This document shows, piece after piece, positions 1-64,000 of a DNA stretch of 64,000 nucleotides; positions within the stretch are counted from its first letter, which is position 1; every line of letters starts with the position of its first letter. The translations under genes were made by a program, and so were the position numbers. Source of the DNA: Granulibacter bethesdensis CGDNIH1 (GTDB lineage: Bacteria > Pseudomonadota > Alphaproteobacteria > Acetobacterales > Acetobacteraceae); assembly GCF_000014285.2 (NCBI RefSeq), contig NC_008343.2, positions 1-64,000 on the forward strand. The letters run 5' to 3'. The notes below the pieces were generated by a model. It worked only from the letters and a program-made list of their open reading frames with translations. It was not told where the DNA came from and did no database searches.

Positions 1-153
1 GATTCATCGACAATGGTGCGACAGGGCCGGCCATCACAAAGCCGGGAACAAGAAGATATATCAGAGCCGGGTACACAGGGCAGAGGCTGGATGCAAGCCC
101 GCCATGTGCACCATTGGCGTTTTCACCACCGCCGGGCAGTTCATAAAGACCTT

Positions 154-1575
154 ATGACCCAGCCACGCTCTTCCCGGCCAGTATCATCGAGAATACTGGC
201 GCTCATCGTCTCCGCTGCGCTGTTCATGGAGTTGATGGACGGAACCATTCTGGCCACGGCCCTGCCTCAGATGGCGCAGAGTTTTGACGTTGCCCCCCTG
301 CAAATGAGCGTGGCGCTGACGGCTTATCTCCTCAGCCTGGCAGTGTTCATCCCGGCATCGGGCTGGATGGCGGATCGCTTCGGCAGTCGCCGGATTTTCA
401 TGGGGGCCATTGCCTTGTTCGTAACCGGGTCGATGGTCTGTGGCATGGCAAATGCCCTGCCGGAAATGGTCATCGCCCGGCTGGTGCAGGGTGCGGGCGG
501 GGCCATGATGGTGCCGGTAGGACGGCTGTTACTGTTAAGGAACGTGCCGCGCCATGAGCTGGTCTCCGCTATTGCGTGGATGACTATTCCGGCCACATTG
601 GGGCCTGTCCTGGGACCGCCTGTCGGCGGGTTTTTGACGACATGGCTGTCATGGCGCTGGATTTTCTACATCAATCTGCCCATCGGATTGATTGGCATGG
701 GTCTTGCGGCACGGTTCGTTCCCAATGTGACTGAGGCAGAGCTTCGTCCGCTTGATGTCAAGGGACTTTTGCTTTCGGGAACGGCTCTGGCCTCTCTGTT
801 ATGGGCCATGGAAACGCTCGGCAGAGGCCCGTCAGGCACAGATGGAATGGCTCTGTCCAGCGCCGCCATTCTGACCCTGATCGGACTGGGCAGCGGATGG
901 CTGTATTTGCGGCATAGCAGGACTATCCCTCATCCGATCCTCAACCCGATGCTGATGCGTATCCGTACCTTCCGACTATCGGTGTTGGGAGGCGCGTGCA
1001 GCCGGGTGGTGGCAGGAGCCATGCCGTTCCTGCTGCCCATGACGATGCAACTCGGCATGGGCATGAGTGCTGCTGAAAGTGGATCACTGACCTTTGTCGG
1101 GGCTGCCGGCTCACTGTTGATCCGGCCATGGGCCGCCGGAATTTTACGCCGTTTCGGTTTCCGGCGCGTGATGATCTGGAATGGCGCCCTGTCCAGTACG
1201 GCCGTGTTGCTCTGTGCGACATTTCAGCCATCCTGGCCGCATGGATGGTTTTTTCTGGTACTGGCTCCGGCCGGGCTGTTTCAGGCGCTTCAGTTCATTG
1301 CCTACAATACCATCGCCTATGCTGATGTCCCGCGTGAACGGATGAGCGAGGCCACCAGCTTCTACACGACGTTTCAGCAGATGACGCTGTCGGCTGGTAT
1401 TTGTATTGCCGGTATCTCCGTCAGTCTCTCCATGCTTGCAGGGCCCCGTACGCAGCCCGATATGACTGATTTCGCAACCGGCTTCGTGACCATTGCCACT
1501 ATTTCGGCACTGGCCATTCTCTGCGCATCCCGGCTCAACAGCACGGATGGGCAAGATCTGAGTAGAAAAGCCTGA
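154..1575 (+). CDS. MFS multidrug-type transporter (DHA2/EmrB-like)
   Basis: Predicted inner-membrane proton-driven efflux pump of the major facilitator superfamily. The N-terminus carries a first membrane segment followed by the motif LMDGTILATALPQMA, typical of DHA2/EmrB-type drug exporters. The loop WMADRFGSRRIF is the MFS motif A between helices 2 and 3, and GPPVGGFLTTWLSWRW matches motif C. The frame is open from position 13, but the upstream residues are Arg/His-rich and unlike a transporter. I therefore take the ATG at 154, giving 473 residues, close to the family length. It converges on hemE with only 16 bases between the stops. Substrate cannot be told from sequence, and no periplasmic adaptor or regulator gene is next to it. 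Confidence 0.85.
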   Translation: MTQPRSSRPVSSRILALIVSAALFMELMDGTILATALPQMAQSFDVAPLQMSVALTAYLLSLAVFIPASGWMADRFGSRRIFMGAIALFVTGSMVCGMANALPEMVIARLVQGAGGAMMVPVGRLLLLRNVPRHELVSAIAWMTIPATLGPVLGPPVGGFLTTWLSWRWIFYINLPIGLIGMGLAARFVPNVTEAELRPLDVKGLLLSGTALASLLWAMETLGRGPSGTDGMALSSAAILTLIGLGSGWLYLRHSRTIPHPILNPMLMRIRTFRLSVLGGACSRVVAGAMPFLLPMTMQLGMGMSAAESGSLTFVGAAGSLLIRPWAAGILRRFGFRRVMIWNGALSSTAVLLCATFQPSWPHGWFFLVLAPAGLFQALQFIAYNTIAYADVPRERMSEATSFYTTFQQMTLSAGICIAGISVSLSMLAGPRTQPDMTDFATGFVTIATISALAILCASRLNSTDGQDLSRKA

Positions 1576-1591
1576 CCTTGCCCGGCCCGTT

Positions 1592-2623
1592 TCAGATTGT
1601 TCTGATCAGGTTCAACAATTCGGCCACATGCTCCGGCGGTGTCTGCGGTACAATGCCGTGGCCGAGATTGAAGATATGCGGATGTCCCGCCATAGCCTGA
1701 CGAATCGAGGATACTTCCCGCCTCATGGCCTCTCCACCCGCGCGTAAAGCCAGGGGATCGAGATTGCCTTGCAGCGCTATTTCCGCAGGCACCATTTTGC
1801 GCGCCATGGCCGGATCAACGGAGGTATCCATTCCAACCGCATTGACCCCGGTTTCTGAAGCATAATTCTGTAGCAATGTGCCAGCCAACCTTGGAAAACC
1901 GATCACCGGCACCGATGGATGACGCGCTTTCAGCGCTGCAGTGATCTGGCGTGCCGGTGCAGTTACCCAACGGGCAAAACTGAGCGGAGACAGTAAACCG
2001 GCCCAGCTGTCGAACAGCATCAGCACTTCCGCCCCTGCTTCGACCTGTGCTGACAGATAGGTGATGGTTGCTTCTGTCAGGCGGGCGATCAGACGGTCAA
2101 AAGCCTCGGGATTTGTGTAGGCGAAATGCCGGGTGCGGGGGAATTCCTTGGCGCCCCCTCCATCGACCATGTAGCAGGAGACGGTAAACGGAGCGCCGGC
2201 AAACCCGATCAGCGTCGTTTCTGGATGAAGCTGCTGAAGCTGTTCGCGAACCCGTGTGACGGTTTCCATAATCGGAGCAATCCGCGGGATCAGCTGGCTG
2301 AAATCGAGCCGGTCGATATCCGCTTCTTCAAGTTTCGGCAGTACGGGGCCTTCACCCTCGGCAAAATGCAGCCCGTAGCCCAAAGCCCATGGCAACATCA
2401 GAATATCGCTGAACAGAATGGCTGCATCCATTCCGAAACGGCGAATAGGTTGCAGGGTTACTTCCGCTGCCCATTCGGGATGGGTGGCAAGACCGAGGAA
2501 GCTGCCTGCTTTTGCTCTGACCTCCCGATATTCGGGCAGATACCGACCTGCCTGACGCATCAGCCAGACGGGAGGAACGGGGAGTGCTTCACCACGGAGC
2601 ACGCGCAGGATCGGTTTGTTCAT
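1592..2623 (-). CDS. hemE: Uroporphyrinogen decarboxylase
   Basis: HemE removes four carboxyl groups from uroporphyrinogen III to give coproporphyrinogen III in haem synthesis, in the cytosol. The 343-residue protein has the family length and both signatures: PPVWLMRQAGRYLPEYR near residues 18-34, containing the substrate-binding arginines, and GFAGAPFTVSCYMVDGG in the middle. DSWAGLLSP and NLGHGIVPQTPPEHV near the C-terminus are also typical. The gene reads away from the probable replication origin lying just upstream of its start. hemE next to oriC is a well-known arrangement in Caulobacter, Rickettsia and other alphaproteobacteria. Confidence 0.97.
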   Translation of the reverse strand: MNKPILRVLRGEALPVPPVWLMRQAGRYLPEYREVRAKAGSFLGLATHPEWAAEVTLQPIRRFGMDAAILFSDILMLPWALGYGLHFAEGEGPVLPKLEEADIDRLDFSQLIPRIAPIMETVTRVREQLQQLHPETTLIGFAGAPFTVSCYMVDGGGAKEFPRTRHFAYTNPEAFDRLIARLTEATITYLSAQVEAGAEVLMLFDSWAGLLSPLSFARWVTAPARQITAALKARHPSVPVIGFPRLAGTLLQNYASETGVNAVGMDTSVDPAMARKMVPAEIALQGNLDPLALRAGGEAMRREVSSIRQAMAGHPHIFNLGHGIVPQTPPEHVAELLNLIRTI

Positions 2624-2998
2624 AAGACCTGCTTAAAAAGGATAAAGAAGAAAAGGAAAAGGGAGGGGAATAGATAGAACCCTGTGGATAACGTGGTACC
2701 CGGAATCCGGATTTTACTACGTACTTTATCCACACCGAAAGATGCAGATAAGTAACTGATAGATAAAGTGAAACAGCATTTATCCAGAAAACTTTTCACA
2801 TGGGTGTACGATTCATGCCCAGTACCCGTGATTCGTGAGTTTGTCCCCTTGTTTCGGTACGCATGGTTTGCGACCTTGGTGGAAAGAGGGGTTATCCCCG
2901 GTACTACGGTAATTCACTAAGGTGATTCAGGACCGCGCCTTCCGGAAGTCAGCACATTGCTGAAGGATGGGCGGGAGACAGGAAAATGGATTCGGGTC
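2624..2998. other. Probable chromosomal replication origin (oriC)
   Basis: This 375-base gap between hemE and the PPDK regulator holds no gene. It contains two perfect DnaA boxes TTATCCACA in opposite orientation, at 2683-2691 (minus) and 2726-2734 (plus). A one-mismatch box TTATCCAGA lies at 2780-2788 and a weaker TTATCCCCG at 2892-2900. Four GANTC sites (about 2810, 2830, 2924 and 2989), the CcrM methylation target, crowd its right half. A purine-rich AAAGG/GATAAAG stretch lies at 2637-2670. Alphaproteobacterial origins characteristically lie beside hemE, and parAB-rsmG-mnmG follow about 7 kb away. Boxes and context are seen; origin function is inferred. Confidence 0.75.
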
Positions 2999-3850
2999 AT
3001 GACCGCACATCGCATGAATCTGCATCTGGTCTCCGATGCCACCGGAGAAACGCTCAATTCCATAGCGCGGGCCACTGTCTCCCAGTTCGAGCATGCCCAG
3101 ATCATCTATCATCGCTGGTCCCTGATCCGAACCCGTTTTCAGCTTCATCGTGTCCTTGAGGGGATCGAGGCTGAACCCGGTCCTGTCCTGTCAACGCTGA
3201 TAGAGCCGGGATTGCGCAGTGAGCTGGAGAATTTCTGTTCCCGGATCGGGATTGCGGTGGTGCATGTGCTGGATCCGGTTCTGTCCCTGCTGCAACACCA
3301 TATCGGGGAACAGGCAATAGCCCGACCCGGTCGTCAGTATGTGCTGGATGCCGATTATTTTCGCCGGATCGATGCCATGCATTTCGTGTTGGCGCATGAT
3401 GATGGCCAGGCTCAGGTCGGGATCAATGAGGCCGATCTGTGTCTGGTCGGGGTATCACGCTCCTCTAAAACGCCGACCTCGTTCTATCTTGCCAATCGTG
3501 GCGTCAAGGCAGCCAATATTCCGCTTGTTCCCGGCTTGCCGGAACCGCCCGGTCTGGAAGCGCCCATTGTACCCGTGATTGGCCTGACCATCGATCCGGA
3601 AGCCCTGATCGAAATTCGCCGCCACCGGCTCAAACTGATCGGTGGCCAGCCGAATGTGCAGCAGAATACCGCTTATGTTGATCTGGAGTCCGTCAAGGCC
3701 GAACTGATCTGGGCGCGGCGTCTCTGTGCGCGGAAAGGCTGGCCGGTGATTGATGTCACCAGACGTTCGATCGAGGAAACGGCGGCCACTGTGCTGCAAC
3801 TGGTGGAGGCATGGCATGAGCGGCGGCGGTCCTTGCCTCCCGGTGGTTAG
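2999..3850 (+). CDS. Pyruvate,phosphate dikinase regulatory protein (kinase-pyrophosphorylase, DUF299)
   Basis: Family members are bifunctional: they inactivate pyruvate,phosphate dikinase (or PEP synthase) by ADP-dependent phosphorylation of a threonine and reactivate it by Pi-dependent pyrophosphate release. The sequence shows the N-terminal [17 protein letters not shown] motif and the P-loop-like [18 protein letters not shown] in the second half. The start at 2999 ([10 protein letters not shown]) is chosen over 2957 because conservation begins there; 3014 is also possible. It is the first gene to the right of the probable origin, followed 44 bases later by maf. Control of PEP supply would matter in a cell that also carries PEP carboxylase and a serine cycle, but its target enzyme is not in the window. 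Confidence 0.88.
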
Positions 3851-3894
3851 CCGCGCCATAGCCGGATCCTTCATCGTCAGGACGGAGCCATGCC

Positions 3895-4488
3895 ATGAAG
3901 CTTATTCTTGCCAGCGCCTCTTCTGCCCGGCGGTCCATGCTCGAACAGGCTGGAATTGATGCCGAAAGCATCCCGGCTGCTGTTGATGAAGATATGGTAA
4001 AGCAATCCATGCGGGCTGAAGGCGCTTCTGCTGCGGAGACGGCGACAGCTTTGGCCCATCTGAAGGCTGAACGGATTTCGCGGCGTTATCCGGATTCTGT
4101 GGTCATCGGGTCCGATCAGCTGCTGGTCTGTGAAGGTGCATGGTTCGACAAGGCCCCCGATCTGGAAAGGGCGCGCGCCCGGTTGCTGGATTTTCGGGGG
4201 AGGGCGCATCATCTCGTCACCTCGGTGGTCTGTGCGAAAGGGGGCAGCCGTCTCTGGCATCACGTCGAGACGCCCTGCCTGCATATGCGCCGCTTCAGCG
4301 AGGATTTCCTGAACCGGTATCTGGCACAGGAGGGGGAGGCACTGCTGGGCAGTGTCGGGTGCTATCGGCTGGAAGGACCGGGTATCCAGTTGTTCGATCG
4401 TATCGAGGGTGATTATTTTTCCATTCTTGGCATGCCTTTGCTGCCCTTGCTGGGCTTTCTGCGGCAGCATCAGGCTTTGACGGTATAG
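3895..4488 (+). CDS. maf: Maf-like nucleoside triphosphate pyrophosphatase
   Basis: Maf proteins hydrolyse non-canonical or modified nucleoside triphosphates to the monophosphate and PPi, and some are tied to septum control. The 197-residue product opens with LILASASSARRSMLEQAG, the family signature (S/T-x-R-R at residues 10-14). It continues with VIGSDQLLV containing the catalytic aspartate, and GCYRLEGPGIQLFDRIEGDYFSILGMPL near the C-terminus. The subfamily substrate (dTTP/UTP versus m7GTP) was not resolved. In many alphaproteobacteria maf lies in this origin-linked cluster ahead of aroE, coaE and dnaQ; here leuS follows instead, across a 66-base structured leader. Confidence 0.93.
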   Translation: MKLILASASSARRSMLEQAGIDAESIPAAVDEDMVKQSMRAEGASAAETATALAHLKAERISRRYPDSVVIGSDQLLVCEGAWFDKAPDLERARARLLDFRGRAHHLVTSVVCAKGGSRLWHHVETPCLHMRRFSEDFLNRYLAQEGEALLGSVGCYRLEGPGIQLFDRIEGDYFSILGMPLLPLLGFLRQHQALTV

Positions 4489-4528
4489 GAGGAAACCAGG
4501 GAGTCCTCAGGGTTTCCCTTGTCAAGAA

Positions 4529-4553
4529 AACGGCTGTGAGGAATACAGCCGTT
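4529..4553 (+). promoter_or_regulatory. Hairpin presenting the leuS Shine-Dalgarno in its loop
   Basis: A perfect 9-bp stem, AACGGCTGT (4529-4537) with ACAGCCGTT (4545-4553), encloses the 7-base loop GAGGAAT. This loop is the only good ribosome-binding sequence before the leuS ATG at 4555. A second smaller stem, GGAAACC (4491-4497) with GGTTTCC (4511-4517), lies just upstream. The structure is seen; a role in translational control is inferred. Confidence 0.55.
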
Positions 4554-4554
4554 C

Positions 4555-7182
4555 ATGACCGACAGCATCACCGATCTCCAGAGCGATCAGCGCCCGGACC
4601 GTTCCTATGACTTTGCCAGCGCCGAACGGCGCTGGCAGTTGGCCTGGACCGAGCGGGCCTGCTTTACCGTTCCTGATGTGCCTGATCCGGGCGCCAGAAC
4701 CTATTATGTCCTTGAAATGTTCCCGTATCCCAGTGGGCAGATCCATATGGGGCATGTGCGTAATTATACGCTTGGGGATGTGGTGGCACGTTACAAGCGT
4801 GCTCAGGGCTATCAGGTGTTGCATCCCATGGGATGGGATGCGTTCGGATTGCCGGCCGAGAATGCGGCACGGGAACGCGGTGTGCATCCGGGGCAATGGA
4901 CCTGGAACAATATTGCCGCCATGCGCGGTGAATTGCAGCGCATGGGTCTGTCCATCACCTGGGAACGCGAATTCGCCACCTGTGACCCTTCCTATTATGG
5001 CCATCAGCAGGCTCTGTTTCTCGATTTCCTGAAAAAAAATCTGGTGGAGCGCCGGGAGAGCTGGGTCAACTGGGATCCGGTTGATGAAACCGTGCTGGCC
5101 AATGAACAGGTCATTGACGGCAAAGGCTGGCGCTCCGGCGCGCCGGTGGAGCGGAAGAAGTTGTCGCAGTGGTTCCTGCGCATCACCGACTATGCTGAAG
5201 AATTGCTGGCAGGGCTGGATCAGCTCGATCGTTGGCCCGAGCGTGTCAGGGTTATGCAGTCCCGCTGGATCGGTCGCAGTGAAGGAGCCAGGCTCCGTTT
5301 TCCATTGGTCGAGCCGCTGGGTGATCAGCGTGAGATCGAGGTTTATACCACCCGCCCTGACACGCTGTATGGCATGTCATTCGTGGCTATTGCTGCGGAT
5401 CATCCTGTGGCGGCAGCACTGGCGGCACATCATCCTGCTCTGGCTGCTTTCGTTGCTGAATGCCGTTCTCTCGGCACCAGTGAAGCTGCCATTGAAGCCG
5501 CCGAGAAACGCGGTTTCGATACCGGGTTAAGGGTCAAGCATCCTTTCTGTGATGAGACTTTTCCGGTTTGGATCGCGAATTTCGTGCTGATGGATTACGG
5601 CACCGGCGCCGTCTTCGGCTGCCCGGCGCATGATCAGCGCGATCTGGATTTCGCCCGCAAGTATGATCTGTCCGTCACGCCGGTGGTTTTGCCATCTGAT
5701 CAGGATGCGGCCAGCTTCACGATCGGCAGGAAGGCTTATGACGGGGATGGCATTCTTTTTAACTCCGGACCTTTCGATGGGCTGACCCCGGATGCCGCCA
5801 GACGGGAAGCCATTACCCGGCTGGAAGCAATGGGTTGGGGGCAGGGTGTCACCAATTGGCGTCTGCGGGATTGGGGTGTCAGCCGGCAGCGTTACTGGGG
5901 CTGCCCCATTCCCATCATCCATTGCGATCAGTGTGGTCCGGTTCCGGTGCCCGCCGATCAGTTGCCCGTTACTTTGCCGGAAGATGTGACGTTTGACCGT
6001 CCCGGCAACCCGCTGGATCATCATCCAAGCTGGAAACACGTGACCTGCCCCTCCTGTGGTGCGGCAGCCGTGCGGGAGACCGATACGTTTGATACTTTTG
6101 TCGACAGTTCCTGGTATTTCGCACGGTTTGCCAGCCCGCATGCGCATGTGCCTGTCCTGAAGGAAGCGGCGCAAAACTGGCTGCCGGTTGATCAGTATAT
6201 TGGCGGGATTGAGCATGCCATCCTGCATCTGCTCTATGCCCGGTTCTTTACCCGGGCCATGGCCGATACCGGCCATGTACCAGTCAGGGAGCCGTTTGCC
6301 GGGCTGTTCACGCAGGGCATGGTGACGCATGAAAGCTATCGTGCTGCCGATGGACGCTGGCTTTCGCCAGTCGAGGTTACTCGTCATGGCGAGACGGTGG
6401 TCGAGACGGCAACCGGCGAACCGGTTCAGGTCGGTCGCGGCGAGAAAATGTCCAAATCCAAGCGCAATACCGTGGCACCGGGAGAAATCTTCAACCGCTA
6501 CGGAGCCGATGCGGCGCGTTGGTTTATTCTCTCTGACAACCCGCCCGAGCGGGATATGGAGTGGACCGATGCCGGGGCTGTCGGTGCATATCGATTTGTC
6601 CAGCGCCTCTATCGTCTGGCCGAGGCGGTTGCGCGCATCGCAAAGGAGGAAACAAACCGGGACGATGCTTCATCCGATGCGGCGATGACGTTACGGCGTA
6701 TGACCCACCGTACGGTGGCTGCGGTGACAGAAGCACTGGAGGGCTTCAACTTCAACGTTGCTGTGGCGCGGGTTTACGAATTCGCCAATGCTCTGACTGA
6801 AGCAGAAAAGAAAGCTGCTGAACCGGGCATGACAGCGGCCCGGGTTGAGGCCATCACCCTGTTGTCACGAATCATCGCACCGATGATGCCGCATCTGGCA
6901 GAGGAAATGGCCACACTGATCGAACAGGGGCCGAAGCTGGTTGCCGAGCAGGTCTGGCCATCTGCCGATCCTGCGCTGCTGGTGGTGCAGTCGGTCACTA
7001 TAGCGATTCAGGTCATGGGCAAATTGCGCGCCACCCTCGACATTTCCCCCGATGCTGATCAGGACAGTGTTATTGCGCAGGCTGAAGCCGATCCGAATGT
7101 TGTGCGGGCGCTGGAAGGAAAGCGCGTGGTCAAGCGCATCTATGTTCCCAACCGCATCGTCAATTTCGTTATTGCCGGATAG
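4555..7182 (+). CDS. leuS: Leucyl-tRNA synthetase
   Basis: Charges tRNA-Leu with leucine in the cytosol. The 875-residue protein has the class I signatures HMGH (residues 64-67, in [13 protein letters not shown]) and KMSKS (about 631-635). Between them lies a CP1 editing domain with [20 protein letters not shown], the threonine-rich editing motif. GCPIPIIHC and [12 protein letters not shown] are typical of bacterial LeuRS. The C-terminal ending [10 protein letters not shown] is also conserved. Length is normal and no gap is visible. It is followed by lptE and holA in the same direction, a common alphaproteobacterial order. Confidence 0.98.
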
Positions 7183-7246
7183 GGTTCACAGGGTTGGGTA
7201 GCGGTCCGTCCGCGCGGTTGGCCGCAAAGAGGGAAAAGCTTTGATC

Positions 7247-7281
7247 CACGGGCTTGTCTGACGCACACAGACAGGCCCGTG
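7247..7281 (+). promoter_or_regulatory. Strong hairpin in the leuS-lptE gap
   Basis: A 14-bp stem pairs CACGGGCTTGTCTG (7247-7260) with CAGACAGGCCCGTG (7268-7281), with one G-U pair and a 7-base loop. No T-tract follows, so it is not a canonical terminator. It ends 18 bases before the lptE start, directly ahead of the purine-rich ribosome-binding region. It may set lptE expression or protect an mRNA end. Confidence 0.45.
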
Positions 7282-7299
7282 TGGGATAGGGAAAAGACC

Positions 7300-7860
7300 A
7301 TGGACCTGAAACGCCGCACGCTACTGTCACTGGGTGGGTTGCTACTGCTGCCTGGTTGTGGGTGGCATGCCGTCTATGCGCCGGGCAAGGACGGTGCCCT
7401 TACCCCTGTTCAGGAGCAGCTCAGAGCTATCTCTGTGGCGCTGATCAGTGATCATAATGGCGTGCTGCTGCGTCAGGCATTGCAGAATCGCTTTGATTAT
7501 ACAGGCGGAAGCAAACTTCCTCGCTATGAGCTGTCGGTTTTTTATACCGTTAATAACGAGAGTGCCGGGATCATGCCCGATAACTCGACCACCCGGCTCA
7601 GGATGCATGGGATCGCCAACTGGACCCTGACGGCTGACGATCTGAAAAAAACGATTCTGACCAAAGGACGTGCTTACACACTCGATGGCATTGATCTGTC
7701 GAATGGTCAGTTCTTTGCCATGGATATCAATTCGGAAACGGTCCTGCGCCGTATGGCAGAGGAACTTGCCAACCAGATTACGCTTGATCTTGCCCAGTAT
7801 TTCGAAAAAAAACAGGCAGATGAAGCAATAAAGCCCGTTGCTTCAGACAGCAAAGGCTGA
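7300..7860 (+). CDS. lptE: LPS-assembly lipoprotein LptE
   Basis: LptE is the outer-membrane lipoprotein that plugs the LptD barrel and helps insert lipopolysaccharide. The ATG at 7300 gives 186 residues beginning MDLKRRTLLSLGGLLLLPGCGW: a positively charged start, a hydrophobic stretch and a lipobox ending at Cys21. The mature part is small and basic to neutral, with low overall conservation as usual for LptE. The family call therefore leans on the lipobox, length and position between leuS and holA, the standard neighbourhood of lptE (rlpB). An in-frame start at 7279 would precede the signal peptide and is less likely. Confidence 0.85.
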   Translation: MDLKRRTLLSLGGLLLLPGCGWHAVYAPGKDGALTPVQEQLRAISVALISDHNGVLLRQALQNRFDYTGGSKLPRYELSVFYTVNNESAGIMPDNSTTRLRMHGIANWTLTADDLKKTILTKGRAYTLDGIDLSNGQFFAMDINSETVLRRMAEELANQITLDLAQYFEKKQADEAIKPVASDSKG

Positions 7861-7872
7861 GGTGCAGCCTGC

Positions 7873-8928
7873 ATGAAATTTGATGCACGTCAGGCGGAAG
7901 CATTTTTGCGTCAGCCTGATCAGGCTGTGCGGGCTGTGCTGCTTTACGGGGATGATCATGGTTTGGTCCGTGAGCGCGGGACCAGTCTGACACGGCTGGT
8001 AGCAGGGCAGATTGATGATCCTTTTCGTGTTATCGAACTGGCCGCGGAACAGGCGGCCGATCTTCCCAATGAAATGGCGGGTCTGTCCCTGACGGGCGGC
8101 CGTCGTGTCATCAGAATCAGGGAAGCGGCCGACATTTTCGCTGCCCCTCTGCAGGCCGGTCTGGAGAGGCAGGGGGAAGCGCTGGTCATTCTGGAAGCAG
8201 GGACATTGACGCCACGCTCCAAGCTTCGTGTGCTGGCCGAGAAAATGGCCAGTGCAGCCTCCATTGCCTGTTATCCCGATGAAGGTAGAAGCCTGTCCCA
8301 GACTATTCAGGATTCTCTGGCCCGGGATCGTGTTTCCATTGAGGCTGATGCGCTGAAATGGCTCTGCGATCATCTGGGGGCTGATCGTGCCCTGACGCGG
8401 CGTGAAATCGACAAGCTTGCCCTGTATGTCGGTCAGGATGGAACCGCGACAATAGAGGCAGCACATGCCTGTATTGGCGACCTCGCCGGATTGTCATTGG
8501 AAGATGCACTGTATGCGTCTGTCATCGGTGACATTTCAGGCGCTGAACGCGCCCTGTCACTGGCTCTGTCGGAGGGTACGACCTCGATTGCCGTGGTCAG
8601 AATGGCGCTTCAGCATATGCAGCGGCTTCGCAAGCTGCGTGCGGTGATGCAGGAAAACGGAACAAGCGCGGCTGAGGCTGTCAGGCAGGCAAAGCCTCCG
8701 GTTTTCTTCAAACGGGTACCCGCTTTTACGAAGGCTCTCACGCTCTGGCGGGATGAGATGCTGGCCGCGATCTGCGACATGCTTTGGCAGGCCGAGAAAG
8801 CCTGTAAGCAGAGCGGTGCCCCTGATGAGACCATCTGTCGTCAGGCGGTCATGAGTATCGCTCTGCGGGCACGTCAGGCTGCTGCCAGAGGGGTTTTTAA
8901 CAAGGGGTTTAACGGGTCAGCAGGGTGA
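7873..8928 (+). CDS. holA: DNA polymerase III delta subunit
   Basis: HolA is the clamp-loader subunit that opens the beta sliding clamp. The 351-residue protein begins MKFDARQAEAFLRQPDQAVRAVLLYGDDHGLVRERG, the usual delta N-terminus with the degenerate P-loop region. It continues with LTRREIDKLALYVG and the C-terminal helical collar typical of alphaproteobacterial HolA. It follows lptE by 12 bases and is probably co-transcribed with it. Its last 20 bases overlap the 3' end of the convergent parB gene. Confidence 0.93.
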   Translation: MKFDARQAEAFLRQPDQAVRAVLLYGDDHGLVRERGTSLTRLVAGQIDDPFRVIELAAEQAADLPNEMAGLSLTGGRRVIRIREAADIFAAPLQAGLERQGEALVILEAGTLTPRSKLRVLAEKMASAASIACYPDEGRSLSQTIQDSLARDRVSIEADALKWLCDHLGADRALTRREIDKLALYVGQDGTATIEAAHACIGDLAGLSLEDALYASVIGDISGAERALSLALSEGTTSIAVVRMALQHMQRLRKLRAVMQENGTSAAEAVRQAKPPVFFKRVPAFTKALTLWRDEMLAAICDMLWQAEKACKQSGAPDETICRQAVMSIALRARQAAARGVFNKGFNGSAG

Positions 8929-9775
8929 TCAGGCCATCCAATTGATCAAGTGATTTGTAGCGAATGCGTATATCCCCGCTCTGACCATCATAGGTGACGG
9001 TGACTTTCAGCCCCAGATGATTGCTGAGGTCACGTTCCAGAACAGCAATTTCGGGATCCCGACGGGCGGCTCTTTCCTGCGCCGTGACAGGGGGAGCGTT
9101 CTTGCGTGCAACCAGTTGCTCTGTTTGTCGCACATTAAGGCCTTTTGCCAGCACCGTCAGCATGGCTGTTGCCGGATCGGCATGCGACAGCAAGGCTCTG
9201 GCATGGCCTGCGCTGAGAGCACCTTTTTTGACTTCGTGCAGGACGGGGGAAGGTAAATTAAGCAGCCGAAGTGTATTGGCGATATGGCTGCGGGATTTGC
9301 CGACCGCATCGCCCAGTTTTTCCTGTGTCAGGCCGAATTCCTCGGACAGGCGGCGATAGCCTTCTGCTTCCTCCACGGCATTGAGATCCTGCCTTTGCAG
9401 ATTCTCGACCAGGGCCGCGGCCATGGCATCGCTGTCGGACAGGGCACGCACCAGCACAGGCACTTCATGCAGCCCGGCTGCCTGAGCGGCCCGCCAGCGG
9501 CGTTCACCGGCGATGATCTGGTAACGTCCGGCAAGATCGGGATCGGGTCTGGCCAGCAAGGGTTGCAGGATGCCTCTGGCACGAACGGATTCCGTCAACT
9601 CGGCCAAGGCATCCGGTTCAATGGTTCCTCTTGGTTGAAAGGGGCTTGGGGCAAGCAGTTCCACTGCCAGCATGGCGATATCAGGATGACGGCGCTCCGT
9701 ATCCTGTGTCGGTAGATCATCGCCCAATAAAGCTGCCAATCCACGGCCCAGCCGCGTCTGGGGGGATTTTGTCAT
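8909..9775 (-). CDS. parB: Chromosome partitioning protein ParB
   Basis: ParB is a CTPase clamp that loads at parS and spreads along DNA to direct origin segregation with ParA. The 288-residue product starts with RLGRGLAALLGDD, the conserved N-terminal ParA-contacting segment. It has the CTP-binding/GERRWRAA region (IIAGERRWRAAQAAGL, about residues 108-123) and ENLQRQDLNAVEEAEGYRRL. A helix-turn-helix (LTQEKLGDAVGKSRSHIANTLRLL) and a C-terminal dimer domain follow. It overlaps parA by 4 bases (ATGA) and is the last gene of the mnmE-mnmG-rsmG-parA-parB run. Probable targets are the parS sites at 11.24, 11.30, 15.09 and 39.12 kb. Confidence 0.97.
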   Translation of the reverse strand: MTKSPQTRLGRGLAALLGDDLPTQDTERRHPDIAMLAVELLAPSPFQPRGTIEPDALAELTESVRARGILQPLLARPDPDLAGRYQIIAGERRWRAAQAAGLHEVPVLVRALSDSDAMAAALVENLQRQDLNAVEEAEGYRRLSEEFGLTQEKLGDAVGKSRSHIANTLRLLNLPSPVLHEVKKGALSAGHARALLSHADPATAMLTVLAKGLNVRQTEQLVARKNAPPVTAQERAARRDPEIAVLERDLSNHLGLKVTVTYDGQSGDIRIRYKSLDQLDGLITLLTR

Positions 9776-10686
9776 ACCGCTTTCGTCCCTGCCTTGCGTT
9801 CACGCTTCAGTAACTCGTCTGCCAGCTGAACATAAGCCTGCGCGCCGGAGGATTTACTGTCGTAGAGCAGCACCGGCTTGCCATGGCTCGGCGCTTCAGA
9901 GAGGCGAATATTGCGCGGAATCACAGTGTCATAGACTTTGGCACCGAAAAATCCTCTTGCATCCGCCGCGACCAGTTCTGACAGGTTGTTACGCCGATCG
10001 AACATCGTCAGCACAATCCCTTCCAGCTCCAGAGCCGGATTGAGCGCCCGTCGCACAGCCTGAACCGTACGATTAAGTTGGGTTACGCCCTCCAGAGCGA
10101 AGAACTCGCATTGCAGGGGTACCAGCACCGAATCTGCTGCGACAAGGGCATTCAATGTGAGCAGGCCAAGGCTGGGCGGGCAGTCAATCAACACGTGATC
10201 GAAAGAAAGTTCAGGGGTTTGGTCAGCATTTTTTAGAGCATCCAGCGCCTCTCTCAACCTGTACTCACGGCGGTTCTGGGCGACCAGCTCCACTTCAGTG
10301 CCGGCCAGATCAATTTCTGCCACGATCAGAAACAGGTTGGGAACAATGCTTGTGCGTATGACATCAGCCGCTTTGTGGCTACCCATCAGCACGGCATAGG
10401 AACCATGGCCACGTTGATTGCGGGGGATGCCGAGACCGGTGGACGCATTGCCCTGAGAGTCGAGGTCGATCAACAGTACCCGCTCTCCGGTTTCAGCGAG
10501 CGCGGTGGCCAGATTGATCGCCGTCGTGGTTTTGCCGACTCCCCCTTTCTGGTTGGCAATAGCAAGAATTTTCGGACGTGTTTTGCTGTTGGTTATCACC
10601 GGAGAGGAAGGACTCTCGGTTGATTCGGAGACCTGCCCGGAGGGTTTTTTCAATGCCCGAAAAGGGCTTTTCGGTTTCTCAGACAC
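9772..10686 (-). CDS. parA: Chromosome partitioning ATPase ParA
   Basis: ParA is a deviant Walker-type ATPase that forms a nucleoid-bound gradient to move ParB-parS complexes. The 304-residue sequence has the deviant Walker A KGGVGKTT at residues 47-54, the DLDSQGNASTGLG segment, and Walker B-type VLIDCPPSLGLLTLNALVAAD. The first 35 residues are a Ser/Pro/Lys-rich tail of low complexity before the conserved core; a later start is possible but no better ATG is evident. The 3' end overlaps parB by 4 bases and the 5' end overlaps rsmG by 8 bases, indicating tight translational coupling. Confidence 0.97.
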   Translation of the reverse strand: MSEKPKSPFRALKKPSGQVSESTESPSSPVITNSKTRPKILAIANQKGGVGKTTTAINLATALAETGERVLLIDLDSQGNASTGLGIPRNQRGHGSYAVLMGSHKAADVIRTSIVPNLFLIVAEIDLAGTEVELVAQNRREYRLREALDALKNADQTPELSFDHVLIDCPPSLGLLTLNALVAADSVLVPLQCEFFALEGVTQLNRTVQAVRRALNPALELEGIVLTMFDRRNNLSELVAADARGFFGAKVYDTVIPRNIRLSEAPSHGKPVLLYDSKSSGAQAYVQLADELLKRERKAGTKAV

Positions 10687-11320
10687 GAGAAATTTCGTCT
10701 ATCCGTAAAATGGAAGCCTCGGGATGAGTGCGGCTTGGGCTTAGTTGTACGCGCATGTGCCACTCTGTCGCGGCCTCCGTCAATTCTTGCTCTGCTGTTT
10801 TTCCCTTCATGAAAAGGGCAACGCCGTTTTTGCTTAGCAAGCGTAAGGCATAACCAAGCAGCACGTTCAGGGGAGCAAGCGCACGGGCGGTCAGAACCGG
10901 GGCGGGAGCAATATTACATTGTTCGATCCGGCAGGCATGAACGGTGACATTGGACTCTGTGGCTCTGGCGGCTTCCCGCAGAAAAGCCGCCTTGCGCTGG
11001 TCTGCTTCCACCAGATGGGTTTCCCGGCCAGTAGCAATAGCCAGAACCAGGCCGGGCAATCCACCGCCGGAGCCAATGTCGATCAGAGGTCCAGGTAATG
11101 GTTCCAGCAGAGGCAGCAGTTGGAGAGAATCCAAGATGTGGCGATCACGGATATGCTCCACATCATTCCGGCTGACCAGGTTAACCGTGCGGGTCCAGCG
11201 TGTCAGCAGCGATTCATACAGGGCGAGTTTTTCCCCTGTTTCACGTGAAACACCCGATCCGGCCGGGAGGAGAGTACGGATAATCTGACAGTTAATAAGG
11301 GGTTGTTTCACGTGAAACAC
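10679..11320 (-). CDS. rsmG: 16S rRNA (guanine527-N7)-methyltransferase RsmG
   Basis: RsmG (GidB) methylates N7 of G527 in 16S rRNA using S-adenosylmethionine. The 213-residue protein shows LVSRNDVEHIRDRHILDSL and the SAM-binding loop LIDIGSGGGLPGLVLAI, followed by LVEADQRKAAFLREAARAT, all classic for the family. The start is a GTG at 11320 (or 11311) lying inside a parS palindrome and overlapping the mnmG stop. A second parS inside the gene encodes the residues VSRET. Loss of RsmG is known to give low-level streptomycin resistance in other bacteria. Confidence 0.95.
   Translation of the reverse strand: MFHVKQPLINCQIIRTLLPAGSGVSRETGEKLALYESLLTRWTRTVNLVSRNDVEHIRDRHILDSLQLLPLLEPLPGPLIDIGSGGGLPGLVLAIATGRETHLVEADQRKAAFLREAARATESNVTVHACRIEQCNIAPAPVLTARALAPLNVLLGYALRLLSKNGVALFMKGKTAEQELTEAATEWHMRVQLSPSRTHPEASILRIDEISRV
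11237..11252. promoter_or_regulatory. parS site inside rsmG
   Basis: Perfect 16-bp palindrome TGTTTCACGTGAAACA, identical to the consensus ParB binding site. In the rsmG reading frame it encodes the conserved Val-Ser-Arg-Glu-Thr stretch. Confidence 0.95.
11304..11319. promoter_or_regulatory. parS site at the mnmG stop / rsmG start
   Basis: A second perfect TGTTTCACGTGAAACA. The mnmG stop codon TGA (minus strand, 11308-11310) lies inside it, and the rsmG start codon is formed at its edge, so one 16-bp segment serves two reading frames and ParB loading. Confidence 0.95.
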
Positions 11321-13197
11321 TGCTTGCGGCGAACGAAATGGCTGATGGCTGCGAGGGCAGCCGGGGTCATGCCTTCCATCCGGGAGGCTGCTCCCAATGA
11401 AGTGGGGCGAAGGGATTGCAGTTTGTCCCGGATTTCAGCGGATAAACCACCAATAGCGCTGTAATCGATATGATCGCTCAGTAAAATCGTATCCTCCTGT
11501 TGCAGGACGCGGCGTTCTTTATCCTGCCGGGACAGGTAGCCGGAATAAGCCCCTTCGATTTCCAGCTGTTCCCGCACGCGTGGATCAAGATCGTGCAGCC
11601 AGGGAAAGGCCTGATTCAATTTCTGATCCTGTTCAGGGTCAGAACCGATCAGAGAGAGCAGAGGGCGGCGGCGGCCATCCTGTCGTACAGTAATCCCCAC
11701 CTGCTGCAACTGGACAGGTGTCCGTGTATCCTGAGCGGCCAGCGTCAAAGCGTCGTTCATGGCCTGATCGTAGGCAGCAAAGGTCTTCCATCGTTCATCA
11801 CTGACACAACCTGCTTGCCGCCCCCAACGGGTCAGGCGGCGATCGGCATTATCTGCCCGCAGGGTCAGGCGGAATTCTGATCGGGATGTGAACATGCGAT
11901 AAGGTTCAGTAACGCCATGCGTGGTGAGATCGTCAATCAGAACACCGATATAGGCCTGAGACCGATCGAGCGTAACGCTATCCAATCCCTGAGCTTTCCG
12001 GGCTGCGTTCAACCCGGCCATCAGCCCTTGTGCACCAGCCTCTTCATAGCCGGTCGTACCATTGATCTGCCCGGCCAGAAACAGCCCCGGTAACTCCTTC
12101 AGCTCCAGAGAGGGACGCAGGGAGCGAGGATCAACGAAATCATACTCCACCGCATAACCGGGCCTGATAATCACGGCATTATGCAGGCCGGGCATGGAAT
12201 GAAGCAGGGCTTCTTGCACCTCGGCTGGCAGGCTGGTGGAGATGCCGTTTGGATAGACGGTAAAATCATCCAGCCCCTCCGGTTCCAGAAACACCTGATG
12301 GCGGGTCTTATCGGGAAAGCGGACGACCTTGTCCTCAATGGAAGGGCAATAGCGAGGCCCTTTGCCACTCAGCATGCCACCATAGACCGCGGATCGGTGC
12401 AGATTGTCGCGGATGATCTGATGGGTATCTGCGGTGGTCTCCGAGATGCGGCAGGATATCTGTGGCAGATCAATGTGATGGTTCAGGGTACTGAATGGAG
12501 TCGGCGGATTTTCTCCACGATCTTCCGGAAGATCCTCCCATGCGATGCTGCGGCGGTCGATACGGGGCGGTGTGCCAGTTTTTAGCCGCCCCATACGGAG
12601 ATTAAGAGCATCCAGCCGCTTTGCCAGACCGATAGACGGTGCTTCCCCCACACGTCCGGCCTCGGATCGCTGTTCACCGCAATGGATCACGCCCCGCAGA
12701 AAGGTACCGGTTGTCAAGACCACGGCAGAGGCAGACAGATGCCGCCCATCCTGCAGGATCACACCCTGCACGGTCTGTTGTGTGCCGGAGCTGGTGATCA
12801 GATCCTCAACTGATCCTTCGATGATGGACAGATGGGGAGTGGTATGAAGAATATCCTGAACGGCTTTTTTGTAGAGCTTCCGATCTGCCTGGGCACGAGG
12901 CCCGCGTACGGCTGGCCCCTTGCTCCGGTTCAGCATTTTGAAATGAATGCAGGCCTGGTCGATCGCGCGTCCCATGAGTCCGTCCAGCGCGTCGATTTCC
13001 CGCACCAGATGCCCCTTGCCGATACCGCCAATGGCAGGATTGCAGGACATTTCACCAATCGTTGCTGCCTGATGCGTGACCAGAGCCGTGATGGCTCCGG
13101 TACGGGCTGCTGCTGCTGCTGCTTCGCAGCCTGCATGTCCTCCTCCGACTACGATCACATCGTAGGCGGCCGGGGCGGGATGGTCAGAGGTATTCAT
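11308..13197 (-). CDS. mnmG: tRNA uridine-5-carboxymethylaminomethyl modification enzyme MnmG
   Basis: MnmG (GidA) works with MnmE to install the carboxymethylaminomethyl group on U34 of several tRNAs, using FAD, NADH and methylene-tetrahydrofolate. The 629-residue protein has the dinucleotide-binding start DVIVVGGGHAGCEAAAAAAR near residue 14. The GidA signatures GPAVRGPRAQADRKLYK and GQINGTTGYEEAGAQGLMAGLNAA are present. YRMFTSRSEFRLTLRADNAD and the C-terminal RPTSLGAASRMEGMTPAAL complete the family pattern. It follows mnmE by 40 bases. Confidence 0.98.
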   Translation of the reverse strand: MNTSDHPAPAAYDVIVVGGGHAGCEAAAAAARTGAITALVTHQAATIGEMSCNPAIGGIGKGHLVREIDALDGLMGRAIDQACIHFKMLNRSKGPAVRGPRAQADRKLYKKAVQDILHTTPHLSIIEGSVEDLITSSGTQQTVQGVILQDGRHLSASAVVLTTGTFLRGVIHCGEQRSEAGRVGEAPSIGLAKRLDALNLRMGRLKTGTPPRIDRRSIAWEDLPEDRGENPPTPFSTLNHHIDLPQISCRISETTADTHQIIRDNLHRSAVYGGMLSGKGPRYCPSIEDKVVRFPDKTRHQVFLEPEGLDDFTVYPNGISTSLPAEVQEALLHSMPGLHNAVIIRPGYAVEYDFVDPRSLRPSLELKELPGLFLAGQINGTTGYEEAGAQGLMAGLNAARKAQGLDSVTLDRSQAYIGVLIDDLTTHGVTEPYRMFTSRSEFRLTLRADNADRRLTRWGRQAGCVSDERWKTFAAYDQAMNDALTLAAQDTRTPVQLQQVGITVRQDGRRRPLLSLIGSDPEQDQKLNQAFPWLHDLDPRVREQLEIEGAYSGYLSRQDKERRVLQQEDTILLSDHIDYSAIGGLSAEIRDKLQSLRPTSLGAASRMEGMTPAALAAISHFVRRKQCFT

Positions 13198-13237
13198 AAG
13201 GTATCAATCCTGTCGGGCACGCTACAAAGGGTGGCCC

Positions 13238-14560
13238 CTACTTTCCTATACAAAAACTGGAAAAGACGTGGTCCAGAATTTGTTCGACCCCGATCTGTCC
13301 AGTGACCCGGCCAACAGCCTGACGGGCGAGCCTGATCTCTTCGGCGCGTAATTCTTCCAGCCGGGCTGATTCGGCATCCTCCAGATGCTGGATCGCGTCT
13401 TGCAGGGCAGCGCGATGGCGTGCCCGTGTCAAAGGTGCTCCGGTGGCGTGGGATGTCAGCGCCCGTGCTTCCGCTTCCAGCATCGTTTTCAGCCTCTCCA
13501 TCCCGTCCCCTGTCAGCGTGCTGACCAACACAATGTCCGGTGATGAAGGGGGTGTATATGGAAGATCAGATTTCGTGCCGATCATCAAGGATCGTGCCTC
13601 TGATGATCCCGGCCATTGTTCAGCCGAGAAATCAGCCTCTGTCGCTGTCGAGATATCGACAGTCCTTAGCACGAGATCAGCACTTTCAGCTCGCGCCAGA
13701 GCACGACGGACTCCCTCAGCCTCGATACTGTCGGCGCTGTCCCGTAATCCGGCTGTGTCTATCAGTGTAACCGGAACGCCTGCCAGAACTAGACGGACTT
13801 CGATCGTATCCCGCGTTGTGCCGGGCTGTGAGGAAACAATGGCGGCATCCCGACTCGCCAGACTGTTCAGCAGGCTGGATTTTCCGGCATTCGGTTTGCC
13901 GAGAATGGTAAAGATCAGCCCTTCACGCAGTTTTTCCGCTTTTGCGCCTTCGTTGAGCGCCTGAGCCATTTCCTGACGAAGCAGGAGCAGGTCAGTTCGT
14001 AAAGCAGCATCCACTTCAGCCGGTAAATCCTCGTCCGGAAAGTCGATCAGCGTTTCCTGCCAGGCTAACACTCTTGTCAGCGTTGCAGTCCATGTCTCCA
14101 ACTGACGACTCAGGCCACCATCCAGTTGCTGCAGGGCCTGACGACGCTGGGCACTGGTTTCTGCGTCGATCAGATCGGCAACGGCTTCTGCTTCAGTCAG
14201 ATCAAGCTTGCCGTTGAGGAACGCACGACGGGTAAATTCACCTGCTTCTGCCGGTCTCAATCCAAGATCGACCAGCGCGTCAGCCATTCCTTCAATCACG
14301 GCATTGCCGCCATGAAGATGCAGCTCAGCACAGTCTTCGCCGGTGAAGCTGCCGGGACCAGCAAACCAGAGGATGATGCCCTGATCCAGTATTTCCCCAC
14401 TCCGGTTTCTCAGTCTCCGCAGGCTGCTTTTTCGTTGCGGGGGCAGGGTTCCGCATAGATGGGTCACCGTATTCCGTGTTGCGGGACCGCTGATCCGTAT
14501 CACCGCGATGGCAGCGCGGCCCGCACCGGAGGCCAGTGCAAAAATCGTCTCCTGACTCAT
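13238..14560 (-). CDS. mnmE: tRNA modification GTPase MnmE
   Basis: MnmE is the GTPase partner of MnmG in wobble uridine modification. The 440-residue protein has the N-terminal folate-binding domain (TIFALASGAGRAAIAVIRISG) and central helices. The GTPase motif G1 is GKPNAGKS at residues 221-228, with G2 PGTTRD and G3 DTAGLRD following. The conserved C-terminal Cys-Ile-Gly-Lys ends the protein at 437-440. Its start overlaps the stop of the upstream ferredoxin-like gene by 4 bases, so the two are likely coupled. Confidence 0.98.
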   Translation of the reverse strand: MSQETIFALASGAGRAAIAVIRISGPATRNTVTHLCGTLPPQRKSSLRRLRNRSGEILDQGIILWFAGPGSFTGEDCAELHLHGGNAVIEGMADALVDLGLRPAEAGEFTRRAFLNGKLDLTEAEAVADLIDAETSAQRRQALQQLDGGLSRQLETWTATLTRVLAWQETLIDFPDEDLPAEVDAALRTDLLLLRQEMAQALNEGAKAEKLREGLIFTILGKPNAGKSSLLNSLASRDAAIVSSQPGTTRDTIEVRLVLAGVPVTLIDTAGLRDSADSIEAEGVRRALARAESADLVLRTVDISTATEADFSAEQWPGSSEARSLMIGTKSDLPYTPPSSPDIVLVSTLTGDGMERLKTMLEAEARALTSHATGAPLTRARHRAALQDAIQHLEDAESARLEELRAEEIRLARQAVGRVTGQIGVEQILDHVFSSFCIGK

Positions 14561-14964
14561 CGGGGAGCCGTTTCGGCAGGTAACATAAGCTCAGGTACTC
14601 GCTCTCCCTGACTGACATGGCGCATCAGGATCTGATCGACATCCTCGGTGGAGGAAATGGTGTACCAGATACCCTCCGGATAGATGACCAGACAGGGCCC
14701 CTGTTCACATCGATCGAGGCATCCAGCTGTATTGATACGCAGGCTCGGCATTGTGAATCCTGCCAGACTCATCTCCTTTGCTCTGGCCTTCATATAATCC
14801 CGCAGTTTTTCAGATCCTTTTGCAGCGCAGGAGCCACGTGAATGATCGTCCGGGCGACGGTTGCAACAAACAAACAGATGGATATCGAAGTAAAGCGGTG
14901 GATCGGTTTCCATCCTGTGGCCTGTCATTTCAGTGGTCACAGATTGATCACTCATCGGAAACAC
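14557..14964 (-). CDS. Thioredoxin-like [2Fe-2S] ferredoxin
   Basis: Small protein (135 residues; ATG 14964, or 14955 as MSDQSV) with the pattern of thioredoxin-fold [2Fe-2S] ferredoxins. LFVCCNRRPDDHSRGSCAAKGSEKLRDYMKAR holds the first two cysteine ligands, and RINTAGCLDRCEQGPCLVIYPEGIWY holds the last two. The family includes NuoE-like domains and free (2Fe-2S) ferredoxins of unknown partner. It starts the minus-strand run that continues with mnmE-mnmG-rsmG-parA-parB and overlaps mnmE by 4 bases. Whether it feeds electrons to a tRNA-modification step or merely shares the transcript is unknown. Confidence 0.82.
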   Translation of the reverse strand: MFPMSDQSVTTEMTGHRMETDPPLYFDIHLFVCCNRRPDDHSRGSCAAKGSEKLRDYMKARAKEMSLAGFTMPSLRINTAGCLDRCEQGPCLVIYPEGIWYTISSTEDVDQILMRHVSQGERVPELMLPAETAPR

Positions 14965-15092
14965 CTTTTATCAGCCATGGAGCAGCGACGGATATGATCG
15001 TTCTGACGGATTCTATAAAGCTGCTTGCGTACGAATATCAGTGTGCCAATCTCGCTATTGTAAAGGCACTTGATGCATACACTCCTGTATGG

Positions 15093-15108
15093 TGTTTCAC
15101 GTGAAACA
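15093..15108. promoter_or_regulatory. parS site upstream of the ferredoxin gene
   Basis: Perfect TGTTTCACGTGAAACA in the intergenic region between the divergent ferredoxin gene and the DUF255 gene. It is the third parS of the origin-proximal cluster and the only one outside a coding sequence. Confidence 0.93.
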
Positions 15109-15150
15109 CTCGATCCAGCCTCGCCATAGACGATCTGCCTTGCCAGCCTT

Positions 15151-17190
15151 GTGACAGTATATGGAATGACGATGACCGTCGCGCCAAACCGTAACCATCT
15201 CTCTGAAGCGCTTTCCCCCTATCTGTTGCAGCATGCGGATAATCCTGTTCACTGGTTACCCTGGGGTACACAAGCCCTGGAACATGCCCGAAAAACGGAC
15301 AGGCCCATTCTGCTGTCCATTGGCTATGCGGCCTGTCACTGGTGTCATGTCATGGCGCATGAAAGCTTCGAAGATCAGGCAACCGCCGATGAGATGAATA
15401 ACGCTTTCATCTGCATCAAGGTCGATCGGGAGGAGCGCCCGGATATTGACCATATCTACATGTCGGCGCTGCACGCGATGGGACAGCAGGGCGGCTGGCC
15501 ATTGACCATGTTTCTAACCCCAGAGGGTCAACCTTTCTGGGGAGGTACGTATTTTCCCCCGGAGCCGCGTTTCGGCAGACCTTCATTCCGGCAGGTACTC
15601 GCGGCCATCAGGGATGCATGGGCCACCAGAAGATCGGCGATTGAACAGAATCTCGGGCAATTGACGCGCGCCATGAACCGCCTCTCGGAAACGGCAGCAG
15701 GGCCCGAGGTCGATGTATTATTGCTGAATGCGGTCGATGCAGCCCTTCTGCGCAATCTGGATCCGGAGAAAGGCGGTTTCACAGGGGCTCCCAAATTCCC
15801 GAATGCGCCGGTATTCCGTTTTTTCTGGCAGGAATTCCATCGCACCGGTCGCCCTGAACTGTCCGACGCTGTGCACGCGGTTCTGAGTCATATGGCGCGC
15901 GGCGGCATATACGATCATCTAGGTGGCGGCTTTGCCCGCTATTCAACCGATGCAGAGTGGCTGGTGCCGCATTTCGAGAAAATGGCCTACGATAACGGCC
16001 AGATTCTGGAGCTGTTGTCTTTGGGATATGCGCAGAATCCCACACCACTTTATGCGCGCTGTATCGAGGAAACGGTGGGGTGGCTGATCAGGGACATGTC
16101 CGTTCCGGTCGAGGGGGGCGGCACTGCTTTCGCGGCGTCCGAGGATGCGGATAGTGAGGGCGAGGAAGGCCGATTCTATATATGGCATGAGGATGAAATA
16201 GATGCCCTGTTGGGAGAGGCCGCAACCGGCTTTAAACAGGCTTTCGATGTCACCCGGGAAGGCAACTGGGAGGGCCACACGATTCTGCGGCGCCTTACCA
16301 TATCGCCGGAGGCTGATGCTGAAAGCTGGGCGCAGGAGCGCAGAATTCTGTTCCAGTCACGGGAAAACCGTCCCCGCCCCGGTCGTGATGACAAGGTGCT
16401 GGCTGATTGGAACGGACTGGTCATCGTCGGATTGGTCAGGGCTGCCATTGCGCTGGACCGTGCAGACTGGTTATCCGCGGCGGAAAGCGCCTATGAAGCG
16501 GTCAGGGCTGCACTGGGGTCGGAGGATGGACGAATTGCACATGCATGGCGTCTGGGCCGGATCACTGCGGCCGGCTTGCTGGATGATCAGGCCTCCATGA
16601 TCCGCGCCGCCCTGTCCCTTTATGAGGCAACAGGGCAGGAGCGTTACCTGTCTGATGCTGTCACCCTCGCCCAGTCTGCCCGATCCTTTTTCAGCTCTGA
16701 AACCGGTGCGTTTTATACGACGGCCCATGATGCCGATGACGTTCCTCTGACCCGGCCCTGTACAGCGAGCGACAATGCCGTGCCGTCCGGCAATGGCATG
16801 ATGGCTGATGCGCTGGCCCGGCTTTATCATCTCACCGGCGAGCAGAGATGGTATGAGGCTGCTTCCGGTCTGATCCGTGCCTTTACCGGACGTCCGCAAA
16901 GTCTGGCATCTTCACCCTATCTGTTGATGGCGGCAGATTTGCTGACGCGCGGAACGCTGGTGAGTATTCATGGGCAGGCTGATGATCCGCATCTGCAGTC
17001 CATGGTCAGGGAGGTGCTGGCGCTTGGCGATCCTTCCGTGCTGGTGTGCCGTAAGCCTCTGCATGCTGCTCCTGACAGGCAGACAGACCATGTCGCTCAA
17101 ACGTTTTTCGTGCTGGTCTGTAGGCAGACTCTATGCAGCGCACCGCTGACAACGCTGGATGCGGTCAAAGCAGCCATCAGCGCCTCATGA
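15151..17190 (+). CDS. Thioredoxin-domain protein of the YyaL/SSP411 (DUF255) family
   Basis: A 679-residue protein with an N-terminal thioredoxin-like domain, NRNHLSEALSPYLLQHADNPVHW, then the CxxC motif in AACHWCHVMAHESFED. A long C-terminal domain of the six-hairpin glycosidase fold follows (for example DDKVLADWNGLVIVGLVRA). The family is widespread from bacteria to human SPATA20, but its biochemical role is not established. The start is uncertain: GTG 15151, ATG 15166 or ATG 15172 are all upstream of the conserved part. The gene is complete and stands alone, with the parS site at 15093 before it. Confidence 0.9.
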   Translation: MTVYGMTMTVAPNRNHLSEALSPYLLQHADNPVHWLPWGTQALEHARKTDRPILLSIGYAACHWCHVMAHESFEDQATADEMNNAFICIKVDREERPDIDHIYMSALHAMGQQGGWPLTMFLTPEGQPFWGGTYFPPEPRFGRPSFRQVLAAIRDAWATRRSAIEQNLGQLTRAMNRLSETAAGPEVDVLLLNAVDAALLRNLDPEKGGFTGAPKFPNAPVFRFFWQEFHRTGRPELSDAVHAVLSHMARGGIYDHLGGGFARYSTDAEWLVPHFEKMAYDNGQILELLSLGYAQNPTPLYARCIEETVGWLIRDMSVPVEGGGTAFAASEDADSEGEEGRFYIWHEDEIDALLGEAATGFKQAFDVTREGNWEGHTILRRLTISPEADAESWAQERRILFQSRENRPRPGRDDKVLADWNGLVIVGLVRAAIALDRADWLSAAESAYEAVRAALGSEDGRIAHAWRLGRITAAGLLDDQASMIRAALSLYEATGQERYLSDAVTLAQSARSFFSSETGAFYTTAHDADDVPLTRPCTASDNAVPSGNGMMADALARLYHLTGEQRWYEAASGLIRAFTGRPQSLASSPYLLMAADLLTRGTLVSIHGQADDPHLQSMVREVLALGDPSVLVCRKPLHAAPDRQTDHVAQTFFVLVCRQTLCSAPLTTLDAVKAAISAS

Positions 17191-17291
17191 ATGACGTTAT
17201 CCACGATACCGCGTATGAAAGATCTGATCGGATGTAATCAGACTGAATGCTCCTGTCTTTCACCTCAATTTTTTACGAGACCGGATCCCCC

Positions 17292-17795
17292 ATGCCGCAG
17301 CTTTCCCTTCATTCACCCCTGGGTGTTCTGACCATCACGGAAGATGAGGGGGCTATTGTTTCCCTCGACTGGGGAGAAGGGATGGACAGCCGTGATCGAA
17401 CACCGCTGTTGAAAAAAGCCGCAGAGCAGGTCCAGGCTTATTTCGATGGTGATCTGAAAAACTTCGATCTTCCGCTGATGCCCGAGGGTACCGGCTATCG
17501 CAGAAAAGTCTGGCAGGCTTTACAGGATATTCCTTATGGAAAAACAATGACATACGGGGCATTGGCCGCGAAAGTCGGGGGTTCGGCACGATCCATAGGT
17601 CAGGCCAATCATTTCAATCCCATACCCATTATCATTCCCTGTCACCGTGTCATTGGCAGCAATGGCGCTCTTGGCGGATATAGCGGGCTGGATGGCGTGG
17701 AAACGAAGCAGTACCTTCTGTCGCTTGAAAATCCTGATCCGGATATGGTTCATCCGGCATCACCCTCTTTCCAGCCGTCATTACCCCGTTCCTGA
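17292..17795 (+). CDS. ogt: Methylated-DNA--protein-cysteine methyltransferase
   Basis: Suicide repair enzyme that removes alkyl groups from O6-methylguanine onto its own cysteine. The ATG at 17292 gives 167 residues with the active site IIIPCHRVIGSNGALGGYSGG-like segment (Cys117 in PCHRV). The helix-turn-helix-like GKTMTYGALAAKVGGSARSIG lies before it. An in-frame start at 17247 would add 15 non-conserved residues. There is no Ada-type metal-binding domain, so this is the Ogt/MGMT single-domain type. It lies 12 bases before the quinone reductase gene and may be co-transcribed with it. Confidence 0.92.
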   Translation: MPQLSLHSPLGVLTITEDEGAIVSLDWGEGMDSRDRTPLLKKAAEQVQAYFDGDLKNFDLPLMPEGTGYRRKVWQALQDIPYGKTMTYGALAAKVGGSARSIGQANHFNPIPIIIPCHRVIGSNGALGGYSGLDGVETKQYLLSLENPDPDMVHPASPSFQPSLPRS

Positions 17796-17807
17796 CAAGG
17801 ATTTGTC

Positions 17808-18794
17808 ATGACTAAAGCAATTCGTATGCACGCTCATGGCGGTCCGGATGTTCTTTCATGGGAGGATGTGCCAACCCCTGTTCCAGGACCTGGAGAAGCT
17901 GTCATTCGTCACGCTGCGGTGGGGCTGAATTTCATTGATATTTATTTCCGCTCCGGTTTGTACAAAGCGCCCTCGCTTCCGACTGTTCTGGGAATGGAAG
18001 GAGCTGGCACCGTCATCGAAATCGGTGCAGGTGTGACAGATATTCAGGTTGGAGACCGGGTAGCCTACGCGACTGGCCCGTTAGGCGCCTACGCGACAGA
18101 GCGCACGATCGCAGCCGACCGGCTGGTCAAATTGCCTGATTCGATCAGCTGTCAGACAGCCGCCGCCATGATGCTTCAGGGTCTGACGGCGCAATATCTT
18201 CTGCGGCGGACCTATCCGGTCAAACGCGGAGATACGATTCTGGTCTACGCTGCGGCGGGTGGAGTGGGGCTGATACTCTGCCAGTGGGCCGCTTATCTGG
18301 GGGCTTCGGTCATTGGTGTTGTTTCTACCGAGGAAAAAGCGGCCTTGGCGCGTGCCCATGGAGCCAGCCATGTGATCGTGTCTTCCAATGATCACCCCGC
18401 CGATATTGCAGGCGAGGTCCGCCGCATCACACAGGGAGCAATGGTGCCGGTTGTATATGACAGCGTCGGTAAGGATACGTTTGATGCCAGTCTCGACTGT
18501 CTGGCGCCGCTGGGGCTGATGGTCAGCTATGGCAACGCTTCCGGCCCGGTGCCGCCATTCTCATTAACGACCTTGTCCGCCAAGGGAAGCCTGTTTGTCA
18601 CACGGCCCAGCCTGGCAACCTATACGGCAAAAAGGGCTGATTTGTTGGCTATGGCGCAGGATCTGTTCGACGTCGTTTCCACCGGTCATGTCCATATCGA
18701 AATCAACCAGACCTATCCGCTGCAGCAGGCAGCAGAGGCCCAACGTGCTCTTGAAGAGCGCCGGACCACGGGAAGTACGATTCTGATCCCCTGA
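17808..18794 (+). CDS. qor: NADPH:quinone reductase (zinc-independent MDR family)
   Basis: Medium-chain dehydrogenase/reductase, 328 residues, predicted to reduce quinones with NADPH in the cytosol. It begins MTKAIRMHAHGGPDVLSWEDVPTP, as in E. coli QOR. It has GLNFIDIYFRSGLYKAPSLPTVLGMEGAG, the family signature, and the nucleotide-binding loop YAAAGGVGLILCQWA (about residues 148-162). The catalytic zinc-ligand cysteines of alcohol dehydrogenases are absent, as expected. The C-terminus EERRTTGSTILIP is typical. The physiological substrate is not determined by the sequence. Confidence 0.92.
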   Translation: MTKAIRMHAHGGPDVLSWEDVPTPVPGPGEAVIRHAAVGLNFIDIYFRSGLYKAPSLPTVLGMEGAGTVIEIGAGVTDIQVGDRVAYATGPLGAYATERTIAADRLVKLPDSISCQTAAAMMLQGLTAQYLLRRTYPVKRGDTILVYAAAGGVGLILCQWAAYLGASVIGVVSTEEKAALARAHGASHVIVSSNDHPADIAGEVRRITQGAMVPVVYDSVGKDTFDASLDCLAPLGLMVSYGNASGPVPPFSLTTLSAKGSLFVTRPSLATYTAKRADLLAMAQDLFDVVSTGHVHIEINQTYPLQQAAEAQRALEERRTTGSTILIP

Positions 18795-18818
18795 AACCTC
18801 AATAAATCTGCACTGAGA

Positions 18819-18853
18819 GGCCGATCAGACATTGATTATTATGTCGTTCGGCC
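18819..18853 (+). promoter_or_regulatory. Hairpin between qor and cspA
   Basis: Two-part stem: outer GGCCGA (18819-18824) with TCGGCC (18848-18853), inner GACAT (18828-18832) with ATGTC (18841-18845), around an A/T-rich loop. No T-tract follows. It could end the qor transcript or belong to the cspA 5' leader, since cold-shock mRNAs often carry structured leaders. Confidence 0.35.
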
Positions 18854-18917
18854 ATTACCCTTTCCGTCACGGTTGGTATCGTGTCATGATGCCGATGAAA
18901 CTAACGGGGAGGCGTTG

Positions 18918-19124
18918 ATGCCGACTGGCACCGTCAAATGGTTTAATGCGACCAAGGGTTATGGATTTATTCACCCGGATGGGGGCGGTGCAGACGTGTT
19001 CGTGCATATCTCCGCCGTCGAGAAGGCCGGCCTGTCCAAGCTGGATGATGGTCAGAAGCTCAGCTTCGACCTTGAAGCCGGTCGTCAGGGCAAGACCTCC
19101 GCGGTTAATCTGAAGCTCGCCTGA
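18918..19124 (+). CDS. cspA: Cold-shock protein (CspA family)
   Basis: Single cold-shock domain, 68 residues from the ATG at 18918, preceded by a good GGGGAGG ribosome-binding site. It has both RNA-binding motifs: [11 protein letters not shown] (RNP1) and DVFVHISAV (RNP2). An upstream in-frame extension from 18873 is rejected because the family starts at MxxGTVKWFN. Such proteins bind single-stranded RNA/DNA and act as RNA chaperones. Whether this copy is cold-induced or constitutive cannot be told from sequence. Confidence 0.96.
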
Positions 19125-19366
19125 TACGATTAACTCTTTCCATATCCGGCTGGTCAGGTCTCTCAACGGAGTACCTGTCTGCCGGATGTGCCTTTATGCT
19201 TCATCATGAGCAGTGTCGGGCGGCACGAGTCTTTTTTCTTATTGCCTGCTTTCTTGAGCCAGCCAGACCAGTTCAACCATTGACCAGGCGCTGGTCTGTC
19301 TCCATTGAGGCATTGACCAGCAGTTCCAACCATCGGCCATAGAAAGCCAGAGACGGGAGAAGCGCA

Positions 19367-19672
19367 ATGAACCACGCCGATCTGATTGATAAGATCGCCA
19401 AATCAACTGACCAGACCAAGGCTACGGTTGATGCCGTCGTGTCCGCTGCAATTGAGACGATCAGTGCCACGCTGAAGGCGGGCGAGGAAGTCCGCATCAG
19501 CGGTCTCGGCATTTTTGATGTGTCCGAACGCGCCGCTCGTCAGGGCCGTAATCCGCAGACTGGTGCGACGATTGAAATCGCCGCGACCCGTGCGGCCCGC
19601 TTCCGTGCTGGTAAGGCGTTGAAGGATGCCGTTAACGGTACCGCCGTCAAGGCAAAGGCCAAGAAGGCCTGA
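19367..19672 (+). CDS. hupB: DNA-binding protein HU
   Basis: Nucleoid-associated HU/IHF-family protein of 101 residues. It begins MNHADLIDKIAKSTDQTKATVDAVV and has the GLGIFDVSERAARQGRNPQTG segment that forms the DNA-clasping beta arm, with the RNPQTG tip. A lysine/alanine-rich tail (AVKAKAKKA) extends slightly past the usual 90 residues. HU rather than IHF is favoured by the single-copy look and the arm sequence. It follows a 242-base gap containing an 8-bp inverted repeat, CAGACCAG/CTGGTCTG (19264-19298), and ends at a strong terminator. Confidence 0.95.
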   Translation: MNHADLIDKIAKSTDQTKATVDAVVSAAIETISATLKAGEEVRISGLGIFDVSERAARQGRNPQTGATIEIAATRAARFRAGKALKDAVNGTAVKAKAKKA

Positions 19673-19703
19673 TCCATCGCGCTAATTGCGTCTGATGGTA
19701 GGT

Positions 19704-19770
19704 ATCCTGCTTTGGAAGCAGGATTCATGAAAAGCGAAAAGCAGGCTGTTCAATGGCAGTCTGCTTTTTG
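19704..19770 (+). terminator. Double hairpin terminator after hupB
   Basis: The first stem is a perfect ATCCTGCTT/AAGCAGGAT (19704-19712 with 19716-19724, 3-base loop). The second pairs AAAAGCAG (19737-19744) with CTGCTTTT (19761-19768), running straight into a T-rich tract. The second stem is a canonical rho-independent terminator and, being flanked by A and T runs, may also stop the convergent mntH transcript. Confidence 0.8.
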
Positions 19771-19814
19771 TTTATCTGGGTATCTTTTACCCCAAACCAG
19801 TCTGGCCGGATTTT

Positions 19815-21149
19815 TCAGGGAGCAACTGGCAGACCGGGAATGGTAAATCCGAAAGCCTGTATCAGCAGCACCATATTCAGCCCCAGCACAATGGCGGCAG
19901 CGGCTGAGGCGACCCATTGTGTCACCCGATGATTGACGAACGGTCCCATCAATTCACGGTGTCCGCTGAAATAGATCAGGGCGATCATGGGGGCGGGCAG
20001 GGCGATGCTGAGAATGACCTGACTGATGACCAACGCATCGGTTGCGTTCACGCCCGCCAGAATGACGATAAAAGCCGGAACCATTGTAACCAGCCTGCGC
20101 AGCCAGACTGGAATACGAATATGCACAAAACCCTGCATGATCATCTGACCTGCCATCGTACCGACGACAGATGACGAAATACCGGATGTAATCAGGGATA
20201 TCAGGAATATGGCGGCGGCGGCCGCGCCCAGAAGCGGCGTCAGGGTATGATAGGCCTGTTCTATTTCAGCCACGTCACTATGCCCGATATGAAAGGCTGA
20301 TGCGGCCATGATCACCATGGCCATATTGACCATCCCGGCAAGTGCCAGAGCCAGTATGACTTCCCGGTTGGAAAAGCGAATCAGACGATGCCGGGATGCG
20401 TCATCCGTGGCAGCAGCGGCGCGATTCTGTGCCAGGCCGGAATGGAGATAAACGGCATGTGGCATCACAGTTGCCCCCACGATCCCGGTGGCGATTGTCA
20501 GGGCTGTTGCATCTGGCAGACGTGGCGTGATGGTCGCCCAAGCCGCAGCGGTCCAATCCACCGGTGCAATGAACATTTCAGCCAGATAGCAGAGGCCGAT
20601 CGTGGCCACTAAGGCCCCGATGACAAGCTCCATGACCCGATATCCCCGCTTTTCAAACAGCAGCAGGGCAAAGGTAATCATGGCCGTGGCCACCATACCG
20701 ATGATCAGAGGAAGCCTGAACAGCAGGGCCAGTCCGATCGCCCCCCCCAGAAATTCTGCCAGATCGGTTGCCATCGCGGCAATTTCGCTGATGATCCATA
20801 ACGCGATCACCAATGGGCGGGAAAAATGGTCCCGGCAGAGTTCCGGCAAATTTCGCCCGGTTGCGATGCCGAGTTTGGCTGAAAGGGCCTGAAACAGCAT
20901 GGCGATCAGATTCGCGGCTGCCACGACCCAGAGCAGTGTATAGCCGTAGCGTGAGCCAGCCTGAATATTGGTCGCGAAATTGCCGGGATCGACATAGGCG
21001 ATGGAAGCGATCACGGCCGGTCCGGCAAATAGAAGACCGGTTTTCCAGCCTCTGCTTTTGCCGGCGATTGCCTTGGACAGGCGTAAGGAGGTGCGATCCG
21101 TTATGGTCGGACCGGGGGGTGGCGCACAGGTGGGAGTGATCTGAGTCAT
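19815..21149 (-). CDS. mntH: NRAMP-family Mn2+/Fe2+ transporter MntH
   Basis: Proton-coupled divalent metal importer of the inner membrane. The 444-residue protein has about 11 predicted membrane segments. It shows the metal-binding motif DPGNFATN in helix 1 (AYVDPGNFATNIQAG) and MPHAVYLHSGL in helix 6, which together form the metal site. A hydrophilic N-terminal tail of about 35 residues precedes helix 1. It is convergent with hupB and divergent from the ABC ATPase gene. A near-palindrome TGTAACCTGTGCTACA (21207-21222) lies in its promoter region, but I cannot assign it to MntR or Fur. Confidence 0.94.
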   Translation of the reverse strand: MTQITPTCAPPPGPTITDRTSLRLSKAIAGKSRGWKTGLLFAGPAVIASIAYVDPGNFATNIQAGSRYGYTLLWVVAAANLIAMLFQALSAKLGIATGRNLPELCRDHFSRPLVIALWIISEIAAMATDLAEFLGGAIGLALLFRLPLIIGMVATAMITFALLLFEKRGYRVMELVIGALVATIGLCYLAEMFIAPVDWTAAAWATITPRLPDATALTIATGIVGATVMPHAVYLHSGLAQNRAAAATDDASRHRLIRFSNREVILALALAGMVNMAMVIMAASAFHIGHSDVAEIEQAYHTLTPLLGAAAAAIFLISLITSGISSSVVGTMAGQMIMQGFVHIRIPVWLRRLVTMVPAFIVILAGVNATDALVISQVILSIALPAPMIALIYFSGHRELMGPFVNHRVTQWVASAAAAIVLGLNMVLLIQAFGFTIPGLPVAP

Positions 21150-21362
21150 GAAATACTACGGTTCGTCGTGAGAAAAACCGGTGTGTGCCGGACCTGATCC
21201 AAAAAGTGTAACCTGTGCTACAAAACGTCAAGAGAGAAGGTGAGCGCTGTAAAGGATGGCATGCTGCGCTGGATGCAGCTTGCGCGGAAAGGGGGGAGCG
21301 CCGACAATCAGACATGGCCCGCGATCATGTTCCTGCGCGCCTCGACCCAACGGACGTGATGT

Positions 21363-22151
21363 ATGAAAGAAGCCCCTGCCACCGTTTTTACCCCTGACTC
21401 CGGTGAGCCATCTGCGCTCTGCAATCGTGCGGTGGTCATCATGGAGAAGGTCAATCAATGGTATGGGCGCATGCAGGTATTGCGTGATGTTTCCCTGTGC
21501 GTGGAGGAGGGAAGCTGCGTCGTGCTCTGCGGTCCATCAGGCTCCGGCAAGTCTTCGGCCCTGCGCTGTATCAGCCGTCTGGAAACCCATCAGACCGGCC
21601 GTATTTTGGTCGATGGGGTGGAGCTGACCGATGACCCCGCCTGTATCAGTCGCATACAGCGGGACGTGGCCATGATTTTTCAAAGCGTCAATTTATTCCC
21701 GCATATGAGCGTATTGGAAAACTGTACACTGGCCCCCATCTGGTCGCGCGGTATGCGGCGTGAAGAAGCAGAGGCCAGTGCTGCTGAGGCATTGCGCCAG
21801 GTCGGCCTGCTGGACAGGGCGCAGCAGCATCCCTCTGGCTTGAATGCCGGTGAGTTGCAGCGTGTCGCCATTGCCCGCGCCTTGTGTATGTCTCCGCGTA
21901 TCATGCTGTTCGATGAACCAACCGTGGCGCTGCCGCCGGAGATGAAGGGGCCCGTGCTGGAGGTGATGGAGAGTGTAGCAAAAAGCGGCATCACCATGAT
22001 CTGTGTTGCGAATGAGCTTGAATATGCCCGCAAGGCGGCAGATCGCATTATTTTCATGGATCAAGGCAATATTCTGGTAGATGACGTGCCATCAGTGTTT
22101 TTTGAACGGACTGATCCCCCTGAGCTGAGGGCGTTTCTCGCAACCGCCTGA
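21363..22151 (+). CDS. Orphan ABC-type ATPase with degenerate signature motifs (amino-acid transporter type)
   Basis: Of 262 residues, it most resembles ATPases of polar amino-acid importers (GlnQ/HisP type). Walker A GPSGSGKS (57-64), the Q-loop in IFQSVNLFPHM (Gln107) and Walker B with catalytic Glu (MLFDE, 181-185) are intact. The signature, normally LSGGQ, reads LNAGE (160-164); the D-loop, normally SALD, reads VALP; the switch histidine is replaced by Asn217 (CVANELEYARKAADR). The start may instead be ATG 21441. No permease or binding-protein gene is adjacent. These substitutions suggest weak or no ATP hydrolysis, so a regulatory or lost-function role is possible. A clear terminator follows. 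Confidence 0.8.
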   Translation: MKEAPATVFTPDSGEPSALCNRAVVIMEKVNQWYGRMQVLRDVSLCVEEGSCVVLCGPSGSGKSSALRCISRLETHQTGRILVDGVELTDDPACISRIQRDVAMIFQSVNLFPHMSVLENCTLAPIWSRGMRREEAEASAAEALRQVGLLDRAQQHPSGLNAGELQRVAIARALCMSPRIMLFDEPTVALPPEMKGPVLEVMESVAKSGITMICVANELEYARKAADRIIFMDQGNILVDDVPSVFFERTDPPELRAFLATA

Positions 22152-22187
22152 AATGTGCCTGGCAGACAATCCCACCTAAAAAAATTG

Positions 22188-22226
22188 GGCGGCACGATCG
22201 GGGGAGATCGTGCCGCCTCTGTTTTT
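22188..22226 (+). terminator. Rho-independent terminator after the ABC ATPase
   Basis: Perfect 12-bp stem GGCGGCACGATC (22188-22199) with GATCGTGCCGCC (22206-22217), 6-base loop, followed by TCTGTTTTT. It ends the plus-strand ABC ATPase transcript. Confidence 0.88.
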
Positions 22227-22240
22227 CCTGCGGCACAGGT

Positions 22241-22250
22241 GGGGGGGGGG
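22241..22250. repeat. Homopolymeric G10 tract
   Basis: Ten consecutive G residues in the intergenic region downstream of the ABC ATPase terminator and dnaJ, framed by TGCGGC (22229-22234) and GCCGCA (22255-22260) that can pair. Such tracts are prone to slippage. Confidence 0.9.
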
Positions 22251-22346
22251 AAGCGCCGCAGTTAAACCCTGAACGTGTATTCTGCTACAGGGTTCATCAT
22301 TATATTGGTATGATCTGTTTATTTTTGATGGGCTTGGCTGAGAAAA

Positions 22347-23471
22347 TCAGCGTCCTTCAAAAAATTCCTTTACCTTGGCAAAGAATCCTTCAGCTTCTGG
22401 GCTTGCTTTGGTCGTGGAGGCTTCACGCTCGAATTCTTCCAGTAATTCCTGTTGCCGCTTGCTGAGATGCTGAGGCGTTTCGACATTGACCTGAATATAC
22501 ATGTCGCCTCGTGCCGGACTACGCAGGACAGAGAAGCCTTTTCCACGCAGACGGAATTGCTCGCCGCTTTGCGTGCCGACTGGAATTTTGACCTTGGCGC
22601 TGGTACCATCGATCACGGGCACCTCGATTTCTGCACCCAGAGCAGCCTGCGTCATCCGTAGCGGAACCCGGCAGAAAATATTTGCCCCTTCCCGCTGAAA
22701 AATCGGATGCGGACGAATGGCGACATGGACGTACAGATCGCCCGGCGGTGTGCCATTCGGGCCGGCTTCACCTTCACCCGAGAGGCGAATGCGCGTGCCA
22801 TCCTCAACTCCGGCAGGAATGGAGATCTGGAGCGTGCGTTCCTGGGAGACGGTTCCAGCCCCTTGACAGACCCGGCACGGATTACGAATGACGCGTCCCG
22901 CACCGCCGCAAGTGGGGCAGGTGCGCTCCACCACGAAGAAACCCTGCTGCGCCCGTACCTTGCCGGCGCCCTGACAGGTCGGACAAGTATCGGCGCTCTT
23001 GTTTTTGTCTTCGCTGCCTGTCCCGTGGCAGGACTCGCAGGTAACGCGTGTGGGCACGCGCAGCGTGGCTTTGGTGCCGTTGAAGGCCTCGACCAGATCG
23101 ATTTCAACCGCAGCGCGCAGGTCGGACCCTGTGCGAGGGGCACCCCCACGCCGACCCATGAAGTCGCCGAACATCTGATCGAAAATATCGCCCAGACCGC
23201 CTTCCTGGAAGCCGCCGAAACCGCCCCCTCCTCCGCCACCGCCATTCTCGAAAGCGGCATGACCGAAACGGTCGTAGGCGGCCCGTTTCTGTTCGTCTTT
23301 CAGAACATCATAGGCTTCGCTGACCTCCTTGAATTTGGCCTCGGCTTCGTGATCACCGGGATTGCGGTCCGGGTGATACTGCATGGCGAGCTTGCGATAG
23401 GCTTTTTTCAGCTCATCGGCATTGGCGTCTCGGGCGACGCCAAGAGTGGCATAATAATCCTGCTTGGCCAT
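22347..23471 (-). CDS. dnaJ: Chaperone protein DnaJ
   Basis: Hsp40 co-chaperone that delivers substrates to DnaK and stimulates its ATPase. From ATG 23471 (MAKQDYY; 23477 also in frame) it is 374 residues. The J domain has the HPD motif in [11 protein letters not shown], followed by a Gly/Phe-rich linker. The zinc domain has four Cys repeats ([32 protein letters not shown]), and the C-terminal substrate-binding domains complete the type I architecture. It lies downstream of dnaK but is separated by 175 bases with a strong terminator-like structure, so its supply may be partly uncoupled. Confidence 0.98.
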
Positions 23472-23550
23472 GGGCATTTCTCAGCTAAGGTCCTGTCCGC
23501 GGCAGAGCGGAAACCGTGCTCATGCAGCAGATGACAGGGCGGGGCAATCA

Positions 23551-23619
23551 AAAAGGCCGAACCACGAAGAAGGGGCACGCCATTCAGGCGTGCCCCTGGT
23601 CGTGTAATTCCGGCCTTTT
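23551..23619 (-). terminator. Nested hairpin terminator between dnaK and dnaJ
   Basis: On the minus strand an outer stem (AAAAGGCCG at 23551-23559 with CGGCCTTTT at 23611-23619) encloses a perfect 11-bp inner stem, AGGGGCACGCC/GGCGTGCCCCT (23571-23581 with 23587-23597, 5-base loop). The minus-strand transcript then runs into TTTTT. It has the form of a rho-independent terminator acting on dnaK mRNA, perhaps with partial read-through to dnaJ. Confidence 0.75.
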
Positions 23620-23646
23620 ATCAAGACCGGAGCCTGACACCAGGGG

Positions 23647-25545
23647 TCAGGAATGCTTCTTCGGATCGACTTCCTCGAAATCCGCATCCACGACTTTTTC
23701 TCCGTTCGGGCCAGCTTCTGCTTCACCGGTTGGTGCCTCGGACTGGGCCTTGTACATCGCCTCGCCAATCTTCATGGCAACCTGGCTCAGACGCTCGGTG
23801 GCCTGGGTCAGGGCAGCGAGGTCATCGCCTTCCAGTGCGGTGCGAGTAGCGCTGATGGCGCTTTCCGCCTCGCCCTTATCGGCTTCGGCGATCTTGTCGC
23901 CCTGCTCCTTCAGGTTTTTCTCGACCTGATGGACCAGGCTTTCGGCCTGATTGCGGGCTTCCACCAGAGCGCGACGCTGCTTGTCGGCTTCGGCATTGGC
24001 CTCGGCTTCCTGCACCATGCGCTGGATATCGGCATCCGACAGACCACCGGAGGCCTGAATCCGGATCTGCTGTTCCTTGCCGGTCGCCTTGTCCTTGGCG
24101 GAGACGTTGACGATACCGTTGGCGTCGATATCGAACGTCACCTCGATCTGCGGCACGCCACGCGGTGCGGGGGGCAGGCCGGTCAGATCGAACTGGCCGA
24201 GGGACTTGTTATCCGCCGCCATCTCACGCTCGCCCTGATAGACCTTGATGGTCACGGCGGGCTGATTGTCTTCGGCGGTGGAGAACACCTGGCTTTTCTT
24301 GGTCGGGATCGTCGTGTTGCGGTCGATCAGGCGGGTGAACACACCGCCGAGGGTTTCGATACCCAGCGAGAGCGGGGTGACGTCCAGCAGCAGTACGTCC
24401 TTGACGTCGCCCTTCAGCACGGCGCCCTGCACGGCGGCGCCGATAGCGACCACTTCATCAGGGTTGACGTTGCGGGCCGGTTCCTTGCCGAAGAACTGTT
24501 TGACGGCTTCGATCACTTTCGGCATGCGGGTCATGCCGCCGACCAGGATCACGTCGCTGATCTCGCCTGCGGACACGCCGGCATCTTTCAGCGCCTTGCG
24601 GCAGGGTTCCAGCGTGCGCTGGATCAGATCATCCACCAGGCTTTCCAGCTTGGCGCGGGACAGCTTCAGCACCAGATGCTTCGGTCCGGAAGCATCGGCG
24701 GTGATGAAGGGCAGGTTGATCTCGGTCTCCTTGGAGGAGGACAGCTCGATCTTCGCCTTTTCCGCGGCTTCTTTCAGACGCTGCAGGGCCAGCTTGTCCT
24801 TGCGCAGGTCGATACCTTGTTCGCGCTGGAATTCGGAGGCCAGATAATCGATCACACGGGCGTCGAAATCCTCACCGCCGAGGAAGGTGTCGCCGTTGGT
24901 GGACTTCACCTCGAACACACCATCGCCGATTTCGAGGATGGACACGTCGAAGGTACCGCCGCCAAGGTCATAGACCGCAATGGTGCCGGTATTCTTCTTG
25001 TCCATGCCGTAAGCGAGGGCGGCGGCAGTCGGCTCGTTGATGATGCGCAGAACTTCGAGACCGGCGATGCGGCCTGCATCCTTGGTGGCCTGACGCTGGC
25101 TGTCATTGAAGTAGGCCGGGACGGTGATGACTGCCTGCGTAACCGGCTCGCCGAGATAGGCTTCGGCGGTTTCCTTCATTTTCGACAGCACGAAAGCGCT
25201 GATCTGGCTCGGCGCGTATTTTTCGCCGCGGGCCTCGACCCATGCATCGCCGTTATCGCCACGCACAATGGCGTAGGGCACCAGATCCTTGTCCTTAGCG
25301 ACGGTCGGATCGTCATAACGGCGGCCGATCAGGCGTTTGACGGCGTATAATGTGTTGGAGGGGTTAGTGACGGCCTGCCGCTTGGCGGCCTGTCCGACCA
25401 GACGCTCCCCGCTATCGGTGAACGCGATCATGGAGGGGGTTGTACGCGCGCCCTCCGCGTTTTCCAGCACGCGCACATCCTTGCCTTCCATAATGGCAAC
25501 GCAGGAATTGGTCGTGCCGAGGTCGATACCGATGACCTTGCTCAT
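23647..25545 (-). CDS. dnaK: Chaperone protein DnaK (Hsp70)
   Basis: ATP-driven chaperone, 632 residues. It has the signatures [13 protein letters not shown] at residues 5-17, [15 protein letters not shown] in the ATPase domain, and [15 protein letters not shown]. The linker [16 protein letters not shown] leads into the substrate-binding domain. The C-terminal lid ends with a short acidic tail ([15 protein letters not shown]), matching the conserved DAEFEEV ending. It lies in the order hrcA-grpE-dnaK-dnaJ, all on the minus strand. A sigma32-type promoter candidate lies 75-100 bases upstream. Confidence 0.99.
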
Positions 25546-25618
25546 AAGTCTGCTCCTTTCCAGCGGATGCTGACGGCCCGAAGCACCGCGTGCATCCCCG
25601 ATTTATATTCGTTCGATG

Positions 25619-25647
25619 ATGTAAGAAGGAGAAGCGTCCCGGGCAAG
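25619..25647 (-). promoter_or_regulatory. Candidate sigma32-type promoter of dnaK
   Basis: Reading on the minus strand, CTTG (25647-25644) is followed after 18 bases by CTTACAT (25625-25619). This is close to the alphaproteobacterial heat-shock pattern CTTG-N16/17-CYTATNT. No CIRCE inverted repeat is seen upstream of dnaK. The match was made by eye and is not perfect. Confidence 0.4.
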
Positions 25648-25734
25648 AGGCTGCTTCACCAGATTCCGGCATGGATGGTTAAAACTGCGACATCTCTGTC
25701 GAAGTCGACCGATTCAGCCGGGGGAAATCGGTTG

Positions 25735-26319
25735 TCAGGCCTTCGCCACCACGACCATGGCGGGTTTCAGCAGGCGGCCATTCAATGTCCAGGCCGATGT
25801 CCATGCCTGAATCACTGTGCCCGGCGGATGTTCGGCGCTGGGTTGTTCGCTCATGGCCTGATGAAGGTTGGGATCGAACACCGCTCCGGTCGGGTCGGTG
25901 CCGCTGATGCCATTGCGTTCCAGAATGGAGATGAAATTCCGCTCCACCCCCTCCAGCCCTTCCCGCACGCGGGTCAGGGAGGCAGGTTCGCCTTCCTCTG
26001 CCGCCGGCAGGGCGGACAGGCCGCGCCGAAGATTCTCTGCCGCTTCCACGATGTCGGCCGCGAATTTCTGCACGGCGTAATTGCGGGCATCGTCGGCGTC
26101 ACGCTTGGCGCGGGCGCGGACATTCGCCATTTCCGCCTCTGCCCGCATCCAGCGTTCACGAAAATCGTCCCGCTCCGCTTCCAGTGCGGCGATGCGGGCT
26201 TCTGGTGTGTCCGTGGCAGCGTTCTGCGGCTGCTCGCCGGAATGAGTCTCTTCCTGATCTTTCGGAAGTTCCTGCTGCGTTTCGTCCTGCATGGCTGTCG
26301 CCTCGGTTTCGTTCGTCAT
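25735..26319 (-). CDS. grpE: Nucleotide exchange factor GrpE
   Basis: GrpE releases ADP from DnaK and acts as a thermosensor. From ATG 26319 (MTNETEATAM) the protein is 194 residues. An acidic, Gln-rich tail leads into a long coiled coil (IAALEAERDDFRERWMRAEAEMANVRARAKRDADDARNYA), then the beta domain with VFDPNLHQAMSEQPS and a C-terminal NGRLLKPAMVVVAKA, all typical. An upstream extension to 26415 encodes Arg/Pro-rich sequence and is unlikely. It stands between hrcA and dnaK. Confidence 0.95.
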   Translation of the reverse strand: MTNETEATAMQDETQQELPKDQEETHSGEQPQNAATDTPEARIAALEAERDDFRERWMRAEAEMANVRARAKRDADDARNYAVQKFAADIVEAAENLRRGLSALPAAEEGEPASLTRVREGLEGVERNFISILERNGISGTDPTGAVFDPNLHQAMSEQPSAEHPPGTVIQAWTSAWTLNGRLLKPAMVVVAKA

Positions 26320-26462
26320 GGGCGGTGAATTAGCGCATCGACGCCGCGGAACAAGGGATGAAACTCTGAAACTGTGTTTCTGCGGTGTTTTTCGTGTCCA
26401 GAAGCGCAGATCCATGCCGATTTCTGTTCCGTCTGTGCTTCAGGGTATGACAGGGGCTATGT

Positions 26463-27602
26463 TCAAATCTGTCCGGCGCCGCCCAGAAGACGACCAATAA
26501 CCCGGGCCGTGTAGTCCACCACCGGGATGATGCGGCCGTAATTGATGCGAGTCGGGCCAATCACGCCGATGGCACCGACGATCCGGTTGGCTTCGTTGCG
26601 CGCCGGGGCCACCACCATGGACAGGCCGGAGGCTCCGAACAGGCCGCTCTCGGCGCCGATGAAAATCCGCACACCATCCGAGTTTTCCGCCAGATCGAGC
26701 AGCCGCAGAATGGTTTCCTGTGCTTCCAGCTGATCGAACAGCATCTGGATGGCGGCCAGCTGCCCGGCCTGCACGGCATCGGCGAGCAATTTTCCCTGGC
26801 CACGCACGATCAGGTTGCCACCGCGTTCCTCGCCGCTCCATGTGGCAAGTCCTGCTTCAACCACCTGCGCCGCCAGCGTATCGAGCTGGGTGCGGTTGGC
26901 GGTGATTTCCTCCGTCACCAGACGGCGGAGATCGGCGAGAGGTTTGTTGCTGAGCCGGGCGTTCAGATAATTCGCCGCTTGTTGCAGGGCGGAGGGTGGC
27001 AGACCGGGCGGGATTTCCATGACCCGGTTTTCCACCTGTCCCTCGGATGTGACCATGATCACCAGTGCCCGTCCGGTACTGAGGGGCACGAATTCGATAT
27101 GCCGCAGCGCACCTTCCGATTTTGGCGCCAGCACCAGTCCGGCAGCGGAGGAAAGGCCGGAGAGCAGGGTGGAGGCCTCGGTCAACGTGTCTTCGAGACT
27201 GCGCCCGCGGGCTTCCAGCGAGGCGGCAATACTGTTCTGCTCGTCTTCCGAGAGTGCGCCGAACTGGAGCAACCCGTCCACGAACAGCCGCAGGCCGCGA
27301 TCAGTGGGCAGGCGTCCGGCAGAGGTATGGGGGGCAAACAGCAGCCCGGCATCCGTCAGATCGGCCATCACATTGCGAATGGTCGCAGGGGACAGATTGA
27401 CAGGCAGACGGCGGGACAGGGTGCGACTGCCGACCGGCTCCCCGGTTTCGACATATTGTTCGACAATCTCGCGCAGGATGGCGGCGGAGCGTGTGTCCAA
27501 ACCTGCCGGCAGCCCTGCTGGCAGAGGGCTGACCGGAAGGCTGGCCCCCAGAACTTTACCCAGACCTGAACCGCGGGGGGGTGATGAAACAGAACGTGGC
27601 AT
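26463..27602 (-). CDS. hrcA: Heat-inducible transcription repressor HrcA
   Basis: HrcA represses heat-shock operons by binding the CIRCE inverted repeat and depends on GroEL for activity. The 379-residue protein has a winged helix near residues 40-100 (REIVEQYVETGEPVGSRTLSRRLPVNLSPATIRNVMADL) followed by SAGRLPTDRGLRLFVDGLL, the family signature. The C-terminal region INYGRIIPVVDYTARVIG is also conserved. The first 30 residues are Ser/Pro/Gly-rich and may be an over-extension. I saw no CIRCE element before hrcA, grpE or dnaK; in alphaproteobacteria the CIRCE target is often groESL, which is outside the window. Confidence 0.96.
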   Translation of the reverse strand: MPRSVSSPPRGSGLGKVLGASLPVSPLPAGLPAGLDTRSAAILREIVEQYVETGEPVGSRTLSRRLPVNLSPATIRNVMADLTDAGLLFAPHTSAGRLPTDRGLRLFVDGLLQFGALSEDEQNSIAASLEARGRSLEDTLTEASTLLSGLSSAAGLVLAPKSEGALRHIEFVPLSTGRALVIMVTSEGQVENRVMEIPPGLPPSALQQAANYLNARLSNKPLADLRRLVTEEITANRTQLDTLAAQVVEAGLATWSGEERGGNLIVRGQGKLLADAVQAGQLAAIQMLFDQLEAQETILRLLDLAENSDGVRIFIGAESGLFGASGLSMVVAPARNEANRIVGAIGVIGPTRINYGRIIPVVDYTARVIGRLLGGAGQI

Positions 27603-27827
27603 GCATGAAAACCTGATCTGCCATAACGGTAGAAAGCCGGAAGGGGCGGGTCAATGACGACGCATCCTAATCTCTGCATATTTTCAGGATGCTGATCCAT
27701 GATATGGGGCTGTGGGGTGGGTTTTCATGGTGGGCGGCCTTGTCAGCCTTTCCCTGATCCGGCACTCCACACGACATGAAGCCGGCTCCTGTCGTAGCAG
27801 TCTGGTCATGTCCAAAGGATTGCCCCC

Positions 27828-28580
27828 ATGTCTGTCCCCGGCCTTTCTTCAGCACGCCCGTCCGGTCGTGCGGCTGATGCATTGCGTAGCGTCAGTCTGG
27901 AAACCGGTTTTGCGCATCATGCCGAAGGCTCTTGCCTGATCAGGATGGGCCGTACCGAAGTTCTGTGCACCGCCAGTGCCGAGCCGCGCATTCCGGGCTT
28001 TCTGCGTGGCACCGGCAAAGGGTGGGTGACGGCGGAATATGGCATGCTGCCGCGCGCTACCCATAAGCGTGGAGACCGGGAGGCCGCTCGCGGAAAGCAA
28101 TCCGGTCGCACGCAGGAAATCCAGCGGCTGATTGGTCGTGCCCTGCGTGCGGTGGTGGATCGGGATGCAATGGGGGAGATGAGCATCACCCTTGATTGTG
28201 ACGTGCTGAATGCGGATGGAGGGACACGCTGTGCTTCTGTCACCGGCGCGTATGTTGCGCTCAGCCTTGCCTTCCACAAAATGGTAAAGGCTGGCGTACT
28301 GAAAGCGGTGCCGCTGCATGGTCAGGTGGCGGCGGTTTCCTGCGGCGTGGTGGGGGGGCAGCCTGTGCTGGACCTCGATTACATTGAAGATTCCGGGGCC
28401 GAGGCGGATTCCAACTTTGTGCTGACCGATGCGGGCGGCATCGTTGAAATTCAGGGAACGGCTGAAGGCGCTCCGTTCAGCGAGGCGGATTTCTCTGCGA
28501 TGCTGGGTCTGGCACGTCAGGGAACGGCACAGCTTTTCACCATGCAGCGTGACGCCATTGTCGCGTTCCTGGCCAGATAA
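27828..28580 (+). CDS. rph: Ribonuclease PH
   Basis: Phosphorolytic 3'-5' exoribonuclease that trims tRNA 3' ends. The 250-residue protein shows the family features [49 protein letters not shown] and [22 protein letters not shown], the last holding the catalytic acidic residues. [19 protein letters not shown] follows. The N-terminal 10 residues are variable. It diverges from hrcA across 225 bases, the usual hrcA/rph arrangement in alphaproteobacteria, and is followed by rdgB 38 bases later. Confidence 0.97.
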
Positions 28581-28618
28581 TAACCGCCACGAGCAGGCTT
28601 GAGCGAGAGAGAGGGATC

Positions 28619-29236
28619 ATGAGCGAGACCCGCAGACTGAACCGGAATGATACACTCATTCTTGCCACGCATAATGCCGGTAAGGTGCGGGAATTCGACA
28701 GCCTGCTGAAACCGTGGTCGATCACGCTGGTTTCCGCAGCTTCCCTCAATCTTCCGGAGCCGGAGGAAACCGCCAGCGATTTCGTTGGCAATGCCCGATT
28801 GAAAGCGCTGGCTGCGGCGCAGGTCTCGGGGCAGCCAGCGCTGGCGGATGACAGCGGTTTCTGCGTGGCCGCGCTGGAGGGCGATCCCGGTATTTTCTCC
28901 GCCCGCTGGGCCGGCCCGGAAAAGGATTTCGCCGCCGCCATGCAGCGGATTCACGATCTGGCTGGTGAGGATGAAGACCGGCGCGCCTGGTTCGTCTGCG
29001 TGCTCAGCCTCGCCTGGCCGGACGGGCATACGGACAGTTTTCTGGGCCGGGTTGATGGTGAAAGGGTCTGGCCACCGCGTGGCACACAGGGTTTCGGCTA
29101 TGATCCGATGTTCATTCCCCGCGGCGGGAACCTGACCTATGGCGAGATCGCGCCTGCCGAAAAAGACGCCGCCAGCCATCGTGCCCGTGCGTTCGAGCAG
29201 TTTGCCGCTGCGTGTCTGCCTCTGGCAGAGTCCTGA
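28619..29236 (+). CDS. rdgB: dITP/XTP pyrophosphatase (RdgB/HAM1)
   Basis: House-cleaning enzyme that hydrolyses dITP, ITP and XTP to monophosphates and so keeps deaminated purines out of DNA. The 205-residue sequence has the start [18 protein letters not shown] (T/SxNxxK motif), the central [26 protein letters not shown] and the C-terminal [25 protein letters not shown]. All are hallmarks of the family. The rph-rdgB-(nitroreductase)-hemW order is common in alphaproteobacteria, where rdgB-hemW are neighbours. Confidence 0.97.
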
Positions 29237-29280
29237 TAGGACGCAGACCGTAATTTTCTACAGCCTCAAAGGACAGGATC

Positions 29281-29880
29281 ATGACCGAAGCCAATGGTCG
29301 CCGTGCTGATCATCCTATCGATGAACTTTTTCTGGAACGCTGGTCTCCCCGTGCTTTTACCGGGGAGACCATGCCCCATCACGAACTGCTGACCATTCTG
29401 GAAGCCGCCACCTGGGCACCCTCCGGCTATAATGCGCAGCCATGGCGGTTCATCTATGCCCATCGTGATACGCCGCATTTCGAGACGCTGCTGAAGCCGT
29501 TGATCCCGTTCAATCAGGGCTGGGCGAAAAATGCGTCGGTGCTGCTCTATGTGGTGTCGCACACCGTGCTGACGCCGCCGGGCAAGGATCAGCCTGTGCC
29601 GAATCACAGCCATTCTTTCGATGCCGGTGCGGCCTGGGCGCTCCTGGCCTTGCAGGCGCATCTCAAGGGCTGGGCGACACATGGCATGACCGGCGTGGAT
29701 TTCGCTGCTGCCGCTGAGGCACTGAACGTTCCCGCGGATTACCGGATCGAAGCGGCGGTGGCGATCGGACGCCGGGCCGATCCCTCCGTGCTGGATGAGG
29801 CCGCGCGCGCGCGCGAGGTTCCCAACAGCCGCGAGCCGGTGCAGAGCAAAATCTTCGAAGGCACTTTTCGCTCCGCATGA
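29281..29880 (+). CDS. Nitroreductase-family FMN protein
   Basis: Predicted FMN-dependent NAD(P)H oxidoreductase of 199 residues. FLERWSPRAFTGETMPHHELLTILEAATWAPSGYNAQPWRFIYA matches the N-terminal FMN-binding R-S-x-R and P-S-x-x-N-x-Q-P-W motifs. The middle GAAWALLALQAHLKGWATHGM and the C-terminal AIGRRAD segment complete the fold. Family members reduce nitro compounds, quinones or flavins; the real substrate is not evident. It overlaps hemW by 4 bases (ATGA), so the two are translationally coupled, between rdgB and hemW, which are often direct neighbours elsewhere. Confidence 0.88.
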   Translation: MTEANGRRADHPIDELFLERWSPRAFTGETMPHHELLTILEAATWAPSGYNAQPWRFIYAHRDTPHFETLLKPLIPFNQGWAKNASVLLYVVSHTVLTPPGKDQPVPNHSHSFDAGAAWALLALQAHLKGWATHGMTGVDFAAAAEALNVPADYRIEAAVAIGRRADPSVLDEAARAREVPNSREPVQSKIFEGTFRSA

Positions 29881-31061
29881 CGGTGGATGCGCCATCCCCC
29901 GATGACGGGACAACAGAACCGCTGGCATTGTATATTCACTGGCCGTTCTGCTTGTCCAAATGCCCGTATTGCGACTTCAACAGCCATGTGCGGGATGAGA
30001 TTCCGCAGGCGCGTTTTGCCGCGGCGTTGCGGGCTGAACTGGCATGGGAGGCATCGCGGCTCGGGCGTCGTCCGCTCGCCTCGGTGTTTTTCGGCGGTGG
30101 CACGCCCAGCTTGATGGCACCGGAGACTGTCGCTGCTCTGATTGAAGAGGCCACCCGGTATTTTCCGCCATGCGATGATCTGGAAATCACACTGGAGGCC
30201 AATCCGACCAGTGTGGAGGCCGGACGTTTTCGTGCCTTCCGTCAGGCGGGTGTCAATCGCGTATCACTGGGGATTCAGAGCCTGCATGACGAGGCTCTGA
30301 AAGGGCTGGGACGGCAGCATGATGCCGGGCAGGCGATGGCTGCGCTGGAACTGGCCCATACGATTTTCCCCCGTCTGTCGTTCGATCTGATCTATGCCCG
30401 ACCCGGCCAGACTGTGGCGGCGTGGCGACAGGAGTTGCGACAGGCTCTGTCGTTGGCGGGTGATCATCTGTCGCTCTACCAGCTCACCATCGAACCCGGT
30501 ACAGCCTATGAAGCGTCTTTCCGCCGGGGGGAGATCATACTGCCTTCGGATGAACAGGCGGCAGAACTGTACGAGGTGACCGGAGAAGAAGCGGCACAGT
30601 TCGGCATGACGGCCTATGAAGTGTCGAACTATGCCAGATCAGGGGCGGAAAGCCGACATAATCTGGCTTACTGGCGCTATGCCGATTATGCGGGAATCGG
30701 GCCGGGGGCCCATGGGCGTGTGAGCCATTCCGGCAGCCTCTTCGCCACCAGACGGCATCGTGCACCGGAGCCATGGGCGGAACTGGTGGAGCGTCAGGGC
30801 CATGGTTCGACCCTTGAGGAAGAGGTCGAGCCACAGGAACGCGCACGGGAAATGCTGCTGATGGGGCTGCGGATCACGGATGGTATCGACGAAGCCCGTT
30901 TCCGGCAGCGCACCGGCCTGACGCTGGAACAGGCGGTGGATCAGGAGATTTTATCGCTGGCGCTGGACAATGCCTATCTCAGCCGCGAGCATGGCAACCT
31001 GAGGGCCTTGCCGGAGGGCAGAGTGCGGTTGAACGCGCTTTTGCAGGCCTTGGTGCTCTGA
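29877..31061 (+). CDS. hemW: Radical SAM haem chaperone HemW (HemN-like)
   Basis: HemW binds haem and a [4Fe-4S] cluster and delivers haem to respiratory proteins; older annotations call it anaerobic coproporphyrinogen oxidase. The 394-residue protein has the radical SAM motif CxxxCxxC (Cys25, Cys29, Cys32 in HWPFCLSKCPYCDFNSH). SVFFGGGTPSLM, EANPTSVEAGRFRAFRQAGVNRVSLGIQSL and the HemW-type ending MLLMGLRITDGID follow. True HemN has an additional N-terminal extension with another conserved cysteine after CxxxCxxC; I see the HemW form. It is the last gene of the plus-strand group before the pigment-like cluster. Confidence 0.93.
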   Translation: MTVDAPSPDDGTTEPLALYIHWPFCLSKCPYCDFNSHVRDEIPQARFAAALRAELAWEASRLGRRPLASVFFGGGTPSLMAPETVAALIEEATRYFPPCDDLEITLEANPTSVEAGRFRAFRQAGVNRVSLGIQSLHDEALKGLGRQHDAGQAMAALELAHTIFPRLSFDLIYARPGQTVAAWRQELRQALSLAGDHLSLYQLTIEPGTAYEASFRRGEIILPSDEQAAELYEVTGEEAAQFGMTAYEVSNYARSGAESRHNLAYWRYADYAGIGPGAHGRVSHSGSLFATRRHRAPEPWAELVERQGHGSTLEEEVEPQERAREMLLMGLRITDGIDEARFRQRTGLTLEQAVDQEILSLALDNAYLSREHGNLRALPEGRVRLNALLQALVL

Positions 31062-31073
31062 CGCACATCACGG

Positions 31074-31529
31074 TCAGGTGGCAGTAGGAGGCAGGACGAT
31101 ACTCGCCTCCCCTTCAACCAGCATGCTGCCATCTTCGGCGGTCACAGACAGCGCATAGATCATGCCGCCCGGGCTGTTCAGCAGCATGCGGGCCGAGACA
31201 TGGAGTGTGCCGAACCGTTCATCATCCAGCCGCGGCACATGCAGGGTCACGGCGCGTAGACCTGCCAGATAACCCGGCCTTGCCGCTGCCCCATCCAGCA
31301 AGGCTCCATGCAGGGCGGCAGCCTGAAGCGCATATTCGATGCCGCATACCGCACCGAGCCGTCCGCCTTCCCGCAACGGATTATCCGGCAGAAGATGGGA
31401 TTGAGACAGGCAGCTTATGGTACTGTCATCCCACGCCACGACACATTGCAACAGGCACATGCTGCCCTGATGCGGAATCAGTGCAGCAATGGCAGCGGGG
31501 CTGTCAGGATTGTTGCGTGTTACGGTCAT
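31074..31529 (-). CDS. Hotdog-fold 3-hydroxyacyl-ACP dehydratase-like protein (ApeP-like)
   Basis: Of 151 residues. LIPHQGSMCLLQCVVAWDD carries the conserved His of hotdog dehydratases found in aryl polyene clusters, and GIEYALQAAALHGALLDG and SMLVEGEASIVL fit the same family. Such enzymes remove water from 3-hydroxyacyl-ACP during polyene chain growth. The start ATG overlaps the stop of the chain-length-factor gene by 4 bases. It is the last gene of the minus-strand cluster and ends 12 bases from the convergent hemW stop. Dehydratase family is fairly sure; assignment to a pigment pathway rests on the neighbours. Confidence 0.78.
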   Translation of the reverse strand: MTVTRNNPDSPAAIAALIPHQGSMCLLQCVVAWDDSTISCLSQSHLLPDNPLREGGRLGAVCGIEYALQAAALHGALLDGAAARPGYLAGLRAVTLHVPRLDDERFGTLHVSARMLLNSPGGMIYALSVTAEDGSMLVEGEASIVLPPTAT

Positions 31530-32362
31530 GACAGGCGTATACGCACATGACCGGATAAAAGAGGGGCATGAGCTTCCCCGTGATTACCCCCAGCCAGAAG
31601 GCTGAGCAGGCGCAGGGATCGGGCCGCCGGATTCATCTCCGCCAATGCGGCGAGGGCGGGAAGATCGGGAGCGATCAGAGCGGGATCGGCCTCTCCGGCA
31701 CTGAAATCGACCGACAAACGGCCTGCATCGTCGCCTTGCCCGGCCTCCTGATCCGGGGTCAGTACGAAAGCGGCAGCGAAGGCGCATTCCGTCCGCCGCT
31801 TTTCCGCCAGAGGCGAGGCAAGGGGGGCATCATAGAGACAGAGCAGAACAGGCTCTTTTTCTATCCCGGCCTCTACCACCGCCTTGAGCAGTCCCGCACC
31901 AAAAGTATGATCGTGGCAGCCGATGCAGTTGGCGGGGGCGCTGGCACCATGGGCGATGGTCCAGTATCCGGCGGGCGCATTGTGAACCGAATTGTGAAAC
32001 TGTGTCGGTGACAGCTGCACATCCGAGGCATTTTCGGTGGTCGTCAGTGTTTCCAGAATCCCGTGCAGCAACATGCCGTCGCCATTGCCGCTGGCAAAGA
32101 TGCTGCGCAATGTCTGTGGTTGAAGGCCGCTCTGTGCGACGGCCTGTTCGGCTGCATACAGGGCGAGACGTGCCACCATGCCGGTCCGGCGACGCTCATT
32201 GGGTGACAGGATGGAGGGTGGCGGCGGTGGTTCCTGACTGGAGAGGTCCAGGGGAGTTTTGCCGGTCAGCACGCCCTGACTCTGCTCCCAGCCCGGCAGA
32301 CCCGGTCCCCAGATGGCAACACCCGCGATCCGTACGGAGGGGGGAGAGGACATGGATGGCAT
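31526..32362 (-). CDS. Beta-ketoacyl synthase-like chain-length factor (ApeC-like)
   Basis: Truncated ketosynthase-like protein (278 residues from ATG 32362, with AGGA 10 bases upstream). It resembles the Ketoacyl-synt_2 family that pairs with full ketosynthases in aryl polyene clusters. RTGMVARLALYAAEQAV and QLSPTQFHNSVHNAPAGYWTIAHGA are typical. Where a true ketosynthase has its nucleophile, this protein reads ANCIGCHDHTFGAGLL, not the TACAS context, and the C-terminal His motifs are missing. It is therefore likely a non-catalytic partner that sets chain length. An alternative start at 32392 would overlap the ketosynthase gene by 28 bases. Confidence 0.75.
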   Translation of the reverse strand: MPSMSSPPSVRIAGVAIWGPGLPGWEQSQGVLTGKTPLDLSSQEPPPPPSILSPNERRRTGMVARLALYAAEQAVAQSGLQPQTLRSIFASGNGDGMLLHGILETLTTTENASDVQLSPTQFHNSVHNAPAGYWTIAHGASAPANCIGCHDHTFGAGLLKAVVEAGIEKEPVLLCLYDAPLASPLAEKRRTECAFAAAFVLTPDQEAGQGDDAGRLSVDFSAGEADPALIAPDLPALAALAEMNPAARSLRLLSLLAGGNHGEAHAPLLSGHVRIRLS

Positions 32363-32364
32363 GA

Positions 32365-33552
32365 TCAGGGCTGTCCTACCAGCAGGCTGCAATTGATACC
32401 GCCGAAGCCGAATGCGTTGATCAGAATACGGCGGGGTGAGGCGACCAGATTCTCGGTCAGCAGCCGGGCAGTAAACGTGGGATCGATCTGTGACACGTTG
32501 ATGTTGCCCGGTAGAAAACCGTGTTTCAGCGACAGCATGGCCAGTGCCACACCCACCATGCCCGCCGTCCCCAGCGTGTGACCCATCCAGCCTTTGGAGG
32601 AGCCGCAGGGCGTCTGCGTGCCGAATATCTCGGTGATGGCACGGTCCTCCATCGCATCGTTCTGCCTTGTGCCGGTGCCATGGAGCGCCACGAAATCAAT
32701 GGCATCCGGAGAAAGTCCGGCACTGCGCAACGCACCACGCATTGCATCCGTGGCCCCCCGTCCTTCCGGATGAGGTGCGGACATATGATGACCGTCACTG
32801 CTGGCGCCATGACCCAGTAGCATGGCGGGGGCTTCGTCGCGTTCCAGCAGGGCGAACCCGGCAGCCTCGCCGATGGAAATACCGCGCCGTCCGGCATCGC
32901 CGGGCTGGGTGGCATCGGGGGAAATCAGTTCCAGCGCCGCGAAGCCGCGCAGGGTCATCCGGCACAGCGTATCTGCACCCCCCACCACCGCGGCATCGCA
33001 CAACCCGCTGGCAATCAGTTGCTGGGCATCGGCAAAAGCCTTGGCGGCAGAGGCGCAGGCAGTCGAAATCACGAAAGCCGGGCCCTCCAGCTGCAACCGC
33101 GCCTGCACGAAGCGGGCAAGTGCAAACAGATCGTGTGTGTTTTCGACATCCAGATCATCGGGGAGTTTTTCTCCCGGCGCGCGGCAGCGATAGGCTTCCT
33201 CGCTGGTCAGGATGCCCGATGTGCTGGTGCCAAGCACGACGGCGATCCGCTCCGCGCCATAACGGGCACGCGCGCGGGCGACATGGTCCGAAAATCCGTC
33301 ACTGTGCAGGGCCATATCGGCCAGACGGTGGTTGCGGCAGTCGAACCGGGCCAATGCGGATGGAAGGCTGTATTCCTCCAGCCCCTCCACACGTCCGATC
33401 CATCCCTCGGTGATGCCGAACATGTCACAGCGTCGTAATCCGCTCTGTCTGGTAAGCAGAGCCTGCAAGGTCGTTTGTTCGTCCCGCCCGATCGCGCTGA
33501 CAAGGCTGGTTGCGGTAATCCCGAGCGGTTGCATCGTGGCTGTGTCATCCAT
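32365..33552 (-). CDS. Beta-ketoacyl-ACP synthase (FabF/ApeO-like)
   Basis: Condensing enzyme that extends acyl-ACP chains. From ATG 33552 (MDDTATMQPL) it is 395 residues and keeps the full catalytic set: nucleophile Cys166 in VISTACASAAKAF, His in LHGTGTRQNDAMED, the Lys in GSSKGWMGHTLGTAG with the second His, and the C-terminal NAFGFGGINCSLLVG. An extension to 33639 is Pro/Trp-rich and overlaps the exporter gene, so it is rejected. The start overlaps the MMPL gene end by 8 bases, and the chain-length factor follows directly. The pairing of a complete KS with a degenerate partner is characteristic of the type II systems making aryl polyenes. Confidence 0.88.
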   Translation of the reverse strand: MDDTATMQPLGITATSLVSAIGRDEQTTLQALLTRQSGLRRCDMFGITEGWIGRVEGLEEYSLPSALARFDCRNHRLADMALHSDGFSDHVARARARYGAERIAVVLGTSTSGILTSEEAYRCRAPGEKLPDDLDVENTHDLFALARFVQARLQLEGPAFVISTACASAAKAFADAQQLIASGLCDAAVVGGADTLCRMTLRGFAALELISPDATQPGDAGRRGISIGEAAGFALLERDEAPAMLLGHGASSDGHHMSAPHPEGRGATDAMRGALRSAGLSPDAIDFVALHGTGTRQNDAMEDRAITEIFGTQTPCGSSKGWMGHTLGTAGMVGVALAMLSLKHGFLPGNINVSQIDPTFTARLLTENLVASPRRILINAFGFGGINCSLLVGQP

Positions 33553-35944
33553 TCGCGGACGGGGGGGAAATGGCAGGTGAACCCGTATCTTGCGGACGGG
33601 CCATGAAGAAGGCCAGCACAAGTGCGCAGAAAGTGCCACTGGCGACGGTCAGGCCGATACTGGCCAGCAGCGGAGTCTGGCATGTGGCCAGAAGTCCGAA
33701 GCTCAGCAAGGTCATGCCGTTGCAGACCAGCAGGGTACGGAGGGTGCGCACACGCTCCTCCAGATCCAGCGGGACTCCATTGTCTCCCCGTCGCGTCAGG
33801 AACAGCGCATAATCCAGAGAGATGCCGATCATGAGCTGAATGGCTGTTACGTGGAACAGAGAGATCGAGACCCCGGCAAGTTTCAGCAGTGCCAGAGTGA
33901 CGCAGAGAGCCGCGCCGATCGGGATCAGAACGGCCAGCAACCGTTTCGGTTGCCGCAACCCGGCCGCCAGAGCGAACAGCGCCAGCAAGGCGCCTGCGCC
34001 AAGCCAGCGAAAGGCCTGACCCGTAAAGCGGTTCACCAGCCCGTTGGTGGCTTCCCGGATATCGATGACTTGTGCCGGCCCTGTGCCGGACTGGTCCAGC
34101 AGGCTCTGGAACGTATCCGCGTCAGTCAGACCGGTCAGAGAGGCGATACCATACCAGCTGCCACCGCGCTGAAACAGCATGGGAGCCAGACGTGCCCGCA
34201 ACAGGGGGCTGGGTAAGGCGTGCAGGGGGGAAGCCATCCGCTGCTGCTGCGCATTTTTCAAAAACGGATCGAAGGCTCCGTTTGCGAAGGGCAGGCCTGC
34301 CATGGCAGCCATGACCCGGTCATGCAGCTCTGGCGCGGGTGGAAGAGCGGCCTGATGTTGGCGCTGGCTCGCTTCACTGGGAAGCAGATCGGCAGGACCG
34401 AGCGAGGAGGTGATCAGGCCGCGCTGTCGCATCTGGTGCAGAAACGGGGTCAGACGCTCGGCATGGCGTAGAACATCTTCCTGGCTGGTGCCGCTGAATA
34501 CCAGCAGGACGCTGGCATCCGGTGCGCCGATCTGGCGGCGCAGGGTTTCATCCAGCGTCATCTGGCTCGCCGGTACCGGACTCAGATGAGCCAGATCGCG
34601 TTCCAGCGGCGGCAAACCGGTGATGACCAGATAGGCAATGGCGAGAACGGGAACCAGGAGTGCCAGAGGCCGAAAACGGTGCAGCCGCTCCAGCCTGATC
34701 ATCCATGCAGGCGCAGCGCTGTTCCGCCCGGGCGTCTTCAGCAGGGCAGGTGCCAGATCGGCCGAGCGGACGACAGGGGGCAGCACGAGGAAAGTGGCCA
34801 GTCCTGCCCCCAGCAGCCCCATCACCGAAAACAATCCCAGCTGCGCCAGAGCGGGGAAGCTGGAAAAGACCATCCCGATCAGCCCCAGCGAGGCTGCGAT
34901 CATGGTCAGGCCCAGCGTCATGCCGATTCTCCGCCGTGTTGCACGTACAGGCTCGCCGGGACGACGGTGGCCGATCCACAGCACCGGATAATCCAGTGTG
35001 ACACCCAGCATGGTGAGGCCGAAACCCAGCGTGACACCATGCACGCTGCCGTTCCAGAGCTGGATCGTGACCGCTGCCAGCGCAATCCCGAGCATGGGTG
35101 GAATCAGCATGGCCACCAGTACGGCAGGTGAGCGGAAGCGCCATAGCAGAAGGCCCAGAATCAGCACGCCGGAAAGAATGGCGATGCGGTGAATATCGGC
35201 CTTGACGATGCTGGAAGCCTGTTCTGCAAAAATCGCCGGGCCGGTCAGATGCAGGGAAAAGGCGTCCTGATCGGTTGGACTGACGGTACGACGGGCTTCT
35301 TCAAAGGAAGAGCGCAACAGGGAGAGGGCAACCTGTTGTTCCTCGATGCTCGAACCGGCATGAAGCCGGGTCAGCAGAAGGGCACGTGGTTGCTGATCCG
35401 GTTGTTCCGGCGCAAACCACACGCCATCCACTGTGCGTGGACCGCTGAACCCGCCTTCCAGCCATTGTGCGGCTATCGCGCCGAATGCACCGGTCGGATC
35501 GGCAAAACCATAGCGGGCTACGACCGGTGAGGCCGCTCCTGACAAACCGGTCAGCAAGGCCTCGAAATGATGATGCAGGGCGTCGGTGGTAAATTGCTCC
35601 GGCGTGACGGCGTCAGAGAGAAGATAGCGGTCCGCAAAAAGCTTTTCCGCTTCCTGATCCATGCCCGCACTGCTGTTCATGACGAGGCTGAACAGGCTGT
35701 GTCCTCGCAAGCGTGCAGCCATGCTCTGGCTGATTTTTACGAGAGCAGGCGTGGAGGGGCCGTCTATTCCGGCCAGAAGCAGGGTGGCTGCCTCTCCCTC
35801 CCGCACTTCCCGTAACAGGAAGCGGGACGCAGGGTCTGTACCGGGAGGCAGGAAATCGGTGATGTCGGTGCGGATACGGATCTGTGTCAGCACCAGACCC
35901 AGACAGACAGCGCAGAGAAGAAAAACGGCCAGAAGTCGTTTCAT
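33545..35944 (-). CDS. MMPL/RND-family exporter of the aryl polyene type
   Basis: Large inner-membrane transporter (799 residues from ATG 35944) with two repeats. Each has a long extracytoplasmic loop and a membrane domain (for example VLVAMLIPPMLGIALAAVTIQLW and later LLAVLIPIGAALCVTLALL). The N-terminus MKRLLAVFLLCAVCLGLVLTQIRIRTDITDFLPPGTDP matches RND/MMPL proteins encoded in aryl polyene clusters, proposed to move the lipid-linked polyene across the inner membrane. GFGLTMLGVTLDYPVL and MIGISLDYALFLTRRG are the conserved helix-4/-10 regions with charged relay residues. A 5' extension to 36037 is unlikely. The gene begins 126 bases after dctA, with a hairpin between them. Confidence 0.85.
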   Translation of the reverse strand: MKRLLAVFLLCAVCLGLVLTQIRIRTDITDFLPPGTDPASRFLLREVREGEAATLLLAGIDGPSTPALVKISQSMAARLRGHSLFSLVMNSSAGMDQEAEKLFADRYLLSDAVTPEQFTTDALHHHFEALLTGLSGAASPVVARYGFADPTGAFGAIAAQWLEGGFSGPRTVDGVWFAPEQPDQQPRALLLTRLHAGSSIEEQQVALSLLRSSFEEARRTVSPTDQDAFSLHLTGPAIFAEQASSIVKADIHRIAILSGVLILGLLLWRFRSPAVLVAMLIPPMLGIALAAVTIQLWNGSVHGVTLGFGLTMLGVTLDYPVLWIGHRRPGEPVRATRRRIGMTLGLTMIAASLGLIGMVFSSFPALAQLGLFSVMGLLGAGLATFLVLPPVVRSADLAPALLKTPGRNSAAPAWMIRLERLHRFRPLALLVPVLAIAYLVITGLPPLERDLAHLSPVPASQMTLDETLRRQIGAPDASVLLVFSGTSQEDVLRHAERLTPFLHQMRQRGLITSSLGPADLLPSEASQRQHQAALPPAPELHDRVMAAMAGLPFANGAFDPFLKNAQQQRMASPLHALPSPLLRARLAPMLFQRGGSWYGIASLTGLTDADTFQSLLDQSGTGPAQVIDIREATNGLVNRFTGQAFRWLGAGALLALFALAAGLRQPKRLLAVLIPIGAALCVTLALLKLAGVSISLFHVTAIQLMIGISLDYALFLTRRGDNGVPLDLEERVRTLRTLLVCNGMTLLSFGLLATCQTPLLASIGLTVASGTFCALVLAFFMARPQDTGSPAISPPSANG

Positions 35945-36008
35945 GGAACTGCGCGTGTCACGAGAGCAAATAATCCTGTTGCCGCATAGTCTTTGGTAGG
36001 AGCGGATG

Positions 36009-36033
36009 CTTCGTCCGGTCAAGCCGGACGAAG
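36009..36033 (-). terminator. Hairpin between dctA and the MMPL gene
   Basis: Perfect 10-bp stem CTTCGTCCGG (36009-36018) with CCGGACGAAG (36024-36033), 5-base loop. No T-tract follows on the minus strand, so intrinsic termination is uncertain. It is placed where a dctA transcript would need to end if the exporter-KS genes have their own promoter. Confidence 0.4.
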
Positions 36034-36070
36034 ACAACGCACAGGATCGGTCAGTAGACCAAAGGCAGAG

Positions 36071-37414
36071 TCACGATGTTGTGACATGCCCGGCAAGATC
36101 CTCACCGGCTTCTACAGGACCGAATTCGCCATTCAGGGCCGCTGTCAGCTGGTTCTTGTCCAGCTTGCCTTCCCATCGCGCAACAACGATTGCAGCGACG
36201 GCATTACCGATCAGGTTGGTAAGCGCTCGGCATTCCGACATGAAACGGTCTACGCCGAAAATCAGCCCGATTCCTGCAACGGGAATGCTGGGAATCACTG
36301 ACAGGGTGGCAGCCAGAGTGACGAACCCGGCCCCGGTTACTCCGGCAGCGCCTTTGGAACTGAGCATGGCAACGGCCAGTAACAGGGCCTGATCACCCCA
36401 TGACAGCGGAATGTTCAGGGCCTGTGCAATGAACAGCGCTGCAATGGTCATATAGATGTTGGTACCATCAAGATTGAAAGAATATCCAGTCGGAATCACC
36501 AGACCGACCACGGTTTTCTCGCAGCCTGCGGCCTCCATCTTGGCCATAAGTCCGGGCAGAGCAGGTTCGGAGGAGCTGGTGCCGAGAACGAGAAGAAGCT
36601 CTTCCTTGATGTAGCGAATCAGCTTGAGGATGGAAAATCCGTTATATCGTGCGACACTCCCCAGTACGATCAGCACGAACAGGATGGCGGTGATGTAGAA
36701 TGTTCCCACCAGCATCGCCAGATTGAGGATGGATCGGATGCCGAATGTGCCAACCGTGTAGGCCATGGCTCCGAATGCACCGAGCGGTGCTGCGCGCATC
36801 AGGATGGCGACCAGCCTGAAGATACTGGCAGAAAGCGATTCCAGAACTTTCAGCAGGGGAGTACCTGCTTCACCGACCGATGCCAGTGCAATCCCGAACA
36901 GAACGGAAAAAAACAGCACTTGAAGGATGTCGCCGCTTGCAAGCGCGCTGACAGGTGTGGCCGGAATGATGTTCAGCAGAAAGCCGATCAGGCTGGTATC
37001 GTGCGCTCTTTGCACATAGGTCTGCACAAGTGAGGATGAAAGCTTGGCCGGATCAGCATGCATGCTGGCACCAGGCTGCACGATGTTGACAACGACCAGA
37101 CCGACGACCAATGCAAGCGTTGAAAAGCACAGAAAGTAGATCATCGCCTTGCCGATGACCCGGCCAACGGTTTTCATGTCGCGCATGCCGGCAATGCCGG
37201 TCACAACCGTCAGAAAAATCACCGGTGCGATGATCATCTTGACCAGCTTGATGAAAGCATCACCCAGCGGTCCAAAAGATTTCGCAACATCCGGAGCGAA
37301 ATAACCCAGCAGGATACTGAGAGCCATGGCAATCAGTACCTGTACATACAGATGCTGATACCATTTATGTGGTCGGCGAGGCTGTGGTACCTGTGAAACC
37401 GGGGCCATGGCCAT
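36071..37414 (-). CDS. dctA: C4-dicarboxylate/proton symporter DctA
   Basis: Importer of succinate, fumarate and malate, of the glutamate/aspartate transporter fold. The 447-residue protein begins with a short basic tail, then [24 protein letters not shown]. It contains [22 protein letters not shown], the serine-rich hairpin [21 protein letters not shown], and [23 protein letters not shown], all DctA hallmarks. It is co-oriented with the pigment-like genes but unrelated in function. The 133-base gap before it includes a CCCGCA/TGCGGG hairpin (37436-37453), and another hairpin follows it. It looks like an insertion into, or a junction within, the cluster. Confidence 0.96.
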
Positions 37415-37547
37415 TGTCTTGTATTCCCCCTTTGTCCCGCATCAGGTTGCGGGTTATAAGGGTGCCATATGCCTTTTTCGTTTCGTTATAAAGTCATAAT
37501 CCAGGACCAGTCCGGATTGATGCAGTAAAGTCTGTCAGCAAAAAAGA

Positions 37548-38192
37548 TTAATCGGGTGTGATCTGCATGATACTGCGATCCCCATTGGCCTGCACGGTAT
37601 CGGTCTGGCGCAGTTTGTTACCGATGCCATCCATACGGACGATGCTCACAAATCCCGAAATATGACCGTCGATCGGTTTCAGGATAAGACGCCATGCATC
37701 ACCTCCCAATGATTCATAGGCAATCTGGTAATGCTTTTCCAGCGTTGCCAGATTGCCGGAAAGCGCACCGCGGACAGTATCCACCAAGGCGCCAAGTGCA
37801 GGCTGGGTGGTCAGATCAATAGTGTGAGGTGGTTCGGGCGGATGGATCAGAACCAGCGTATCCCCTGTCACACGCAGCGTCTCTGGGGAGGGAGAGATAA
37901 TCGTTTTCTCCAGCCGGTCAGGCCGTTGATAGAATAGGCTTCCTTCCGAAATAATCGGTTTGGTCAGTTGGGAAAGCGTCTTTTCTTCCCTGAAATGTGC
38001 ATGGGATGTCTCGACCTGCGCCAGCCGGGCCATCAACTGATGCAGCGGATCAGATGGCTGGCTGGCGGGGGGAGGGGAAGCGGGTTTCAGGTCTGCGGCT
38101 ATCGCCTGAAAGGCTGGAACGCTGCCCAATAGGGACAACGCAATCAGGCTGGCAATCCGGCTGATTGAGAGTGTTTTCACCAGTGCCTTCAT
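37548..38192 (-). CDS. LolA-like outer-membrane lipoprotein carrier of the pigment cluster
   Basis: Periplasmic LolA-fold protein (214 residues from ATG 38192). A signal peptide, MKALVKTLSISRIASLIALSLLG..FQAIA, is followed by a Pro-rich linker. The core contains HAHFREEKTLSQLTKPIISEGSLFYQRPDRLEKTI, the LolA-related beta-sheet pattern in which a hydrophobic cavity carries a lipid. DUF-type LolA homologues are regular members of aryl polyene clusters and probably ferry the lipid-linked polyene across the periplasm. The first 143 bases of the gene, including the whole signal peptide, overlap the 3' end of the acyltransferase gene in another frame. Confidence 0.8.
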   Translation of the reverse strand: MKALVKTLSISRIASLIALSLLGSVPAFQAIAADLKPASPPPASQPSDPLHQLMARLAQVETSHAHFREEKTLSQLTKPIISEGSLFYQRPDRLEKTIISPSPETLRVTGDTLVLIHPPEPPHTIDLTTQPALGALVDTVRGALSGNLATLEKHYQIAYESLGGDAWRLILKPIDGHISGFVSIVRMDGIGNKLRQTDTVQANGDRSIMQITPD

Positions 38193-39084
38193 CCGTGTGC
38201 CAGAAATCATAGAAATTGAACCAGTTGTAAGGATAGGCCCGCGCATGGTGTTCCAGCCGGGCGGTGAAAGCCTGCAGCCATTCCTGCACGGCACCGAGAC
38301 GATTCTGTCTGGGCAAGGTGATGCGGTCGGCGAAGGGTTCGATGATGATGGTATAGTGGCGTGGCCCGGTCTTCAGCCCGAAACACAGCAGGACTGGCGC
38401 TGCCGTAACGGCGGCCAACAGAAGCGGGCCTGCCGGAAAATGGGCGGTCTTGCCGAGGAAGGGCACACCGAGCATGCGTTGCGGCATGTGGGAACGGTCG
38501 GCCAGCAGCCCGATCAGTTCTCCCCGGCCAAGCGCTTCCTGCACGTCCAGTGCCGTACTGGCCCGCCCGATATCGATAATGTCCCGCGTAGCCTGAGGAT
38601 TGAGACTGTCCAGTGCAGCCGACAGACCGCCCGTATGCTCCCGCCACATCAGCGGCCTGACCCGAACCGGGCAGTTTTCCAGCGTAATCAGTGCGCGCAG
38701 GCTTTCAAAGCTGCCAAGATGGGCACCAAATAACAATGCACCCTGACCGGTTCTGGCATGATGGTGCAGAAGATCCAGACCATGCACAGTAATTTTGTAG
38801 CTGCTGATCCGGCCGGACAGCAAAAAAACGCGGTCCAGAATCACGGAGGCAAAGCAGTAGAAATGCCGATACAGATCGCGCAAGGTCGCGGGCCGGTTGA
38901 GCGCTCGCTGTAAAAACTCTCTGCTGGCGTGACGTGCCCCTGTGCGGGTGATCAGATACCATCCTGCTACCACAGGCATGATCAGGAATCTGATCAGCCA
39001 GTCCACTCGCAAGGTCAGACGGATCAGGAGCGCAGGCAGAAATTGTCCACCGCCTTCCTTCACTCTGGTCCAGTAAATGCTCAT
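38050..39084 (-). CDS. Lipid A acyltransferase-like protein (LpxL/HtrB family, ApeK-like)
   Basis: Predicted membrane-associated acyltransferase, 344 residues from ATG 39084 (MSIYWTRVKEGG). An N-terminal membrane anchor (IRFLIMPVVAGWYLI) precedes the HX4(D/E) active-site motif in LLFGAHLGSFESLRAL, and GELIGLLADRSHMPQRMLGVPFLGKTAHFPAG matches the family. In aryl polyene clusters such enzymes are thought to attach the polyene to a lipid. A frame continues upstream to a TTG at 39138 through the parS site, but the conserved sequence begins after 39084. The family core ends around YNWFNFYDFW; about 50 further Pro/Arg-rich residues overlap the LolA-like gene and are unusual. Confidence 0.82.
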   Translation of the reverse strand: MSIYWTRVKEGGGQFLPALLIRLTLRVDWLIRFLIMPVVAGWYLITRTGARHASREFLQRALNRPATLRDLYRHFYCFASVILDRVFLLSGRISSYKITVHGLDLLHHHARTGQGALLFGAHLGSFESLRALITLENCPVRVRPLMWREHTGGLSAALDSLNPQATRDIIDIGRASTALDVQEALGRGELIGLLADRSHMPQRMLGVPFLGKTAHFPAGPLLLAAVTAAPVLLCFGLKTGPRHYTIIIEPFADRITLPRQNRLGAVQEWLQAFTARLEHHARAYPYNWFNFYDFWHTDEGTGENTLNQPDCQPDCVVPIGQRSSLSGDSRRPETRFPSPRQPAI

Positions 39085-39121
39085 CGATTCAGTGGATCGT
39101 GCTGGCAGGTGAAGCCATGAG

Positions 39122-39137
39122 TGCTTCACGTGAAACA
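39122..39137. promoter_or_regulatory. Distal parS-like site upstream of the acyltransferase gene
   Basis: TGCTTCACGTGAAACA, one mismatch from the parS consensus, with the essential CACGTG core intact. It lies 24-28 kb from the main parS cluster, between the hotdog gene and the acyltransferase start at 39084. Confidence 0.75.
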
Positions 39138-39194
39138 ATCCACAAGGACGTCATCCTGCCAGCAAGGCCGATCTGGAGGTGGCGGGGAAAAAGG

Positions 39195-39551
39195 TTAGAC
39201 ATGACCCATCCCCTCCTGCGGGGGCGTCGGGTGCATGGCCTGGACCCTGGCCTTCAGTGATACTCCGCTTTCGGTTGAGAGGATGATGGTGCTCTCTCCG
39301 TTCGTGGCTGCTTGAGTGGAGATATCGACTCTATCCCCCGGCAGAACGGGCATGGAAAAACGGGCGGAGGCGATATGAACCGGAGCCTGATCCATTTTCA
39401 GGAATCGCAGGGCGTGATCCAGCAGCAGAACACCCGGCAGCAATGGCCTGCCCGGAAAATGCCCGGCCAAAGCAGGATGATCCCGTGTGACCTCAAAACT
39501 GGGCTGAGGTGGGATGGCAGCATGCTGATCGTCTGTAACACCGTCATTCAT
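39195..39551 (-). CDS. FabZ-like hotdog dehydratase (ApeI-like)
   Basis: Second dehydratase of the cluster, 118 residues from ATG 39551 (39572 is also in frame). It contains the FabZ-type active-site segment HPALAGHFPGRPLLPGVLLLDHAL, in which the GHFP histidine is catalytic. The rest is a short hotdog fold with weak similarity (RFSMPVLPGDRVDIS). ApeI-type proteins of this length act with the ketoreductase in polyene formation. It follows the AMP-ligase gene by 10 bases (or overlaps it with the longer start) and is probably co-transcribed. Confidence 0.8.
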   Translation of the reverse strand: MNDGVTDDQHAAIPPQPSFEVTRDHPALAGHFPGRPLLPGVLLLDHALRFLKMDQAPVHIASARFSMPVLPGDRVDISTQAATNGESTIILSTESGVSLKARVQAMHPTPPQEGMGHV

Positions 39552-39561
39552 GCCGTGATCT

Positions 39562-41016
39562 TTAAAAAGCAATTGTGTTCATACGATGGAGCATGTCCTC
39601 TATCGCGTTGCGCGGCAGTTTACCAAGCGCATTACGAGGCAATGCCTCGACTTTAACCACGCGGCGCGGCAGGAAGGCAGGGTCGATCCGGGCACGGAGC
39701 CCCTCCATAATAGTGGTAACCGAACAGCCTGGCGCAACCACCAACGCGATCAGCTTTGCTTCCGGATTGTTCGCGTCGTCTGCTTTGTGGAAGGGGAGAT
39801 AGAAAGTGCCATCTTCTACCCCCGGAAGCTCCGACAGAATATGGCTCAGCCCGGCCAGAGAGGCGCGCTTGCCACCGCGTTTGATCATATCTGCCTGACG
39901 GCCGAGCAACCGGAAGGAGCGGTCCGGCAGAAGGGCAACAATATCCGCAAGCCTTGTATCCGGGCAGAAAGGAGCCTGCGCAACGGGCTGATCAATTTCG
40001 ATCCCGTCCTGACCAGCCCCACTCCCGCCGGCGGCTTCAAGGCTTACCCCATCCAGTAGATGCCACTTGTCTTCAGCAACCGTCCGGCGGGTGGCGAATG
40101 AGCCGATTTCGGTAGCGCCGTAGATTTCATGCACCTCTGTGCCAAAACGTGCCTCAAACCCGGAGGCCAGGGGCGGGGACAGGGGGGCGGTGGCTGAAAT
40201 GGTGCGCAACAAAGGCGGCGCTGGCAGAGCCGCATCCTGCATCGCCCGCATATGCAGCGGTGTGCATACCAGCATACGCGGGGCCGGAATCCGTTCCAGC
40301 GCATGGGTTATATCGGCCGGATAAAAAGCCGGGCCACACCATATCGCCGCTTTGGTATGCAGGGGCAGCAGGATGGACAGCTCAAACCCGTACATATGCT
40401 GGGAAGGAACAGGCGCCACGATGTGGCAAGGCGCGTCAGTTTCTGTCGGCAGGGCAAAGCGAGTGCCGATGGCCCTGCTGCGCTCCACCAGAGCGCGCCA
40501 TCGTTTGGTATGGGCCACCGGGTTGCCTGTTGATCCGGAGGTGAAAGCAATGGCGGCAATCCGGTCATCGGGAATGTCGTGGGGCGGGCGGCTCCAGACG
40601 GAAGCACCGCTCATGTCCCATATCACGAAAGTCCATCCCTGTTGCCGTGCAAGATCAATGAGGTCGGTATCTGATGATGACAGCAGCAGGGCTGTTCCCG
40701 GATAGGACTGAATCAGGTGTTCAAGCCCGTGCAGGGTGCGCTCGGCCGTCATCAGCGCAGGAATGCCCATAATCTGTGCAGCCGCAAAACCTGTGGCGAC
40801 CGCCAGCCGATTCCTGGAGGGCAGGGCCAGAAACCGGCATGCCGGTAACTGCCGTGTCAGCAGATCGGCTTCTCCCAGAAACATTGCGACTGTGATCGCC
40901 CCATTCGGGACGGCCCCATCCGGCGTCAGAAAAAGCGTCTCGTGAGGCTGCCGGTCGGTCAGAGCCGTGCTGGCCGGTGCGCGCCGGGTTACCGATAGAG
41001 CATGAGTCGTAAGCAA
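39562..41016 (-). CDS. AMP-dependent acyl/aryl-ACP ligase (ApeH-like)
   Basis: Adenylate-forming enzyme, 484 residues. The ATP-binding loop reads AFTSGSTGNPVAHTKRW, the A5-type motif EIYGATEIGSFATRR, and the late motifs DIVALLPDRSFRLLGRQADMIKRGGKRAS and VVKVEALPRNALGKLPRNAIEDML (catalytic Lys in LGKLPR). The first 110 residues are divergent, as usual for ligases of aryl polyene clusters, which load an aromatic starter acid onto an acyl carrier protein. It is the promoter-proximal gene of the minus-strand cluster, 160 bases from the divergent polysaccharide deacetylase gene. Confidence 0.85.
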   Translation of the reverse strand: MLTTHALSVTRRAPASTALTDRQPHETLFLTPDGAVPNGAITVAMFLGEADLLTRQLPACRFLALPSRNRLAVATGFAAAQIMGIPALMTAERTLHGLEHLIQSYPGTALLLSSSDTDLIDLARQQGWTFVIWDMSGASVWSRPPHDIPDDRIAAIAFTSGSTGNPVAHTKRWRALVERSRAIGTRFALPTETDAPCHIVAPVPSQHMYGFELSILLPLHTKAAIWCGPAFYPADITHALERIPAPRMLVCTPLHMRAMQDAALPAPPLLRTISATAPLSPPLASGFEARFGTEVHEIYGATEIGSFATRRTVAEDKWHLLDGVSLEAAGGSGAGQDGIEIDQPVAQAPFCPDTRLADIVALLPDRSFRLLGRQADMIKRGGKRASLAGLSHILSELPGVEDGTFYLPFHKADDANNPEAKLIALVVAPGCSVTTIMEGLRARIDPAFLPRRVVKVEALPRNALGKLPRNAIEDMLHRMNTIAF

Positions 41017-41142
41017 AATATATCCTGACAGGAAGAAGCATAAAACACGACCGGAGCCGTCCGGTTAAATATCAGGTCAGGCCGGAGAGTAACATTTGAT
41101 TTTTTGTCATTCTTAATCTTTCATTCCCGGTCAAACAGATAT

Positions 41143-41161
41143 TTCATGATCCCATCATGAA
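41143..41161. promoter_or_regulatory. Palindrome in the divergent promoter region
   Basis: TTCATGAT (41143-41150), three C, then ATCATGAA (41154-41161). It lies between the AMP-ligase start (41016) and the deacetylase start (41177), 15 bases before the latter. It could be an operator for one or both genes; no regulator gene is nearby. Confidence 0.4.
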
Positions 41162-41176
41162 TGCTACGGGCGAGGC

Positions 41177-42064
41177 GTGATACGTTCGAAAGCCAACAGG
41201 CTGCTTCCGGCTCGTTCCTTGACCGCTCTGATTCTTGGCAGACCGGATCATCCCGTCACGTTCAGTGTCGATCTGGAAGATCATGGGGGTGGGCTGGATC
41301 GCCTTGCAGGGAATGCAAGCCGTCTGCTTGATTGGCTGGCATCCAACCATGTGCGGGCAACGATTTTCACCGTGGGGGAGTTGGGACGCACCGCCCCGGC
41401 GATCATCCGGCGCTTTGCTGAAGCAGGTCACGAAATCGCTTGCCATGGAGAGGTGCATGAGCGGCTGGAACAGCTATCCCCGGCGCAATTGCGCACAGGC
41501 CTGATCGCGGCGCGTCAGCGGCTGAGCGATCTTTCCGGCCAGTCTGTCGAGGGTTTTCGTGCGCCCGAATTCTCCTTGACGCCGCTGACGCCATGGGTAC
41601 CGAATGTTCTGGCAGAGGCCGGGTATCTCTGGTCCTCCTCTGTCATGCCGACCCGGCTGAGGGGAGGGAAGGCCCCGATTGGCTGGGCCGGACTGCCGGC
41701 TCGGCCATTTCTATGGCCCTCCGGCGTGCTGGAAATCCCGGTCCCGCTGCTTCGCATTGGCCCTTTCCATGTGCCTTTCATGGGGGGGATGTGGCTGCGT
41801 TATCTGCCTTTGCCCTTGCTGCGTCTGGCTGTAAAGCGGATGGGGGGGCAGCCGTCATGGGCCTACTGTCACCCTTACGACATTGATACCAAAGAAAAAT
41901 TTTCACTTTTACCTGGCCGTTCCTGTGTAGCCAGTATGGCGATGTGGGCCAATCGTGGTCGTATGGTCGAAAGAATGACGATTCTGGCAGCCAATCCTGC
42001 TCCCTGTTTTGGGGAAAGGGTGCCGCTCTGGCGGCAACAGGCCGTCACGATACAGAAACAATAG
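41177..42064 (+). CDS. Polysaccharide deacetylase (NodB homology domain)
   Basis: Predicted metal-dependent carbohydrate de-N-acetylase, 295 residues from a GTG start preceded by GCGAGGC. It shows FSVDLEDHGGG (the catalytic Asp and metal-ligand region), ATIFTVGELGRTAPAIIRRFAEAGHEIACHGEVHE with the His-x3-His zinc ligands, and the RAPEFSLTPLTPWVPNVLAEAGYLWSSS segment. YCHPYDID near the C-terminus resembles deacetylases of exopolysaccharide loci (DUF3473-type tail). No signal peptide is obvious. It diverges from the pigment-like cluster, and no glycosyltransferases are adjacent, so its substrate is open. Confidence 0.88.
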   Translation: MIRSKANRLLPARSLTALILGRPDHPVTFSVDLEDHGGGLDRLAGNASRLLDWLASNHVRATIFTVGELGRTAPAIIRRFAEAGHEIACHGEVHERLEQLSPAQLRTGLIAARQRLSDLSGQSVEGFRAPEFSLTPLTPWVPNVLAEAGYLWSSSVMPTRLRGGKAPIGWAGLPARPFLWPSGVLEIPVPLLRIGPFHVPFMGGMWLRYLPLPLLRLAVKRMGGQPSWAYCHPYDIDTKEKFSLLPGRSCVASMAMWANRGRMVERMTILAANPAPCFGERVPLWRQQAVTIQKQ

Positions 42065-42186
42065 GCGGGTGGGCCAATGTCGGCTGGTTGTGGCCAGCGG
42101 AAATCAGGCTGTTTTTCAAGGAAAACGGGGCAGCATCCCGGAATTGAGATTGCGTTGATGCTGCGAATGCAGTAACTGCCCCTTTC

Positions 42187-42203
42187 TTGCGAATAATTCG
42201 CAA
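42187..42203. promoter_or_regulatory. Fur-box-like palindrome before exbB
   Basis: Perfect 8-1-8 palindrome TTGCGAATAATTCGCAA, ending 12 bases before the exbB start and next to its GGAGAG ribosome-binding site. Its layout resembles iron-responsive Fur/Irr operators, which fits a TonB energy-coupling operon. The protein that binds it is inferred. Confidence 0.55.
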
Positions 42204-42215
42204 CCGGAGAGACCG

Positions 42216-43166
42216 ATGAGCATTCGTAGCAATCGGCTGGCAAGTGTGCATGGCGCGCTGACGGCTGTGTTTCTGACAGCGACGTCTTTTTCGCTGGGGG
42301 CTGGTATTTTTTGGCCGGGCATTGTCTCCGCCCAGACGGCTTCATCACAAACTGCTCCGGCACCAGCATCAGCACCGGCGGCGCCCGCTCCGGTTGGAAC
42401 GTCGGCAGGAAGCTTCGCACCTACACCGGATGCGGCGTCTACCGCTGCTCCGAAAATCACCGAGGCTGCTGTGGATGCCGATCTGCCGCATGATTTATCG
42501 GTTCAGGCGATGTTCCATAATGCCGATCTGGTCGTGAAAGCGGTGATGCTGGGTCTGGTTGCGGCCTCCATCCTGACCTGGACCATTCTGCTGGCGAAGG
42601 GGATCGAGATTGCCGGTGCCCGCCGCTCCCTGCGTCGTGATCTGAGCGAGGCCATGGCTGAGCGTTCTCTGGCTACTCTTCAGGCCCGCCAGCATGGGCG
42701 CGGTATGAGTCCGGGCGTGGCTATGGTCAATGCGGCGGCAGAGGAAATCATCGCCTCAGGTGATCGGACCGGTGGCATTCAGGAGCGTGTCGTCTCCCGC
42801 CTGCGCCGTCTGGAGGCCGCTTATGGCCGCCGTATCGGGCGTGGTACCGGCTTTCTGGCGACCATTGGCGCGACCTCTCCCTTTATCGGTCTGTTCGGAA
42901 CGGTGTGGGGCATCATGAACAGCTTCATCGGTATTTCCCAGTCCCATACCACCAATCTGGCGGTGGTGGCCCCCGGCATTGCGGAAGCGCTTCTGGCGAC
43001 CGCCACTGGTCTGGTGGCGGCCATTCCCGCGGTGGTCATCTATAACAGCTTTGCCCGTATCACCGGTGGCTATCGCGCGCAGCTGACCGATCTGACGGCG
43101 GCGGTCACCCGCATTGTCTCCAGGGATCTGGATGGCCAGCGTTCCCTGCGCCACGCCGCCGAGTAA
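42216..43166 (+). CDS. exbB: TonB-system proton channel ExbB (MotA/TolQ/ExbB family)
   Basis: Inner-membrane component of the TonB energy-transducing complex, 316 residues. It begins with a signal-like hydrophobic segment (AVFLTATSFSLGAGIFWPG) and an Ala/Pro-rich stretch, then three membrane helices. The first is VKAVMLGLVAASILTWTILLAKGIE; the others lie in TGFLATIGATSPFIGLFGTVWGIMNSFIGI and IAEALLATATGLVAAIPAVVIYNSF. These are the conserved ExbB regions. The N-terminal periplasmic extension is typical of ExbB proteins of Rhodospirillales and plant-associated species. It is first in exbB-exbD-tonB, preceded by a Fur-box-like palindrome, so iron control is likely. Confidence 0.94.
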   Translation: MSIRSNRLASVHGALTAVFLTATSFSLGAGIFWPGIVSAQTASSQTAPAPASAPAAPAPVGTSAGSFAPTPDAASTAAPKITEAAVDADLPHDLSVQAMFHNADLVVKAVMLGLVAASILTWTILLAKGIEIAGARRSLRRDLSEAMAERSLATLQARQHGRGMSPGVAMVNAAAEEIIASGDRTGGIQERVVSRLRRLEAAYGRRIGRGTGFLATIGATSPFIGLFGTVWGIMNSFIGISQSHTTNLAVVAPGIAEALLATATGLVAAIPAVVIYNSFARITGGYRAQLTDLTAAVTRIVSRDLDGQRSLRHAAE

Positions 43167-43199
43167 TCTGTTTCAAGCGATCCTGACGGAGTAACCATC

Positions 43200-43634
43200 A
43201 TGGCGATGGGTGTGGGCGATCTGGAGACCGCAGGCGGCGATGATCTGGCCGAGGCGCATGAAATCAATGTGACGCCCTTTATTGATGTGATGCTGGTGCT
43301 GCTGATCATTTTCATGGTCGCGGCCCCGCTGGCGACGGTGGATGTGGCGGTTGATCTTCCATCCTCGACCTCCAAAATCCAGAAGCGACCGGAAAAGCCG
43401 GTTTTTGTCAGCCTGAAGGCAGACAAGACCCTGGCCGTGGGTGAGGAAGCGGTGCCTGAAGCCATGCTGGGTCAGGCGGTTGCACAGATGACGCACGGTG
43501 ATAAGGAACAGAGGATTTTTCTTCGCGCCGATAAGACGGTGCCTTATGAGGCGCTGATGAAGGTGATGGATTCCCTGCGGGCAGCGGGATACCTGAAAAT
43601 CGGTCTGGTGACTCTGGATGCGGCGGTGAACTGA
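43200..43634 (+). CDS. exbD: Biopolymer transport protein ExbD
   Basis: Small partner of ExbB, 144 residues. The short cytoplasmic start ends in EINVTPFIDVMLVLLIIFMVAAPLATV, the single membrane helix with the essential Asp (FIDV) that carries protons. The periplasmic domain VFVSLKADKTLAVGEEAV..RIFLRADKTVPYEALMKVMDSLRAAGYLKIGLVT is conserved. It lies 33 bases after exbB, and its stop shares a base with the tonB start (TGATG), so expression is coupled. Confidence 0.96.
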   Translation: MAMGVGDLETAGGDDLAEAHEINVTPFIDVMLVLLIIFMVAAPLATVDVAVDLPSSTSKIQKRPEKPVFVSLKADKTLAVGEEAVPEAMLGQAVAQMTHGDKEQRIFLRADKTVPYEALMKVMDSLRAAGYLKIGLVTLDAAVN

Positions 43635-44524
43635 TGGTGTCTGCCGCAACACCTGACCGGACTGTACAGACCATCCGTCCGGTCGTCCCGCAGCCCCTAT
43701 TCCCCGGCCTGGCCGGGTTGACCCTTGGTCCGAGCGGCTTGCCGGAGTCCGGAACCCGTGCGCTGCTGCGCTATTCGGGGGCCTGTCTGGTGATTTTGGG
43801 GCTGCATGCGGCCTTGTTCGCCTATGTCAGCCAGCTTCATCCTGTGCCGATCGGCGACAGCAATGATTCTCCTCCGGCGGTCATGATTGATCTGCCTCCT
43901 GCTGCACCCACGCCATCGGCCCCCCCTCCTGACGATATGACCCGCCCTCAACTGCCGCCGCAGCCAGAGGTGCAGCCGCTTCAGGAAACCCAAAAACTCC
44001 CCGAAATTCCCCCTTCTCCGGCACCCTCGCCGGAAGCGGTGTTGCCGCCTCCGCCTAAAGCCCCGCCGGTTCCGCAGCATCCAAAACTGAAGCCGGTGCA
44101 GCCGCCAAAGCCAAAGCCGGTTCAGAAACCGGCTGAGCATGTCGAAGAAAACCCCAGGGATGCTCCGCCTGCTCCGGCGGCACCGCCCTCTCCGGATGCT
44201 GCGCAGGCTGCTTCAGCCGCGCGTCAGGCACAGGCGTCATGGTACGGAAGGGTGGCCGGGCATCTGCTGCGCTTCAAGCGGTACCCCCGTATGGCCGAGC
44301 TTCGGCATGAGGAAGGCGTGGTCAAGGTCCGCTTTTCTGTGGATGAGGCTGGCCATGTGACGGGCTTTACCATCCTGACCTCTTCCGGCCATGAACTGCT
44401 GGATGAGGGTGCGCGGGAATGGATCGACCGTGCACAGCCGCTGCCGCCGCCGCCGCAGGAGATAAGCCATGGTCGCCCGATGGTGCTCAGTGTTCCACTC
44501 AGCTTTACGATTGCTGATCGCTGA
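43634..44524 (+). CDS. tonB: Energy transducer TonB
   Basis: Links the proton-driven ExbBD complex to outer-membrane TonB-dependent receptors for siderophores, haem or sugars. The 296-residue protein has an N-terminal membrane anchor (SGACLVILGLHAALFAYVSQ). A long Pro-rich periplasmic spacer follows (many PP and KP repeats, about residues 85-180), then a C-terminal TonB domain RYPRMAELRHEEGVVKVRFSVDEAGHVTGFTILTSSGHELLDEGAREWI. It is the last gene of the operon, followed by a strong terminator. The receptors it serves are not in the window. Confidence 0.95.
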   Translation: MVSAATPDRTVQTIRPVVPQPLFPGLAGLTLGPSGLPESGTRALLRYSGACLVILGLHAALFAYVSQLHPVPIGDSNDSPPAVMIDLPPAAPTPSAPPPDDMTRPQLPPQPEVQPLQETQKLPEIPPSPAPSPEAVLPPPPKAPPVPQHPKLKPVQPPKPKPVQKPAEHVEENPRDAPPAPAAPPSPDAAQAASAARQAQASWYGRVAGHLLRFKRYPRMAELRHEEGVVKVRFSVDEAGHVTGFTILTSSGHELLDEGAREWIDRAQPLPPPPQEISHGRPMVLSVPLSFTIADR

Positions 44525-44548
44525 TCATCTTCGTCGGTGATGAATGCA

Positions 44549-44583
44549 GCAAAGGCCGCCATTCCGGGCGGCCTTTGCTTTTT
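44549..44583 (+). terminator. Rho-independent terminator after tonB
   Basis: Perfect 12-bp stem GCAAAGGCCGCC (44549-44560) with GGCGGCCTTTGC (44567-44578), 6-base loop, followed directly by TTTTT. It ends the exbB-exbD-tonB transcript. Confidence 0.93.
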
Positions 44584-44763
44584 GGGGCTGTCCAGAGAGG
44601 TGCATCATCCTGTGTCCGCCTCAAAAGTAATATCGCAAATAAGAATTACTTGCAATTAAACCATCGAATCGTCTACCACCGGGAAAGAGGGACGGACCAG
44701 CCGGCCGTCCCCCCGATCGGGCGGTTTCTTCCAACCCCTGCGGTAACGGGCGGAGCGGTGGAT

Positions 44764-45387
44764 ATGGATCATGGTTTTGCAGAAGGATGGTTTCCTGCCC
44801 CCTCACTGGCTTTGGGGTCGCAGGAAAGAAGCATTCTGACGGCCTTGCGTATGGCGATCAGGGCGGTGGGTGATATCGGGTTTGCGATGGGCGATCCACC
44901 CTCCACGCTTGGATCGCAGACGCAGGAGAACACGCTGTATGTGCGGGGAATCCTGTCCGGACTGGCGGATATCAACTGTGCCCTGCAACAGACCGGTTAT
45001 CGCGGCTGGCAGATGGAACCTCCCGGATCGCTGGGAATGACGCGCGATGAGCGTCGATTTCTGCGGGCGGTGAAAGTGGCCGGGACCGGGGACAGGCGGC
45101 TGCTGGATAATTACCTGTTCAAGCTGGCCCTGGACCGGACATTGCGGATGAAACTGGCGCTGATCATCCAAAGCATTGCAGCCTGGGGACAAGGCATGCC
45201 GGATGGATCGTCACAGACCGCATCAAGCCCCGGCACGGCTGCTTCCCACCCAACCTGTCCAAATCTGCCCATTCCCAACCCAACCCGGAGTCACGGAATT
45301 CTTCCGGCCCCTGCGCTGGCGGCGCTGCGGGCACGGGGATGTTCGCCGGATGATCTCATCATTGACTGGATCAGTGAACAAGCGTGA
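44764..45387 (+). CDS. Unrecognised protein, first of a tandem pair
   Basis: I do not recognise this 207-residue protein (ATG 44764; a longer frame from 44575 crosses the tonB terminator and is rejected). It is soluble-looking, with a helical core: ERSILTALRMAIRAVGDIGFAMGD, TLYVRGILSGLADINCALQQTGYRGW and MTRDERRFLRAVKVAGTGDRRLLDNYLFKL. A Pro/Ser/Thr-rich stretch about residues 146-178 leads to a short C-terminal helix (ALAALRARGCSPDDLIIDWISEQ). There is no signal peptide or membrane segment. It overlaps the next gene by 4 bases or sits just before it, and the two share order of motifs, suggesting an old duplication. No function is assigned. Confidence 0.65.
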   Translation: MDHGFAEGWFPAPSLALGSQERSILTALRMAIRAVGDIGFAMGDPPSTLGSQTQENTLYVRGILSGLADINCALQQTGYRGWQMEPPGSLGMTRDERRFLRAVKVAGTGDRRLLDNYLFKLALDRTLRMKLALIIQSIAAWGQGMPDGSSQTASSPGTAASHPTCPNLPIPNPTRSHGILPAPALAALRARGCSPDDLIIDWISEQA

Positions 45388-45401
45388 AAGGACTTAGGCT
45401 C

Positions 45402-45983
45402 ATGCGGCCTGACAAACAGGATGAACAGGCCGTCGAGGCTGGGGCGGAGGAGCATTCGCCAGGACCCGGTAAGGGCGGGCAGGTCTGCGGTCGGCTGGCA
45501 CAGATGGACCCCGCGCTCAGGGCCGGTCACGAATTGCCGATGGTCGAACACGCCCTGTTATGGACCATGCGCGCCTGGGCCATTGGCGTCTCACGCCGGG
45601 TCGATACCTCTGCGGCGATTCAGGAGGTTTATCAGCGGCTCGGAATCCCGGCGGCGGCGGTATATCTGGATGGTTTCATGTGGGCGCTGTGCCGTGGCGC
45701 CAGCCGTCAGCTTGATGTCAACTGCGTCTGTCAGACCGTTGTCAGTCAGGATGAGGCGCTGCTGCTGGACGTACTGGCGCTGGCACAGGAACAGCGGTAC
45801 GAGGCCATGACCGTGCTGTCCGGCATGACGAAACCGGAGGCGGCTATAGCCGGATGTGAGAATGCCGGGCAGCTGATGCATTTGCTCAATACGGCCGGGC
45901 ATGTGATGTCCCGCGCCAGTGCGGCCCTGCGGCGGCATGCGTTTGGAACAATGGAGGAAGGCATGTCTACCGCCCTGCATTGA
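45402..45983 (+). CDS. Unrecognised protein, second of a tandem pair
   Basis: A 193-residue protein from ATG 45402 (a GTG at 45384 would add six residues and overlap the preceding stop). Its helical core resembles the upstream gene: EHALLWTMRAWAIGVSRRVD aligns with RSILTALRMAIRAVGD, YLDGFMWALCRGASRQLDVNCVCQT with YVRGILSGLADINCALQQT, and DEALLLDVLALAQEQRYEAM with DERRFLRAVKVAGTGDRRLL. It has no Pro-rich insert. It contains four or five cysteines with no clear metal motif. A small 13-base tandem repeat (CTGCATTGAGGGC/G) straddles its stop codon. A strong bidirectional terminator follows. Confidence 0.65.
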   Translation: MRPDKQDEQAVEAGAEEHSPGPGKGGQVCGRLAQMDPALRAGHELPMVEHALLWTMRAWAIGVSRRVDTSAAIQEVYQRLGIPAAAVYLDGFMWALCRGASRQLDVNCVCQTVVSQDEALLLDVLALAQEQRYEAMTVLSGMTKPEAAIAGCENAGQLMHLLNTAGHVMSRASAALRRHAFGTMEEGMSTALH

Positions 45984-46020
45984 GGGCCTGCATTGAGGGG
46001 TGGAAAGGCGACAGCCACCG

Positions 46021-46054
46021 AAAAGGCCGTCGAACCCATGTTCGGCGGCCTTTT
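46021..46054. terminator. Bidirectional terminator between the unknown pair and copD
   Basis: A 15-bp stem, AAAAGGCCGTCGAAC (46021-46035) with GTTCGGCGGCCTTTT (46040-46054, one G-U pair, 4-base loop). A runs on the left and T runs on the right make it usable from both strands, fitting its place between convergent genes. Confidence 0.9.
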
Positions 46055-46086
46055 ATGTGTTCTCGGCCACAGGTGCAGAGGGACTG

Positions 46087-47739
46087 TCAGGCTTCCCGGT
46101 AAGACAGCAGCATTAACCCGATCAGGACGAAGCAGACCGGCCAGATCCATCCGGCAATCCTGGCGGTTCGGCCATCGGCCCTGATCTCCAGCCAGCGAGA
46201 CCATCCTGCCAGCACCCCTGTCAGGGCCAGCGGAGTATGGGTCAGCTCGATCAGCAGCTGTTCCTTGACATTGGCAATGGCGTGATTATGGGTCAGCAGT
46301 AATGCACTGCCGACTGCCGTCAGCAGTGGAAACACCAATGCAGCGCGGGAATGCTCCATCCCGCCAACCCTCACGCGCCATTCGAACAGGCCGAACACCA
46401 CAATCAGGACCACGAACAGCCTGTGTTGCAGTACCTCCACATCGCGGAGGGAAGCGAAAAATCCTTCCTGCCCCAGCGGCCACACTTCAGGATCGGAACG
46501 CACCAGCAGAAATCCGGCCATCAGCAGGAAAATCAGCGGCCAGTGACGGGCCATCCGTAATCCTGCACGGTTGAGCAGGGCCAGCACGCCGATGGCCGCC
46601 ACGAAAATACCGGCCCAGTGATGATTATATTCGCTCCAGGCGATATCGGCGGCATTACGCGGCGGCAGATCGCCGGAACCCGGTTCGAAAGCGAGTTGGG
46701 GATTGGTATGGGCTGTGGCGGCTTCCGTATCCAGCTGTTGCTGTTTTTCGATCAGGGCAAGCCGGTCATGATCCGGGGAGATCAGGCGTGGCCAGACCGG
46801 ACGGTTGCGTTCGGCGATTTCATGCAGCGTTGCCCGATCCTGCGTCAGATCGATGGCGGGGGGCACGGAGGTCAGAGAGGCCGCGGCAAAAAACAACGTG
46901 AAGCCGATGCCTATTTCCGCTTCGGCAAACCGTTTCATACGGAGCACGGGCGTCGCAGGATCACGCTTCAGCCGCTCGGTGATTTTCAGATTGCCATAGC
47001 CAAGCGCCAGCAACATCAGCAGCATGACGATCTTGGCTCCGACCATGACACCATAGGCCGTGCCGTAAAATCCCTGCCATGAGCCGATATAATACCATGC
47101 CATGATGATGCCGGAGATGAGAATAAAAGCCACGCCCGCCATGGAAAGGCGCGAAAACCGGGGGCCGACGGCTTGCAATGCGCTCACATCGCTGATGCGG
47201 GCGAGCGCGGCTACAAAGCACGGGATGCCCCCTACCCAGATTGCGGCCCCTAACTGATGCAATCCTTCAATAACCAGCAGCAGGATGCTGTTATCGATCC
47301 GTGCCGCGGCATGGGTGGTCATGGTGGCGGCCCCAAGTTCGACGGCACCCGCCAGCAGCAATGGCAACAGCGGTGCACGCAACTCTCCCCCTGCCAGCAG
47401 CACGGCTATGGTGAAAGCGGCAGCGATCTTGATCAGCCCCGATACGGCGAAACCGGCCCCCAGAATACCGCTGATCGGCAGATCAACGGTACTGGAAATG
47501 ACGGAGATCTGAAGGCCGATGGCGGCGGTCTCCGTTACCATCAGGCCGAGCGCGGACCAGAAAGCGATCCGGGTGCTGTCCCGGATGACATCAGGCCCGA
47601 CGGTTCCCATCCGTGAAGACAGTGGGCGGGCCAGCAGAGCCAGAAACAGAATGGCCCCCAGCATCATCGATTGGGCGACGATGGTCAGCCCATGAATGAT
47701 GACGCTGAGATAGCCGAAAACATCAACAAGAAGGGACAC
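46087..47739 (-). CDS. copD: Copper resistance/import protein CopD
   Basis: Large inner-membrane protein (550 residues) with about 13 hydrophobic segments. The N-terminal half, ending with GLHQLGAAIWVGGIPCFVAALARIS and the ISGIIMAWYYIGSWQGFYGTAYGVMVGAKIVMLLMLLALGYGN region, is the CopD domain. Conserved His and Trp residues there are thought to bind copper. The C-terminal half carries further helices with His pairs (YNHHWAGIF, LLTHNHAIA). With CopC it probably imports or balances copper at the periplasm/cytoplasm interface. It follows copC by 18 bases. Confidence 0.88.
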   Translation of the reverse strand: MSLLVDVFGYLSVIIHGLTIVAQSMMLGAILFLALLARPLSSRMGTVGPDVIRDSTRIAFWSALGLMVTETAAIGLQISVISSTVDLPISGILGAGFAVSGLIKIAAAFTIAVLLAGGELRAPLLPLLLAGAVELGAATMTTHAAARIDNSILLLVIEGLHQLGAAIWVGGIPCFVAALARISDVSALQAVGPRFSRLSMAGVAFILISGIIMAWYYIGSWQGFYGTAYGVMVGAKIVMLLMLLALGYGNLKITERLKRDPATPVLRMKRFAEAEIGIGFTLFFAAASLTSVPPAIDLTQDRATLHEIAERNRPVWPRLISPDHDRLALIEKQQQLDTEAATAHTNPQLAFEPGSGDLPPRNAADIAWSEYNHHWAGIFVAAIGVLALLNRAGLRMARHWPLIFLLMAGFLLVRSDPEVWPLGQEGFFASLRDVEVLQHRLFVVLIVVFGLFEWRVRVGGMEHSRAALVFPLLTAVGSALLLTHNHAIANVKEQLLIELTHTPLALTGVLAGWSRWLEIRADGRTARIAGWIWPVCFVLIGLMLLSYREA

Positions 47740-47757
47740 TGATATGGTCGCGGATAA

Positions 47758-48144
47758 TCAGGGAGCGCTTTTTGAGACAGTCAGTGGCACATCACCGCGC
47801 GTGATATGGCCATCCACGGCCAGAACCTGCCAATGCAGCACATAGGCTCCGGGCTGATCGAGCACAGCGGTGACGTCGAGAATATCGGGCTGTCCGTCCG
47901 GTGCGATGGTCAGCACGGTCTTGTGTTTGTCCGGGCTTGAAAGTGAAATACGCGAGCGCTTCTTGTCGAGCCGGCTGTTGAAATGAAGTTTGATAGCCTG
48001 GCTGCCAGGCTGAACGGTGCTGCTGGCGGCGGGCGTGCTGTCGAGCAGGATGGCATGGGCTGAAGCGGTTTGCGGCATCAGGGCGGCCAGAGCAGCCAGC
48101 ATGATCGCGAAAAAGGCAGCGCAGGTCGAGCGGAATACGGTCAA
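47758..48144 (-). CDS. copC: Periplasmic copper-binding protein CopC
   Basis: Small periplasmic copper carrier. I use a TTG start at 48144 because it follows GGAGAG by 7 bases and gives a proper signal peptide (VFRSTCAAFFAIMLAALAALMPQTASA), cleaved before HAILLDSTPA. The new N-terminal His is the first copper ligand of the family. The C-terminal YVLHWQVLAVDGHITRGDVPLTV supplies the Asp-x-His ligands. The Met-rich Cu(I) loop of Pseudomonas CopC is absent, so this is the Cu(II)-only type. The 5' extension to 48270 has no signal-like start. Confidence 0.85.
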   Translation of the reverse strand: MTVFRSTCAAFFAIMLAALAALMPQTASAHAILLDSTPAASSTVQPGSQAIKLHFNSRLDKKRSRISLSSPDKHKTVLTIAPDGQPDILDVTAVLDQPGAYVLHWQVLAVDGHITRGDVPLTVSKSAP

Positions 48145-48256
48145 GTCAGACTCTCCGATAAGATTCAATGCCCGGCAAATGAACAAAGAGCGTGCTGCCG
48201 GCGTGACGGGACTGCTATCCGCCCGGGAGCAGAGAGAGAGCCGGCGGACAAGGGGT

Positions 48257-49219
48257 TTAAAGAGGTGCACCGCTGCTGTCGATCACCACCATATATTTGC
48301 CGGCGATGGGGGTCGGGGTCCGGTCCGGGCGGAGCAGGGCGCGGAAACTGATGTCATAGGCTGCGGTCTGTTCATAATCGGCATCCAGCAAGCCGTGCCG
48401 ATCCAGAAACAGGTTGAGCGCGGCGGGCAGCCTGACGCATCCTTGTGAAGCCTGCCGTCCGATCCGGCTTTCCAGTACTGCGGGGTCGGTGGCATGCATC
48501 AGCAACCGGATATCGCCCCTTTCGCCATCGGCCCGCCAGCCTTTGCGGGCATTCTGCCAGCCGAAATCCCATACCCGCATGCCTTTTACCCCCAGACCGC
48601 GGATATGGTTTTCATTATACGTACCTTGTGCCCGGTAATCCAGAATGCCTGTGCTGTGGGGGAAAACGCCGATCGGGGTCAGATAATGGTCTTTGCGTCC
48701 CGGCTGGCCAGTCGAAACATGGGCCTTTCCCAGAATCATCCAGCCGGCAGGATCTCCGCCATCCGCCAGAACGGGCAGCAGATATTGCATACGCGGTGCA
48801 CGATCGACCACGATCAGAAGCTGTTCCCGGTCCAGTACGATCCCTGCTTGCTTGATGGCTGAGGCTGTGAGGGCGATCCAGCGGCTTTTTTCTTCCGGCG
48901 TGATGGAAAGACTGGTCCGTGGAACTTCCCGCTGCATGGCGTGACGCAGGAGAATAGCTTCCGCCATGGCTTCCGGCTTGCCGAGGCTGGGGAGGGATGG
49001 AATCAGCGGGATTGTCTGAATCTCGGACGGAGTCGTCTGAAGGGACGGCACCGGTGCTGCCGCCGCCGTCAGTGTTTCGGCCCCTTGGGCATCCATCACC
49101 GAAAAGATCGGGAGCAAAGCGGCGCACATGACCATCCCACGCCGAAAGGCCGCACCTGAAAGAATACAGACTCTCCCTTCACCTGATATGGAAAGGGATC
49201 GAACGGAAAAACGGACCAT
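48257..49219 (-). CDS. L,D-transpeptidase (YkuD/ErfK-SrfK family)
   Basis: Cell-wall enzyme that cross-links peptidoglycan or attaches proteins to it using a cysteine nucleophile. From ATG 49219 it is 320 residues with an N-terminal hydrophobic segment (FRRGMVMCAALLPIFSVMDAQGAE). The catalytic motif lies in RLLMHATDPAVLESRIGRQASQGCVRLPAALNLFL, with His and the SxGCxR cysteine. The long region before it (KAHVSTGQPGRKDHYLTPIGVFPHST) is the usual substrate groove. The start is uncertain, since several ATG codons lie between 49312 and 49135. It precedes copC on the same strand by 112 bases. Confidence 0.85.
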   Translation of the reverse strand: MVRFSVRSLSISGEGRVCILSGAAFRRGMVMCAALLPIFSVMDAQGAETLTAAAAPVPSLQTTPSEIQTIPLIPSLPSLGKPEAMAEAILLRHAMQREVPRTSLSITPEEKSRWIALTASAIKQAGIVLDREQLLIVVDRAPRMQYLLPVLADGGDPAGWMILGKAHVSTGQPGRKDHYLTPIGVFPHSTGILDYRAQGTYNENHIRGLGVKGMRVWDFGWQNARKGWRADGERGDIRLLMHATDPAVLESRIGRQASQGCVRLPAALNLFLDRHGLLDADYEQTAAYDISFRALLRPDRTPTPIAGKYMVVIDSSGAPL

Positions 49220-49453
49220 GGATCGCATCCGGATAAATGAGGACGCCGCGAAGCGATTGAGCGACTCTATCCTCAAACATCGTCGGGGGAACGAAGTTTG
49301 TGCGTCAGCCACGTAAATGTGTGGTGTCTTTGGCCGGTATCGCGCAAGAAAATAACCAGGAAATCATCTTCGGCATTCTCCCCCGCAATATTATAAGCAA
49401 AACCGGGGTTGTTTTGTTCGTTCGGTTACGTTAAATGGCTTCAGAACGTACGA

Positions 49454-49486
49454 TCATTGCATTAAACTGATAGAAAAATGCAATGA
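49454..49486. promoter_or_regulatory. Inverted repeat upstream of the serine-cycle operon
   Basis: TCATTGCATT (49454-49463) and its exact reverse complement AATGCAATGA (49477-49486) are separated by 13 bases in the region before fhs, ending 20 bases before its start. It has the size and spacing of an operator for a dimeric regulator, for example a LysR type such as QscR of Methylobacterium. It could also form an mRNA hairpin. The binding protein is unknown. Confidence 0.5.
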
Positions 49487-49506
49487 CACGGGCAGAGGGG
49501 AGCCAG

Positions 49507-51225
49507 ATGTCTACGGAAGCGAACAAGCCGCGCGGCAATCAGCATCAGGAAGCAAAAAGCGACGCCGAGATCGCGCAGGCTGCATTTATGCGCCCGATTG
49601 TCGATGTTGCGGCAGAAAAGCTGGGCATTGCCGCTGAGCATTTGGCTCCGTATGGCCACTACAAGGCCAAAATTGATTTGAATTATCTATCGTCGCTGGA
49701 CAGCCGTCCGGATGGTAAGCTGGTTCTGGTGACCGCAATCAGCCCCACCCCGGCGGGTGAAGGCAAAACCACGACGACAGTGGGCCTGACCGATGCGCTG
49801 AACCATATCGGCAAGAAGGCGGTTGCCTGTCTGCGTGAGCCTTCGCTGGGTCCGTGTTTCGGTGTGAAGGGTGGCGCTGCCGGCGGCGGATACGCCCAGG
49901 TGGTGCCGATGGAAGATATCAACCTGCATTTCACAGGTGATTTCCACGCGATCGGCGCAGCCAACAACCTGCTGGCAGCTCTGATCGATAACCATGTCTA
50001 CTGGGGTAACGAACTGGGCATCGACCCGCGTCGCATTGGCTGGCGCCGTGCGGTGGACATGAATGACCGTGCCCTGCGCTCCATCGTGTCCTCGCTGGGG
50101 GGCGTCTCCAACGGCTATCCGCGTGAGGATGGCTTCGACATCACCGTGGCCTCCGAAGTGATGGCGATTTTCTGCCTCGCCACGGATCTGGATGATTTGC
50201 AGCGCCGTCTGGGCAACATCATCGTCGGTCACACCAAGGACCGTAAGCCGATCCGCGCCAGTGAGCTGAGCGCCGCCGGGTCCATGGCCGTGCTCTTGAA
50301 AGATGCGATTGCGCCGAATCTGGTGCAGACGCTGGAACATAATCCGGCCTTCATCCATGGCGGCCCGTTCGCCAATATCGCCCATGGCTGCAACAGCGTG
50401 ATCGCGACCCGCGCCGCGTTGAAGCTGTCCGATTATGTGGTGACGGAAGCAGGCTTCGGTGCTGATCTGGGGGCCGAGAAGTTCTTCGACATCAAGTGCC
50501 GCAAGGCTGGCCTCTCCCCGTCTGCCGTGGTGATCGTGGCAACGGTGCGCGCCCTGAAGATGCATGGCGGCGTAGCCAAGGATGCGCTGAAGACCGAAAA
50601 TGTCGAAGCCGTGCAGAAGGGTTTCGCCAATCTGGAACGCCATATCCAGAACGTCCGCAAGTTCGGCGTGCCGGTTGTGGTCGGCGTGAACAAGTTCAGT
50701 GCCGATACGGATGCCGAATTCCAGATGCTGCATGATCTGTGCGCGAAAATGGGCGTCCCTTGCGTCAGCTCCGACCATTGGGCCAATGGCGGCGCGGGTG
50801 CCGCCGATCTGGCGCATGAGGTGGTCAAGCTGGTGGAAGGTGGCTCCGCCGATTTCAAGCCGCTGTATCCGGAGGATATGCCCCTCTGGGACAAGCTGCG
50901 TACGATTGCTACCGAGATCTACGGCGCGTCCGATATCACAGCCGATGCGGCCGTGCGCAAGCGGTTCGACGAACTGCAAAAAGAAGGATTCGGTCATCTG
51001 CCGATCTGTGTCGCCAAGACTCAGTACAGCTTCAGCACCGATGCGAATTTGCGTGGTGCGCCATCCGGGCACGTCATTCCCGTGCGTGATCTGCGACTGT
51101 CTGCGGGCGCCGAATTCGTCGTCGCGATCTGCGGCGATATCATGACCATGCCGGGTCTGCCGAAAGTGCCTGCCGCCAACGCGATCCGTCTGGCATCGAA
51201 TGGTACTATCGCCGGATTGTTCTAA
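49507..51225 (+). CDS. fhs: Formate--tetrahydrofolate ligase
   Basis: Joins formate to tetrahydrofolate with ATP to give 10-formyl-THF, the entry of formate carbon into the serine cycle (ftfL in Methylobacterium). From ATG 49507, behind GAGGGGA, it is 572 residues; 49483 is also in frame. The P-loop [18 protein letters not shown] and [36 protein letters not shown] are family signatures. [19 protein letters not shown] and the C-terminal [18 protein letters not shown] also match. It is the first gene of a nine-gene unidirectional cluster. Downstream FchA and MtdA carry 10-formyl-THF on to methylene-THF. Confidence 0.98.
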
Positions 51226-51316
51226 GGCACTTGCCGGGTTTTCTGCTCACCGTAATGTGCGCGTCGCAAACGATGGTCTGCTTGCGATGCGGATCAATAT
51301 CCTGAGGGAGTTTTCT

Positions 51317-52501
51317 ATGACGGGTCGTCATTTTCTGCACGTGCCGGGTCCCACCAACATTCCGGATCGCGTCCTGCGTGCGATGCATGTTCCCAGCGAG
51401 GATCATCGCAACCCGACCTTCCCGAACCTGACCCTGCCGCTGTTCAAGCAGCTGAAGCGTCTGGTCCGCACCGAGACCGGTCAGGCTTTCATCTTCCCGT
51501 CTTCCGGCACGGGCGCCTGGGAAGCGGTGATGACCAACACCCTGTCCAGCGGTGACAAGGTTCTGGCCTCCCGCTTCGGCCAGTTCAGCCATCTGTGGAT
51601 CGACCTGGCCAAGCGCCATGGTCTGGACGTGATCGTTCAGGAAGAAGAATGGGGCACGGGCGCTTCTCCGGAGCACATCCAGGCCGAGCTGGAAAAAGAC
51701 ACCGCGCATCAGATCAAGGCGGTGATGGTGGTTCAGAACGAAACCGCCACCGGTGTTACCAGTGACGTGGCCGCTGTCCGCAAGGCGATCGACGCCGCGA
51801 AGCATCCGGCGCTGCTGTTCGTTGATGGCGTCAGCTCCATCGGCTCCATCGATTTCCGCATGGACGACTGGAAGGTCGACGCGATCATCACCGGCTCCCA
51901 GAAGGGCCTGATGCTGCCTGCCGGTCTCGGTATTGCTGTCGTCAGCCAGAAGGCGCTGGAAGCGCAGAAGGCCGCCCGCGCCAACAACCCGCTGCGCCGC
52001 GTGTATTTCGACTTCGAAGATCAGTCGAAGGCGAATGAAACCGGCTATTTCCCTTACACTCCGGCTCTGCCGCTGCTGTACGGGCTGCGTGAAGCGCTGC
52101 AGATCATCCTCGACGAGGAAGGTCTGGATAACGTCATCGCTCGTCACCACTACCTGGCTCAGGGCGTGCGCGAAGCGGTGAAGGCGTGGGGCCTGACGCT
52201 CTGTGCGAAGGACCAGAAATGGTACAGCGACACCGTCAGCGCCATCCTGGTTCCGGAAGGCTTCAACGGCGCCGATGTGATCTCCCGCGCGTTCAAGCGC
52301 TATAACCTCGCTCTGGGCGCCGGTCTGTCACAGGTTGCCGGCAAGCTGTTCCGTATCGGCCATCTGGGCGACCTGAACGAGCTGATGTGCCTGGGTGCCA
52401 TCACCGGTGCCGAAATGGCGATGCGCGATATCGGCATCGACGTGAAGCCGGGCAGCGGTGCCGCTGCTGCTGAAGAATACTACCGCACGAACGGCAAGTA
52501 A
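51317..52501 (+). CDS. sgaA: Serine--glyoxylate aminotransferase
   Basis: PLP enzyme converting serine plus glyoxylate to hydroxypyruvate plus glycine, a defining step of the serine cycle. ATG 51317, behind GAGGGAG, gives 394 residues; a frame reaching 51200 overlaps fhs and is rejected. It starts GRHFLHVPGPTNIPDRVL. The PLP lysine is K196 in AIITGSQKGLMLPAGLG, preceded by FVDGVSSIGSIDFRMDDW with the PLP-contacting Asp. The C-terminus FRIGHLGDLNELMCLGAI is conserved. A series of hairpins follows before hprA. Confidence 0.97.
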   Translation: MTGRHFLHVPGPTNIPDRVLRAMHVPSEDHRNPTFPNLTLPLFKQLKRLVRTETGQAFIFPSSGTGAWEAVMTNTLSSGDKVLASRFGQFSHLWIDLAKRHGLDVIVQEEEWGTGASPEHIQAELEKDTAHQIKAVMVVQNETATGVTSDVAAVRKAIDAAKHPALLFVDGVSSIGSIDFRMDDWKVDAIITGSQKGLMLPAGLGIAVVSQKALEAQKAARANNPLRRVYFDFEDQSKANETGYFPYTPALPLLYGLREALQIILDEEGLDNVIARHHYLAQGVREAVKAWGLTLCAKDQKWYSDTVSAILVPEGFNGADVISRAFKRYNLALGAGLSQVAGKLFRIGHLGDLNELMCLGAITGAEMAMRDIGIDVKPGSGAAAAEEYYRTNGK

Positions 52502-52508
52502 TTGCCGC

Positions 52509-52602
52509 ATGATGGGGGACGCCTGAATGCGTCCTCCATCATAAAGGCCGGGGCGGTCCTTCGGGGCCGCTGTCCGGATACGGAGGAAAGTCTCCGGTTT
52601 TT
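52509..52602 (+). promoter_or_regulatory. Three successive hairpins between sgaA and hprA
   Basis: Hairpin 1 pairs ATGATGGGGGACGC (52509-52522) with GCGTCCTCCATCAT (52529-52542). Hairpin 2 is GCGGTCC-TTCG-GGGCCGC (52553-52570) with a UUCG tetraloop. Hairpin 3 is CGGAG/CTCCG (52581-52585 with 52592-52596), followed by GTTTTT. Together they could attenuate transcription or protect mRNA ends inside the serine-cycle gene run. Confidence 0.5.
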
Positions 52603-52626
52603 CCCTTCGATGCCAGGATTGCGTCC

Positions 52627-53565
52627 ATGACTCAGAAGATCGTTTTTCTCGATCGTGAAACACTTGGTGCCACGATGCGCAAACCCGTTTTTGCGCATGA
52701 ATATGTCGAATACGACGTAACCGGCCCCGACCAGGTGGTGGAGCGGTTGAAGGACGCAACCATCGTCATCACCAACAAGGTGCCGCTGCGCGCCGATACG
52801 CTGGCTCAGCTTCCCAATCTGAAGCTGATTGCGGTCGCGGCGACGGGTACCGATGTCATTGACAAGGTGGCTGCCAAAAAGCAGGGCATCGTTGTCTCCA
52901 ATATTCGCGGCTATGCGTTCAACACTGTTCCGGAACATGTCGTTGCGCTGATGTTCGCGCTGCGCCGCAACCTGCTGGCCTATGCCGTGGATGTGCAGAA
53001 CGGCGTGTGGAACAAGGCCCGCCAGTTTTGCTTTTTCCCGCATCCGATCCGCGATATTGCCGGCTCCACCATGGGCATTATCGGCTATGGTGCGCTGGGC
53101 AAGTCGATTGCCGAACGGGCACGTGCGCTGGGAATGAAGGTCATTGCCTATGATGCGTTCCCGCAGGAAGGGCTGGTGGATTTCGAAACCATCCTGCGCG
53201 ACAGTGACGTGATCACGATTCACGCCCCGCTGACCGATGAGACGCGCAATATGTTCGGCGCGGCTGAATTCAGGAAGATGAAGAACAGCGCGATCCTGAT
53301 CAACACTGCGCGCGGCGGTCTGGTGGACGAAGCCGCTCTGGCGCAGGCGCTGAAAGATGGCGAAATCGCCGGTGCAGGTTTCGACGTGCTGACGCAGGAG
53401 CCGCCGGTGAACGGCAACGTGCTGCTGGATCCCACCATCCCCAACCTGATCGTGACCCCGCATGTCGCCTGGGCGAGCACCGAGGCGATGCAGATTCTGG
53501 CCGATCAGCTGGTAGACAATATCGAGGCTTTTGTCTCCGGCAAGCCTGCCAACGTAGTCGAGTAA
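52627..53565 (+). CDS. hprA: NADH-dependent hydroxypyruvate reductase (glycerate dehydrogenase)
   Basis: Reduces hydroxypyruvate to D-glycerate in the serine cycle. The 312-residue protein is a D-2-hydroxyacid dehydrogenase with the Rossmann motif GIIGYGALGKSIAERARALGMKVIAYDAF. The catalytic residues are in NTARGGLVDEAAL (Arg region), the Glu-containing FDVLTQEPP, and the active-site His in VTPHVAWAS. The position between sgaA and mtdA decides the substrate in favour of hydroxypyruvate. Length and sequence are like HprA of Methylobacterium/Hyphomicrobium. Confidence 0.95.
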   Translation: MTQKIVFLDRETLGATMRKPVFAHEYVEYDVTGPDQVVERLKDATIVITNKVPLRADTLAQLPNLKLIAVAATGTDVIDKVAAKKQGIVVSNIRGYAFNTVPEHVVALMFALRRNLLAYAVDVQNGVWNKARQFCFFPHPIRDIAGSTMGIIGYGALGKSIAERARALGMKVIAYDAFPQEGLVDFETILRDSDVITIHAPLTDETRNMFGAAEFRKMKNSAILINTARGGLVDEAALAQALKDGEIAGAGFDVLTQEPPVNGNVLLDPTIPNLIVTPHVAWASTEAMQILADQLVDNIEAFVSGKPANVVE

Positions 53566-53613
53566 GATCGTCTTTCACATCAGGACTGTCTCAGGCGGAG
53601 AGGAAACGAAACT

Positions 53614-54486
53614 ATGACAGCGAAATTGCTGTATCAGTTTGATACGGACTGGACCCCGAGCGTTTTCGACAGCGTTGTTGCGTATGATGGCGGTGCGGAT
53701 CATGTGATCGGCCATGCCAATGTGACGCCGGAGAATGTCGGTGCTCTGGTCGATGGTGCGATCTTTACGCGCGGCCCGAAGGAAAAGCGTTTCACCGCAT
53801 TGTGGATCGGCGGTGGCAGCATGGAGGCCGGTGAGGCTGTGCTGAGCGCGGTGAAGAAGAAATTCTTCGGTAATTTCCGCGTCTCCGTGATGCTGGACAG
53901 CAATGGCTCCAACACCACCGCTGCGGCGGGTGTGGCGTTGCTGGCCAAGGCGGCTCCGCTGAAGGGCAAGAAGGCGATCGTGCTGGCCGGAACAGGGCCG
54001 GTGGGCATGCGCGCTGCCGGTTTGATGGCGCTCGAAGGGGCCGATGTCACCATCACCGGTCGCCAGAAGGACCGCACTGAAAAAGCCGCTGCTGCGATCA
54101 GCAAGCGTTTCGGCGTTGAGGTGAAGGCGGTCGAGGCCGCTGATGCCGCTGCGCGTGAAGCCGTTATTCAGGGGCAGCAGGTAGTCTATGCCGCCGGTGC
54201 GATCGGGTTCGAATTGCTGTCCGAAGAGGCCTGGAAAAAGACCTCCTCTGTCGAGCTGCTGGCCGATGTGAATGCACAGCCTCCGCTGGGTATTGGCGGG
54301 GTTGGTGTCATGGACAAGGGCAAGGAATACGAAGGCGGCACCGGCACCGTGAAGGGCTTTGGTGCGCTGGGTATCGGCGGTCTGAAGCTGAAGCTGCATC
54401 GCGCCTGCATCGCCCAGCTCTTCGAGAAGGACGATCAGGTTCTGGACGCGGAGGGCATCTACGCCCTGGCGAAGGAAATGGCGTGA
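53614..54486 (+). CDS. mtdA: NADP-dependent methylene-tetrahydrofolate/methylene-H4MPT dehydrogenase MtdA
   Basis: Interconverts methylene- and methenyl-tetrahydrofolate (and the methanopterin forms) with NADP. The 290-residue protein starts MTAKLLYQFDTDWTPSVFDSVVAYDGGADHVIGH, the MtdA hallmark. It has FRVSVMLDSNGSNTTAAAGVALLAKA and the nucleotide loop AIVLAGTGPVGMRAAGLMALEGADVTITGRQ. It is unrelated to FolD, so its presence is strong evidence for methylotrophy-type C1 metabolism. The stop overlaps the fchA start (TGATG), an arrangement shared with Methylobacterium mtdA-fch. Confidence 0.97.
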   Translation: MTAKLLYQFDTDWTPSVFDSVVAYDGGADHVIGHANVTPENVGALVDGAIFTRGPKEKRFTALWIGGGSMEAGEAVLSAVKKKFFGNFRVSVMLDSNGSNTTAAAGVALLAKAAPLKGKKAIVLAGTGPVGMRAAGLMALEGADVTITGRQKDRTEKAAAAISKRFGVEVKAVEAADAAAREAVIQGQQVVYAAGAIGFELLSEEAWKKTSSVELLADVNAQPPLGIGGVGVMDKGKEYEGGTGTVKGFGALGIGGLKLKLHRACIAQLFEKDDQVLDAEGIYALAKEMA

Positions 54487-55127
54487 TGACCGCAGGCGTC
54501 TCGTTCAAGGACGAAAGCGTCGAGGCTTTCCTCGAACAGCTGGCGAGCAAGGCTTCCACCCCCGGTGGTGGAAGCGCCGCTGCGGTGATGGGGGCCATCG
54601 GTGCGGCCCTGTCCAGCATGGTCTGCAACCTGACCATCGGTAAAAAGAAATATGCCGAGGTTGAGGAAGAGCTGAAGGGCGTTCTGGCGCAGGCCGATGC
54701 GCTGCGTCTGAAGCTGATTGCGGCGATTGAAGAAGACGTGCAGGCTTTCGATGCGGTCATGGGCGCCTATGGCATGCCCAAGACCACGGAAGAGGAACAG
54801 GCTGCCCGCAAGCAAGCGATCCAGAAGGCCCTGCATCTGGCTACGGATGCGCCGCTGGACTGCGCGCGCCTCTGCCGTGATGCCATTGATCTGGCGGAGA
54901 TCGTCAGCCGTAAGGGGAATGCCGCTGTCATCAGCGATGGCGGTGTGGCTGTTTTGGCCGCTCATGCCGGTCTGCGTAGTTCCGCCCTGAATGTCTATGT
55001 CAATGCCAAGGCCATCGAAGACCGGGCATTTGCGGAAAGCCGTCTGCAGGAGCTTCAGGAGATTCTGGGCAGTGCGGGCGAAAAGACGGAAGCGACTTAC
55101 GAGCTGGTGAGATCGCAGCTCGTCTGA
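54486..55127 (+). CDS. fchA: Methenyltetrahydrofolate cyclohydrolase FchA
   Basis: Converts methenyl-THF to formyl-THF (reversibly), linking MtdA to Fhs. The 213-residue protein has SVEAFLEQLASKASTPGGGSAAAVMGAIGAALSSMVCNLTIGKKKY, the FchA/FTCD cyclodeaminase-type signature. An acidic helical core follows, with FDAVMGAYGMPKTTEEE and GNAAVISDGGVAVLAAHAGLRSSALNV. ATG 54486 is used; a GTG at 54483 is in frame. The small size and fold distinguish it from bifunctional FolD. It ends 108 bases before mtkA. Confidence 0.96.
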   Translation: MTAGVSFKDESVEAFLEQLASKASTPGGGSAAAVMGAIGAALSSMVCNLTIGKKKYAEVEEELKGVLAQADALRLKLIAAIEEDVQAFDAVMGAYGMPKTTEEEQAARKQAIQKALHLATDAPLDCARLCRDAIDLAEIVSRKGNAAVISDGGVAVLAAHAGLRSSALNVYVNAKAIEDRAFAESRLQELQEILGSAGEKTEATYELVRSQLV

Positions 55128-55235
55128 GTGATACTCCGGGTCCGAAGCGGCTATACGGCATGTTTCCGACCCGATCCTGTCTGGCGCTTACCTGAGGGGG
55201 GGAAGGCGCGCATCAACGCGAAGGGAGAGACGTAG

Positions 55236-56405
55236 ATGGACGTCCATGAGTACCAGGCAAAAGAATTGCTTGCGAGCGCCGGTGTGGCCGTGCCCCGCGG
55301 TGCAATCGCTTTCAGCGCTGATCAGGCCGTGTATGCCGCGACCGAACTGGGTGGCTGGCACTGGGCGGTGAAAGCCCAGATTCATGCCGGTGCGCGCGGC
55401 AAGGCCGGCGGCATCAAGCTGTGCAAGACGTATCATGAAGTGCGCGAGGCTGCTGCCGGTATGCTCGGCAAGCGTCTGGTCACGCATCAGACCGGTCCGG
55501 AAGGCAAGCCTGTCCAGCGCGTGTATGTCGAGGTCGCCGATCCCTTCGAGAAAGAATTCTATCTGGGCTTTGTGCTGGATCGTAAGCTGGAGCGCGTGCG
55601 TGTGATCGCCTCCGCCGAGGGCGGCATGGAGATCGAGGAAATCGCTTCCAAGCATCCGGAAAAGCTGATCCAGGTGATCGTGGAGCCGGCGGTTGGTCTT
55701 CAGCAGTTCCAGGCCCGCCAGATCGCCTTCAAGCTGGGCCTGTCCAGCCGTCAGGTACAGCGTGCGGTGACCAGCATCATGGGCGCTTATCGCGCATTCC
55801 GCGATCACGACGCGACCATGCTGGAAATCAATCCTCTGGTTCTGACCAAGGATGACCGTATTCTGGCGCTCGATGCGAAGATGAGCTTCGACGACAACGC
55901 CTTGTTCCGTCGCAACAACGTCGCCAACATGCATGACCCCTCTCAGGACGATCCGCGTGAGGCGCAGGCTGCCGAGCACAACCTCAACTATGTGGGTCTG
56001 GAAGGCGATATCGGCTGCGTGGTGAATGGCGCCGGCCTGGCGATGGCGACCATGGACGTCATCAAATATGCGGGTGGTGAGCCTGCCAACTTCCTCGATG
56101 TCGGCGGCGGGGCAAGCCCCGAGCGTACCGCGACGGCGTTCCGTCTGGTGCTGTCCGACAAGAACGTGAAGGTTGTTCTGGTCAACATCTTCGCCGGCAT
56201 CAACCGCTGCGACTGGATCGCGGAAGGCGTGGTGCACGCGGTGAAAGAAGTCGATCTGAAGCTTCCGCTGGTGGTGCGTCTGGCAGGCACCAATGTGGAG
56301 GAAGGCCGCCGTATTCTGAAAGAAAGCGGCATTTCCGTCATCATGGCCGAAAGCCTGACCGAAGCGGCCGAAAAGGCCGTCGAGGCCGCGAAGGCCGCGG
56401 CGTAA
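55236..56405 (+). CDS. mtkA: Malate--CoA ligase (malate thiokinase) beta subunit
   Basis: With MtkB, forms malyl-CoA from malate, CoA and ATP. The 389-residue protein is homologous to succinyl-CoA synthetase beta, with an ATP-grasp N-terminal domain: [109 protein letters not shown] follows. Malate rather than succinate is inferred from its place beside ppc and mclA. The 55-bp region before it is purine-rich with GAAGGGAGAGA as ribosome-binding site. Confidence 0.96.
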
Positions 56406-56420
56406 GGGGAGGCAGGACCA

Positions 56421-57317
56421 ATGAGCATTCTGATCAATAAGCAGACCAAGATCATCATTCAGGGCTTCACCGGCGACAAGGGCACGTTCCACGGTCGCGA
56501 GATGATCGATTACGGCACCAATGTCGTCGGTGGCGTGACGCCCGGTAAAGGCGGCCAGACCCATCTGGGTCGTCCCGTGTTCAACACGGTCGAGGACGCG
56601 GTGCGTGAAACCGGTGCCCAGGCGTCGATCACCTTTGTGGCACCTGCCTTTTGCGCCGATGCGATCATGGAAGGCGCCGATGCGGGGCTGGAGCTGATCT
56701 GCACCATCACGGACGGTATTCCGGCGCAGGATATGATGCGCGTGAAGCGTTATCTGCGCCGCTACCAGAAGGATCGTCGCACGCGTCTGGTGGGGCCGAA
56801 CTGCGCGGGCATCATCAGCCCGGGCCAGGCCATGCTGGGCATCATGCCGGGCCATATCTACAAGGAAGGCCATGTCGGCATTGTTTCCCGCTCAGGCACG
56901 CTCGGCTATGAAGCCGCCGCGCAGCTGAAGGAGCTGGGCATCGGTGTGTCCACCAGTGTGGGTATCGGTGGTGACCCGATCAATGGTTCTTCCTTCCTTG
57001 ATCACCTTCAGCTGTTCGAAGCCGACCCCGAGACTCATGCCGTGCTGATGATCGGCGAGATCGGTGGCCCGCAGGAAGCCGAAGCGGCGAAGTGGATCAG
57101 CGAGAACATGTCGAAGCCGGTGGTTGGCTACGTTGCCGGCCTGACCGCTCCGAAGGGGCGTCGTATGGGCCATGCCGGTGCGATCATCTCTGGCGAAGGC
57201 GACAGCGCCGCCGAAAAGAGCGAGATCATGCGCTCCTACGGTCTGACGGTTGCTCCCAGCCCGGGTGAACTCGGCTCGACCGTTGCCGCGGTGCTGGCTG
57301 GGCGTCAGGCAGCCTGA
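56421..57317 (+). CDS. mtkB: Malate--CoA ligase alpha subunit
   Basis: CoA-binding and phosphohistidine subunit of malate thiokinase, 298 residues, homologous to SucD. It shows KIIIQGFTGDKGTFHGREMIDYGTNVVGGVTPGKGG, the CoA-binding region. NCAGIISPGQAMLGIMPGHIYKEGHVGIVSRSGTLGYEA follows. The active-site histidine is in RRMGHAGAIISGEGDSA. It begins 15 bases after mtkA and ends 6 bases before the ppc start. Confidence 0.96.
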   Translation: MSILINKQTKIIIQGFTGDKGTFHGREMIDYGTNVVGGVTPGKGGQTHLGRPVFNTVEDAVRETGAQASITFVAPAFCADAIMEGADAGLELICTITDGIPAQDMMRVKRYLRRYQKDRRTRLVGPNCAGIISPGQAMLGIMPGHIYKEGHVGIVSRSGTLGYEAAAQLKELGIGVSTSVGIGGDPINGSSFLDHLQLFEADPETHAVLMIGEIGGPQEAEAAKWISENMSKPVVGYVAGLTAPKGRRMGHAGAIISGEGDSAAEKSEIMRSYGLTVAPSPGELGSTVAAVLAGRQAA

Positions 57318-57323
57318 TCCGGC

Positions 57324-60104
57324 ATGACGAACATGCAGCGGTCTGACATCATGACAGGCACTTCCCGGCCGGATGTTTCGGCAGCCGGCCGGGGAACGGC
57401 TTGTCTTCTGCGAGATCTGCTGCTGGAAGTGGCGGCACGTCATCATCCCGATATCGTGCCGGCTTTGACGGGGGAGGGGCGCTGGTCCCTCTCCACCATG
57501 ACACCGCAGGCGCTCGGCAGGGCGTTGCAGGCGCAGGGCATCTGGTTTCAGCTTCTGTCGATTGCCGAGCAGAAAGAAGCCATGCGTCAGCGCCGGGCGG
57601 TGGAAAAACAGGGCAGCCGCGCCGATGTGCGCGGTACCTTCGATGCCGTGCTGGCGGAAGCGAAAGCCGCTGGTATTTCGGCTGATACTCTGTCCGATAC
57701 GCTGGCCGGTTTGCGCATCCGGCCGGTGGTAACCGCACACCCGACCGAGGCCAAGCGTGTGACGGTGCTGGAAAAGCACCGCGAGATTTATCTGCTGTTG
57801 CTGGAACTCGACAACCCGCGCTGGACCGAGCGGGAGCATGCGCGTCTGGTACGCCGTCTGCGCGATCAGATCGAATTGCTCTGGCTGACCGGTGAGCTGC
57901 GACTGGAGAAGGTCTCCGTGCAGCAGGAGGTCCATTGGGGTCTCCATTTTTTCCGCGAAAGCCTGTTCGAGATCGTGCCGCAGGTGGCGGCATCGCTCGA
58001 AGAAGCCGTGGCTGCGCAATATCCGGATGCTCCTGCCCCCTCTCCGCGTCGCGATGCGGGAGGCTTCCTTCAATTCGGTTCCTGGGTTGGCGGCGATCGC
58101 GATGGCAATCCTTATGTGACGAATGACGTCACGCGTTGGACCCTGCGGGAAAATGCGCAGGCCAGTCTGGAGCATTATCGCAAACAGATTGCCCGCCTCA
58201 TCAAATCCCTGTCGGTGACCGAACATGCGCTGACCATTCCGCAATGGTTCCTGGCGCTGGTGCGGGAGCGGGTGGAGGCGATGACGGATGCTCCCTCTCT
58301 GGCGCAGCGTAATCCGGGCGAGCCGTTTCGTCAGTTCCTGACCGTGATGGATGTGCGGCTTGAAGACACATTGCGTCTTCAGACGGGGGGCGATGCGGAC
58401 TTTGGCGCCACGTCTCATGCCTATCCCAGCGCTGATGCGCTGATCGACGATCTCCGCGCTATGGAAAAGGCGCTGGAAGACGCAGGCAGCCCCGAAATCG
58501 CCGCCGATCTGATCCGGCCGTTACGGTGCAGTGCCGAGATCTTCCGTTTCAGTACGGTACGGCTGGATCTGCGGCAGAACTCCACGCGCCTGACCAATGC
58601 GTTGCATGCCTATTGGCGCGACGTGACCGGGCAGGGACTACAAAGCGAGCCGCCCTCAGATGACAGTGCTGAATGGGAAGAATTCCTGCTGGATGCTCTT
58701 CAGCAACCCCGCCTGGCCCGCCTGACCCCGCAGGACTGGCCGGAAGATGCGCGCGAGGTGCTGGAGATGTTTCAGCTGGTCGCCGAAATGCGTGGCAGGC
58801 TGGATCGGGAGGCATTCGGCAGCTTTATTCTGTCCATGACCCGTTCGGTGGCCGATATTCTCGGTGCCTATGTGATGGCGAAACAGGCTGGCCTGTTCCT
58901 CGATTCCGTCGGTATGGAGCTGTGTGAACTGCCGATCGTGCCGCTGTTCGAGACGATCGACGATCTGCGTGCCGCACCGCTGATCATGCGCCGCCTGCTG
59001 AATATTCCGGTGATCCGGCGCTCGGCCCGTCGGCAGGGCAATGTGCAGGAAGTCATGATCGGCTACTCTGACAGTAACAAGGATGGTGGTTTCATCTCCG
59101 CCAACTGGGAGCTGTTCCGTGCGCAATCCCGTCTGGCACAGGTCGGGCAGGATGCGGGCATTGCCATCGCGTTCTTCCATGGCCGTGGCGGCAGCGTCAG
59201 CCGTGGTGGCGCACCGACCCGTCGGGCTATTGCCGCCCAGCCGCCCGGCTCTATCCGCGGACGTTTCCGCGTGACGGAACAGGGTGAGGTGGTCAGCGCC
59301 AAATATGCCAATAAGGGCACGGCTTCCTATCAGGCGGAACTGCTGGCGGCGAGTGTGCTGGATCATGCTTTGCGCAGTGAAAGACTGGCTGATTCCATTG
59401 CCTCTGTCCGTCCTGAATATGAAGATGCGATGGAGGCTCTGTCAGGGGCTGCCAATGCGGCCTATCGCAGTCTGATCGGCAATCCGCACATGGTCGGGTA
59501 TTTCCAGTCGGCCAGCCCGCTGGAAGAATTCGCCTTGCTGAATATCGGCAGTCGTCCAGCGCGTCGTTTCGGTGCGCGTTCGCTGTCCGATCTGCGGGCC
59601 ATTCCTTTTGTGTTCGCCTGGACGCAGAACCGCCATCTGATCACCAGCTGGTATGGTGTCGGCAGCGCCATCTCCACTTTCCTTGATGTGCGGGGTGAGC
59701 GCGGCGAAGAGGTGCTGCGTCGCATGTTTGCGGATTATCCGCTGTTCCGCCTGATTGCGGATGAGGTGGAAAAGGCACTGTTGTTCGTCGACCTTGAGAT
59801 TGCCCGTCTCTATGCCGGTCTGGTGCCGGAAGAGGAGGCGAGGCAGGCCATCCTGCCATTGGTCGAGGCTGAATATCAGCTGACCTGCGCCATGATCACC
59901 CGGATCAGCGGGGATGCGCAGGTGGGCGAGCGGTTCCACCGTTATCGCACCCGCCTGACCGAGCGCCTGCCGGTGATCAATGCTGCCAATCGGGAGCAGG
60001 TGGAGCTGCTGCGGCGCTTCCGGGATGCCCCGGATGATGCGGTGAAATCGGCTCTGCTGCTATCCATCAATTGTATTGCTGGCGGCTTCGGTACCACGGG
60101 CTGA
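57324..60104 (+). CDS. ppc: Phosphoenolpyruvate carboxylase
   Basis: Carboxylates PEP with bicarbonate to oxaloacetate, the CO2-fixing step of the serine cycle. The 926-residue protein contains the signatures VVTAHPTEAKR (catalytic His), GSWVGGDRDGNPYVT, IGYSDSNKDGGFISANWEL and FHGRGGSVSRGGAPTRRAI, and ends FGTTG. The start is uncertain: 57324, 57333 and 57351 are all ATG codons in frame before conserved sequence. Sitting between mtkB and mclA makes a serine-cycle role likely. Serine-cycle enzymes of this type are often insensitive to acetyl-CoA, which I cannot judge here. Confidence 0.97.
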   Translation: MTNMQRSDIMTGTSRPDVSAAGRGTACLLRDLLLEVAARHHPDIVPALTGEGRWSLSTMTPQALGRALQAQGIWFQLLSIAEQKEAMRQRRAVEKQGSRADVRGTFDAVLAEAKAAGISADTLSDTLAGLRIRPVVTAHPTEAKRVTVLEKHREIYLLLLELDNPRWTEREHARLVRRLRDQIELLWLTGELRLEKVSVQQEVHWGLHFFRESLFEIVPQVAASLEEAVAAQYPDAPAPSPRRDAGGFLQFGSWVGGDRDGNPYVTNDVTRWTLRENAQASLEHYRKQIARLIKSLSVTEHALTIPQWFLALVRERVEAMTDAPSLAQRNPGEPFRQFLTVMDVRLEDTLRLQTGGDADFGATSHAYPSADALIDDLRAMEKALEDAGSPEIAADLIRPLRCSAEIFRFSTVRLDLRQNSTRLTNALHAYWRDVTGQGLQSEPPSDDSAEWEEFLLDALQQPRLARLTPQDWPEDAREVLEMFQLVAEMRGRLDREAFGSFILSMTRSVADILGAYVMAKQAGLFLDSVGMELCELPIVPLFETIDDLRAAPLIMRRLLNIPVIRRSARRQGNVQEVMIGYSDSNKDGGFISANWELFRAQSRLAQVGQDAGIAIAFFHGRGGSVSRGGAPTRRAIAAQPPGSIRGRFRVTEQGEVVSAKYANKGTASYQAELLAASVLDHALRSERLADSIASVRPEYEDAMEALSGAANAAYRSLIGNPHMVGYFQSASPLEEFALLNIGSRPARRFGARSLSDLRAIPFVFAWTQNRHLITSWYGVGSAISTFLDVRGERGEEVLRRMFADYPLFRLIADEVEKALLFVDLEIARLYAGLVPEEEARQAILPLVEAEYQLTCAMITRISGDAQVGERFHRYRTRLTERLPVINAANREQVELLRRFRDAPDDAVKSALLLSINCIAGGFGTTG

Positions 60105-60140
60105 ACCCGTCGCTTATTGTCCAAAAAAGGGGAGGAAGCC

Positions 60141-61112
60141 ATGAGCTTCACGCTGGTCGAACAAGCAACGCCGCGCCTGCATCGCTCTGAACTGGCGGTG
60201 CCGGGTTCCAACACAGCCCTGTTCGAGAAATCGGCCCGCTCCGCCGCTGACATCATCTTCCTCGATTGCGAGGACGCGGTGGCGCCGGATGAGAAAGATC
60301 AGGCGCGCAAGAACATCATTCAGGCCCTGAACGAAATCGACTGGGGCAACAAGACCATGATGGTACGCATCAATGGTCTCGACACCCACTATATGTATCG
60401 CGATGTGGTCGATATCGTCGAAGCCTGCCCGCGTCTCGATATGATCCTGATCCCGAAGGTCGGCACGGCTGCCGATGTCTATGCCGTGGACATGCTGGTG
60501 ACGCAGATCGAACAGGCCAAGAAGCGCGAAAAGAAGATCGGCTTCGAGGTTCTGATCGAAACCGCACTCGGCATGGCGAATGTGGAAGCTATCGCCCAGT
60601 CTTCGAAGCGTCTGGAAGCCATGAGCTTCGGCGTGGCCGACTATGCCGCCAGCACGCGCGCCCGCACCACCGTGATCGGCGGCGTCAATCCCGATTACGG
60701 CGTGCTGACTGATCGTGATGAGAGCGGTAATCGCGATTATTACTGGATGGATCAGTGGCATTTCGCACAGAGCCGCATGATGGTGGCCTGCCGTGCTTAC
60801 GGTCTGCGCCCGATTGATGGCCCGTTCGGCGATTTCAACGATCCGGAAGGCTATCGCGCTGCTGCCCGTCGCGCCGCCGTGCTCGGTTATGAAGGCAAAT
60901 GGGCGATCCACCCGAGCCAGATCGCACTGGCGAACGAGGTGTTTTCTCCGTCCGAAGCGGAAGTGACCAAGGCGCGCCGGATTCTGGAAGCCATGGAACA
61001 GGCCGCCAAGGAAGGTCGTGGCGCTGTATCACTGGATGGCCGTCTGATCGATATCGCGTCCATCCGTATGGCGGAAGCGCTGCTGGCCAAGGCCAACCAG
61101 ATCTCCGGCTAA
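60141..61112 (+). CDS. mclA: Malyl-CoA lyase
   Basis: Cleaves malyl-CoA to acetyl-CoA and glyoxylate, regenerating the acceptor for SgaA. From ATG 60141, with GGGGAGG just before it, the protein is 323 residues. It belongs to the CitE/HpcH family: RSELAVPGSNTALFEKSARSAADIIFLDCEDAVAPDEKDQARKNI has the CoA and Mg2+ acidic residues. GFEVLIETALGMANVEAIA and SFGVADYAASTRARTT follow, and KWAIHPSQIALANEVFSPSEAEV is typical of malyl-CoA lyases. A frame reaching 60117 is less likely. It is the last gene of the cluster and is followed by a perfect terminator. Confidence 0.97.
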   Translation: MSFTLVEQATPRLHRSELAVPGSNTALFEKSARSAADIIFLDCEDAVAPDEKDQARKNIIQALNEIDWGNKTMMVRINGLDTHYMYRDVVDIVEACPRLDMILIPKVGTAADVYAVDMLVTQIEQAKKREKKIGFEVLIETALGMANVEAIAQSSKRLEAMSFGVADYAASTRARTTVIGGVNPDYGVLTDRDESGNRDYYWMDQWHFAQSRMMVACRAYGLRPIDGPFGDFNDPEGYRAAARRAAVLGYEGKWAIHPSQIALANEVFSPSEAEVTKARRILEAMEQAAKEGRGAVSLDGRLIDIASIRMAEALLAKANQISG

Positions 61113-61138
61113 TTATTGATCGCTGCTATCAAAGGAAA

Positions 61139-61170
61139 TGGCCGGTTCAAACTGAACCGGCCATTTTTGC
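61139..61170 (+). terminator. Rho-independent terminator of the serine-cycle operon
   Basis: Perfect 12-bp stem ATGGCCGGTTCA (61139-61150) with TGAACCGGCCAT (61154-61165), 3-base loop, followed by TTTTT. It ends the transcript that includes mclA and, because of its symmetry, may also block the convergent carbonic anhydrase transcript. Confidence 0.93.
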
Positions 61171-61190
61171 TGGTGAGAATCGTGGAAAGA

Positions 61191-61868
61191 TCAGATGCGA
61201 TAATTACGACCCGAGAAACGGGCTGACAGTTTCTCGATCGGGATGAAGCGCGTGGTGCCGTGGTCGAACACCTCGATGCGTCCATCCTCGATTCCGTAGA
61301 CCCAGCCGTATATCTGAAGATTGCCTTTCTCGATTCCGGCAGCAACGGCGGGGTGCGATCGCAGATGCTTCATCTGCAAAAGCACGTTCTGTTCAACCAG
61401 AGCCTGCGTGTAATGATCGCCTTCCAGATCGCCATGATGTTCATGGACCATGTCGCGGGCTTCCAGCGCGTTGCTCAGCCAGTTGCGCACGGTGGGCATG
61501 GCATCCAGTTCCTTGGCTTCCGGATCGCGCAGTGCCTTCATTGCCCCGCAATCGGAATGGCCGCAGATGATGATCGTATCTACTTTTAGAGCCGTCACGG
61601 CATATTCAATCACCGCCGAGACACCCCCCAGCATATCGCCATATTTCGGAACGATGTTGCCGATATTGCGGCAGACGAACAGGTCGCCCGGCTCGGCATG
61701 GGTGATCATTTCAGGGCTGATGCGGCTGTCAGCGCAGGTAATGAACAGGGCTACCGGATTTTGCCCCTTGGCCAGCGCCTCGAACTGACTTTTCCGGATC
61801 GGAAAAACGCGTTCCCGGAAATGTCTGGCACCTTGTAACAGTCTCTTAAGTCGGCCGTTACTCTTCAT
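61191..61868 (-). CDS. can: Beta-class carbonic anhydrase
   Basis: Zinc enzyme interconverting CO2 and bicarbonate. The 225-residue protein has the motifs ALFITCADSRISPEMIT (Cys and the Asp-Arg pair) and IIICGHSDCGAMKAL (His and Cys zinc ligands), with FVCRNIGNIVPKYGDMLGGVSAVIEYAVTAL between. It converges on mclA across the terminator. The chance pairing with a PEP carboxylase operon is notable because Ppc consumes bicarbonate. Confidence 0.95.
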   Translation of the reverse strand: MKSNGRLKRLLQGARHFRERVFPIRKSQFEALAKGQNPVALFITCADSRISPEMITHAEPGDLFVCRNIGNIVPKYGDMLGGVSAVIEYAVTALKVDTIIICGHSDCGAMKALRDPEAKELDAMPTVRNWLSNALEARDMVHEHHGDLEGDHYTQALVEQNVLLQMKHLRSHPAVAAGIEKGNLQIYGWVYGIEDGRIEVFDHGTTRFIPIEKLSARFSGRNYRI

Positions 61869-61944
61869 TGCTGGGACACTCTCCTGAAAATAGATGGCGT
61901 GATATCAGTATGGCTTATGTCGATTGCAAACAAGGAAGCAGAGT

Positions 61945-62685
61945 GTGACGTATTATGCCAATGACCAGGCGATCCATGCCCTTGTCACCGGGGGCGCAAG
62001 TCCGCTGGGTCGGGCGCTCAGTCGTCAGCTTGCGGCAGATGGGTATCACGTTCTGGTTCATGCACATTCAAGTCTGGATAAGGCTCAGGCCTTGGTGGCC
62101 GCAATCCGTGCGGATGGCGGAAGCGCGGAAGCACTGAGCCTGGACCTGTCGGATTATAAGACGGCGAATACGGTATTCTCTGACCTGGTTGAGCGTAAAC
62201 CCATCCAGGTGCTGGTGCACAACGCCGGGACGCATGACGATGTTCCGCTGGCAGGGATGGAAATCGAGCAGTGGCGTTCGGTGCTTGATGTCTCGCTGAA
62301 TGGATTTTTCGCCTGCGTCAGACCGTTGTTGTTGCCCATGATGGGAACGCGCTGGGGACGCATCGTGGCGATCTCATCGGTCTCGGCGCTGATCGGTAAT
62401 CGCGGGCAGGCTAATTATGCTGCCGCCAAGGCCGGTCTGATCGGTGCGGTCAAATCCCTGTCGATGGAAGTAGCGGCGCGGGGCATTACAGTGAACGCAG
62501 TGGCACCGGGCATTATTGAAAGCCCTGCGACGGCTGGCATGGATCCGGAGATGATTCGCCGGGCCGTTCCAGCGCGTCGAGCCGGCAAACCGGAGGAAGT
62601 GGCGGCGGCTGTCTCGTTCCTGTGCGGCCGGAACGCGGGCTACATCACCGGGCAGACCCTCTCCGTCAATGGCGGGATGGCATAG
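61945..62685 (+). CDS. 3-oxoacyl-ACP reductase of the FabG type (ApeQ-like)
   Basis: Short-chain dehydrogenase, 246 residues from a GTG at 61945 behind AAGGAAGCAGAG (a TTG at 61924 is in frame). It has HALVTGGASPLGRALSRQLAADGYHVLVHAHSS and the catalytic Ser-Tyr-Lys set: SSVSALIGNRGQANYAAAKAGLIGAVKSLSMEVAARGITVNAVAPG, with Tyr158 and Lys162. The VHAHSS loop, the plain NAG motif and the IGNRGQANYAAAKAGLIGA segment resemble the ketoreductases of aryl polyene clusters more than housekeeping FabG. It diverges from the carbonic anhydrase gene and overlaps the convergent MFS gene by 20 bases. Confidence 0.85.
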   Translation: MTYYANDQAIHALVTGGASPLGRALSRQLAADGYHVLVHAHSSLDKAQALVAAIRADGGSAEALSLDLSDYKTANTVFSDLVERKPIQVLVHNAGTHDDVPLAGMEIEQWRSVLDVSLNGFFACVRPLLLPMMGTRWGRIVAISSVSALIGNRGQANYAAAKAGLIGAVKSLSMEVAARGITVNAVAPGIIESPATAGMDPEMIRRAVPARRAGKPEEVAAAVSFLCGRNAGYITGQTLSVNGGMA

Positions 62686-63904
62686 ACCAGCGCAGTCTGA
62701 AAAGACGCGGGCCTCCGTGCCGTGATCCCGGCCGGAGTCTGTCGCCGATCAGGGAGCATATCCCTCCCAACATCATGAAGACGACCATGGGGCGTGGTGT
62801 GCCATCGGCCAGCACCGCAACGCCTGTGCCAAATAAAGCGCCCAGCACATATTGAAGTGTGCCCATCAGGGCAGAGGCACTCCCGGCATGGGCCGCGTGT
62901 GGGCTGAGCGCGCCGACTGCGGCGGTCGGGGTCAGGAAACCCTGAATCGACTGGGCGAGAAACAGCAGGATCATCATTCCGATCAGACCACCCAGGCCGG
63001 TATAGACATTCACGATCAGCAGAGAGACCAGCCAAAGATAGAGAGTGGTGCCGATCCGCAAAACACGATGCATTCCCAACCGTGGCAGGGCCAGATTATT
63101 AAGCTGGCTGCACCCGATATAGCCGACCGCGTTCATCCCGAAGATCATGCCATAAACGGTCGGGCTGATATGGTAATACTGGATAAAGGCGGCAGGGGAG
63201 CCGGCCAGATAGGTAAACAGGGCTGCCACACAAAAGCCGCTGAGCATGGCATGGGTGATGAACACCCGTTCGCGCAGGATCGTGCCGTAGCGGATCACAA
63301 TACTGCCGGGGGACAGCATCAGTCTCTTTTCCGGTGCCAGGGTGTCGGGCAGGAACATGATCACCAGCACCACGCAGACCGCGCCATACAGGCTGCCCAG
63401 CCAGAAAATGGCCCGCCATGACATGACAGACAGCATCATCCCCCCGAGTGTAGGCGCCAGCAACGGCACCACCCCCATGATCAGCATCAGGCGGGAGATC
63501 AGGCGCGCGGCTTCATGCCCGTCGGACATGTCCCTCACGATGGCGCGTGGTGTCACCATGCCGGCTGATCCGCCAAGGGCGGCAATCAGCCTGAACAGGG
63601 TAAAGCTCCATAAATCCGTGGCCAGGGCGCACCCCGTTGAAGCCAGCGTATAGATCAGCATCCCGGCAATCAGCGGAATGCGGCGGCCAAACCGGTCGGA
63701 CAGGGTTCCATTGGTCAGATGCCCGATAGCCAGGCCGACGAACCATGCTGCCAGGGTAATCTGGGCGGCCCCTTGATAATGGCCGCCAATATCAGCCTGC
63801 AACTGCGGGAAGGCCGGCAGATACATGTCGGTGGACATGGGTCCGACGGAGGTAACAAGACCCAGCAGGATGATCAGGGGGACGGAAAGACGCGCGGAAG
63901 GCAT
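62666..63904 (-). CDS. Bcr/CflA-type multidrug efflux MFS transporter
   Basis: Inner-membrane drug/proton antiporter, 412 residues with 12 predicted helices. The N-terminus LIILLGLVTSVGPMSTDMYLPAFPQLQADIG matches the Bcr/CflA signature. HLTNGTLSDRFGRRIPLIAGML is motif A, and GSAGMVTPRAIVRDMSDGHEAARLISRLMLIMGVVPLLAPTLGGMML covers the conserved second-repeat region. Members export bicyclomycin, chloramphenicol, sulfonamides or cysteine. The 3' end overlaps the ketoreductase gene by 20 bases. Only 96 bases remain to the window edge, without another visible gene. Confidence 0.9.
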   Translation of the reverse strand: MPSARLSVPLIILLGLVTSVGPMSTDMYLPAFPQLQADIGGHYQGAAQITLAAWFVGLAIGHLTNGTLSDRFGRRIPLIAGMLIYTLASTGCALATDLWSFTLFRLIAALGGSAGMVTPRAIVRDMSDGHEAARLISRLMLIMGVVPLLAPTLGGMMLSVMSWRAIFWLGSLYGAVCVVLVIMFLPDTLAPEKRLMLSPGSIVIRYGTILRERVFITHAMLSGFCVAALFTYLAGSPAAFIQYYHISPTVYGMIFGMNAVGYIGCSQLNNLALPRLGMHRVLRIGTTLYLWLVSLLIVNVYTGLGGLIGMMILLFLAQSIQGFLTPTAAVGALSPHAAHAGSASALMGTLQYVLGALFGTGVAVLADGTPRPMVVFMMLGGICSLIGDRLRPGSRHGGPRLFRLRWSMPSRH

Positions 63905-64000
63905 GACGCCGCCCGTACTACTCCCGGTCGATCAGGAGCAGCGAAAACTTCGCAGGGGCAGGAATGCAGGAACTCTGTTCCTTGACTATTTAAAGGCGAT

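Follow-up and report, generated by a model that had tools for sequence, protein, structure and literature searches.

We propose, with a probability of about 0.96, that the intergenic gap at positions 2624-2998 is the chromosomal origin of replication, oriC, of Granulibacter. The window, that is the whole stretch of DNA analysed here, comprises bases 1-64000 of a chromosome of 2,708,434 bp assembled as one contig. The gap is 375 bp long (GC 0.46, i.e. 54% AT) and separates two divergent genes, both recognised by profile matches: hemE and a gene of the Kinase-PPPase family, also named DUF299 or COG1806, for which both ATG 2999 and ATG 3014 are candidate starts in a reading frame open from 2957. 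The original prediction considered oriC the best explanation of this region, and a switch of GC skew, the flanking gene pair and a conserved arrangement of DnaA boxes all support it; the function itself is inferred. The features of the gap and its flanks are the following:

1592..2623, minus strand: hemE, uroporphyrinogen decarboxylase (PF01208, E 2.5e-116), left flank
2636..2670: purine-rich A/G tract by hemE, candidate DNA-unwinding element
2683-2691, minus strand: DnaA box A, perfect, TTATCCACA
2695..2700: GGTACC element beside box A
2703, 2810, 2830, 2924 and 2989: five GANTC (CcrM-type) sites, spanning 2703..2993
2726-2734, plus strand: DnaA box B, perfect, TTATCCACA, inverted relative to box A and 43 bp from it
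2743-2751, minus strand: weak DnaA box with two mismatches, TTATCTGCA, overlapping the IHF-like site
2749-2761, minus strand: IHF-like site, one match to the pattern WATCAN5WTR, TATCAGTTACTTA
2780-2788, plus strand: DnaA box C, one mismatch, TTATCCAGA (aligned consensus TTaTCCCCA)
2841-2849, plus strand: weak box position, TTGTCCCCT in this genome, TTATCCCCG in the aligned consensus of relatives
2892-2900, plus strand: weak, W-box-like DnaA box with two mismatches, TTATCCCCG
2999..3850, plus strand: Kinase-PPPase / DUF299 / COG1806 gene (PF03618, E 1.8e-85), right flank

The type of origin to which the gap would belong is already known, as this site is used by many related bacteria. According to the comparison of origins in PMC1914354, hemE and COG1806 flank both the experimentally mapped origin of Caulobacter and the ori of Rickettsia, in agreement with the earlier statement that known alphaproteobacterial origins adjoin hemE, and Ori-Finder is described as using hemE as an established indicator gene (PMC2275245). 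Here too, the boxes lie between hemE and the DUF299 gene.

GC skew was computed on a sample of the genome that combined the window with 40 stretches, each of 20 kb (44 pieces, 864 kb). It was positive in 23 of the 24 pieces with midpoints up to 1,328,001, the exception being a value of -0.0023 at 1,196,001, and negative in all 20 pieces from 1,394,001 to the chromosome end. The sampled cumulative curve reached its maximum at about 1.33 Mb, opposite the origin, the halfway point from the gap being at about 1.357 Mb. When the last 40 kb and the first 64 kb of the contig were read base by base, the cumulative minima fell at base 353 for GC skew and at base 196 for keto skew, both to the left of box A and 2.3-2.5 kb from the DnaA boxes. 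Within 3 kb on either side of the contig start the curve runs between about -950 and -1,023 and, because it is so flat there, the minimum agrees with the gap at kilobase resolution only. The test set in advance, a skew minimum by the gap, came out as predicted in the sampled sequence, the switch being no more than about 2.5 kb from the gap.

In many bacteria dnaA neighbours oriC, and the origin might be expected there also in this chromosome, with the boxes beside hemE being a cluster that titrates DnaA or has a regulatory role. An example is the genome paper of Acetobacter pasteurianus 386B, where oriC is placed near the dnaA-coding region with a citation of Ori-Finder (PMC3751514). However, the sole Bac_DnaA match of the genome, at 183,500-183,988, is 181 kb from the gap and lies in uniformly positive skew, the pieces on its two sides (midpoints 140,001 and 206,001) being both positive, so that the alternative named beforehand as refuting, a skew minimum at dnaA (183.5 kb), did not occur. 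Moreover, no DnaA box with up to one mismatch was found in the 3,489 bp of the dnaA locus, and the perfect box nearest to dnaA is at 152,575. The proximity of dnaA to ori is also described as not conserved in Rhodospirillales, as a review puts it (PMC8116508). On the positive skew around dnaA and the lack of boxes with up to one mismatch in its locus we rejected an origin at dnaA, which we regard as very improbable.

DnaA can also act as a transcription factor, and the promoters of both divergent genes must sit in the gap; its boxes could then be DnaA-controlled promoter elements of hemE and DUF299 rather than parts of an origin. This would leave unexplained the skew switch, the cluster of parS sites and the correspondence with the origin mapped in Caulobacter, and as an account that does away with the origin it has hardly any chance of being correct. 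A double role of the gap boxes, in origin function and promoter control, is possible. If oriC is indeed in the hemE-DUF299 gap, the start of replication has been located for a chromosome whose dnaA sits 181 kb away.

The two perfect boxes on opposite strands announced by the original prediction were found as boxes A and B, as was the one-mismatch box (2780-2788); in place of the single weaker box mentioned there, two were found (2743-2751 and 2892-2900), the set from perfect to two-mismatch boxes spanning 218 bp. Counted over the window, boxes are no more frequent than by chance (8 against 7.4 expected, one mismatch being allowed), and the non-random feature is their clustering rather than their number: 2 of the 10 perfect boxes of the whole genome are in the gap, 43 bp apart, and the gap has the top score of all 250-bp segments for boxes with up to one mismatch, unequalled in the 864 kb sampled. 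An intergenic cluster of DnaA boxes, rare elsewhere, is present between the two genes. The GANTC sites had been counted as four, while there are five in 2624-2998; five per 375 bp occur in 6 of 2,290 tiles of the genome, a density that is uncommon yet not unique. GANTC density was rejected as an origin mark, because equal clusters are present elsewhere in the genome.

To evaluate conservation, loci were collected around the best 30 matches of the Kinase-PPPase protein, which is matched in 120 of the 150 genomes of the family, and around the top 80 among 371 named places obtained with HemE. The pair hemE and DUF299 was found together in 87 of the 110 loci, a set including the window itself. These gave 76 distinct gaps, of which one of 1,238 bp was dropped, leaving 75, and 70 gaps under 420 bp were aligned. 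Since the best matches were kept, close relatives dominate this set and, related sequences not being independent, the following values are to be read as counts and not as probabilities. Boxes with no more than one mismatch occur in 65 of the 75 gaps and are absent from the other 10, with 132 such boxes overall against about 4.1 expected from shuffles. Perfect boxes are lacking in 42 gaps, single in 25 and double in 8, while base shuffles give an expectation of 0.1 box overall. A counterpart of box A, on the minus strand, with up to one mismatch and within the first 200 nt, occurs in 44 of the 75 gaps. In 37 of these 44, box B (up to two mismatches) follows at 42-46 bp, an arrangement obtained in 45 of 7,500 shuffled trials. 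The plus strand carries the short motif TTATCCCC, which matches the box at 2892-2900, at some place in the gap in 48 of the 75 cases, and the minus strand in no case; the motif is similar to the W-box of Caulobacter, given as TCCCCA in PMC4285127. The origin layout between hemE and DUF299, with its fixed inverted box pair, would thus span this bacterial family.

Skew was also inspected in a one-contig relative (G041), where the hemE-DUF299 pair is at 1,605,121-1,607,344. All 8 stretches from 520,001 to 1,590,001 have negative skew and 8 of 9 from 1,610,001 on are positive, as are, weakly, the 3 before 520,001; the sign changes between midpoints 1,590,001 and 1,610,001. The local minimum at 1,595,087 is about 11 kb off the gene pair, in a genome whose skew is weak.

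We compared the gap with two known origins. Cori of Caulobacter crescentus, as described in PMC1914354 and PMC4285127, likewise extends from hemE to DUF299/COG1806 over about 400 bp and contains two strong DnaA boxes, weak ones and an IHF site, corresponding here to an IHF-like pattern only. Its strong boxes are TGATCCACA, whereas those of the Granulibacter gap are TTATCCACA, and five CtrA sites of the form TTAA-N7-TTAA are reported for Cori (PMC1914354), in contrast to none in the Granulibacter gap, either strict or relaxed (TTWW). The absence of CtrA consensus sites is the main difference from the Caulobacter origin. The ori of Rickettsia prowazekii, according to the same source, has the same hemE/COG1806 flanks at 384 bp; it differs by an AT content of 82.55%, against 54% in Granulibacter, and by its reported CtrA sites (PMC1914354). 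Among relatives, 74 of the 75 gaps are also devoid of TTAA-N7-TTAA. CtrA control through a consensus site was rejected for the gap on this count, and the lack of such sites suggests that initiation may be controlled differently from Caulobacter. It does not remove the gap from the Cori type, for which a CtrA site is not strictly defining, as hemE origins without CtrA sites are among those listed in PMC1914354.

The strong inverted pair, the weak boxes in the same direction and the IHF-like site would fit an assembly of DnaA with DNA bending as in Caulobacter. We infer that DnaA binds the inverted strong boxes A and B, whose distance of 43 bp is about four helical turns, that IHF may help by bending the DNA between boxes B and C, and that DnaA could next extend onto the weaker boxes at 2780, 2841 and 2892, all in the same direction. 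Opening would take place in the purine-rich tract that separates box A from hemE, and the helicase would be loaded there. This side is proposed for opening on account of that tract, which is A-rich and recurs in the 70-gap alignment of relatives. AT content is 58-64% in 50-bp segments starting at 2624-2644, and segments of this size define two AT-rich stretches (58-68%), 2624-2693 and about 2704-2823. The pattern WATCAN5WTR occurs on the minus strand, as here, in 14 of the 75 gaps of relatives and on the plus strand in none, about 1.6 being expected. A CTGAT block that looked conserved by eye in the alignment was not borne out by exact matching, CACTGA being present on the plus strand of 6 of the 75 gaps, and is better read as a putative part of the IHF-like site.

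The basal unwinding system described in PMC8287927 consists of a DnaA box, a GC spacer and DnaA-trios, three or more of which would be contiguous beside the box. Read in the orientation of the box, box A has a GGG/GGCC run next to it and CTA/CTAT triplets beyond, as in that system, but runs of trios are only weakly enriched in relatives and poor in the window: beside box A, CTA is weakly enriched (49 versus 27.2), and two CTA in a row are found in 4 of 44 gaps, with 0.7 expected. A trio element is thus retained as a mere possibility.

Concerning the timing of initiation, it may depend on methylation by CcrM. The genome encodes a GcrA match and a RAMA-domain match, a protein of CcrM type, which make GANTC methylation plausible, and in the gaps of relatives GANTC is found 216 times against about 90 in shuffles. 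In the window GANTC is depleted (139 sites, 285 expected from shuffles), yet dense in the origin gap.

The separation of new origins could be ensured by the nearby parABS sites, through which they would be moved apart:

8909-9775, minus strand: parB
9772-10686, minus strand: parA
11237..11252: parS, perfect 16-mer
11304..11319: parS, perfect 16-mer
15093..15108: parS, perfect 16-mer

The parS cluster had been placed 8-12 kb away, and the perfect 16-mers at 11237, 11304 and 15093 are at roughly that distance from the gap. With up to two mismatches, five parS sites exist genome-wide, all three perfect ones within 12.5 kb of the gap. Sites with one mismatch are present farther from the origin, at 39122-39137 of the window and at 246311-246326 of the contig.

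The six GTAC located within 209 bp (2696-2904) form the densest cluster among 1,208 GTAC in 864 kb. Of the 44 gaps of relatives in which box A is well preserved, 25 have GTAC no more than 13 nt from it. From this cluster and this recurrence one could imagine that a regulator reading GTAC beside box A has replaced CtrA control at the origin in this bacterial family, a reading that we consider unlikely; the recurring element by box A is nevertheless a testable lead.

Finally, we evaluated hemE genes without an adjoining DUF299. A box within 600 bp upstream was present in 2 of 22 such named loci, against 5 of 374 controls from the same loci, a 23rd locus having been left out for too little sequence. 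Because of this low count, the presence of boxes tracks the hemE-DUF299 junction and not hemE by itself, and hemE alone was rejected as an origin mark. The 22 named HemE loci (among L082-L151) include several of Rhodopila, and in the 20 of them that have no box in this interval origin and hemE may have become separated. In 30 of the 150 genomes DUF299 has no match; six of these, picked by hand and inspected by eye with no control, all have boxes less than 500 bp upstream of hemE. One of the six, a small relative (G061), carries 14 perfect DnaA boxes upstream of hemE (L156, 1004-1272).
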